This document shows positions 1 through 37,395 of a stretch of DNA of 37,395 nucleotides, in pieces. The stretch is from Candidatus Hydrogenedentota bacterium. GTDB lineage: Bacteria > Hydrogenedentota > Hydrogenedentia > Hydrogenedentales > CAITNO01. The stretch's first letter is position 1. Every line of letters begins with the position of its first letter. A program made the translations under genes and the position numbers. The notes beneath the pieces were generated by a model that did no database searches, was not told where the DNA came from, and saw only the letters and a list, made by a program, of their open reading frames with translations. Location of the stretch: contig JAAYJI010000260.1 of the NCBI GenBank assembly GCA_012523015.1, positions 1 through 37,395 of the forward strand, given 5' to 3'.

Positions 1-48
1 TAGCTTGGCCTTGAACTTATCCGTGAATTGTCTGCGTTTCTTGCCCAT
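1..48 (-). CDS. IS3-family transposase OrfA, N-terminal 16 codons only
   Basis: Read on the minus strand, the first 48 bases encode MGKKRRQFTDKFKAKL and continue out of the window. This is the usual opening of IS3/IS911-type OrfA proteins: a basic start followed by F-(T/S)-x-(E/D)-F-K-x-K, leading into a helix-turn-helix that binds the element ends. The ATG lies at 46-48, preceded by a purine-rich GAAAGGATGCAG that works as a ribosome binding site. Only the N-terminus is present, so nothing can be said about whether the element is intact or whether orfB follows by frameshift. The family call rests on 16 residues plus the terminus-like DNA beside it. Confidence 0.6.
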   Translation of the reverse strand, partial: MGKKRRQFTDKFKAKL

Positions 49-121
49 CTGCATCCTTTCTTTTTGACCATTTAAAGGATACAGATTCCACTTAAGACAG
101 TGGTACTAATTTCGGGGTAAA
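1..121 (-). mobile_element. Terminal part of an IS3-type insertion sequence
   Basis: The minus strand from about 121 down reads as an element end: a CCCCGAAATTAGTACCACTG segment, then a short CCACT/AGTGG inverted repeat, then the OrfA ribosome binding site and start. This arrangement, with a C-rich terminus roughly 60-75 bases from the first ATG, is common in IS3 elements. The outer boundary is not fixed because the other end and the target duplication are outside the window; 121 is an estimate. Confidence 0.4.
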
Positions 122-137
122 CCGCAATCATAGCAAT

Positions 138-183
138 ATGCCTGCAGCAGCCCCTATAGTTGTCTGTTGCAGGCATTTTTTTT
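138..183 (+). terminator. Rho-independent terminator
   Basis: The stem ATGCCTGCAGCAG pairs with CTGTTGCAGGCAT (one G-U pair) around a 13-base loop and is followed by eight T residues. No plus-strand gene precedes it in the window. It probably belonged to a gene to the left that is now separated from it by the IS element. Confidence 0.8.
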
Positions 184-637
184 CAAAGGAAGTCTTTGAA
201 AGAAAATCGTCAGCAATTCCAAAATAAAAAACGGGCGTGACGATTATTGTTTTTAGCCACTATCTAGAAGTCTTTCCTCCCTTTTTCCTTCCTCTCTTCA
301 ATTTCCAAATTAGTTCACAGCCCAGATCCGGCAATCTTATGCTCATTACTTCCGTGTGGCAGTGACTCTTTATTTCGAGTTTCGTCGGGTCGCGTCAGCA
401 CTTCCCTTAAATCACTTTCATCGAAACAAAAGGTCTGCTCTCTATTTGTCGGTATAAGCGACTATAGTTCAAATAACCTAATCTGTTTTTGCATATTACT
501 AATATTAAGCACTAAGGTATAGTGGATATTTTGCGGAATAGTAACACAGTCAAAAATGTTAGGGCTAAGTAGTATGGTGATACAAAAGTGTATCGCTACT
601 GTGCAAAAGAAAAAGATCAATTGCAAGGAGAGAGTCT
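184..637. other. Gene-free leader region upstream of the lipoprotein gene
   Basis: No convincing ORF or RNA gene was found. The stretch is AT-rich towards its right end. At about 577-597 there is an imperfect hairpin, GTGATAC ... GTATCGC, ending about 40 bases before the lipoprotein start, in its probable 5' leader. No promoter could be fixed: candidate -10 elements such as TATAGT near 520 lack a well-spaced -35. Confidence 0.3.
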
Positions 638-1861
638 ATGATTAAGCATGTGTTTGTATCATTGTGTTTATTTGGAATGGTTGCCTTGATGGGCTGCTCC
701 AATGATTCCATGAAAGACGCCATCGACTTAACGGTGGGCGGCGAATCTTTTACCGGCGTCATTAAAACAGATGATATCCGTTGGTATAAAACGCAACTGG
801 AAGCAAAGAAGGAATACGCGTTCATCGTCAAATCAGACGAATACAGGGGTTCTGTCGGCGCTATTTTTTCGGTCTACCTCGTAGAAGATGATGTTCAAAA
901 CTTGATGTGGCAAGAACATTATGATCCCTCCCGATTTATCCAACTCACCCATGAAAATGATGACTGTTGTGAGGAACAATTTCCACCTTATTACGACGAA
1001 TGGAGTTATGCCAAACAACTTGCCGTACCTTATTTCATGGCCCCGAAATCCGGCACCTACTATATTTCTATCGAGGGCTATACACAGGTTAATGGCGATA
1101 AGCCCGCCAACACCTATGCCTATGCGGACACCTTGGTGTACAGCGTGGCTGTCAAATATGCCTACTCCCCCTTCAATCCGCAAGGCGTGAACATTGAACC
1201 TAAACCTCAAGGTGCGGGTGTGCCTTATGTAAACTCGATGATAGAATCCTACGAAGAAGTATTTCACCCCATTTCACTAAAACAAAACCATACCTATCAA
1301 GTGCAAATTAGGCGAAGCGACAACGTGTACTTCCCCGAATGGCTCGATGAATATGGAGAAGAGTTGTCCGATTCGATGTACTTTACCGCGCCTTATGACG
1401 GTACCTTCTTGCTTTGGGTCGAAGGTTTCGGTGATATGTTCGGCTATGCTGAATACGGCTTGCGGGTTCAAGAAGATGATCACGGAAATACTATGACCAC
1501 CTCTACAGAAATTCCGCTCGAAGCGGCGTCCACGGTGAAGGGGTATCTCGGAGAAAATGATCAAGATTGGTTTAGCATTACTATACCCGGCAAAGAAGAT
1601 CCGGAAAGCCATAGCTATAACCAATATCGCATCACCATTGACAATCCGGAAAAATTTAACTTGAGTGGAATTGCACCGGAATTAGACGATGACGCACAAG
1701 TTATTCCGGGAAGTTATCTTTTGATCCAGCAAAATCATGAATACAAAATAAGTTTTCAGGTTGTCACGAATCCCCTATTTTCTTATTTGAATAATCAGCC
1801 CGACGGAGCAGGCGCTTACACCATTTCGATGAAAAAACTTGCTCCTTTAGAAGTCGTCTGA
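638..1861 (+). CDS. Secreted lipoprotein with PPC-like beta-sandwich segments
   Basis: A 407-residue protein with a type II signal peptide: a hydrophobic stretch at residues 5-18 and lipobox L-M-G-C with Cys20 as the lipidation site. The mature part is Asp/Glu/Tyr-rich. It carries segments resembling bacterial pre-peptidase C-terminal (PPC) domains: one near residues 33-60 (DDIRWYKTQLEAKKEYAF) and a clearer one near 300-400 (ENDQDWFSITIPG). PPC domains are usually appendages of secreted enzymes, yet no catalytic domain is visible here, so this may be a free binding or structural lipoprotein. An AAGGAGAG ribosome binding site lies 7-8 bases before the ATG. The gene stands alone, with a terminator 30 bases downstream. 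Its function is unknown; the lipoprotein call is strong and the domain call moderate. Confidence 0.75.
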   Translation: MIKHVFVSLCLFGMVALMGCSNDSMKDAIDLTVGGESFTGVIKTDDIRWYKTQLEAKKEYAFIVKSDEYRGSVGAIFSVYLVEDDVQNLMWQEHYDPSRFIQLTHENDDCCEEQFPPYYDEWSYAKQLAVPYFMAPKSGTYYISIEGYTQVNGDKPANTYAYADTLVYSVAVKYAYSPFNPQGVNIEPKPQGAGVPYVNSMIESYEEVFHPISLKQNHTYQVQIRRSDNVYFPEWLDEYGEELSDSMYFTAPYDGTFLLWVEGFGDMFGYAEYGLRVQEDDHGNTMTTSTEIPLEAASTVKGYLGENDQDWFSITIPGKEDPESHSYNQYRITIDNPEKFNLSGIAPELDDDAQVIPGSYLLIQQNHEYKISFQVVTNPLFSYLNNQPDGAGAYTISMKKLAPLEVV

Positions 1862-1892
1862 TTTTTTCATCCGATAATAGTTTATAATCTAT

Positions 1893-1940
1893 GCCTGCGG
1901 CAGCAGAACAAAGGTCTGCCGCAGGTCTTTATTGTTCTTA
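1893..1940 (+). terminator. Rho-independent terminator after the lipoprotein gene
   Basis: GCCTGCGGCAG pairs with CTGCCGCAGGT around a 12-base loop, followed by the T-rich CTTTATTGTTCTTA. The stem core closely resembles the terminator at 138-183, so two copies of a related terminator flank this gene. Confidence 0.7.
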
Positions 1941-1983
1941 TTTAGGCATTGTATTTTTTTTGATGCAAGCAGCCGCTAAGCGC

Positions 1984-2013
1984 TTGACACGGGAGTCCTT
2001 AATTTCGTAGAAT
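1984..2013 (+). promoter_or_regulatory. Sigma70-type promoter for rpmJ
   Basis: A perfect TTGACA (1984-1989) and TAGAAT (2008-2013) are separated by 18 bases. Transcription would start near 2020 and give a leader of about 78 bases before the rpmJ ATG. No Zur-like palindrome was recognised around it. Confidence 0.7.
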
Positions 2014-2097
2014 AGGGATATGAAAAAGCAGGGGAGAAGTATTTAGGGGTATTGGTTGTATTAATTCCTCCAAATTAAGTGTAAAGGAGTCTCTATT

Positions 2098-2223
2098 ATG
2101 CGTGTATTATCTTCTTTAAAAACGGCTAAGACCCGTCATCCGGGCTGCAAAATTGTGCGTCGCAAAGGACGTGTTTATGTGATCAATAAGATCAATCCAC
2201 GTTTTAAAGCGCGGCAAGGCTGA
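2098..2223 (+). CDS. rpmJ: 50S ribosomal protein L36, type B (zinc-free form)
   Basis: A 41-residue protein beginning [20 protein letters not shown] and ending NPRFKARQG, a clear match to the type B (YkgM-like) L36 proteins of the large ribosomal subunit. Zinc-binding L36 has a C-x2-C...C...H ribbon. Here only one Cys (residue 17) remains, and the position that is often Cys in type B forms (VIC) is Asn (VIN), so zinc binding is excluded. An AAAGGAG site 7 bases before the ATG supports the start. The gene is transcribed alone from a consensus promoter and ends at its own terminator. In several bacteria the zinc-free paralogue is induced under zinc limitation; whether a zinc-binding copy exists elsewhere cannot be seen here. 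Confidence 0.93.
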
Positions 2224-2306
2224 GCCTGTTTGTTCTATTTGGATAGGGCTGACAGGGTCACGGCTGTTCCCGACAGACATTTTCTCTTTCTTTCTTTTTC
2301 CTTATA

Positions 2307-2347
2307 AAACCCTGTATCTCATGAGGTACGGGGTTTGTTCTTTTTCG
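2307..2347 (+). terminator. Rho-independent terminator after rpmJ
   Basis: AAACCCTGTA pairs with TACGGGGTTT (one G-U pair) around a 10-base loop, followed by TGTTCTTTTT. It lies about 85 bases after the rpmJ stop. Confidence 0.8.
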
Positions 2348-2601
2348 GGGAAGCCGTTGCAGCGCAAAAGCCTTGAGGAAGGCGGCTGCAAGACAATACA
2401 CAAGCCTTTAAAAAGAGGCTTGATGTTACAACACCTCTCTGGGTTAAAATAGAAGGGCTTGGGATACTTCTTTCTTGTCCGGACTCCTTAAACCACACCA
2501 CTTCGGAGACGTTTATTAAACCCGTGACAGGCGGGATTCGTAAGCTTAAATATTCATTGGAAACCAACGTTCAACAGATACAATCGTGAAGGGAAGATAT
2601 T
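2348..2601 (+). other. Leader region of the AICAR transformylase gene
   Basis: No gene was found. The region has an imperfect hairpin (TTGCAGCGC ... GCGGCTGCAA, about 2356-2391) and a second small one (AAGCCT ... AGGCTT, about 2402-2421). A weak promoter candidate, TTGATG then TAAAAT 19 bases later, lies near 2420-2450. Neither hairpin has a T-run, so they are not terminators. The fold does not match a purine riboswitch that I can recognise. Confidence 0.3.
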
Positions 2602-3720
2602 ATGTCAAACAAAGATTTGAAAGCCATGTATCGTACTCGTACTGAAGGGGAATTTCCGGAACAATTTTCCGTCTTAGGGCAAGATTATGCAAAGGTGGAA
2701 AATCTCCGCTATGGTACGAATCCCCATCAACCTGCCGCTTTTTATCGTCCTGTCAAAGACAGCGGTCTGGTTCTTGGCGCTTATAAAATGCTTAAGACAG
2801 GTAAGAGCGGTTTATCGCAGACCAATCTTGAAGACATGCACCACGCTGTCGGTATCCTGAAATATATGAAACGGCCCGCCTGCGCCGTCATGAAACACTG
2901 TAATCCTTCCGGCGTCGCCATGCAGCACGGCTCCATGCCTTTGACGCAGGTCTATGAGCGTGCCCGTGACGCGGATGCACAAGCCGCCTTTGGCGGTGTC
3001 GTCGCATTTAATACGACTGTCGACGAAAATACAGCGGAAGAAATCATGCAAACGATTATCGAAGCCGTAGTCGCCCCGGACTTCTCAGAAGGCGCTTTGG
3101 AGCTCTTCAACGACTACGCGCGTTTTAAACGGAACAAAGATATTCGTATTGTTTTGACACCCCCTATTGCCGGACTGCCGAAATATCTGGGGGATACCCA
3201 AAATGCATGGGAAATGAAAGTCTTTGATGATGGCTCCATCGTCTTGGCGCAACCCTATCTCTCACGGATGCGGTCGGTGGAGGATTTTGTACCTGCCTAT
3301 AATGACCATGCTAAAAAAGGACGCATCGATATTGCCCGCCCTGCAACAGAACAGGAATTGGAAGATCTGCTCTTTGCATGGAGAGTCAATTTACACGTGC
3401 GCTCCAACGGCGTGGTGATTGCTCGAAACGGACAGACCCTCGCTGTGGGCACCGGCGAACAAGACCGCGTGGGCGCCGTACAGCAGGCTGTTCATAAGGC
3501 AGCAACAAAATATAAAGGCGACGAGTCGCTCAGCGGCGCCGTTATGGCATCAGATGGTTTTTTCCCCTTTCGTGATGCAGTGGATGCAGCAACGGGTTCA
3601 GGGATTAGTGCCATCGCGCAGCCGGGCGGCAGCGTGAATGACTATGATGCTATCGTCGCAGCCAATGAATCGAATACCGCCATGGTCTTCACATTGGAGC
3701 GCTGCTTCTCACATCACTGA
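2602..3720 (+). CDS. Stand-alone AICAR transformylase (PurH C-terminal domain)
   Basis: A 372-residue enzyme of de novo purine synthesis that transfers a formyl group from 10-formyl-tetrahydrofolate to AICAR, giving FAICAR. Family signatures are visible: RYGTNPHQ at 36-43, the catalytic KHCNPSG motif with Lys98-His99, FFPFRDAVDAA, and GGSVNDYD near the C-terminus. Common PurH proteins are about 520 residues because an N-terminal IMP cyclohydrolase domain precedes this one. Here that domain is absent and the protein starts a short way before the transformylase fold, as in the known stand-alone subfamily. IMP cyclohydrolase must therefore be encoded elsewhere. GAAGGGAAG precedes the ATG. The gene meets the HAD phosphatase gene tail to tail, 9 bases apart. 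Confidence 0.92.
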   Translation: MSNKDLKAMYRTRTEGEFPEQFSVLGQDYAKVENLRYGTNPHQPAAFYRPVKDSGLVLGAYKMLKTGKSGLSQTNLEDMHHAVGILKYMKRPACAVMKHCNPSGVAMQHGSMPLTQVYERARDADAQAAFGGVVAFNTTVDENTAEEIMQTIIEAVVAPDFSEGALELFNDYARFKRNKDIRIVLTPPIAGLPKYLGDTQNAWEMKVFDDGSIVLAQPYLSRMRSVEDFVPAYNDHAKKGRIDIARPATEQELEDLLFAWRVNLHVRSNGVVIARNGQTLAVGTGEQDRVGAVQQAVHKAATKYKGDESLSGAVMASDGFFPFRDAVDAATGSGISAIAQPGGSVNDYDAIVAANESNTAMVFTLERCFSHH

Positions 3721-3729
3721 TAAGCCCCC

Positions 3730-4515
3730 TTAACGTGCCATTAACGCCTTCTGCAGCTCTTTTACAGAGTAATAGACCAAGTCAGGCTTCCGGGTCGCTT
3801 TTTCAACGTCTTCCTTGGTACTCTCTCCGGAGAGTACCAAGATCCCCGGCATGTCCGCTTCATGGGCCATGGCAATATCTGTATATAAACGATCCCCTAC
3901 CATAGCGGTTTCCCCCGCTTCCCTTCCCAATACTTGCAACGCCAATTGTGCAAAGGCAGGTTCCGGTTTACCAATAAATTTGGGCAGGCGTCCTGTAGCG
4001 GATTCAATTAAAGCGGCGATGGCGCCGCAGTCCGGGATATACCCGTATTCTGTCGGACAGACGCGATCCGGGTTGGTGGCAATATAGGGGAGTCCGGCAC
4101 TAACCAACAAACAGGCCCGTTCCAGTTTTTCATAGGTAAGGGTCTTATCAAAAGCGATCACGACTGCTTCGGGATCTTCATGCTCAAGATCCATTCCGAC
4201 GCGCAGCAATTCTTGCTCAAAGCTTGGAGTGCCCAAAACACACAATCGACGGTAAAGCGTTTCTTTTTGTAAATATCGCGCCGTAGCGGCGCCAGCCGTA
4301 AGTATGGAGGAGACCTCCACGTTGATTCCCATACGCTTTTGTTTGTTTTGGTAATAGTCGCTATCCGCCGATGGATTATTGGTCAAAAATAAAAAAGGGA
4401 TTTCGGATTGTTGGAGATAACTTATAAATTCAACAGCGCCGTCAATAAGGTTTGGACCAAGATATACCGTACCGTCCATGTCCAGTAAAAACGCGTTAAT
4501 TCTATTTATAGTCAT
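3730..4515 (-). CDS. HAD-superfamily phosphatase, NagD/IIA type
   Basis: A 261-residue cytosolic phosphatase. HAD motif I is DMDGTVYLG, with nucleophile Asp12 and acid/base Asp14. Motif II is the TNN of FLFLTNNPS (residues 45-47), Lys lies in GKPEPAF, and motif IV is GDRLYTDIAMA. The large cap inserted between motifs II and III and the VYLG after motif I place it in the IIA subclass (NagD, AraL, p-nitrophenyl phosphatases), which act on nucleotides or sugar phosphates; the substrate cannot be read from sequence. An AGGAGAG site lies 5-6 bases before the ATG. It is a single gene, convergent with the AICAR transformylase gene, and downstream of a terminated small-peptide unit, so it probably has its own promoter. 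Confidence 0.88.
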   Translation of the reverse strand: MTINRINAFLLDMDGTVYLGPNLIDGAVEFISYLQQSEIPFLFLTNNPSADSDYYQNKQKRMGINVEVSSILTAGAATARYLQKETLYRRLCVLGTPSFEQELLRVGMDLEHEDPEAVVIAFDKTLTYEKLERACLLVSAGLPYIATNPDRVCPTEYGYIPDCGAIAALIESATGRLPKFIGKPEPAFAQLALQVLGREAGETAMVGDRLYTDIAMAHEADMPGILVLSGESTKEDVEKATRKPDLVYYSVKELQKALMAR

Positions 4516-4553
4516 CCCTTCTCTCCTTCTTTATAGTTGCTGTTACATTAAAA

Positions 4554-4581
4554 ATTGTATTCGGTTCATCATCCGTCAAAA
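4554..4581 (-). promoter_or_regulatory. Possible promoter for the HAD phosphatase gene
   Basis: On the minus strand TTTTGA (4581-4576) and TACAAT (4559-4554) are 16 bases apart, about 40 bases before the ATG. The -10 is good and the -35 weak. The position suits the gene because the upstream unit ends in a terminator. Confidence 0.35.
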
Positions 4582-4710
4582 CAGCGGTATCTAACGAAGA
4601 CCGGCATTAGGAACACCACCGCCGTCTAAGGCAGTCTAACCGCTATCCCCTTCCCTTTGCAAGAGGACTCTGTTTGAAGGGCAGCTGTAGGCTGAATCGA
4701 AGTCTCTAAA

Positions 4711-4754
4711 TAAAACAGGCATGTACGCTTTCCAAAGGAAAGAATACATGCCTG
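4711..4754 (-). terminator. Strong terminator of the small-peptide unit
   Basis: On the minus strand CAGGCATGTA..CTTTCC pairs with GGAAAG..TACATGCCTG around a 3-base loop, followed by TTTTA. It lies 33 bases after the stop of the second small gene and closes that unit. Confidence 0.8.
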
Positions 4755-4786
4755 ACAGTCGTCAAAAAAGGACTTAATCGGGGCAA

Positions 4787-5014
4787 TCAATAATAGTAGT
4801 TGGTGCCGGTATCCGTATCGGTATCCGTTCCCGTGCCTGTCCCGGTTCCGGTACCGGTGCCTGTGCCGGGAATAATCTTCCAAGCCGCTTGTCTATCGGC
4901 CAGTAGGAGTCGATCAATAACAGCTGTGGTAAATTCCAATTTGATTTGGAAATTACTGATTTGGGCATGCTCCGGCTTTTGAGATACCGGTCTAAGATGT
5001 CTTGATGTACGCAT
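4787..5014 (-). CDS. Small protein with Gly-Thr/Asp-Thr repeat tail (paralogue B)
   Basis: A 75-residue protein of no family I recognise. Residues 1-46 form a basic, leader-like part containing KPEHAQISNFQIKLEF and IDRLLL. After Ile-Ile-Pro come seven Gly-Thr pairs, three Asp-Thr pairs, another Gly-Thr, then Asn and three Tyr to the end. The N-terminal part matches the preceding 42-residue gene: both read PV..KP...Q(L/I)SNF.I..EF followed by (L/I)D(Q/R)L. GAGGGAG lies about 10 bases before the ATG, and the two genes are 18 bases apart, so they are co-transcribed. All four Gly codons are used in the repeat, which argues that the peptide sequence itself is maintained. There is no signal peptide or membrane segment. 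A modified-peptide precursor (leader plus variable core) is one idea, but no maturation enzyme is adjacent. It could also be a structural or regulatory peptide. Confidence 0.65.
   Translation of the reverse strand: MRTSRHLRPVSQKPEHAQISNFQIKLEFTTAVIDRLLLADRQAAWKIIPGTGTGTGTGTGTGTDTDTDTGTNYYY
4802..4867 (-). repeat. Hexanucleotide coding repeat (GGNACN / GATACN)
   Basis: Eleven in-frame 6-base units encode seven Gly-Thr, three Asp-Thr and one Gly-Thr. Third codon positions vary (GGA, GGC, GGG, GGT; ACA, ACC, ACG). This is unlike a recently expanded microsatellite, where units would be identical. Confidence 0.85.
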
Positions 5015-5032
5015 TATTGTTTCACTCCCTCT

Positions 5033-5161
5033 TTATCGGGTTAAAATGAAAATGAACTCAATCAACTGATCCAATGAATTAAGCAGGAATTCTTTCCAAA
5101 TATAAAAATTGGAGAGTTGCGACAGGGCCGGCTTCCGCGTTACCGGTTTATGATGCTTCAT
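5033..5161 (-). CDS. Small protein, 42 aa (paralogue A)
   Basis: Begins MKHHKPVTRKPALSQLSNF and ends in a hydrophobic LIEFIFILTR. AGGAG lies 8 bases before the ATG, and a consensus promoter stands about 110 bases upstream. Residues 5-33 match the N-terminus of the next gene, with KP, Q-(L/I)-SNF, EF and (L/I)-D-(Q/R)-L in the same order and spacing apart from one or two residues. The two diverge completely after that: this one stops after a short hydrophobic tail, the other carries the Gly-Thr repeat. The shared start, separate ribosome sites and common transcript support both as real genes produced by duplication. Function unknown; the hydrophobic end could contact a membrane or a partner protein. 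Confidence 0.6.
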   Translation of the reverse strand: MKHHKPVTRKPALSQLSNFYIWKEFLLNSLDQLIEFIFILTR

Positions 5162-5266
5162 TTTTATTCTCCTGACCGAGTTAATGCCTTTTGTATCGAT
5201 CACAGGTCACAATTTATATTCCAACAACCTGCCCAGACCTAGGCAACACCACTTTATTATGCAGTA

Positions 5267-5295
5267 TTAATACCACAAATGCAAGTTTTTGTCAA
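5267..5295 (-). promoter_or_regulatory. Sigma70-type promoter for the small-peptide unit
   Basis: On the minus strand a perfect TTGACA (5295-5290) is followed after 17 bases by TATTAA (5272-5267). The transcript would have a leader of about 100 bases before paralogue A. It lies just after the end of pckG and reads away from it in the same direction, so the unit need not depend on pckG transcription. Confidence 0.6.
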
Positions 5296-5373
5296 GTATT
5301 TCCTTTTCCTATCAATGTAAACTTTTTCGGTTCCACCTAGCGAAGCCATTCTCTACGGGTGATTTGCCGGCGG

Positions 5374-7260
5374 CTATTCCGCTACAGGCAACGAAAAGGG
5401 CGAGATGTAGGGGCCAAATTCTTTTTCAGCAGCCACTAAGCGATCCCGTTGTTCGTTCAAGATTTTGAAAAGGAGTTCCGGACCGTCAAAGACTTGCTCG
5501 TGATGAAACTTCATCACACGATCCAGCTTGTCCAGATTCTCTTGGATGCGAATCGTGAATTGTTCCTCATAAGCTTCACGGGTGTATTCTTTGTTTAGCA
5601 CTTCTTTAAAGAGCTCTTTCAAATCTTCATAGCACGGGATCATGCCCGTGGGTGCTTTCAGCGCGCACACTTCATTGTGGACACGCCGTTCCATCCATTT
5701 CACCCAAATATGTTTGTCGCGCACACCATTGACAAATTTTCCCTCTTTGTTGCGTAAGAAATAGTTAACACCAAAGATTAAGGGCGGGCGCTCTACTTTT
5801 GTTCCAAAATCTAAATTATTTTTAATGTATTGCCCCAAAGGAATGGCGACAAAATCCTGAATACTCATGAGGTTAATTTCAGGCACCCCTTCTTTGCCTA
5901 TGGTAGCGAAAGTGGTCTCTGTCTCAAGGCTGGCGCCATAGGCGATAATACCATGTTCCCAACTGAAGGCTTGCTGACAGGGTACATACGCCAGAGCGTC
6001 GCGGCCGCCGTACATGATTCCCGACAGCTCGACGCCACAGGGGTTTTCCAATTCCTTGTCGCAGTTTTGCAGGGCACGCAGGGAAATGGCATAGCGCGCA
6101 TTTTTGTGGGCCAATGGAATTTCCGCCCCTTCTTGGTCTTTCTTTCCTTTGTACCATTGTCCGACGAAAGTCTCGCCGTCATCGGGCGTTTCCCTATCCA
6201 TACCCAGCCAATAAGGTTTTCCGTCTTTGACCAAGACGTTGGAGAAAATCACTTCACCCGGTTTGTTGAGGGCATCCCAAATAATGGGGTCATCTTTTTC
6301 CGTTACGTTTTGGATAATACCAAAAATACCGGCTTCTGCATTTACTGCCATACATTTGCCATCAATCGCTCTGAAGAATGCGATGTCATCGCCCACAATG
6401 CTTTCACCGGGCAACATGGCCGTGGAGGTCTTTCCGCAGGCACTTGGGAAGGCACCGGCAAAATACGTTTTGCGTTCGTTTTTGCCGTGAACGCCCATGA
6501 GGAACATGTGTTCTGCAAGCCAGCCTTCGCGACTCGCTTTTTGAATGGTTAAACGGAGCGCAAGCTTTTTAAGTCCCACCGTATTGCCCGCATATTGGGT
6601 ATTGACGGAATAGACGATATCCGTTGTGTGATCAATATAAATCCGCTTCTTATCGACCTCTGCGCTGACTTTGCGATCATCGACTTTACCGCTTGAATGG
6701 AGTGTCGCGAAAAACCGGGCATCTTTGCCGAGACGTTTAAATTCGTTAAAACCGGGGCGGTATAACAGATCCAGAGAATGAGAGACGTAGAATGAATCGG
6801 TGCATTCCACGCAAGGGATGCTGAAATCTGAAGCATTCGGTCCAAGCGCCATAAAGCGCACAACCATAATACGCCCACGCATAGAATCTTTTAACAGTTC
6901 GCGAATTTCTTCAAGCCCTTCTTCGCGGTCAATTTGGTTCAATGCCTTACTTAGCGACTTCCCTTCAGGCACAAGATACTTCGTTACTTCACGGTCTCGT
7001 CCTTGATCTTGGGGACCATCAAAGTGAATGGTATGGCCATCAATGCACAGGGAACGTTCTTCACCGATTTTTTGTGCCATCTCACGGGTATAAGCAATAT
7101 CTTCTTCTTCGTCAGTGCTCACCCATACGGAATCCGGGGCACACAGCTCAACGGAATCCGCCAAGAATTGAAAAAGCGCCTCGTTATTCAAAGACTCAAT
7201 CAATGAAGAATTGCGTTCATCAAGCATGGCTCGTAATTTTTCAAGATTTGAATTACTCAT
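5374..7260 (-). CDS. pckG: Phosphoenolpyruvate carboxykinase (GTP)
   Basis: A 628-residue cytosolic enzyme that interconverts oxaloacetate and GTP with PEP, GDP and CO2, a control point between the TCA cycle and gluconeogenesis. GTP-type signatures are clear: the P-loop with its reactive Cys, AFPSACGKTSTAML, near residues 271-285, GDDIAFF near 291-297, and the conserved C-terminal FGVNYFLRNKEGKF region. Length is usual for the GTP class (about 600-630) and larger than ATP-type enzymes. A TTG two codons upstream would also open the frame, but AAAGGA is correctly spaced (8 bases) from the ATG at 7260 and too close to the TTG. No partner gene is adjacent; the gene ends in TAG. Confidence 0.96.
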   Translation of the reverse strand: MSNSNLEKLRAMLDERNSSLIESLNNEALFQFLADSVELCAPDSVWVSTDEEEDIAYTREMAQKIGEERSLCIDGHTIHFDGPQDQGRDREVTKYLVPEGKSLSKALNQIDREEGLEEIRELLKDSMRGRIMVVRFMALGPNASDFSIPCVECTDSFYVSHSLDLLYRPGFNEFKRLGKDARFFATLHSSGKVDDRKVSAEVDKKRIYIDHTTDIVYSVNTQYAGNTVGLKKLALRLTIQKASREGWLAEHMFLMGVHGKNERKTYFAGAFPSACGKTSTAMLPGESIVGDDIAFFRAIDGKCMAVNAEAGIFGIIQNVTEKDDPIIWDALNKPGEVIFSNVLVKDGKPYWLGMDRETPDDGETFVGQWYKGKKDQEGAEIPLAHKNARYAISLRALQNCDKELENPCGVELSGIMYGGRDALAYVPCQQAFSWEHGIIAYGASLETETTFATIGKEGVPEINLMSIQDFVAIPLGQYIKNNLDFGTKVERPPLIFGVNYFLRNKEGKFVNGVRDKHIWVKWMERRVHNEVCALKAPTGMIPCYEDLKELFKEVLNKEYTREAYEEQFTIRIQENLDKLDRVMKFHHEQVFDGPELLFKILNEQRDRLVAAEKEFGPYISPFSLPVAE

Positions 7261-7794
7261 CTTCAATTTCCTTTACAACGATAAATTTGTAGGCAATGCT
7301 TTTTGTCCGGCTGCTTTATGGCATAAAAAACTTTCACGGGACAGCATCGCCGAATATGTTCGTCAGACAGTACTGCTGCTTAAGGGGCGGCACTTTTTAC
7401 GCACTAATCTGTATGTACAAACTTATTGCCTGACCGCCTTATCAATTATTAAATGATGTTTGCAGCGTTGTGCTGTTACTTCGTTCTCGACCGGAAATTT
7501 TGCCTAGGTACCTACGAATCCAATGCGTACAGTTCAGGGAGGCATACACTTCAATTAGTTCCCATTTTACAAGACCATGGTTCAGACGGAGGGATAGGGC
7601 AAAAGCTTCACTTCCGGTAGCTCAGCCTTTATTTAGCAGTGGAGTATATAGAAAAAGGCTATTGTTTTTCAACTTTTAGAGATTTTAAGCCGAATATTTT
7701 ACAAAACATATCTCTTTGTCCACGGAACAAGCGGCGTCGTTTATGCAATGGAATATACGGATACTTTCCCCGATCCCGGCTTCGGAAAGGCCGG
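7261..7794. other. Gene-free region upstream of pckG
   Basis: No supported gene. ORFs here are short, without ribosome sites or recognisable products. A CCGGTAGCTCAG near 7613 resembles a tRNA 5' part, but no anticodon arm or T-loop follows. Just beyond the stop of the kinase gene the minus strand has a GCCGGC...GCCGG hairpin (about 7776-7798) without a T-run. The pckG promoter must lie here but I could not fix it. Confidence 0.3.
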
Positions 7795-8799
7795 CTATTC
7801 ACCCCATCGGGCTTTGTGCGATTCTTTTGCCATCCACTGTGTTTGAAAGTCTAAGATAACCATCCATTGCCGGGGTGTGTAGCCGGCAACGAGCCCCTGT
7901 TCCTTCGGCATTTGGTAGGAAATAGTGGTAATATGTTTTATCCCCACAGCATAATAGAGGGCGACTTGTTCCGCATAAGATAAGGTACGATGACGTTCAT
8001 AGGCACTCAACAACATATGGATTCGATGCTCCATTTTTTTCTCATCAGCGGCACTGCGAATACATAAATTGGAAACGGCGTAGGACAAGTCTTCGAGATA
8101 ACATCCGTCTCCCGCAAATTCCATATCAATGATTCCATTAAGCTTTTCATTGATGAAGAGTAAATTGCCGCTGTGCCAGTCTCCGTGAATGATACCTGTT
8201 TCAAAGGTATGACGCTTATCCGCATCTAATTCAGTCTTTGCATCATTCAAAAACTTAAAAATATTGTTGCAATGATTTTTTGTTTTAGGCCCCTTATCTT
8301 CGCTGAGCGCCCGCTCGAAAAATTCCTTCAGATTATGGGTGGGCACTTCACTAAAACGCCATTTTCGAGCGTCCCTCGGAGGAGCAGGCATTCCCTGACA
8401 TACCTGATGAAAACGCCCGAGGGCACTGCCTGAAATCTGCAGTGTATTTTCAGTAACGGGCATGGAACCGCCGTCCAAAAACTCTTGTAATTCCAAGGTT
8501 CGATTATCCAGGCAAACGAAAGAATGACCGTCGCGGGTTCTTTTAATATTGGCAACGGGCAATTCGTTTTTAAGTAAATGATAGGCGAGATTATGCTGAA
8601 AATAAAGGGCAGCCAAGGTGACCGGATCATTGTCGTAGGTTTTAAGAAGAAATTTACCGGCCTCGGACTCCACTACCAGCTTGTAGTGTCGCCGTTGGTG
8701 GGTGGTTTCAAGAAAATAGGGGGTTTTAAATGCACCCAGATCATAATTTTCTTTTAGGATTGCGCCGATTTTCTCAAAGTCGTTTTTATCGAATACCAA
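7795..8799 (-). CDS. Aminoglycoside-phosphotransferase-fold kinase (CotS/HSK2-like)
   Basis: A 334-residue protein with the APH / choline-kinase fold. The N-lobe has an ATP-binding Lys at 53 (KFLLKTYD). The catalytic loop is HGDWHSGNLLF, with Asp207 and Asn212. The metal-binding IDMEFA follows, with Asp225. Members phosphorylate small hydroxylated molecules such as homoserine, choline, sugars or antibiotics, or act in spore-coat assembly. The C-terminal half resembles the HSK2/CotS-like group more than true resistance enzymes, so the substrate is open. The first usable start in frame is TTG at 8799; no ATG or GTG occurs before the upstream stop. AAGG lies 11 bases from it, so the start is uncertain by a few codons. 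The gene is monocistronic, minus strand, ending in TAG. Confidence 0.8.
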   Translation of the reverse strand: MVFDKNDFEKIGAILKENYDLGAFKTPYFLETTHQRRHYKLVVESEAGKFLLKTYDNDPVTLAALYFQHNLAYHLLKNELPVANIKRTRDGHSFVCLDNRTLELQEFLDGGSMPVTENTLQISGSALGRFHQVCQGMPAPPRDARKWRFSEVPTHNLKEFFERALSEDKGPKTKNHCNNIFKFLNDAKTELDADKRHTFETGIIHGDWHSGNLLFINEKLNGIIDMEFAGDGCYLEDLSYAVSNLCIRSAADEKKMEHRIHMLLSAYERHRTLSYAEQVALYYAVGIKHITTISYQMPKEQGLVAGYTPRQWMVILDFQTQWMAKESHKARWGE

Positions 8800-9179
8800 T
8801 GCCTGTAAAACCTTAAGGAGACCCGAATAGGCTTGAGGAAACAGCCTCGCAATAATGACATTTCATTCCTAAAGTATTCGGTAATGTTATTGTGATGATA
8901 CCTTGCACGATAGACTGCAAGCAGACGCATTGTGACTCAATGCGCGTCGTAAATCCGTCATAACTCTTCCCTTTTATACTACCATGGAAGCGATGGACTT
9001 TTCCACAGATAGAGCAAACGCTAACATTCCTATAAGCCGTTATTGCTTGTATTTTTTTTCCGCAATACCCTGAAAAATCCCCAATTCTTATTTAAAGGAG
9101 CGCCGAAAATTTTCTCTGTGTCAGCGCGGGCAAAAAAATGAGGTGTACTCAGAGGGGCTTTTCAGATACAATATTATTC
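8800..9179. other. Divergent intergenic region between the kinase gene and xseA
   Basis: Holds promoters for both directions, but none is clear. A hairpin at about 8923-8949 (GACGCATTG / CAATGCGCGTC) has a two-base bulge and no T-run. A single TTTTCCACA at 8999-9007 fits the DnaA-box consensus, but one isolated box means little. No gene was found. Confidence 0.3.
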
Positions 9180-10556
9180 ATGGAACGGGCAACTACCAGA
9201 ATATACACCATATCCGAGGTAACACAGCGCATCAAAGGGCTCCTTGAGACTGAAATAGGAACGCTTTGGGTCAGCGGCGAAATCTCTAATTACGTGCGTG
9301 CCACATCGGGGCACGCCTATTTTACCCTGAAAGACGCCAACAGCCAGCTTGCTGCCGTCATCTTTAAAGGGCGCTTAAACTACGTTAAATTTGTGCCTGA
9401 AAACGGTTTAGAAGTCCTTGTTCGCGGAAAACTCACGGCTTACGAAAAGCGCGGTACCTACCAGATTTTTATTGAGGAAATGCATCCGAAAGGACTGGGC
9501 GCACTTCAGTTGGCCTATGAAAAGCTGAAGCAAAAACTGGCAGAGGAAGGCTTGTTTGACGAGAAACACAAAAAAAAGATTCCGCTGCTGCCCCGTCGTA
9601 TCGGCGTTGTGACCTCCCCCACCGGAGCCGCCATTCAGGATATTTTGAATATTATTAATCGGCGTTTTGCTAATGTCCATGTCTTGTTATATCCCGCCCG
9701 TGTTCAAGGCACAGGTTCGGTAGAACAAATTGTACAAGGTATTCGCAGCTTAGATCAGTGGGGCGTCGATGTCATCATTGTGGGCCGAGGCGGCGGTTCT
9801 TTGGAAGATCTCTGGTCTTTCAATGAAGAACCCGTTGTACGTGCAATCTTCGCCGCCACGACACCTATCATCTCCGCCGTTGGCCACGAAATAGACTATA
9901 GCCTCTCTGATTTCGTGGCGGATCTGCGCGCGCCCACGCCCAGCGCCGCGGCGGAATTGGTGGTTCAAGAACGCGCCGCTCTTGTGGATCAATTACGACA
10001 ATACAAGAACCGTTTAAAAATGGGACTGGGACACCACTTCTCCCGTCTGAAGACACACTTTACCACGTTGAGCGAATCCTGGGTCTTTACAAGTCCGGAA
10101 ATGCTTTTCCGTGAATACAGACAAGTTCTGGATGAGCTGCGGCTTAACTTCGGAAAAACGCCTGAAATATTTTTGCTGATGAAAAAACAGGAGATTGCAC
10201 GCAATGCGCGTCTCTTAAGCGTATTATCTCCGCAAAAACGACTTGGTGAACAGACAGCGCAATTCGAGGCATTGAAACAACGGCTGAATCGCGACGGCAG
10301 ATTAATTGTGGATATGACGCGCCGCCGTTTTCATGCGCTGCCGGCGCGGCTCCACGCATTAAGCCCCTTGGCTGTCCTAGGACGAGGCTACGCACTTGCT
10401 TTTAAAATGCCGGAAGAGGAACTGTTGTATTCCGTGACGCAAGTCGAAACAGGAGAGGAAGTGCGCCTTTGGCTCCGTTCCGGAGAACTGATTACCCAAA
10501 TAAAAACCATAAACGAAAAAGGTGGAATCAATAAATATGAGCTCGAAAAAGAATAG
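9180..10556 (+). CDS. xseA: Exodeoxyribonuclease VII large subunit
   Basis: A 458-residue catalytic subunit of the ExoVII complex, which degrades single-stranded DNA from both ends to short oligonucleotides. The order is typical: an N-terminal OB fold (residues about 5-100), then the nuclease domain with GVVTSPTGAAIQDIL, GRGGGSLEDLWSFN, VGHEIDYSLSDFVADLR and APTPSAAAEL, and a long helical region that binds XseB. The frame is open from 9138, but residues before Met-9180 are unlike the family, whose members begin close to the Y-(T/S)-(V/I)-SE motif (here YTISEV). Neither start has a good ribosome site, so 9180 rests on family length. The stop overlaps xseB by 20 bases, so translation of the pair is probably coupled. 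Confidence 0.94.
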   Translation: MERATTRIYTISEVTQRIKGLLETEIGTLWVSGEISNYVRATSGHAYFTLKDANSQLAAVIFKGRLNYVKFVPENGLEVLVRGKLTAYEKRGTYQIFIEEMHPKGLGALQLAYEKLKQKLAEEGLFDEKHKKKIPLLPRRIGVVTSPTGAAIQDILNIINRRFANVHVLLYPARVQGTGSVEQIVQGIRSLDQWGVDVIIVGRGGGSLEDLWSFNEEPVVRAIFAATTPIISAVGHEIDYSLSDFVADLRAPTPSAAAELVVQERAALVDQLRQYKNRLKMGLGHHFSRLKTHFTTLSESWVFTSPEMLFREYRQVLDELRLNFGKTPEIFLLMKKQEIARNARLLSVLSPQKRLGEQTAQFEALKQRLNRDGRLIVDMTRRRFHALPARLHALSPLAVLGRGYALAFKMPEEELLYSVTQVETGEEVRLWLRSGELITQIKTINEKGGINKYELEKE

Positions 10557-10938
10557 TACCTCCAAGGAAAGCAGTTTTGAAGATGATCTTCAGCGCTTGG
10601 AAGAAATTGTCAATGATTTGGAATCGGGAAAGCTTCCCCTTGACTCGGCTTTACAACAATTTGAAAGCGGTGTCAAGTTGGTGCGTAAATGTGAACAGAC
10701 CTTGAGCGCCGCAGAAAAAAAGATTGAGATGCTGGTACAAGGCATGGACAACAACCTTGAAGCGGTTCCCTTCAATGAATCGGGTGACGCCGAAGAAACG
10801 GCAACTGCTGAGAAGCCTTCTCCCGACACCGCTAAGCATCAACCCAAAGAACCTAAAAGTAAACAAGCCCCTCCGAGTGCCGCAGAATATTCTGATGCAA
10901 CAGAAGACGATGCTGATGACGAAGATGAACTCTACTAA
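10537..10938 (+). CDS. xseB: Exodeoxyribonuclease VII small subunit with extended acidic tail
   Basis: 133 residues. Residues about 13-75 are the XseB fold: SSFEDDLQRLEEIVNDLESG, then LDSALQQFESGVKLVRKCE and an ERK-like helix end, which forms the coiled coil that coats XseA. Most XseB proteins are 70-85 residues; here about 55 extra residues follow, rich in Glu, Asp, Pro, Ala and Lys and ending DDADDEDELY. That tail looks disordered. The ATG at 10537 is preceded by AAGGTGG and chosen over an upstream GTG that lacks a site. It starts inside xseA, and its TAA overlaps the ispA ATG (TAATG), so the three genes form one coupled operon. Confidence 0.92.
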   Translation: MSSKKNSTSKESSFEDDLQRLEEIVNDLESGKLPLDSALQQFESGVKLVRKCEQTLSAAEKKIEMLVQGMDNNLEAVPFNESGDAEETATAEKPSPDTAKHQPKEPKSKQAPPSAAEYSDATEDDADDEDELY

Positions 10939-11801
10939 TGGACATGAACGCCTTCTTAAATAAATGTGCGGCATTTGACGATACTGCACTTGAAACCTAT
11001 ATCGCCGCCTGCATCGGCGCGCCGGCAGCACTCTTGGATGTAATGCGCTATAGTGTGCAAGCAGGCTGGAAACGCTTTCGCCCTGCCTTGGCACTGGGAG
11101 CCTGTGAATTGGCCTGCGGCGATCCTATGCCTGCTTTGCCCGGAGCCTGCGCACTCGAAATGATCCATACCTATTCCTTAATTCATGATGATCTGCCCGC
11201 CATGGATAATGACGACATGCGCCGGGGCAAACCCACCTCCCACAAAATATTTGGTGAAGCTGTTGCGATTCTTGCTGGCGATGGACTGCTTACCCTTGCC
11301 TTTCAGGTGATCGGACAGCGTGGCAATTTGGCGGCCATCCATGAACTTGCCCGCGCCTCCGGCATTGAAGGCATGGTAGGCGGTCAATATCTTGACACCC
11401 AAGCCGAAGGAAAGGCCATTACTCTTGATGCTCTCAAAGAAATCCATTCAAAAAAAACGGGTGCATTAATTACCGCTTCGCTGCGTATCGGCGCGCTCTT
11501 AGGAGACGGTTCCGATCATTTGCTGGATTGTCTCACAGGCTATGGTGAACATCTGGGATTACTATTCCAAATTACCGATGATATTTTAGATGTCACCGGA
11601 GACAGCGCCGCCTTGGGCAAGACGATTGGCAAAGATCAGGAACAGGGCAAGGCAACCTACCCCGCTCTGCTGGGATTGGATCAAGCCCGTGCCTTGGCCG
11701 ATGAAACCGCAGCAGCAGCCTTGGCAACACTTCATAGTTTTGGATCGGAAGCCGACATCTTTCGGCGGCTCATCGATTTTTTACGGCACCGGAACCACTG
11801 A
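10938..11801 (+). CDS. ispA: Short-chain polyprenyl diphosphate synthase (FPP/GGPP type)
   Basis: 287 residues, a trans-isoprenyl diphosphate synthase that condenses DMAPP/GPP with IPP, supplying farnesyl or geranylgeranyl diphosphate for quinones, bactoprenol and other isoprenoids. The first Asp-rich motif, DDLPAMDNDDMRRG, starts at Asp84-Asp85; the second is ITDDILDVTGD with Asp214-Asp215; the GWKRFRP near 43-49 binds IPP. The sequence just before the first motif (HTYSLIHDDLPAMD) is that of E. coli-type IspA. Chain length (C15 or C20) cannot be fixed by eye. The start overlaps the xseB stop. The order xseA-xseB-ispA is a common bacterial cluster, usually followed by dxs, which is absent here. 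The frame also has a Met at codon 3. Confidence 0.92.
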   Translation: MDMNAFLNKCAAFDDTALETYIAACIGAPAALLDVMRYSVQAGWKRFRPALALGACELACGDPMPALPGACALEMIHTYSLIHDDLPAMDNDDMRRGKPTSHKIFGEAVAILAGDGLLTLAFQVIGQRGNLAAIHELARASGIEGMVGGQYLDTQAEGKAITLDALKEIHSKKTGALITASLRIGALLGDGSDHLLDCLTGYGEHLGLLFQITDDILDVTGDSAALGKTIGKDQEQGKATYPALLGLDQARALADETAAAALATLHSFGSEADIFRRLIDFLRHRNH

Positions 11802-12036
11802 TACGAATTCAATACTATGCGCCTCTCCTCTATGCCTGCAGCGCGCCTACTGCCCCTTCGGGAAGGAACGATTCAACACCCTTCAAGACGTTCTTATCGG
11901 GCTTTGAAAAGGTTGTCTCAATTTTCAACTCGCATTATTTCTTAAAAGATTGCTTATTAGATGATGTTCACGGCAAGATCGAAAATGATTTCCCATGTAG
12001 AATTCTCCACAGATTCATAAAAAAACAAATTAAAAT
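11802..12036. other. Intergenic region between ispA and ssrA
   Basis: No gene or clear terminator for the xse-ispA operon was seen. The final part is AT-rich and leads into the ssrA promoter. Confidence 0.3.
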
Positions 12037-12065
12037 TTGCTTTTTTTCTTAATTGCTGGCATAAT
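12037..12065 (+). promoter_or_regulatory. Promoter of ssrA
   Basis: TTGCTT (12037-12042) and CATAAT (12060-12065) are 17 bases apart, in AT-rich DNA. The mature tmRNA begins at 12104, so the precursor would have roughly 30 bases of 5' leader for processing. Confidence 0.5.
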
Positions 12066-12103
12066 ACAGACTTAGCCTTGCGCAAACTGTATTGTTGGTT
12101 TTC

Positions 12104-12458
12104 GGGGGCGACATGGTTTCGACGGTGGTGGATGAAGTATGAGCAGCGTGCCGAGGTCCCCGGTGGCCTCGTAAAAAACCGGGAAACACTTAACTGCGAA
12201 CAATAACTTCGCTCTCGCTGCCTAATTAAAGTGCAGCGCGTTCCGGTCGTAATTGCCTGCTAGCGACTAGGAACGACAGCAGCGGGCCTTGAGTCGGGAA
12301 CCGACAACATACCGATAAGAGTACTTCGTTGTCTAGCGATGTCGAAAAGCGAGTCTGACGCGTTTCGAAAGGGCGAATCCTCAAAAGAAAGACTACGCAC
12401 GTAGATACTGATATGGAAGCACTATCGGACGCGGGTTCGATTCCCGCCGCCTCCACCA
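12104..12458 (+). ncRNA. ssrA: Transfer-messenger RNA (tmRNA)
   Basis: A one-piece tmRNA of about 355 nt that rescues stalled ribosomes together with SmpB. The 5' end GGGGGCG pairs with CGCCTCC before the 3' ACCA, and the third pair is G-U as needed for alanyl-tRNA synthetase. GACATGGTTTCGACGG follows the acceptor strand, and a tRNA-like T-arm (GGTTCGATTCC) lies at the 3' end, with the CCA encoded. The resume codon and tag lie at 12196-12225. Pseudoknot-forming pairs surround the tag. Confidence 0.96.
12196..12225 (+). other. tmRNA tag-peptide reading frame (ANNNFALAA)
   Basis: GCG AAC AAT AAC TTC GCT CTC GCT GCC TAA inside ssrA gives ANNNFALAA. The C-terminal ALAA is the degron seen by ClpXP-type proteases, and a second in-phase TAA is not needed. 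The tag has the usual layout, one residue shorter than the ten translated residues of E. coli. Confidence 0.9.
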
Positions 12459-12509
12459 TGTTTTGTTTTGCGTTCTACGTCTCGTGTGAGATGTTCGTCG
12501 AAGAAGTCT

Positions 12510-12554
12510 TTTGCCATGGACTCGGCTTCGATCATGTAGAGTTTCATGGCAAAA
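12510..12554 (+). promoter_or_regulatory. Long hairpin next to the RRM-protein ribosome site
   Basis: TTTTGCCATG at the left and CATGGCAAAA at the right form a perfect 10-bp stem, with an inner CTC/GAG. AAGGATG, the probable ribosome site of the RNA-binding protein gene, begins at the 3' foot of the stem and overlaps its last A residues. There is no T-run, so this is not a terminator. It would lie in the mRNA leader and could control translation. Confidence 0.5.
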
Positions 12555-12567
12555 AGGATGATGAAGT

Positions 12568-12876
12568 ATGAATGTCTATGTAGGCAACCTTGCGTATGCC
12601 ACCACAAGTGACGGTTTGCGCGCACTCTTCGAAGAATTTGGCGAGGTAACATCGGCAAACGTAATCTCTGATCGAGATTCCGGGCGCTCCAAAGGCTTTG
12701 GTTTTGTCGAAATGGCTGACGATGCAGCAGCTCGTGAAGCAATCGAAAAACTGAATGGGACTGAAGTTGACGGTCGCACCATTACGGTCAATGAAGCACG
12801 CCCTCGTGAAGAACGCAGCAATCGTGGCGGACGCGGCGGTGGTTATGGCGGTGGTCGTGGCGGATATCGCCGTTAA
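12568..12876 (+). CDS. RRM RNA-binding protein with Gly/Arg-rich tail
   Basis: 102 residues: one RNA-recognition motif followed by a short RGG-like tail. RNP2 is VYVGNL (3-8) and RNP1 is KGFGFVEM (42-49); aromatic residues at Tyr4, Phe44 and Phe46 would stack on RNA. The tail (about 84-102) has Gly-Gly-Arg/Tyr repeats. Such proteins (the Rbp family of cyanobacteria, planctomycetes and others) are often cold-induced and act as RNA chaperones. The gene lies 110 bases after ssrA, with a stem-loop touching its ribosome site and a strong terminator behind it, so it may be controlled at the RNA level, possibly by its own product. The functional part is inference; the domain call is firm. Confidence 0.93.
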   Translation: MNVYVGNLAYATTSDGLRALFEEFGEVTSANVISDRDSGRSKGFGFVEMADDAAAREAIEKLNGTEVDGRTITVNEARPREERSNRGGRGGGYGGGRGGYRR

Positions 12877-12904
12877 TATAACGATTCCGTAAATAACGCT
12901 TATT

Positions 12905-12945
12905 AAAGCCGGAGCATTTTACCATGCTTCGGCTTTCCTTTTTTA
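12905..12945 (+). terminator. Rho-independent terminator after the RRM gene
   Basis: AAAGCCGGAGCAT pairs with ATGCTTCGGCTTT (one G-U pair) around a 6-base loop, followed by CCTTTTTT. It is 29 bases after the stop and lies between converging genes. On the minus strand the downstream run is only TTTAAT, so its use in that direction is doubtful. Confidence 0.85.
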
Positions 12946-12987
12946 TCGGTATATGTTTGGCGTCGTCGTCCGCTGCGCGGGTGCGCC

Positions 12988-13695
12988 TCATAAGGGTCGG
13001 ATATAAATATTACGGTACCACACCTCTCCCCCATGATCTTGCAGCGCGAGCATCCCTTCAAGAGGCAATTCTGAAAACGCAATGGGGAATTTACCCAAGG
13101 GGGTCGTCATCAAACTGAAGTCCGTGTCAATCACTTTCCATCCATTGACAGTAACCTTCACTTCTTTTCCTTGGACACGAATGTCATAAGAATTCCATTC
13201 GCCTGCAGGGCGGGCAAGATTATACATGGGACAGGCCATGTCGTAGATGGAACCTGTTCCTGTTCTGCAGGGGACTTTACCGTGATCATCGAGGACTTGA
13301 ATTTCGAAGCCGCGACGGACAGGATCATTTTCTTTGACGCGCAAGAAGACACCGCTATTGGTTCGCTTAGCCACTTTAAATTCTACATGTAATTCAAAGT
13401 CGCTAAATTCGCGGGCTGTATATCCGGCATAACGCAATTTTCCAAGGGACTTCCCGAACAAATGAAGCTGCCCGTCTTTAATCTCAAAGATCGCGTTGTC
13501 GTCTGTAATATTTTTCCAATGGGTTTCTTGATCCGGCGCAAGCAGATTCACCCAGTCCTCACCGCTTGGCGGGTCGGTAGGCATGCCTTCCGGTCGAGGC
13601 TTCCATTGTCCTTCCAGTGCAAACTGTACTGCGAAATAGCCAAGACCAATACACAATGCCGTCAGCACCACGGTGATTAGGATCGTCTTTTTCAT
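12988..13695 (-). CDS. DUF1080 (3-keto-disaccharide hydrolase-like) exported protein
   Basis: 235 residues. A hydrophobic N-terminal segment (about 5-27) acts as a signal peptide or anchor. A DUF1080 / 3-keto-disaccharide hydrolase-like beta-sandwich follows from about residue 48: WVNLL, IFEIKDGQLHLFG, FSDFELHVEFKV, RTNSGVFLRV, GFEIQVLDDHG, GTGSIYD and the closing VWYRNIYIRPL are all typical. Related domains are abundant in planctomycetes and relatives and have been linked to oxidised disaccharide or glycan turnover; activity cannot be assigned from sequence alone. AGGGTATTGGT with GGAGGG precedes the ATG. The gene follows the sugar-transport ATPase gene by about 120 bases on the same strand, so they could be co-transcribed, though the gap is long. 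Confidence 0.88.
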   Translation of the reverse strand: MKKTILITVVLTALCIGLGYFAVQFALEGQWKPRPEGMPTDPPSGEDWVNLLAPDQETHWKNITDDNAIFEIKDGQLHLFGKSLGKLRYAGYTAREFSDFELHVEFKVAKRTNSGVFLRVKENDPVRRGFEIQVLDDHGKVPCRTGTGSIYDMACPMYNLARPAGEWNSYDIRVQGKEVKVTVNGWKVIDTDFSLMTTPLGKFPIAFSELPLEGMLALQDHGGEVWYRNIYIRPL

Positions 13696-13818
13696 ACCAA
13701 TACCCTCCGTTTATTTTGGATAATCAGATACATACGAACAATGAATGCAAGGTTTCAGACGCAACACATTCATCCGTAATAGACTCATTAAAAACTATTG
13801 TTTTATTTTTTGAGAACT

Positions 13819-15306
13819 TTATATTTCGGCCGTTGCCAAGGTCATAATAGATTCTTGGTTCGCCTCTGCTCCGGACAGCTCGCCCATAATCCGCCCCTCC
13901 CGCATTACATAAATACGATCACACATTCCCAACGCTTCAGGCAGCTCGCTGGTGATCAGAATAATCGCCACGCCTTGCGCGGCAATCTCATTTATGAGCC
14001 GGTAAATTTCCATTTTTGCACCCACATCGATGCCGCGCGTCGGCTCATCAAAAATCAAGACTTTGGAATGGGTCAACAGCCATTTTGCCAACACAACTTT
14101 TTGTTGAGTTCCCCCACTTAAATTGTGGACGATCTCTTCCACGTGAGGCGTCTTGATTTTTAATTTACCTACGAAATCCCGGGCGATACGCCGCTCTTTC
14201 GAAGGCAGCAGCAGCGGCCCTTTCAAGGCGGCATTCATATTAGACAAGGTTATATTCGCGCGCACACTCATACCCAAGACCAAGCCCTGCCCTTTACGAT
14301 CTTCCGTGAGCAAGCCCAAACCATGGGCTATAGCTTGCCTGGGAGAACGAAAGACAAGGTCATTATTGTCCAGTGTGACTTTTCCTTCCGTTAAAGGATC
14401 TGCGCCGAATAAAGCGCGGGCAACTTCGGTACGACCGGCGCCCACCAAGCCGGTAAGACCAATCACTTCCCCCGCACGTACTTGGAAAGATATGTCGGAA
14501 AACACTCCTTTCCGCCCCAGTTTTTCTGCACGCAAACGAACAGCTCCGGGCTCGGAACTCCGCTTCGGAAATTCATCTTTGAGTTCACGGCCAACCATCA
14601 TCCGTATTAACTCTTCCCGAGATACATCGCAAACATCGCCCGTGCTGATCCAATGCCCATCGCGCATGACCGTGACACGCCGTCCCAGCTCAAAGATTTC
14701 TTCCAAACGATGGGAAATATAAATGATCGCCATGCCCTGTCTATAGAGCGACTTGATCAAGGTAAATAATGATTCCAGTTCGTGATCGGTCAAGGTGGCG
14801 GACGGTTCATCCATCACAAGGATACGGGCGTTAATGGACAATGCCTTCGCAATTTCCACCACCTGCTGTTCGGCCACGCTCAAGGTACCCACGAGACGCC
14901 GCGGATTTAAATCCGAGTTCAACTGTTCCAGGGCGCGGGCAGCATTGTCATAAAGCGCCTGCCACTGTACCACACCAAGACGACGGGGCGCACGGCCCAG
15001 ATAGATATTTTCTGCCACGCTCATTTGCGGCACCAAATTGAATTCTTGATGAATCATGCTGATGCCTAGGCGCGCCGCCTTATGGGGTGTGTTGTATTCA
15101 ACGGCTTCACCGTTGAGAAATATTTGCCCCTCATCTTTGGAAATAGCGCCAGCAAGTACTTTCATGAGCGTCGACTTGCCCGCCCCATTCTCCCCCACAA
15201 GACAATGAACCTCGCCCGGTCTAACAGATAAATTCACGTTGTTCAACGCTACCACGCCGGGATACTTCTTCGTAATGTCCCGCATTTCCAACAAATATTC
15301 GCTCAT
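13819..15306 (-). CDS. Sugar ABC transporter ATP-binding protein (RbsA/MglA type)
   Basis: 495 residues with two fused ABC domains, as in ribose, galactose, xylose and similar CUT2 importers. First half: Walker A GENGAGKST (38-46), signature LSVAEQQ (142-148), Walker B ILVMDE (162-167). Second half: degenerate Walker A GLVGAGRTE (286-294) with Arg in place of Lys, signature LSGGTQQ (396-402), Walker B VLIFDE (416-421). The weakened second P-loop is normal for the family. No permease or substrate-binding gene is adjacent on either side, so the sugar cannot be inferred and partners must be encoded elsewhere. A weak GGAAG lies 13 bases before the ATG. Confidence 0.92.
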   Translation of the reverse strand: MSEYLLEMRDITKKYPGVVALNNVNLSVRPGEVHCLVGENGAGKSTLMKVLAGAISKDEGQIFLNGEAVEYNTPHKAARLGISMIHQEFNLVPQMSVAENIYLGRAPRRLGVVQWQALYDNAARALEQLNSDLNPRRLVGTLSVAEQQVVEIAKALSINARILVMDEPSATLTDHELESLFTLIKSLYRQGMAIIYISHRLEEIFELGRRVTVMRDGHWISTGDVCDVSREELIRMMVGRELKDEFPKRSSEPGAVRLRAEKLGRKGVFSDISFQVRAGEVIGLTGLVGAGRTEVARALFGADPLTEGKVTLDNNDLVFRSPRQAIAHGLGLLTEDRKGQGLVLGMSVRANITLSNMNAALKGPLLLPSKERRIARDFVGKLKIKTPHVEEIVHNLSGGTQQKVVLAKWLLTHSKVLIFDEPTRGIDVGAKMEIYRLINEIAAQGVAIILITSELPEALGMCDRIYVMREGRIMGELSGAEANQESIMTLATAEI

Positions 15307-15403
15307 GAAATTATGTCTTCCATGTTTCCGTCATCCAAACAGCAGCAGTGTAGTTCTACCCATAGATACAAAACACAAGAGAAACATCAAAATAAGAACC
15401 GTC

Positions 15404-15425
15404 TCATTTTAGTAAAATGATTATA
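15404..15425 (-). promoter_or_regulatory. Extended -10 promoter and palindromic operator candidate
   Basis: On the minus strand TGTTATAAT (ending 15420) is an extended -10 element (TG-n-TATAAT) with no good -35. Directly downstream, over the expected start point, lies the palindrome TCATTTT-AGT-AAAATGA (15404-15420), two 7-base arms around 3 bases. The pair sits about 100 bases before the sugar ATPase gene and looks like a repressor-controlled promoter. The regulator is unknown. Confidence 0.5.
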
Positions 15426-15543
15426 ACAAAAGGAAGTCTATGAATTGCGAAGGGAGAGGGCATGCCGGCAGGAAAGCGTTTATAGCTTGAGGCGCTGCGC
15501 CGCCATTCTTGACCCGGTAAGCTGAAGCACATTCTAACCGCCA

Positions 15544-15574
15544 TAAAAAAAGCGACAGGACTAAGCCTGCCGCT
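15544..15574 (-). terminator. Rho-independent terminator after rpsU
   Basis: On the minus strand AGCGGCAGG pairs with CCTGTCGCT (one G-U pair) around a 6-base loop, followed by seven T residues. It is about 35 bases after the rpsU stop. Confidence 0.88.
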
Positions 15575-15607
15575 TCAATATTAACGTTATTTTACGACGT
15601 AGAGCGA

Positions 15608-15793
15608 TTATTGTTCTTCAAGCACGGCACGGGCGACCGCCTTGGCTAAGCGCCGACGCCGTTGTTCTGAAGGCTTTTCGAAATATTTAACTTCTTTCAG
15701 ACGTTGCATAAGCCCTTCTTTATTGCATTTTTTCTTAAAACGACGCAATGCTTTTTCAAAGGGCTCGTCTACTTTAACACGAACCTTCGTCAC
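15608..15793 (-). CDS. rpsU: 30S ribosomal protein S21
   Basis: 61 residues, Lys/Arg-rich, with the S21 pattern: VKVDEPFEKALRRFKKKC near the start, EVKYFEKPSEQRRRR in the middle and an Ala/Arg-rich end. S21 sits near the anti-Shine-Dalgarno region of the small subunit and is needed for initiation on structured mRNAs. The start is GTG at 15793, since no ATG fits, with AGGAGGGAGG ending 9 bases upstream, an almost perfect ribosome site. The gene has its own consensus promoter, a 5' leader of about 140 bases and a strong terminator, with no dnaG or rpoD neighbours. Confidence 0.95.
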   Translation of the reverse strand: MTKVRVKVDEPFEKALRRFKKKCNKEGLMQRLKEVKYFEKPSEQRRRRLAKAVARAVLEEQ

Positions 15794-15938
15794 GTAAATT
15801 CAACCTCCCTCCTGGGACTTTCTTTCAGCGCCGCGACCTTAAGCGCCGGCAGTGGGCGATACAAACGAGTGTCACTACTGCAACTAAACATTTCACAGGG
15901 CACTAAAAACAGCCCTTTTGTGATTCACATAGGCTAGT

Positions 15939-15968
15939 AGTATAGCATCCGTTGGCTATTTTTGTCAA
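15939..15968 (-). promoter_or_regulatory. Sigma70-type promoter for rpsU
   Basis: On the minus strand a perfect TTGACA (15968-15963) is followed after 18 bases by TATACT (15944-15939). Transcription would begin near 15932. Confidence 0.75.
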
Positions 15969-16488
15969 TTTTTTTTACACGGCAGATTGAAGGTTTCCCC
16001 ATGCCATAGAGGTTTAAGCGTGCATCAGGGCTTTAGCGTGCACGGTAGGGCGGAGGAATTTCCCGCTGATGGACTGGAGTGCGCCTAGCTTCACCCACAC
16101 CCAATGACGCCGGTGCGGGTATGCACACGAACCTACACAACTCAACGCGCCGTTGAAACGCTCCCTTAACCTTCTGTTTCGCTATCCCATTCACCGCCCC
16201 CTCTCGTGCGCTTCCCGTCCTTTGCGTCGACAGAAATGTATAGGTGGTCGGCGTTTTCCGAGCATATCAGTTCTAGTGCCATTCACGACAAGCCGTTAGA
16301 CACGGGCTGTTGGCGAGGGAAATAATCGACCCGGGAAAACACTTCATTACAGAACTCCTGCCGAAGTCTTTTTTCAGGAAGGGGTTGCAATTCGAGTTTG
16401 AACCTGCGGTGTTTGTTTTTTTGTCTCAATCTGGTTTATGATACCCATTTGTAATCAATAACTAACGGTAGGTACATGAAAGACTGCT
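15969..16488. other. Gene-free region between rpsU and the tetR-like gene
   Basis: No supported ORF. AGCGTGCA occurs twice (about 16017-16024 and 16035-16042) as a direct repeat. GGTTCAAACTCG on the minus strand near 16395 resembles a tRNA T-arm but does not pair. The promoter of the divergent regulator gene lies somewhere at the right end and was not resolved. Confidence 0.3.
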
Positions 16489-17136
16489 ATGGAACAGCCC
16501 TTTACGGAACAACGAGAAGTCAATGAAGCGGAAGTAAGGCTTCTTGAAAGTGCCTTAAAATTATTTTCGGAGAAAGGTTATGAAGCGACCAGTATCCGTG
16601 AAATCATTGAAGGTGCCGGCGTAACTCGTCCCGTTTTATATTATTATTTTACAAATAAAGAAGAATTGTTTCGGCGGCTTCTTGAACCCGCCATTGCAGA
16701 ATATACCAAGGCACTGCTGAATGCACGAGAGAGCTATTCCGAGGTGATTGGTCGGTTGAAAGCTGTGGCACGAACCACCTTCGCCTTTGCCGAACGCAAT
16801 CCTCAGGCAGTGCGCCTTATTTTACAATTATATTTTTCGCCGCCGAAATGCGGTCTGAAATTAGACAAGTCCATCTATCGTTTGCGACGCTTTCGCTTCT
16901 TGGAAGAAATCATGCAAGACGGTCTTGACCGCGCTGAATTAGCAGGCGGTGACGCGCAGAGCCTTGCCCTGATTCTCATTGGTATGATGGATACTTTCGT
17001 GACCTCAAAATCTTATCTTCCCGACACGCATCTATCCGGTGAAGTGGCGGAAGGTCTGATTGATCTGTTCTACTACGGTGCTTGTTATAAAGAGACGCCG
17101 CCTTCGGTGTTGGTGAGTCCCTTCAAGTACGTATAA
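16489..17136 (+). CDS. TetR-family transcriptional regulator
   Basis: 215 residues. The N-terminal DNA-binding domain (about 14-62) has the family pattern: [20 protein letters not shown], then [19 protein letters not shown], with the recognition helix around 45-54. The C-terminal part (about 80-205) is helical and would bind a ligand and dimerise; it contains [19 protein letters not shown]. TetR proteins usually repress a neighbouring or divergent efflux or catabolic gene, but the divergent neighbour here is rpsU and the downstream convergent gene is a broken glycosyltransferase, so its target is not evident. The ribosome site is poor. An ATG 13 bases upstream is out of frame. Confidence 0.9.
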
Positions 17137-17160
17137 CCATCGACTTTAATGGGCCGGTCA

Positions 17161-18267
17161 TCATTTCAAGCTTTCATAGCAGTCCCACGTTTCCTGTGCA
17201 CATTTTTTCCATGAGAATTCACGGCTTCGGATTGCGCCCTTTTCGCGCAGGCTCTCACTCACACGGGGATCACCGGTGACCAATTCCATTTTCCGCGCCA
17301 GCTCATCTGTATTTTCCGGGCTGACATAAATGGCAGCATCTCCTCCGATTTCGGGCAGCGAAGAGGCATTTGACGCAATAACAGGACAATTGCATGCCAT
17401 GGCTTCCAAGAGGGGCAGCCCGAAGCCTTCATGCCAGCTGGGGAATACAAAGGCATCGGCTCCGCTGTAAAGGATAGGAAGCAACATACGATCGCGCAGA
17501 TACCCGGTGAACACCACACGTTCTGCCAATCCGAGTTGGTCTTGGAGTTGAAAGGCTTCTTCACTACGCCAACCCGGTCCGCCTGCAACAACAAGCGTAT
17601 GGGGGATGTCCGCTTTTGAGAATGCAGTCAGCAGCCCGGTCACGTTTTTGCGTGCTTCGAATGTACCCTAGAATAAAAGATAGGGCGATGTTATCCCTAA
17701 GCTATCATGGACAATGGCGGCTGCTTCCTCTTTGGCGACTGCCTTAAAAAAAGGATCTGCCGCCTCGTAAATCACCCGTATTTTTTCCGGTGGGATACCC
17801 AAGTAATTGATGATATCGTCTCGTGTCGATTTAGACACCGCGATAACCCTATCCGCACGGCGGGCATCTTCACGAATGCTGCGGGAAAAGGGCTTCATAA
17901 TCTTGGGGCTGAACCATTCGGATTTACGTAGAAAACCCAAGTCATGAATGGAAAGAACGCCTCGCGCACGTTTGAGGGGAGGCAGCACATAGTTCACCCC
18001 ATGAAAGACATCGATACCACGCAAAAGCGTATCGCCGTAAGGCCTTTTTAAGCGCGCCCAGATGCGATACATGAGACGGGAAGGAATGGGGATATGGCTG
18101 TAATGAATGGGAATGGCTTTTTTATCTAATGACCGTAGACTCGCGGCTAAGCCGGAAAAGGTGTCCTCCCCTTTCAGTTCGACCAATTCCCGCAGCAAAT
18201 GGCGTGTATACTGACCGACTCCGGTCGGTATCTTTGTAAAAGGCGTTAGATCAATACCAATCTTCAT
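17161..18267 (-). pseudogene. GT4 glycosyltransferase interrupted by one in-frame TAG
   Basis: The reading frame from Met-18267 (MKIGIDLTPFTKIPTGVGQY) to 17161 spans 368 codons, exactly the length of the paralogue at 19420-20526, with a single TAG at 17670-17668 in the middle. Upstream the protein reads ITSPYLLF and downstream GTFEARKN; the paralogue has [15 protein letters not shown], so one sense codon is replaced by amber and no bases are lost. The N-terminal half holds the acceptor domain, the C-terminal half the nucleotide-sugar domain with VVAGGPGW, FPSWHEGFGLPLLEAMA and the E-x7-E pattern. Other genes here end in TAG, so ordinary termination is expected. It is a recent nonsense mutation, a sequencing error, or possible readthrough. 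A GTG eight codons after the stop could start a truncated C-terminal domain. Confidence 0.8.
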
Positions 18268-18325
18268 AGGGCAGTCTCTTTTTCCCTTCATCGTTATCCC
18301 TTATGTTTAGGGTCGTCTACTACTA

Positions 18326-19420
18326 TCATACACCGGCCTTTTGATAGGCGCTCCACGTGAGCGCGGCTGTACGCTGCCAACTAAAGGCTGCAGCTCGTTT
18401 GAGCCCGGCTTGTTGCAAAGAATAGCGCAACCCGTCCTCTTCTGCCAAGGCAACCATCGCCTCTGCAAGGGCAGCAATATCATGGGGCGCTACGGTCAAT
18501 GCCGCATCCCCCACCACTTCCTTCATAGCCGAGATGTTGGAGGTGATCACAGGTGTCCCGCATGCCATGGCTTCAACCAAGGGCAACCCGAAACCTTCCA
18601 TCAGGCTGGGCCAGACAAAAGCCACGGCTTCGCTATACAAAGCCGGCAGCAATGCTTGGGGAACATGATCCAAAAAATGAACACGCTGATGGTCGAGGGA
18701 TCGGCCTATCAACTTTTCAGGATCCACTTTCCATCCCACCCTGCCTGCCACCACCAGATCAGGCACGGCAGTGTCGGCCCGTGCCCATGCTTCCAATAAA
18801 CGGAGCAGATTTTTACGCGGCTCAAGGGTACCCACAAAAAGGAAAAAGGTTTCCGGTAGCGTATAGGCAGCCAGCAGGTCTTTGCGTTCTTTTTCAGGAA
18901 TCGGATGAAAGGCAGCGTCTACCCCTAAGGGCACAACATCAATGCGCGATTCAGGGATTTTATAAAAGTGACGGATGTCTTCTGCAGTGGCTTGGGAATC
19001 GGCGATCACTCGGGCGGCACGGCGAATCCCTCTATCCATAAAGAAATTATAATATAAAACCCGGCTGGTCGGGAACCATTCAGGATGAACTTTATAGCAT
19101 AGATCATGAACGGTGACGACGACGGGACAAAAACGGCTGGTACCGGCGACGCTTGCCGGATAATGGATAAGTGCTGCGCCATACTTTTTTGCCCCTTTAG
19201 AAGGGCTTATCTGCTCTCGGTAAAAACGATTGATAAATCCCGGTCGACAAGGAATAATTTGTATCTTTTCGTCTGCCTTAGGGGCAGTCGATCCGTCGGG
19301 CCACAGACAGACCATTTCCGGGCCATCTTCCAAACGCGCAAGATTATGGACGAGCTCAACACTGTAGCGGCCCGTTCCGCTTCGATTACCGGCTAAAAGC
19401 CCTTGAAAAAGAACACGCAT
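18326..19420 (-). CDS. GT4-family glycosyltransferase
   Basis: 364 residues, GT-B fold. The frame is open further upstream, but the likely start is ATG at 19420 ([19 protein letters not shown]), which overlaps the stop of the preceding gene as TAATG; this implies translational coupling. The N-terminal domain has the Gly-rich SGTGRYSVELV, then VVTVHDLCYKVHPEWFP and VIADSQATAEDI. The C-terminal domain has LFVGTLEPRKNL and FVWPSLMEGFGLPLVEAMA with the conserved E-x7-E. Such enzymes move sugar from a nucleotide sugar to a growing polysaccharide, often mannose, rhamnose or galactose; the donor is not readable. It is more distant from its two flanking GTs than they are from each other, so the operon likely adds at least two different linkages. 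Confidence 0.9.
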   Translation of the reverse strand: MRVLFQGLLAGNRSGTGRYSVELVHNLARLEDGPEMVCLWPDGSTAPKADEKIQIIPCRPGFINRFYREQISPSKGAKKYGAALIHYPASVAGTSRFCPVVVTVHDLCYKVHPEWFPTSRVLYYNFFMDRGIRRAARVIADSQATAEDIRHFYKIPESRIDVVPLGVDAAFHPIPEKERKDLLAAYTLPETFFLFVGTLEPRKNLLRLLEAWARADTAVPDLVVAGRVGWKVDPEKLIGRSLDHQRVHFLDHVPQALLPALYSEAVAFVWPSLMEGFGLPLVEAMACGTPVITSNISAMKEVVGDAALTVAPHDIAALAEAMVALAEEDGLRYSLQQAGLKRAAAFSWQRTAALTWSAYQKAGV

Positions 19421-20526
19421 TAAAAGAGACTCCGATAACAGTGCAGTGTCTGCGCCGCACATTGACGCCAAGAAAATTTACGGGATTGGGCAATAGACTT
19501 TTCACGCATTGCCTCTTGCAGTGCCTTATCCCCGCAAAGCCGTTCTATGGCGTGGGCAAGTCCGTCAACATCGCCGGGATCTACGTAGAGGGGCGCGTCA
19601 CCGCCGACTTCAGGCAAGGACGAACTATTGGATGTAATGACGGGACAGCCGCATGCCATCGCTTCCAGCAGCGCAAGCCCAAATCCTTCGTACCAACTGG
19701 GAAAGACAAAGGCATCTGCCGCGCTGTACAGACTAGGGAAGAGGGAACGGTCCGGGATATATCCGGTAAGAAGAACCCGTTCCGATAAGTCCGCCTTTTT
19801 AGCACGCTCCAGGATTGAGGCACTGCCCCACCCCGCTCCTCCGGCAAGAACCAAACGATGAGGTACGGAAGTGCGCGCAAAGGCTTCTAATAAAGTGAGG
19901 ATATTTTTGCGTGCTTCGAGGGTGCTGACAAACAATAAATAGGGTGCTTCTAGTCCGAGCGCAGCCGCCACACGCTCTTGTGCCGTGGAGCGCGCTACAG
20001 GGACAAAAGATGCATCTGCCGCATCATAGATCACGTGTACACGTTCAGGCGGAACCTGCAAGAGCGATACAATGTCGTCGCGGGTAGATTCGGAACAGGC
20101 AATGATGGCATCGGCGCGCAAGGCATCTTTATGAATTGTTGCGGCAAAGGGAGCGCGTGTTGCGGGGTTGCTCCAGTCGGGCTGCCGCAAGAAACCCAAG
20201 TCATGGATGGACAATATTCCTTTGGCGTGTTTGAGTGGAGGAAGCACATAATTCACAGCATGATATACGTCCACCCCGCCTAACAGGCAATCTACACGGG
20301 GCGCATGGACACGATCCCACAGCAGCTTCAAGACACGCTGCGGTAGGGGAACTCGTTTCACGGGGAAGTCCTTGAGAGAGGACTCCATGCTGCGAAAACC
20401 GGCAACAAAGCCACGGATAGACTCCTCTTCCGCCACGTGCAGCATTTCATGGATTAGGTGGCTCACATAATAACCGACACCGGTCAGTCTGTAGGTTAGA
20501 GGTGTAAGTTCTATTCCAATGCGCAT
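19420..20526 (-). CDS. GT4-family glycosyltransferase, first gene of the operon
   Basis: 368 residues from [20 protein letters not shown]. The frame continues ten codons upstream, but similarity to the third gene (MKIGIDLTPF) begins here. N-terminal acceptor domain: [45 protein letters not shown]-terminal donor domain: [43 protein letters not shown]. All expected GT4 motifs are intact, including the E-x7-E. It is a close paralogue of the gene at 17161-18267 and is coupled to the second GT by TAATG. The cluster lacks a flippase, polymerase or sugar-nucleotide synthesis genes, so it may serve glycan synthesis encoded elsewhere. No strong ribosome site is visible. Confidence 0.9.
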
Positions 20527-20736
20527 GGCGTCTTTCTTTAGGCTTCTCAAAATCAATTATGGGGCGGCATTCATAACAAAATTTCCTGCTTACATTTTAT
20601 AGATATGCGGCGCGTTAAACCACTGTCTCCTTCCACGAATAATACGGCCCCATTCACGCTGAAAAAAGAGACTGCTTTCAGCGCTGGCAACGGTTGGCCT
20701 CCGCTATAAAAAATAAGGTCACAAATCCTTGTGGGT

Positions 20737-21702
20737 TCACGGATCTTGAAAGGGGCGCCGCCGCTTAAAATCGGGCAAGTACACATCGGCACTATCCAAG
20801 TTCTGAAACAAAATATGGTTGAAGGACAGTTTTTCTGCGAAGGCGACAACATCGTCATATTCTTTTCGCGTTACGCTTCGGGAAATTTCGGGATAGCGGG
20901 ACGCTTGGTATTGGGGCGAATATTGGCTCATAAGACTCAAGCCTATGTCCGTCATCTTTTCATCATGAAGCCACAAAAGCATTTCATAGCTAGAGGCAAT
21001 GTTGTTGGGTAAAACGAGATGGCGCAGCATCACACCGCTTACAGCGACACCATCTTCTATACGGAGCGGGCCGGACTGTCGGTACATTTCGCGCAACCCG
21101 GCGCGGGCAACATCAGGATAGGCTTCTGTCTTTGAATACTGACGTGCCGCATCATGACTCATGTATTTCATATCGGGCAGCCACACATCCACAACGCCTT
21201 CCAACAAACGCAGCAAAGGCAATGAGTCGTAGGCATTGGTATTGTAGACCACGGGCAGCCGCAAACCTTGGGCATAGGCAAGCTCCAATGCGCATAGGAT
21301 GGGTAGAATATATTGGGTGGGCGTAACAAGATTGATATTCACAGCGCCTTGTTCTTGCAAGCTTAAAAACGCCTGTGCGAGGAGGCTGAAGTGTCCATCA
21401 TGTCCCTCCCCTTCATGGCTGATTTGCCAGTTCTGACAAAATGCGCAGCTCATACAGCAATAGGAGAAAAAGACGGTTCCCGATCCTGAATCGCCTACGA
21501 GCATGGGCTCTTCGCCAAAATGAAGCAATGCCGCTTGCCATCGTGCCCATTCACCGCCTGCCGCGCCTGCGCCACAGCTGCCTATTTCCGCACCGACCCT
21601 GTCGGCACCGCAGGCATGACCGCAAGCTTGGCACGGCGACACGAGTTCTTTTAAGGACGGCAACAGAGCATTTATCTTTGCGCGTTTTTCGTCCGGATTC
21701 AT
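20737..21702 (-). CDS. Radical SAM protein, PflX-like (COG1313 type)
   Basis: 321 residues. The radical SAM cluster motif C-x3-C-x2-C is Cys82, Cys86 and Cys89 in YCCMSCAFCQNW, which resembles pyruvate-formate-lyase activating enzymes. A second N-terminal Cys set (Cys24, Cys27, Cys31 in PCQACGHAC, plus Cys43) is typical of the PflX group and may bind metal. Later segments NLVTPTQYILPIL, VVYNTNAYDS, VVDVWLPDMKY and RHLVLPNN also fit that family. PflX-type proteins are widespread and uncharacterised; no glycyl-radical enzyme is nearby. The gene lies between the GT operon and the tandem hydrolases, on the same strand but about 150-210 bases from each. The ribosome site is weak. Confidence 0.87.
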   Translation of the reverse strand: MNPDEKRAKINALLPSLKELVSPCQACGHACGADRVGAEIGSCGAGAAGGEWARWQAALLHFGEEPMLVGDSGSGTVFFSYCCMSCAFCQNWQISHEGEGHDGHFSLLAQAFLSLQEQGAVNINLVTPTQYILPILCALELAYAQGLRLPVVYNTNAYDSLPLLRLLEGVVDVWLPDMKYMSHDAARQYSKTEAYPDVARAGLREMYRQSGPLRIEDGVAVSGVMLRHLVLPNNIASSYEMLLWLHDEKMTDIGLSLMSQYSPQYQASRYPEISRSVTRKEYDDVVAFAEKLSFNHILFQNLDSADVYLPDFKRRRPFQDP

Positions 21703-21856
21703 CTTTAATTGATTGTCCTATTGATCAGGCGTTTTTGCGTCCATCACTTACATGATTTGCGGCACCGGACAGATCCGGCAACGGCACATTGAAGCGCCTT
21801 ATTCCGCCATTCATTGCAGGCGGCAGTTCTTTCAATACAGCCATGCTCATAGACTT

Positions 21857-24319
21857 TTAAAAACGGTCGCCGCCCCAAGGCACTTCGATGCCCAGGCTCT
21901 TCGGCGAGTCCGAGAGATAATACAATTCGAATTTCATCCAGTCCTGGCCGCCGGGCAAGTCATTGAGATAGATGCGAACGGTATATTCATTTTCGGGCGA
22001 AGGCTGCTCCAATACAAAGGGATGCATGGGCCGAGACTCAATATTCTTAAGAATGACGGTGCCCGATTCTTCAGGCAGTGCCGCAGTTATCTCTGCCACA
22101 TAGGCATGTCCGGCGTCCCATTTTATGGGTATCAGTTTATAGCCGTCACCCTTCACTTCGAGCATATCCTGTCCATCGACCAAAACTTCGAAAAGGCCAA
22201 GCTTTAGGAGATCATCGCTTCGCTCTTTCAAGATCTCTTCATAGCGTTGCTGCTGTTCTGCAATAATGCGTTCCAGTCCCTTTTCGTCAGGCGTCGTTTC
22301 TTGTCTGCGCATCGCCTCTTCCCGATCGTCGAGGAGACGATGAGCGTTATCACGGAGCACATCGACACCGTCCAATTGATACCCGAAATTGGGTGTAGCG
22401 GCGAAAGCGTTGCGCGCAAGGTCAAAGACATTCAAAGATTCTTCCAAGGCATCACGGTTTTTCTCGTTACCCTCATCCCAATAATCGAAAAAGGCAAAGA
22501 CTGTGTCCATATAGTGGAGGTTGGTATTGATCAATCCGAATGTCATGGCGGCACGGTTCGACACGGCAGCAGCCAATTCCTTATCTTCAATGAGCGGACC
22601 TGCCTCTTCGACCCGTTCACGAATTTCCCGTGCAGCGTCCAGTCCCTGTTCCATGGAACGCAAGGTTTCTTTGCGCCAAGGATCACAGCGCAGATACATA
22701 CGCCGTAAAAAGTTTAAATGACCCTCGCCGTTATCAATAGCGGGGTATCCCTCAACGGTAAAAATATTTACGCGCATATTGGTAAAGGAGTTGAAGGAAC
22801 CGTAAGAAATGGGTTCGACATGAAGCCCGTATTTGTACGCGCCTGCGGTGAGCCGGTAGGCGGAAGCCATAATATCGGCAGCTTCCTCGCCGAAGTGAAT
22901 GGCACAGAAATCCCGAGTCACCTCATCCATGGATACATCGCGATCCCACATGAGACGATAGAGCACATAGGCATAAGCGCCTGTGGTGCCCCAGTCATCC
23001 TTGTGCCCTCCTGCGAGGGAGCCCATGCCGCGCACGTTGCTATTGTCGGGCTCCATAAAGGTTTGCAAACCTCTTTGGAAATAGTCTCCGGAAAAGGTGG
23101 GGAAAATATGAGACGGCCTACCCTCATAACAATTCATGGTTTCAAAAAGGACTACCGTGTTATGGGGCGTTTGATTAAAGGTCGCGTTATACGGTTGGAA
23201 CCACCAGCGGTCGCCACGGGTTATTTTTGGCATAAGATAGATATCGTCGGTAGGAATGTCGTCGGTAAAAATGGCGCGAAAGACTTCCGGCTGACAATGG
23301 ATCTCATGTTCACGAAGACCCCACGTAAAATGGAAATAGGTTTTGTTGCATTCTTTCACGACTACATCATGGGTGGCTTTGACGAAGGCATGAAAACGTT
23401 TCGTGTAGGGCCAATCACATTCCGGCGCTTCGCGGGTCAGATCGAAGGGTACATAACGATCCCAAAATCCGGAGATATCATCGTTGCACACACTGATACC
23501 ATCCAATTCAGGAAGCCCTTGGAACAAAAGCCGATACTTTTCCTTGACGGCTTCCCAAAAGGCGGGATCGCAAGGATCTAAGGTAGCATTGACCGCTTCT
23601 AAAAGGGAAGGATGCACGGTGAATTCATTGCTGAAGGCATAAAATTTAATGTGCAGGGCATGAGCATATTCGATGAGTTTCCGTGCCCGTTCACGATGCT
23701 TCTCGTTCTCCTCTCTTTCCGGATCGGCATCCCACGGAATTAAATCAAGCATATTAGGCCCCGCCACCCAATTAAATCCGTAACGCAGCGCACTGCGCAA
23801 TTGTTCTTCAGAGCTGCCTCCGTAGGAATTTCGACCCCATGCGCCGCCCAATCGTATCTCCACAATAGGCTCCCGTAGGGTGTTGATCTCGGGTATGAAA
23901 CGATTAACCCGGAGCCGGTCATAAATCCAATATAAACCATATACATCGGCCTGTATCGATGCCCCGGCAATCACGATGATACGGGCATCTTCACGCTGCA
24001 GCGTTGCGATGGCACAACCTTCCGGATTATCGGGAAGGGCAGGCACTTCAAATCCTTCGCTCTTCAACAACTGGGTAATGGGATTGGCAGGTGATGCGCC
24101 TAAAATGATGCAATTACCTGAGGGGATACCCTGTGTATGGCTGACCCGATCAATGGCGAGATCGAAACCGACGCCGGCTTCACGCAAATCATCGATAGCC
24201 ACCTCTACAGCCAATTCGCCCTCATGCACGTCGGTGGTGACCACTTTCCAAGATTCCACGGCGCCGGCAGAGAAGACCACAAACAAAATCATCAGACAAC
24301 TGAATCCAACAATGCGCAT
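21857..24319 (-). CDS. Secreted GH67/DUF4838-like glycoside hydrolase candidate (paralogue 2)
   Basis: 820 residues with a signal peptide (1-20, ending SAGA). Residues about 21-150 look like the small alpha/beta domain that precedes the barrel in GH67 alpha-glucuronidases and related families: a region ending GNCIILGASPANP, then ADVYGLYWIYDRLRV. A TIM-barrel-like part follows (about 160-480), with conserved acidic stretches NDDISGFWDRYVPF and IFTDDIP and aromatic ones such as RWWFQPYNATFNQ. A helical region (MWDRDVSMDEVTRDFCAIHFG onward) resembles the DUF4838/GH67 barrel end. The last 130 residues form a beta-rich module ending PWGGDRF. It is highly similar along its length to the next gene upstream. 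AGGAAAGGA lies 5 bases before the ATG. A family assignment needs a profile search; substrate and catalytic residues are unknown. Confidence 0.65.
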   Translation of the reverse strand: MRIVGFSCLMILFVVFSAGAVESWKVVTTDVHEGELAVEVAIDDLREAGVGFDLAIDRVSHTQGIPSGNCIILGASPANPITQLLKSEGFEVPALPDNPEGCAIATLQREDARIIVIAGASIQADVYGLYWIYDRLRVNRFIPEINTLREPIVEIRLGGAWGRNSYGGSSEEQLRSALRYGFNWVAGPNMLDLIPWDADPEREENEKHRERARKLIEYAHALHIKFYAFSNEFTVHPSLLEAVNATLDPCDPAFWEAVKEKYRLLFQGLPELDGISVCNDDISGFWDRYVPFDLTREAPECDWPYTKRFHAFVKATHDVVVKECNKTYFHFTWGLREHEIHCQPEVFRAIFTDDIPTDDIYLMPKITRGDRWWFQPYNATFNQTPHNTVVLFETMNCYEGRPSHIFPTFSGDYFQRGLQTFMEPDNSNVRGMGSLAGGHKDDWGTTGAYAYVLYRLMWDRDVSMDEVTRDFCAIHFGEEAADIMASAYRLTAGAYKYGLHVEPISYGSFNSFTNMRVNIFTVEGYPAIDNGEGHLNFLRRMYLRCDPWRKETLRSMEQGLDAAREIRERVEEAGPLIEDKELAAAVSNRAAMTFGLINTNLHYMDTVFAFFDYWDEGNEKNRDALEESLNVFDLARNAFAATPNFGYQLDGVDVLRDNAHRLLDDREEAMRRQETTPDEKGLERIIAEQQQRYEEILKERSDDLLKLGLFEVLVDGQDMLEVKGDGYKLIPIKWDAGHAYVAEITAALPEESGTVILKNIESRPMHPFVLEQPSPENEYTVRIYLNDLPGGQDWMKFELYYLSDSPKSLGIEVPWGGDRF

Positions 24320-24512
24320 AACATTCCTTTCCTAATGACGTAATTTGAAGACGCAGGCAATGCTGCTTTACAGGGAGTATACATGAGCGCCGATTCAAGG
24401 CTGAAATGAAAGCCTTGCAGCGAAGGACATAACAAGGGCCAGGTTGCGCTTTCAGTTCATTCCATCCAGTATAAAATGACACGGCCACCATTGCAGCCGC
24501 TGTCAGGAAGCC

Positions 24513-26978
24513 TCAAAAATGATCGCCTCCCCAAGGCACATCCAAACCGAGCTGCTCCGGCGAATCGGGAAGGAAATACAAATCGAATTTCATAAGCGCC
24601 TGTCCGCCGGGCAAATCATTCAAATAGATACGGACGGTAAAATCGTTGTGCGGGGCAGGCTGTTCCAAGACAAAAGGATGCATGGCCCGTGATTCCAAAT
24701 CTTTGGGAATGACCGTGCCCTGTTGTTTTGGTAAAGGCGAGGTCAGCTCCGCTCGATGCATGGAACCGGCGTCCCATTTTATGGGGATGAGTTTAAAGCT
24801 ATCGCCCTTTATCTCGAGCATATCCTGACCATCAATCATGATCTCAAAAGATCCGAGTTGGATAAGTTCTGCGGCACGCTCTTGCAAGACCTCTTCATAA
24901 CGGTGCTGAAGCTGCGCGATGATTCCTCCCAAGTCCTTTTCGCTTGGTGTTGTCTCTTGGCGGCGCTTGGCTTCCTCACGATCTTCCAAAAGACGATGTC
25001 CATTCTGTCGCAATATATTCACGCCGTCCAATTGATAGCTGAAGTTTGGCGTTGACGCAAAGGCATTACATGCCAAGTCGAAAGCAGTGAGCACTTCTTC
25101 GAGTGTGTGGCGGTCTTTTTCACAGCCGCTATCCCAGTAATCAAAAAATGCGAACATGGTTTCCATATACAGTTTATTCGTATGGATGAGTCCGAAAGTC
25201 ATGGCGGCGCGATTTGACAGCGCGGCTGCCAATTCTTTGTCTTGCATCAAAGGCCCTGCCTCCTCGACCCGTTCACGAATAAAGCGTGCCCCGTCCAAGC
25301 CCTGCTCCAAAGACTGCAGCGTTTCCATTTTCCAAGGTTTACAGCGCCGATAGAGGGTGCGGAGAAAGTCTAAGTGCCCTTTCCCATTGTCGATGGCGGG
25401 CAAGCCCTCCGCCACAAAAACATTTTCCCGCGTTGTAAGGGCAGAATTAAATTGTCCATAGGAAATGGGCTCGACATGAATACCGTATTTATAGGCGCCG
25501 GCCGAACGCAGATAGGCGGCAGCCAGGATCTCTGCCGCCTCAGCGCCAAAATGGATCGCGCAAAAATCACGGGCAACTTCCTCCATGTTCACGTCACGCT
25601 CCCACATGAGGCGAAATATGACATAGCTATAGGCGGCTTCCGTGCCCCAATCGTCCCAGCTGCTTCCGCTTACTGCTGTCATACCGCGCACATTATTGTC
25701 GATGGGATCCGTCACGTATTGCAGTCCGCTTTGATAATAATCTCCAGAAAATGTGGGAAACAGATAGGAGGCTGGATCTTCATAGCAGTTCATTCTTTCA
25801 AAATGTACTATGGTGTTATGAGGGCTTTGATTGAAGGTGGCATTATACGGTTGAAACCACCAGCGGTCCGCCCGTGTAATTTTCGGTATGAGAAAAAACT
25901 TATCGCTTGTTGGAATGTCATCGGTAAAAATGGCGCGGAATACGTCTGGTTGACAATGGACTTCATATTCGCGCAAGCCCCACGTTCGTTGGAAATAGAC
26001 TTTGTCGCACTCCTCCACGACCACCTCGTATACAGCAGCGACCCATTCATGAAAACGTTTGACGTACGACCATTCACATTCAGCTACGTCCCGAGCAAAT
26101 TCGAAGGGCACATAAGGATCCCAAAATCCGGTGATATCGTCGGTCAGAATATGAACCGCATCCAATTCAGGGAGCCCTTGAAAGAGGAGGCGATATTTTT
26201 CTTGGACCACTTCCCGGAACGTGGGGTCACAGGGATTGAGGGATGCATTAAACTTTTCCAATAGGACGGGATGGCAGGTTAAATCGTGGCTGACGACGTA
26301 ATACTTCATGTGCAGGTCATGGGCATAGCGAATCAATTCGCGTTCCTCCTCACGATGTGCCGCGTTTTCGGTCATTTCAGGTTCCGCCGGCCAAGGGATG
26401 AGATCTAACGCGTTGCTGCCGGAAAACCAATTGAAGGTATAGCGCAACGCCGTACGCATGAGCGCTTCAGAATGTTCTTTGGGAGTGAAACGGCCGCGGG
26501 GCAAGCCTGCCCGCACGCTTACAATAGGTTCGCGACGGGTATTGATATGCGGGATGAAATGATTCACGCGCAAACGGTCAAGAATCCAATAGAGTCCGTA
26601 AACATCGGCCGCCACCGATGCGCCTGCAACGATGAGAAGGCGTGCGTCATGACGTTCCACTGTATGAATCGCGTATCCTTCAGGATTCTCCGGAGCTTGC
26701 GGCAGCTGCAGCCCTCCTTCTGCCAACATCTGCGTCGCTTTATTGTTGGCGGCGCTGCCCAAGAGAATGCAATTACCCTCGGGAATCCCTTTTGTATCCG
26801 GAACACCTTCAAAAACGAGATCAAAAGTAGCGCCAATTTCACGCAAGTCAGATAAAGCGACGTGAACCGCCAAATCACCCTCATGTATCTTGCCCGTCAC
26901 CACTTTCCACGTTTCTTCCGCCCCTACGATAGCCTGCAGTGTCAGTGTTAATAAAATCACCCGTATCACAGCGCTCAT
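24513..26978 (-). CDS. Secreted GH67/DUF4838-like glycoside hydrolase candidate (paralogue 1)
   Basis: 821 residues, signal peptide 1-20 (ending VGA), and the same domain order as the 820-residue gene downstream. The paralogues share long near-identical stretches: ADVYGLYWI, KYRLLFQGLPELD, WGLRE, QPYNATFNQ, NRAAMTFGLI and SYQLDGV. They differ most in the N-terminal domain and in the linker near residues 165-180 (AGLPRGRFTPKEHSEALM here). Spacing is 193 bases with no clear terminator, so a two-gene operon from tandem duplication is likely. GGGAAG precedes the ATG. A promoter region with repeated AAAGTATA boxes lies upstream. The proteins are probably exported and act on a polysaccharide; the reaction is not known. 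Confidence 0.65.
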   Translation of the reverse strand: MSAVIRVILLTLTLQAIVGAEETWKVVTGKIHEGDLAVHVALSDLREIGATFDLVFEGVPDTKGIPEGNCILLGSAANNKATQMLAEGGLQLPQAPENPEGYAIHTVERHDARLLIVAGASVAADVYGLYWILDRLRVNHFIPHINTRREPIVSVRAGLPRGRFTPKEHSEALMRTALRYTFNWFSGSNALDLIPWPAEPEMTENAAHREEERELIRYAHDLHMKYYVVSHDLTCHPVLLEKFNASLNPCDPTFREVVQEKYRLLFQGLPELDAVHILTDDITGFWDPYVPFEFARDVAECEWSYVKRFHEWVAAVYEVVVEECDKVYFQRTWGLREYEVHCQPDVFRAIFTDDIPTSDKFFLIPKITRADRWWFQPYNATFNQSPHNTIVHFERMNCYEDPASYLFPTFSGDYYQSGLQYVTDPIDNNVRGMTAVSGSSWDDWGTEAAYSYVIFRLMWERDVNMEEVARDFCAIHFGAEAAEILAAAYLRSAGAYKYGIHVEPISYGQFNSALTTRENVFVAEGLPAIDNGKGHLDFLRTLYRRCKPWKMETLQSLEQGLDGARFIRERVEEAGPLMQDKELAAALSNRAAMTFGLIHTNKLYMETMFAFFDYWDSGCEKDRHTLEEVLTAFDLACNAFASTPNFSYQLDGVNILRQNGHRLLEDREEAKRRQETTPSEKDLGGIIAQLQHRYEEVLQERAAELIQLGSFEIMIDGQDMLEIKGDSFKLIPIKWDAGSMHRAELTSPLPKQQGTVIPKDLESRAMHPFVLEQPAPHNDFTVRIYLNDLPGGQALMKFDLYFLPDSPEQLGLDVPWGGDHF

Positions 26979-27017
26979 GAGATTTCTTCCCTTCTTAAAG
27001 GTTCTAAAGGATATATA

Positions 27018-27082
27018 CTATACTTTCGCCTAAGCTTTACCACCATCCAAAAAGTATAGCTTGAATTCATAGTCAAAGTATA
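27018..27082. promoter_or_regulatory. Triple AAAGTATA boxes in a divergent promoter region
   Basis: CTATACTTT (27018-27026) is an exact inverted copy of AAAGTATAG (27051-27059), and a third AAAGTATA lies at 27075-27082. They occupy the space between the divergent hydrolase pair (minus) and the SGNH gene (plus). Some of the boxes may double as -10 elements (TATACT). They are a plausible regulator site set. Confidence 0.4.
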
Positions 27083-27233
27083 AAAAAAATAGGCTTGCTA
27101 TCCTTAATACGCCCCTCTCCCCGAATGCTCTTGGTGTTCTTTCAATGATGCTCCTAAGCCTACCGGTATTTGCTAGAATAACCTAAAACAGTGTGCTGAC
27201 GAATAGACTTTTGCAAGGACATGTCAACGAATT

Positions 27234-28292
27234 ATGCAACGGCCTCGACGATTTTTAATCCTGAGCACCCCCATATTCCTCATCCTCTTTTCTGTTGCTC
27301 TTGTAGTATTGCCGGCGGAACTTGTGTTCCGCATTAAAGATGCCTATTATCCCGTGGAACTGAGCCCTATCGTTGAGCCGCACCCACAATTAGGCTGGCA
27401 AGGACGGCGCAATTATCGCAGCACGCAAGAGCGTTTGGACAGCGTAGGCAGGCTCCATGAAGTGACTATAGCAACGGATGACAATGGCTTTCGACAATTC
27501 GGCGGGCCTAATCGTGCGGGCTGCCGCGTCTTCTTCATCGGAGATTCTTATACCTTCGCGGAAGACGCAGACCAATCAGAAAGCTATTATGCGCTTGTGT
27601 CGGAAAGCTTAGGGCTTGACGCCTTTGCCTACGGCGCGCAAGGTTTCAGTACCCTTCAAGAATACCTGATACTGGATGAATGGCTGGAACAGATCGCACC
27701 GGATCTCGTGGTGCTGCAATTTTGTCATAACGACTTTATTAACAATTCTTTTGAATTGACACGGCTGAGCGCCAAGGGACAGTGTCATGTGGATCAACCT
27801 TATTTATCGGACAATGGGAAGATCATTTATAAAAATCCCGGCCATGGATCTTTGTCTGCCGCCCTTTCATGGATTCCGTCTCGACTACTCCGCTCTCTCG
27901 CCTACCGTATCGATAACCGGCATGGGCTGCCGTCAAGAGACAACACGATCGAGAATCTTGTGGAAGAGAAAGGGCGCTCCTTCCCCCTCTTTGAAGAAAG
28001 TGTGCAGACTACGGAGCGTCTGCTGAGGATGGTGAAGGAGCGTTGCGGCGACACCCCCCTTCTCGTCTTTACCGTGGATTGTATAGAACCCTACTTTAGC
28101 GCTTTCAACGCAATCTGCGCCAACCTTGAGATAGCACAAGTTGAAGGAATCGCAGAGGCAATCAATGAAGCGGCGCAAAGAGATGAGACCGTATTCGCCG
28201 CCGATCAATTCCATTGGACGGGTACGGGACACGGCCTGTGCGCTGCACACTTGGAAAGGGCGCTCCAAGAAAAATGTGGTGGTGAAGCTTGA
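27234..28292 (+). CDS. Membrane-anchored SGNH/GDSL-type hydrolase
   Basis: 352 residues: an N-terminal membrane segment (about 7-30), then an SGNH fold. Block I is FIGDSYTFA with Ser105; a Gly lies in FAYGAQGFST; block III is FCHNDF with Asn166; and DQFHWTGTGH supplies the D-x2-H pair, Asp324 and His327. A complete catalytic set is therefore present. Related proteins de-acetylate or acetylate extracellular polysaccharide (AlgX/AlgJ-like) or hydrolyse esters; which applies is not clear. The ribosome site (AAGGA) lies 15 bases from the ATG, rather far, and an upstream ATG is out of frame. A hexapeptide acetyltransferase follows 170 bases later on the same strand, so both may act in glycan acetylation. 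Confidence 0.82.
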   Translation: MQRPRRFLILSTPIFLILFSVALVVLPAELVFRIKDAYYPVELSPIVEPHPQLGWQGRRNYRSTQERLDSVGRLHEVTIATDDNGFRQFGGPNRAGCRVFFIGDSYTFAEDADQSESYYALVSESLGLDAFAYGAQGFSTLQEYLILDEWLEQIAPDLVVLQFCHNDFINNSFELTRLSAKGQCHVDQPYLSDNGKIIYKNPGHGSLSAALSWIPSRLLRSLAYRIDNRHGLPSRDNTIENLVEEKGRSFPLFEESVQTTERLLRMVKERCGDTPLLVFTVDCIEPYFSAFNAICANLEIAQVEGIAEAINEAAQRDETVFAADQFHWTGTGHGLCAAHLERALQEKCGGEA

Positions 28293-28372
28293 AGCATGCC
28301 GCCATTCGGAGACCGCTGGCGACAGTAACAATTCACGCTGTCTACGGACGTGATACCGGAGAGACGGCGGCT

Positions 28373-28429
28373 TTAGATTTCGATCTAAGAGCGAGAATCC
28401 CTTCCTTATTATGATAAGATACGGATTCT
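28373..28429 (+). promoter_or_regulatory. Two adjacent hairpins before the acetyltransferase gene
   Basis: The first is TTAGAT-TTCG-ATCTAA (28373-28388), a perfect 6-bp stem with a TTCG loop. The second is AGAATCC ... GGATTCT (28394-28429), enclosing CTTAT-TATG-ATAAG. There is no T-run after either. They may be an operator or an mRNA structure 35-90 bases before the start. Confidence 0.4.
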
Positions 28430-28463
28430 GTCGATTGAACGCAGCTATGGGAGATCATGATTC

Positions 28464-29177
28464 ATGGGCAGTTTAGCAAAAAAATGGCGCCAATTGGTTA
28501 ATTCACGCAAATTTGCTTCCATTGGAAAAAAATGCAATCTCAAGGGATCACAACTTGAAGTGGATGGCCATGTAGAACTGGGCGACTTCTGTAGAATTAG
28601 AAATAACGTAATCCTTCGTACCAGCAAAGAAGGAAAAATTATACTCGATACCTACAGCGGTATCAGTTACAACTGTTTTTTTGAAGCACGAACTGTCATA
28701 AAAATCGGCAGGTTTACAGGTATCGCAGAATTCTGTGTGATACGGGACACGAATCATTCCGTACTCGGCACCTCAGATCACTGGAGGCTGACCCCCTACA
28801 TCTCGGATCCCATCGTTATCGGTGAATCCTGTTTGATCGGAAGCACGTGCTATATTTGCCCCGGTGTTGCTATCGGAGATGGCGCTGTCGTTGCCCAACA
28901 TAGCGTGGTGACGAAAGATATTGGTCCCATGGAGATTTGGGCGGGGAATCCGGCGCGGCGTGTTGCCCACCGTGTTAACGGCATTCCGGAATCTATGAAA
29001 GCCCGTTATGGCGATCTTTTAGACCGTTTTGGTGTGCGCAAAAATCGCCATGGCTTCCAAGAAGAATTGGATGAGGTCGCAGAGCTTGCGCTGCAGGGGA
29101 TCAATCGTGCGGCGGAAGAACGGGATCAGCTGCGCCTGCTTTTTGAGACGGATGGGCCGGCTGAAAAAGAAGACTAA
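28464..29177 (+). CDS. Hexapeptide-repeat acyltransferase (left-handed beta-helix)
   Basis: 237 residues. Residues about 25-165 form hexapeptide repeats of the left-handed beta-helix fold: VELGDFCRIRNNVIL, DTYSGISYNCFF, VIKIGRFTGIAEFCVI, IVIGESCLIGSTCYI and VAIGDGAVVAQHSVVTKDI, closing with WAGNPARRV. This is the pattern of sugar O-acetyltransferases that use acetyl-CoA (WbbJ/LacA-like); a His in DTNHSV could be the catalytic base. The last 60 residues are a charged helical extension. GGGAGATC lies just upstream. The gene ends 4 bases before tilS converges on it. A role in acetylating a surface glycan is likely but not shown. Confidence 0.9.
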   Translation: MGSLAKKWRQLVNSRKFASIGKKCNLKGSQLEVDGHVELGDFCRIRNNVILRTSKEGKIILDTYSGISYNCFFEARTVIKIGRFTGIAEFCVIRDTNHSVLGTSDHWRLTPYISDPIVIGESCLIGSTCYICPGVAIGDGAVVAQHSVVTKDIGPMEIWAGNPARRVAHRVNGIPESMKARYGDLLDRFGVRKNRHGFQEELDEVAELALQGINRAAEERDQLRLLFETDGPAEKED

Positions 29178-29181
29178 TCCC

Positions 29182-30621
29182 CTAATCCTCTGCTCGCAGC
29201 TCATAGCGGCATTCCAATTGCAAAACCTTTAGGGTTTCGCCGCTCACAGGAGCGTGGGCACTGCGCCGAGATCCGACAATCCATAAAATTTCATCGCCTG
29301 CGACGAAGAGCGGTAACAGGTCGCGCTCATATTCAGGAATACCCGAATCGATCAAGAGACGCTTCACTTTTTTGGGCCGCCCCTGGCCAAAAGGAATCAT
29401 GTGATCTCCGGGCCGTCGTGAGCGAAGCGTCAAGGGTGCCGTCAAGGCGTCAAAATCAAAGAATTGCAGTGACGCGGAAGCCTTTGCACGGATATGCGCA
29501 GGAGACAGCGCGCGGGTTTCAAGAACCTGTGCTTCAACGGAAAAGGTGTTGAATCCCGTTATACCGGGCACATTTAAAAGAACCGGCCTGTCGGGGCAAT
29601 CTTCACGTCGATCCCTAGGCGCAACGACATGCACACCGTCGCGCGCCCTATAAAGACGCAAGCCTTCTCCCAAATCAAAATACTTGCCCGGTGCTGCGTC
29701 TTTTATAAAGGCATCGCCGCGCAGCCCATGGGCAAAGCTGATGGTAACACCGTGCCTGTACGCCATGAGTTTAAGGCTATGCAAACGCAGGATCTCCGGT
29801 TCTTTTAAAAAGCGGTTACGATCTATAATTTGGACGGGGCGGTGTATCCCCTCCTCTTTCATGACCGTTTTCAAGAAGGCACTTGCCTGTTGATCTAAAA
29901 AAGAACTGCAACTGCGATAATAGGCGCCCGCCTGTGCGAGACGCGCCACCATATCAGGCACATATTCCTTTAACAAGGGCATCATTTCCAGTCGGATCTT
30001 ATTGCGGAGATAAATAGACTCTCTATTGCTGAGATCTTCCCTCCATGAAAGCTTTTCTTGCTCTGCCCACGCTATCACCATTTCTCGGGGACACGAAAAT
30101 AAAGGGCGAATGATACGGCATGATTCGCGCGCGCTGAGGGGCGGCAATCCACCCGGACCAATATGACTCGCAAGACCGAGCAGTCCCATCAGTGTGGTTT
30201 CCGCCTGATCGTCCTGCTGATGTCCTGTAGCAATTACGTTGATCTGCTGTTCTTTTGCGGTCTTTACGAAAAAGGCGTATCTGCGTTCACGGGCGAAATA
30301 TTCAAAAGACAGCCCTTCCGCCGCAGCCTTCGATTCAACCGCCTCGCTGCGGCAATGGAAAGGAATCCCCTGTACTTTGCAGTGTTCTCGCAAAAATGCC
30401 GCATCCAAGCCGCTTGCTCCGTCTCGGGTCTGATGATCGAAATGAGCGACTTCGACGGGATAACCCAATCGCTGCAGTACCTGCAAAAGCACCATGGAAT
30501 CTACCCCGCCGGAGACAGCGGCCAGAACAGTTTCCCCGGGCTGCAATAGATGATAGCTCTCGATGGTCTGCCGCACCCGCTGTAGCAAGGGGTGGTCAGC
30601 ACATGGATTTGCTGCACTCAC
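29182..30621 (-). CDS. tilS: tRNA(Ile)-lysidine synthase
   Basis: 479 residues, an essential enzyme that converts C34 of tRNA-Ile(CAU) to lysidine with ATP and lysine, so that AUA is read as Ile. The PP-loop SGGVDS is at 37-42 (LAAVSGGVDSMVLLQVL), followed by VEVAHFDHQTRDGA, ATGHQQDDQAETTLMGL and GLPPLSARE. The substrate-recognition regions continue to the C-terminal TilS domain (TLRSRRPGDHMIPFGQG, KKVKRLLIDSGIP), so the enzyme is the full-length three-domain form. The start is GTG at 30621 with AGGTG just before it. It follows the M16 protease gene by 80 bases on the same strand and converges on the acetyltransferase gene. Confidence 0.95.
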   Translation of the reverse strand: MSAANPCADHPLLQRVRQTIESYHLLQPGETVLAAVSGGVDSMVLLQVLQRLGYPVEVAHFDHQTRDGASGLDAAFLREHCKVQGIPFHCRSEAVESKAAAEGLSFEYFARERRYAFFVKTAKEQQINVIATGHQQDDQAETTLMGLLGLASHIGPGGLPPLSARESCRIIRPLFSCPREMVIAWAEQEKLSWREDLSNRESIYLRNKIRLEMMPLLKEYVPDMVARLAQAGAYYRSCSSFLDQQASAFLKTVMKEEGIHRPVQIIDRNRFLKEPEILRLHSLKLMAYRHGVTISFAHGLRGDAFIKDAAPGKYFDLGEGLRLYRARDGVHVVAPRDRREDCPDRPVLLNVPGITGFNTFSVEAQVLETRALSPAHIRAKASASLQFFDFDALTAPLTLRSRRPGDHMIPFGQGRPKKVKRLLIDSGIPEYERDLLPLFVAGDEILWIVGSRRSAHAPVSGETLKVLQLECRYELRAED

Positions 30622-30700
30622 AAAGGCACCTGTGTGGTTTCTGCGTTGGCAAGTTTAAGTCTCTAGGTGGTTGAACACGCATGTAAATAAAACAAGGGCA

Positions 30701-33637
30701 TCAGTCGACAAAGATATCTTTTACCGTCACTTCTTTCACAGGCGCGATTTCTTTAAGGGCATCGAAATCGCCGCGCTCCGCTTCCCCGATAATGGAAATC
30801 ATTTTTTTCTTTCCTTGAATATGTTCTCTGTGAAATTGAAATAACAGATCATCTGTCTCTGCCGCCATAATCGTGGCATACTCCTTTTCTCTGGGATCGT
30901 AATCCAAACCGCGGTATCTCAATGCCAAGACGAGCAGCGGTATGGCTCGGAAACTGATCCTTCCCGAACGCAAATTATTAAGCGCTGCTTCTTTCACCGC
31001 CTTATAGCGTTCATCAGATTGGGGTAAATTGTCGAGTAAATCCACGAAGGCAGTCACTGCTTCTATGGTTTTATCGGCCTGGGTCTGAATAATACCGGTA
31101 AGAATATTGGTATCGCTAACCCGATCTCCCTGACGATAGTTTGCGCCAACAATGTAAGCAAGGGCGCGCACTTCGCGCAGTTCTTGAAAGACGATACCGG
31201 ACATGCTCCCGGAAAAATAATTGTTATACAATTTGATTGCTGCATTAAGCTCCGGATCAAAGGGCACATCGCCAAACTCGATAGTAACATGAGTCTGTGT
31301 CATGGGCCGTTCCAGAAAATAAATTTCATTCTCCTCCGGTTTATGAACGGCAAGACTCTTGTACGGGACAGGTTCATCTAAGCTTTCTTGATGAATAAAA
31401 ATCTCCTTGTATTGAGTCAACACTTCTTCCGGTGCCAGTGTGCCGCTGTAGAGCAAGGAATGGCGGCTCTTCAAGGCGCTGCGGATTGCATCATGCAATT
31501 CCTGCGCCGTAAGCGCCCGCACCTCCTCGGCAGGAATCATATTCAGCCAAGGCGATTCATCCCCGTAGCGCGCATAATTTACCACTGCTGCAGACAAGGT
31601 ATCCGGATCTTTTTTGGCATCTTCCCGCTGCACCAAAATAATCTGCTTTAATTCTTCCAAGGTCTCTGAGTCGACGCTCGGATTTTCAACCATCTCACTG
31701 AGCAAGCGCAATGAACTTCCCAATGACTTATCCAATCCAATCAAGAGAATGGTAAATTGGCTTTTTGACGCGGTCACGGAAAAACCGGTACCCAATTTGT
31801 ACCATGCGTTCTGCAGCGCAGAGGAATCCATTTCCGTTGTGCCGATTCGCTCCATCAAACGGCTGGCTATGGACATACGCGGGTCTTGATCGGTCCCGTA
31901 ATCAACAATAATGCTGAGATTAAAGACATCACTTAGCGGATTGGCGGCATAATACAATTCCAATCCGGAAGGATCAACAACGTGTTGATAATTTTCGCCT
32001 TCTTTCAAAAATACAGGGGTAATCGGTTCCAAAGGCAGACTTAAAATTTCTTCGGCAAACTTGGAACGACGCTTGGAGTCAATGGAAAAATCAGGCAGCG
32101 GCGGTTTATCGACTTTTGGAGGCGTGTGCGGCTTATCCTCGCGAAATCCTGCAATATAACCGCTATCAAAATACTTCTTTGCCACGCGCACAACATCTTC
32201 ACGGGTCACTTTTTCCAGACGTTCAATGCTTTTGTAAGCATACTCCCATTCGGTAAAGGCGATCCACGAACGGCGCATCAATTCAACACGAGAGGTGTTC
32301 GATTCGAAGGAGACCTTTTCCCGTTTTTTATAATCATTAATAATGGCGGGGATGATCCAATCTTCGAAGGCGCCTTCCTTGACGAGATTGATCTGCTCTA
32401 AAAGCAGCGCTTCCACCTCCTCGAGAGGCTGACCGTCTTTAGGAATGGCATAAAAATATTGAACGCCGTAATCGTTCATGAACATGGGAAATGAGCCAGC
32501 CAAGCGCACGCGCTGTTTTTGGTTCAGGTTCAAATTGATCAATCCCGCCACAGCATTATCTAAAATCATATCGAATGCCACCAAGGCTTCGACATCTTCA
32601 TCTAAACTGGGAACCGTTCTGAAGGCGAGAAACACAAAAGGCTCCGCTTCGTATTGAACCCGCACTTCTTCTCGTTCTGTGAGCGGTGCTTCGTTCCACG
32701 TAACTTTTTCAGGCAAAGGATGGGGCTGCCAGTCTCCAAAATACTTCACGATCGTTTCCATGGTGCCGCCCACATCAATATCACCTGAAATAAATATGGC
32801 CATGTTCTTGGGCGTGTACCACGTCTCAAAAAAGTTGTTTAAGCGCTTAATGGACGGTTTTTTCAAATGCTCAACCAAACCTAATGTAGGTTGCTGTCCA
32901 TAGGGATGCACTTTAAAAAGCTGCGCGTTTACTGCATTCTGAATTAAACGCATCTTATTATCGAGGGCACGATTCATCTCCTCATAAACGGTTTCCAGTT
33001 CCGTTTGGAAGAGCCTAAACACAGGGTCTCTGAAACGGTCTGATTCCAGAGCCGCCCACTGTTCCAGACAATTCATGGGCAAATTCACTTTATAAACCAC
33101 CTCTTCATGCCATGTGTGGGCGTTGATATCTTTCCCGCCCATGGTGCGGTAGAGTTGATCTAATTCGTTGGGGACAGCAAAGGCAGCGGCAGCAGTAGAC
33201 TCACGGGTAATCTCATCGTAGATGCGGCGGCGCTCTTCTTCATCCTTTGCGTTGAAGTGCTCCTCGTACAGCTCTTCTATGCGCTGCAAATGACTCTTTT
33301 CTTTTTCATAATCCACGGTGCCCAAGCGCTGCGAGCCTTTAAAAAGCAAGTGCTCCATATAATGGGCCAAACCTGTGGCTTCAGGCGGATCGTTCTTACT
33401 GCCTGCGCGCACAGCAATTTCAGCATAGAAACGCGGTTCATCACGGTTTACCGTGAGATAGACTTGCAAACCATTGTCCAATTCAAAACGCTGTACCTGC
33501 AATGGATCGTCGGGCGAAAGGCTGCCCAGTTTACGGAATCCGGTTTCTGCAACGGCAAGGTTTGCGCACAAAGTCGTTAGAGTCAAAATGAATACCCCCT
33601 TCTTAAAATATTTTCTCAAACCCAAAAATTGAATCAT
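30701..33637 (-). CDS. Secreted M16 (insulinase-type) zinc protease
   Basis: 978 residues: a signal peptide (about 10-31, ending LAVAE) and four M16 modules in two halves. The active-site motif is H-x2-E-H in GLAHYMEHLLFKG (about residues 92-96); the third zinc ligand and supporting Glu lie in ELETVYEEMN (about 213-220). The C-terminal half (MERIGTTEMDSSALQN, EMVENPSVDSETLEELK, FSGSMSGIVFQELREVRALAY) lacks the zinc motif, as expected of the non-catalytic half. Such periplasmic or surface proteases degrade peptides in a closed chamber. The frame is open one codon earlier (GTG), but AAGGAT is 8 bases from the ATG at 33637. tilS follows downstream. Confidence 0.93.
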   Translation of the reverse strand: MIQFLGLRKYFKKGVFILTLTTLCANLAVAETGFRKLGSLSPDDPLQVQRFELDNGLQVYLTVNRDEPRFYAEIAVRAGSKNDPPEATGLAHYMEHLLFKGSQRLGTVDYEKEKSHLQRIEELYEEHFNAKDEEERRRIYDEITRESTAAAAFAVPNELDQLYRTMGGKDINAHTWHEEVVYKVNLPMNCLEQWAALESDRFRDPVFRLFQTELETVYEEMNRALDNKMRLIQNAVNAQLFKVHPYGQQPTLGLVEHLKKPSIKRLNNFFETWYTPKNMAIFISGDIDVGGTMETIVKYFGDWQPHPLPEKVTWNEAPLTEREEVRVQYEAEPFVFLAFRTVPSLDEDVEALVAFDMILDNAVAGLINLNLNQKQRVRLAGSFPMFMNDYGVQYFYAIPKDGQPLEEVEALLLEQINLVKEGAFEDWIIPAIINDYKKREKVSFESNTSRVELMRRSWIAFTEWEYAYKSIERLEKVTREDVVRVAKKYFDSGYIAGFREDKPHTPPKVDKPPLPDFSIDSKRRSKFAEEILSLPLEPITPVFLKEGENYQHVVDPSGLELYYAANPLSDVFNLSIIVDYGTDQDPRMSIASRLMERIGTTEMDSSALQNAWYKLGTGFSVTASKSQFTILLIGLDKSLGSSLRLLSEMVENPSVDSETLEELKQIILVQREDAKKDPDTLSAAVVNYARYGDESPWLNMIPAEEVRALTAQELHDAIRSALKSRHSLLYSGTLAPEEVLTQYKEIFIHQESLDEPVPYKSLAVHKPEENEIYFLERPMTQTHVTIEFGDVPFDPELNAAIKLYNNYFSGSMSGIVFQELREVRALAYIVGANYRQGDRVSDTNILTGIIQTQADKTIEAVTAFVDLLDNLPQSDERYKAVKEAALNNLRSGRISFRAIPLLVLALRYRGLDYDPREKEYATIMAAETDDLLFQFHREHIQGKKKMISIIGEAERGDFDALKEIAPVKEVTVKDIFVD

Positions 33638-33820
33638 CACACCTATCCTTTCAAAGCATCAACGGTTTCACGCCCTGCGATTTACGGATGTCTTTTCATC
33701 ACCATCAACCAAAAACAATCCCTCTATTTTACGCTACGAGAGCCCGTGATAAAAGAGAGCGTGATTTTGCCGAATCCTCAGAGCCTGAAAACCTATGTTT
33801 TGACGCTGCTGAAAGCGAGC

Positions 33821-36616
33821 TTATTCTGCCAAATGGAGCGTAACAATTTTTTTCGCAGGAATCTCCAATCGAAGCAGTCCCTCTCTAATGATCACTTCCG
33901 CGCCAGCTATTTCTTCCAAACTCACCTGTTGCGCACGGACAAAGCTGGAGGGAAGCGTGATACAGGCATCCACAGATTTGTCTGTAGGATTAAATAGCCT
34001 CAGAATCCATCCGTCGTCGGCGTCGGAACGCTTGAAGGCAGCCATCTGAACCGCCTCCGGTTGAATATCCAGATAGCCGTGTCGGGGCGGCAGACTGCCA
34101 CGGGATACTCCGGCTTGAACCAATTCAAAGGGAGTCACATGACCTTCCGCCTCCAATAAAACACCGCCTTCCTCGAATGTACCGCCGTGCGGATAAATGC
34201 GATAAGAAAACTCGTGGTATCCCGGCGACTGAGCAAGCTTCATTTGCGGCTGCTCTTCCCAGCGATGGCTCACCGTAGTCAATTGCACCTCATAGGCGCG
34301 GAGCAGGGTCACGGCAATAGAACGTTCCGCGTCGTCTGTTACCTCATATTCACGCAAGCCGGCAGATATAAACGCCAATCCACTGTCGCCATCACTCACA
34401 TCGACGAAACGCTGCATGGGGAAAGTAACGCCCTTGGCGCCATGCCAGACGCTGTCTTCGTCGAAGACGGTTTCCCGCACGACTACGTCAAAGGCACTTT
34501 CCGCGTGACAGCTTGTGCCTTGGCGTCGCGTAGGCAACACAAGGCGCAGCCGATGGCATTCCGCCTCATTCGTAAAATGGGTGGTTACTTCCAGTGAACG
34601 GGCACCTTTTTTCAAGGTAACCACAGAGCTGATGATCATGGGCTTTTCGATGGAACCGCGGGAAGCCTGATTGCCCACGCCATCAAGGCGCTGCCACGGG
34701 TCTCCCCCGTTTTCATTCAAACCACTTGGAACACGCATTTCATAATCTATTTGGTACCGCGCTAAAAGCGGACCATCTTCGACCAAGGCGATCCGAACCG
34801 GGAAGCCTCGACTATCAATAGCAGCATCTTGCGCAGGGCGCAGGTGCATCCAGGCATGTCCCGCCTCGCCGTCATCGACAAAATAATGGAGGTCATCATA
34901 AACGGTGCCCCGTTCTTTATCAGTCAGTGAAATGGTGCCGTCGTTACGAATAACGGCGCGGAGCCACTCATTCTCCATTGTATTGAAACCGGTCACCAAG
35001 CTTCCCGTTGTGAAGCTGCCGTCACGATCCACATAATAGGACGCATAGCCCAGACCGGGAACCGATTCCGCTTCAAAATAAATCTTGAATCGTTCTGTCT
35101 GCATCATGGCGGTGGCGTCTGCGGCATGGTTAACAATTACCCATTGCGGTTTTCGTGCCGCGCACTGCATGGGGATGATTTCATTGGTGACAACATCACG
35201 GATACAGAACTGTGAGCGCGGACGCGGTCCTTCCCAAGGCAAGTCTACTACGCCTTCCACCACCTCACGGCCTTTCCTTGGTCGCGGATTGTATGTCGTC
35301 AATACTATGGCGTCATCAGCCAGATGAGAGGTGTCAACTTGTCTCTGTATATGGGCAAGACTCCTTGTATACAGTCCCTGGCCGATATCGAGAACCTGAC
35401 GCAAGCGATTCATAACATCTTCTTCGATGGCATCAACGCCGCTGCCGGAAATGCTGTCATGAGCATGACAACGCAACATGGTCTTCCAAGCCAGATCAAG
35501 CAGCACGCCTGGATGGGCAGCGCCATTTAACGCGGCAACGACGCCGAAAGGCTCCACCCGTGTCTGCAACAGATATTCCGCCAGTGAACTGCGGTATTTC
35601 ATGCGTGTACGGCTCGAGAGCACATCGCTGTAGAGATGCAGTATAATGGGCATGGGCTTGGGTACACGGCGCTCACCGCGCAGCACAACCAGCTTATCCC
35701 AAGGCACTTCCTTATAAATGGCGTCTATCATTTCTTCGTAGTGGCCATGTACTATTTCTTGTCCGTCGAGAAGCTCCTTGGCCGCCTCAATCATTTCCAT
35801 TTCGATAGGATCTGCAATGCTGCTGTCATGTCCCATCATAAAGGCAAGATGACGGGTAGTGACCACTTTAATTTCAGCGTCACGCAGCGCCAACAACGAC
35901 CTGCGCAGCCGTTCACGATCCAATTTAAGAACCGGTTCAAGCAAGGCATAATGAGACAATGCCTGCTCAGATGTGGCACGATGAAAGGGCAGCCCCCCTT
36001 CTTTCCATGTATATTCGCGTTCGCTGATGGTCTTACCTGTTACAGCGGGTCGGTAAACACCGTGGTAGTAGTTGTAACGAGCACCGCTGCTCATTTGAGA
36101 ACCTAAGATGCGTGTTCCGTCTGCCCCTTCAAAAATCCATTCATTGGGAACCTGGTCCTGACTTACACCATGATAAAAGAGCATGGTTTTGATGCCGAAT
36201 CCGGAATAGATTTGCGGCATTTGCGAGTTTTGACCGTAAGAAAAAGGCGTATGGCCCACTTTCATCACGTGCCCGTAGGACCGCGCCACACGATGGCCGA
36301 CCAATAAATTCCGGATCAATGATTCGCCGTTGACCTCGAACCCTTCCGGACAGGTGTACCACGGACCGATAAGAAGGCGCTTGGATTTCACCAGATTTTC
36401 GATGCCTTCGCGCATCTCCGGGCGCACTTCCAGATAATCTTCAATAGGTACGGACTGGGAATCTAAGACGAAAGAACGGTAATCGGGATGTTGTTCCATG
36501 GTCTCCACGAGACCGTCTAAAAACTCAACGAGCTGCATCCGCGTCTCTTGAAAATTAAACAACCATTCACGGTCCCAATGGGTATTTGAAATAACATGAA
36601 TTTTATAGTTGGTCAT
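33821..36616 (-). CDS. GH38-type alpha-mannosidase-like protein lacking the usual nucleophile Asp
   Basis: 931 residues, no signal peptide. The GH38 layout is evident: SNTHWDREW at 10-18 with the zinc pair His13/Asp15, IGPWYTCPEGFEVNGES (84-99), and the zinc His386 in CHAHDSISG, with long beta domains after about 430 including FTNEAECHRLRLVLPTR. In canonical enzymes the sequence around 122-137 is P-D-(S/P)-F-G, whose Asp is both nucleophile and zinc ligand; here it is TPFSYGQNSQMPQIYSGFG, with Phe125 at the Asp position. The usual P-D-E-F is also changed to P-E-G-F. The frame is intact throughout, so it is not decay. It may be a divergent subfamily using another acid or an inactive form. Divergent from a sugar-oxidoreductase gene. 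Confidence 0.85.
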   Translation of the reverse strand: MTNYKIHVISNTHWDREWLFNFQETRMQLVEFLDGLVETMEQHPDYRSFVLDSQSVPIEDYLEVRPEMREGIENLVKSKRLLIGPWYTCPEGFEVNGESLIRNLLVGHRVARSYGHVMKVGHTPFSYGQNSQMPQIYSGFGIKTMLFYHGVSQDQVPNEWIFEGADGTRILGSQMSSGARYNYYHGVYRPAVTGKTISEREYTWKEGGLPFHRATSEQALSHYALLEPVLKLDRERLRRSLLALRDAEIKVVTTRHLAFMMGHDSSIADPIEMEMIEAAKELLDGQEIVHGHYEEMIDAIYKEVPWDKLVVLRGERRVPKPMPIILHLYSDVLSSRTRMKYRSSLAEYLLQTRVEPFGVVAALNGAAHPGVLLDLAWKTMLRCHAHDSISGSGVDAIEEDVMNRLRQVLDIGQGLYTRSLAHIQRQVDTSHLADDAIVLTTYNPRPRKGREVVEGVVDLPWEGPRPRSQFCIRDVVTNEIIPMQCAARKPQWVIVNHAADATAMMQTERFKIYFEAESVPGLGYASYYVDRDGSFTTGSLVTGFNTMENEWLRAVIRNDGTISLTDKERGTVYDDLHYFVDDGEAGHAWMHLRPAQDAAIDSRGFPVRIALVEDGPLLARYQIDYEMRVPSGLNENGGDPWQRLDGVGNQASRGSIEKPMIISSVVTLKKGARSLEVTTHFTNEAECHRLRLVLPTRRQGTSCHAESAFDVVVRETVFDEDSVWHGAKGVTFPMQRFVDVSDGDSGLAFISAGLREYEVTDDAERSIAVTLLRAYEVQLTTVSHRWEEQPQMKLAQSPGYHEFSYRIYPHGGTFEEGGVLLEAEGHVTPFELVQAGVSRGSLPPRHGYLDIQPEAVQMAAFKRSDADDGWILRLFNPTDKSVDACITLPSSFVRAQQVSLEEIAGAEVIIREGLLRLEIPAKKIVTLHLAE

Positions 36617-36794
36617 GGCAAATCGCTTTCAATTTGTGAGATAAAGTTCGGTTACAAAGAGAGAGAAAAATCAAAAACAATTCGGGAATTGAGACGCTGA
36701 AAACTACTTTGTGCAGCAGCATCGGGAGAAGTGTATCAAACCTCAGCACTGTTAAAGAAACAAAAGCGGAAAAACAGTGTACAATGACCTACAA

Positions 36795-36824
36795 TTGAAT
36801 CGAGCGTATTCCTTGCTGTACATT
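36795..36824 (+). promoter_or_regulatory. Possible promoter of the oxidoreductase gene
   Basis: TTGAAT (36795-36800) and TACATT (36819-36824) are 18 bases apart. TGTACAATG (36778-36786) and TGTACATTG (36817-36825) are near copies, the second overlapping the -10, so a regulator could bind here. The evidence is weak. Confidence 0.35.
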
Positions 36825-36914
36825 GCTTTTTGAGTCTCTATTATTTCGTTAAAAGGGATACGCGACGTACAAGAGTTTTCACGAAAAATAACTATAGCCC
36901 ACGGGATCAACACC

Positions 36915-37395
36915 ATGTTCAATAAAAAAACAGTCAGATCGGGTATTGTTGGCGCAGGCTTTTCCGCACGATTTCATTACGAAGCGCTGCGCCGTGTACA
37001 CGGCGTGCATGTAGATCTGCGCGGCGTCTACGCACTGGATCAAGAACAGGCTGCCGTCTATGCACAAGAGCGAGGCATTACCCATTTCGAGACCTTGGAT
37101 GCCCTCCTCGACAAAGTGGAACTTATCCATTGCTGCGTGTTGGTTGCAGGACATGAGGAAGTTACCATTGCCGCGCTGAAACGGGATATCTCCGTGATTT
37201 TGGAAAAGCCCTTCACCGGTTATTTAGGCGATGACACCGACGATTTCCACGGCGATCATTTTCCGAAAGAGGACGCCCTCAACCAGGGGTTGGCGAGTGT
37301 AGAACGCATGTTGGAGGCGGAACGAAACAGTAAGGGTCAAATCTTTTACGCAGAAAACTGGGTTTATGCGCCGTCCATTCAGCGCGAACGGGAAA
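36915..37395 (+). CDS. Gfo/Idh/MocA-family oxidoreductase, N-terminal part
   Basis: 160 codons are visible and the gene runs off the right edge. The N-terminus is a Rossmann NAD(P)-binding fold: SGIVGAGFSARFHYEAL, with the Gly-x-Gly-x-x-Ala pattern, then GVYALDQEQAAVYA with the acidic residue at the end of beta-2, and VILEKPFTG with the Glu-Lys-Pro typical of the family. After that comes an unusually acidic insert (YLGDDTDDFHGDHFPKED) before the next helix. Members oxidise or reduce sugars, inositols or their derivatives. The gene is divergent from the GH38-like gene, which fits a linked role in sugar use. The ribosome site is weak; the start is chosen from the fold. Confidence 0.88.
   Translation, partial: MFNKKTVRSGIVGAGFSARFHYEALRRVHGVHVDLRGVYALDQEQAAVYAQERGITHFETLDALLDKVELIHCCVLVAGHEEVTIAALKRDISVILEKPFTGYLGDDTDDFHGDHFPKEDALNQGLASVERMLEAERNSKGQIFYAENWVYAPSIQRERE

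Follow-up and report, generated by a model that had tools for sequence, protein, structure and literature searches.

Two short leader-bearing peptide genes conserved across Hydrogenedentota, probable precursors of a RiPP-like system

The window is the whole stretch of DNA analysed, 37,395 nucleotides from a Candidatus Hydrogenedentota bacterium. At one locus on its minus strand, two short genes, here called A and B, lie between a promoter-like sequence and a terminator-like hairpin. The features were as follows, in the direction of reading.

5267..5295 (-): TTGACA-17-TATTAA, sigma-70-like promoter match, by consensus only
5033..5161 (-): peptide gene A, 42 aa, with a leader (residues 1-15, MKHHKPVTRKPALSQ) and a hydrophobic helix (16-41)
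4787..5014 (-): peptide gene B, 75 aa, with a leader (1-18), a helix (16-42), a near-invariant RQxxWK and a disordered Thr/Gly/Asp tail (51-75)
4716..4754 (-): terminator-like hairpin followed by T-rich sequence, MFE -28.8 kcal/mol over a 91-nt stretch, z = -5.08

The full translation of ORF A (window 5161-5033, minus strand) was MKHHKPVTRKPALSQLSNFYIWKEFLLNSLDQLIEFIFILTR. Neither A nor B of the window contained Cys or GG. The sequence-only reading had described two minus-strand genes of 42 and 75 codons, 18 bases apart and each with its own ribosome site. Both were present, with a spacing of 18 nt and an AGGAG/GGGAG-type site ahead of each ORF. The strong terminator it had named corresponded to the hairpin, which had an 11-bp outer stem, a T-rich 3' side and a z of -5.1 and marked the end of the A/B unit. 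In the case of the promoter, TTGACA-N17-TATTAA was found at 5295-5267(-). However, it remained a consensus match and was missing from the list of a simple promoter scanner, which demanded T at the last -10 position.

The genes next to A and B varied among genomes. PEPCK or ABC-F was found upstream, and a kinase-like gene or RsfS/GatBAC downstream. Because the neighbours differed, the A/B pair looked like its own transcription unit, and a functional link to the neighbouring genes was rejected since they are not operonic. The upstream gene was PEP carboxykinase in approximately 12 loci (window 5374-7266(-); also L077, L080, L084, L116 and L117). At this one position, some genomes had the GTP type of the enzyme and others the ATP type, as read from the sequence.

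The N-termini of the two peptides had been reported to align. They shared 16 identical positions, and the A and B profiles were homologous over 35 columns in hhalign (98.8% probability, E = 8e-17). This likeness of sequence was well beyond chance. AlphaFold2 predicted a helix at residues 13-41 of A, with a pLDDT of approximately 94 in mid-helix. For B, a helix at 16-42 and a disordered tail (pLDDT <50) were predicted, with low overall confidence.

Conservation was examined in the genomes of the phylum and beyond. A single-sequence search returned A and B alone in the window's own genome; in its order-mates, B and A lay side by side at one locus per genome. The B profile matched 58/68 Hydrogenedentota genomes and none of approximately 318 genomes outside the phylum. 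An adjacent A/B pair was present in approximately 55 of the 68, which comprised 46 loci, with two A genes added by hand, and 9 divergent pairs. A was usually 41-44 aa and B 54-85 aa, and the gap was 11-46 nt in the 46 loci. A gave a pN/pS of 0.14 against its relatives, and its leader (0.10) was as constrained as its helix. In B, the core gave 0.09 and the Thr/Gly/Asp tail 0.55. These ratios are rough, since synonymous sites were near saturation. The proposed search of related genomes for homologues constrained in reading frame thus gave a positive result. Conservation and pN/pS also excluded chance ORFs. By these comparisons of sequence, A and B are real, conserved genes under purifying selection.

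The shared start was as described in the sequence-only reading. However, the tails, which that reading had called unrelated, were not arbitrary. The helix and tail of A were conserved among the 46 orthologues of the set. In B, LLLxxRQxPWK was nearly invariant, WK was present in 42/46 orthologues, and the only loosely constrained part was the Thr/Gly/Asp stretch. At L088:7998-8204(-), an A homologue carried a long Gly-Thr repeat between leader and helix, which resembled the repeat of the B tail. In the genomes of family f5 (L140-L146), A and B had diverged into longer hydrophobic peptides of approximately 70-95 aa with the leader kept, and the B members retained a P[WY]K motif.

Family libraries were then searched. 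NCBIfam gave no match for A, B or the sister peptides described below, Pfam gave none for A or B above its cut-off, and the PDB gave none for the B profile. A Pfam New_glue match (E 0.04) was discounted, as it fell largely in the Thr/Gly repeat. A phage or defence origin was rejected, with no viral-contig relative, no PADLOC match and no meaningful PHROG. In the literature searched, no such system was described for Hydrogenedentota. The statement that no described family carries this signature therefore held for the libraries and literature searched. On the evidence of sequence, A and B belong to a previously unnamed short-peptide family of Hydrogenedentota.

An HMM of the A/B N-terminus showed that the leader is not confined to these two genes. 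A common leader, MKHxx[VI][ST][RK]xPxx[AS]Q, headed additional small peptides whose hydrophobic helices were different, and these were grouped in clusters, with five at most per cluster. The sister classes were as follows.

Trp-rich class: MKHIKPITxxKADAFTNFxNAVWRAWxDFRYEKKNE
Second class: APEVKLTFLIQVL...NKNPQNP
Third class: LCxNxxSDLQARFCFVL...K
Fourth class: TxGxILxVISQILxVIG...KEA

Lys near the helix end was nearly invariant in these sister peptides. The window's genome had eight leader peptides, consisting of A, B, five on contig C235 and one on contig C52. The leader persisted in the most divergent A/B pairs. Repeated leader copies with different tails, which the sequence-only reading had proposed to look for, were thus found, up to 8 per genome, and a conserved leader with a divergent core or tail is the form of a RiPP precursor.

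In most genomes, the clusters of sister peptides sat directly upstream of an operon beginning with GNAT1. This was the conserved candidate for the maturation machinery that had been proposed as a check. Its order was GNAT1, GNAT2, a CPBP/Rce1-like protease, a DrrA-like ABC ATPase, an ABC permease and a fusion protein, MAT, and it was unchanged across the sampled loci. The ABC proteins were highly conserved. The two stand-alone proteins gave Pfam GNAT matches, so that the cluster contained a GNAT acyltransferase, as clusters of selidamides do. MAT had 610-680 aa. Its profile matched CteB (5WGG), an RRE-rSAM-SPASM maturase, over residues 4-418 including the RRE region (E = 1e-39), and its C-terminus matched RimL-type GNATs. 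Its architecture was thus an RRE, an rSAM-like barrel, a SPASM-like region and a GNAT domain. The SPASM-like cysteines and an N-terminal FCxEC were conserved. The CX3CX2C radical-SAM motif was found in 0/20 MAT sequences, and its loop was missing in the alignment with CteB. MAT was matched in 62/68 Hydrogenedentota genomes. Outside the phylum, only generic SPASM-region matches were seen, and none with the full architecture. In the window's genome, the operon occupied two contigs. C230 carried it from GNAT1 to the beginning of MAT, and C103 carried the remainder of MAT. The C103 piece (L187:3-1607) had an in-frame TAG close to where the contig begins, which may be a sequencing or assembly error or a sign of a broken gene.

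The link between leader and operon was assessed with a leader HMM trained on A and B only, in loci most of which had been chosen by MAT alone. With ≥10 bits required, it picked out 53 small ORFs. Each of them lay on the strand of GNAT1, no more than 2.6 kb upstream of that gene, and the rest of the 253 kb covered by those loci gave no match. Of the controls, reversed ORFs gave 1 match (10.3 bits) and shuffled ORFs gave none. Four genomes (G032, G037, G041 and G044) had no leader peptide of any class and also lacked MAT and GNAT2. This joint absence was essentially that of one clade (f4), perhaps a single event. MAT, whose N-terminal part matched the RRE region of CteB at the level of sequence, was encoded in the operon of the sister peptides. 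A and B lay elsewhere in the genome; among the loci examined, they were never inside the operon. Within the genus of the window, as in its sister genera, no peptide adjoined the operon and the peptides were located elsewhere. There, the operon must act in trans if it serves them.

From these comparisons, A and B are probably precursor peptides, each with a leader, a hydrophobic helix and a hydrophilic tail, and the RiPP-like system to which they belong would be confined to the phylum. The precursor-peptide reading made from the sequence alone gained support from the homologues, the leader copies with varied tails and the candidate operon beside the sister peptides. Counted in favour were the occurrence of A and B throughout the phylum and only there, the homologous N-termini, the adjacency of leader and operon, the unchanged operon order, the match of MAT to CteB, the presence of the operon and eight leader peptides in the window's genome, and the joint absence. 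Several were counted against. The helices of A and B were not more amphipathic than shuffled sequences. Lys near the helix end, present in most precursor members, was lost from the C-terminus of A in several clades including the window's own ("FILTR"). The missing CX3CX2C, the split MAT with its in-frame TAG, the joint absence being essentially that of one clade, and the position of A and B outside the operon also belonged here. Conservation across a whole phylum counted against as well, since RiPP natural products are not usually so widely conserved.

Judging from domain content, the leader would dock on the N-terminal RRE-like domain of MAT. The two stand-alone GNATs and the fused GNAT may acylate the peptide, perhaps at the helix-end Lys, and the CPBP-family membrane protease would cut the leader off near AQ. 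The DrrA-like ABC transporter would send the product to the membrane or outside, and the operon would act on A and B in trans. A broader proposal is put forward only tentatively. It is a near-universal system of the phylum, in which a GNAT-fused rSAM maturase scaffold without radical chemistry receives up to 8 helical peptides, A and B included, delivered by the RRE-bound leader for acylation, trimming and export. The product might be a housekeeping component of the membrane or envelope and not an antibiotic.

The system was compared with known ones. CteA/CteB, a SCIFF (ranthipeptide/sactipeptide) system, was similar in that CteB aligned with MAT residues 4-418, an alignment which took in the N-terminal RRE region as well as the SPASM-like cysteines, and CteB-type enzymes handle a short leader-bearing precursor (PMC8172795). 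However, MAT had no CX3CX2C (20/20) and carried a C-terminal GNAT, A and B had no Cys, and NCBIfam TIGR03974 gave the reference MAT 67 bits against a cut-off of 425 bits. In Bacillus, skfABCEFGH joins a peptide gene, an rSAM/SPASM-family protein, a protease and an ABC ATPase/permease (PMC8172795), and epeXEPAB is a comparable operon (PMC12871923). The Hydrogenedentota operon had the same logic. It differed in having no catalytic radical-SAM motif, three GNAT domains, several peptides per genome and a phylum-wide distribution, and its protease was CPBP/Rce1-like, whereas EpeP is an M50 protease (PMC10885120). Because MAT lacked the radical-SAM cysteines and A and B lacked Cys, the system was not filed under SCIFF or SKF/EPE. 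Selidamides, such as phaeornamide, are GNAT-acylated RiPP lipopeptides (PMC9505594). They were similar in the GNAT enzymes beside leader-bearing precursors and in the conserved helix-end Lys of the sister peptides. The phaeornamide cluster has an NHLP-type leader with LanM and arginase partners (PMC9505594), none of which was seen in the Hydrogenedentota system. Unlike class IIb two-peptide bacteriocins, the leader ended in [AS]Q, with no double-glycine site in the window's A and B.

Three other explanations were weighed against the precursor reading. A and B could be small structural membrane-associated proteins, for instance a pair of subunits in an envelope complex peculiar to the phylum, to which the other leader peptides may also belong. 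The shared N-terminus would then be a signal for insertion, targeting or assembly, and the operon a machine for export or insertion and not for RiPP maturation. The phylum-wide occurrence of one pair per genome under strong purifying selection agreed with this, as did the several different helices kept together, the absence of catalytic radical-SAM cysteines from MAT and the highly conserved ABC proteins. However, MAT still had two marks of a peptide maturase, the RRE region and the SPASM cysteines, the three GNAT domains accompanying the peptides pointed to modification, and the peptides matched no solved or named family. We regard this explanation as rather unlikely.

It was considered improbable that A and B form a two-component pair of the antimicrobial or cannibalism type, in which the ABC transporter would confer immunity on the model of SKF or EPE. 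The set of peptide, rSAM-family protein, membrane protease and ABC transporter paralleled skf and epeXEPAB, and A was predicted to form a hydrophobic helix. However, the pair was conserved in the phylum and not strain-variable, there were up to 8 peptides per genome with A and B far from the operon, and A and B had neither a double-glycine leader nor Cys. It was very improbable that A and B are independent small proteins, whose tie to the operon was lost or never existed and whose common leader reflects only an old duplication. Consistent with independence, they lay apart from the operon, with a promoter-like match and a terminator of their own, and A had lost its C-terminal Lys in the window's clade. 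However, the leader of A was as constrained as its helix and was kept in the most divergent pairs, and the genomes without the operon markers were also without A and B.

Under the precursor reading, leader, substrate peptides and enzymes are all defined for a system conserved through a phylum on which hardly any experimental work exists. Should the rSAM-derived GNAT fusion be active without CX3CX2C, it would represent a peptide maturase put to a new use, and possibly offer a new way of acylating ribosomal peptides. Orphan leader-peptide pairs can lie far from their likely machinery, and genome mining based on clusters misses such pairs. Elsewhere in the window, two clearly paralogous proteins of approximately 820 aa were encoded in tandem (21857-24319 and 24513-26978, minus strand).
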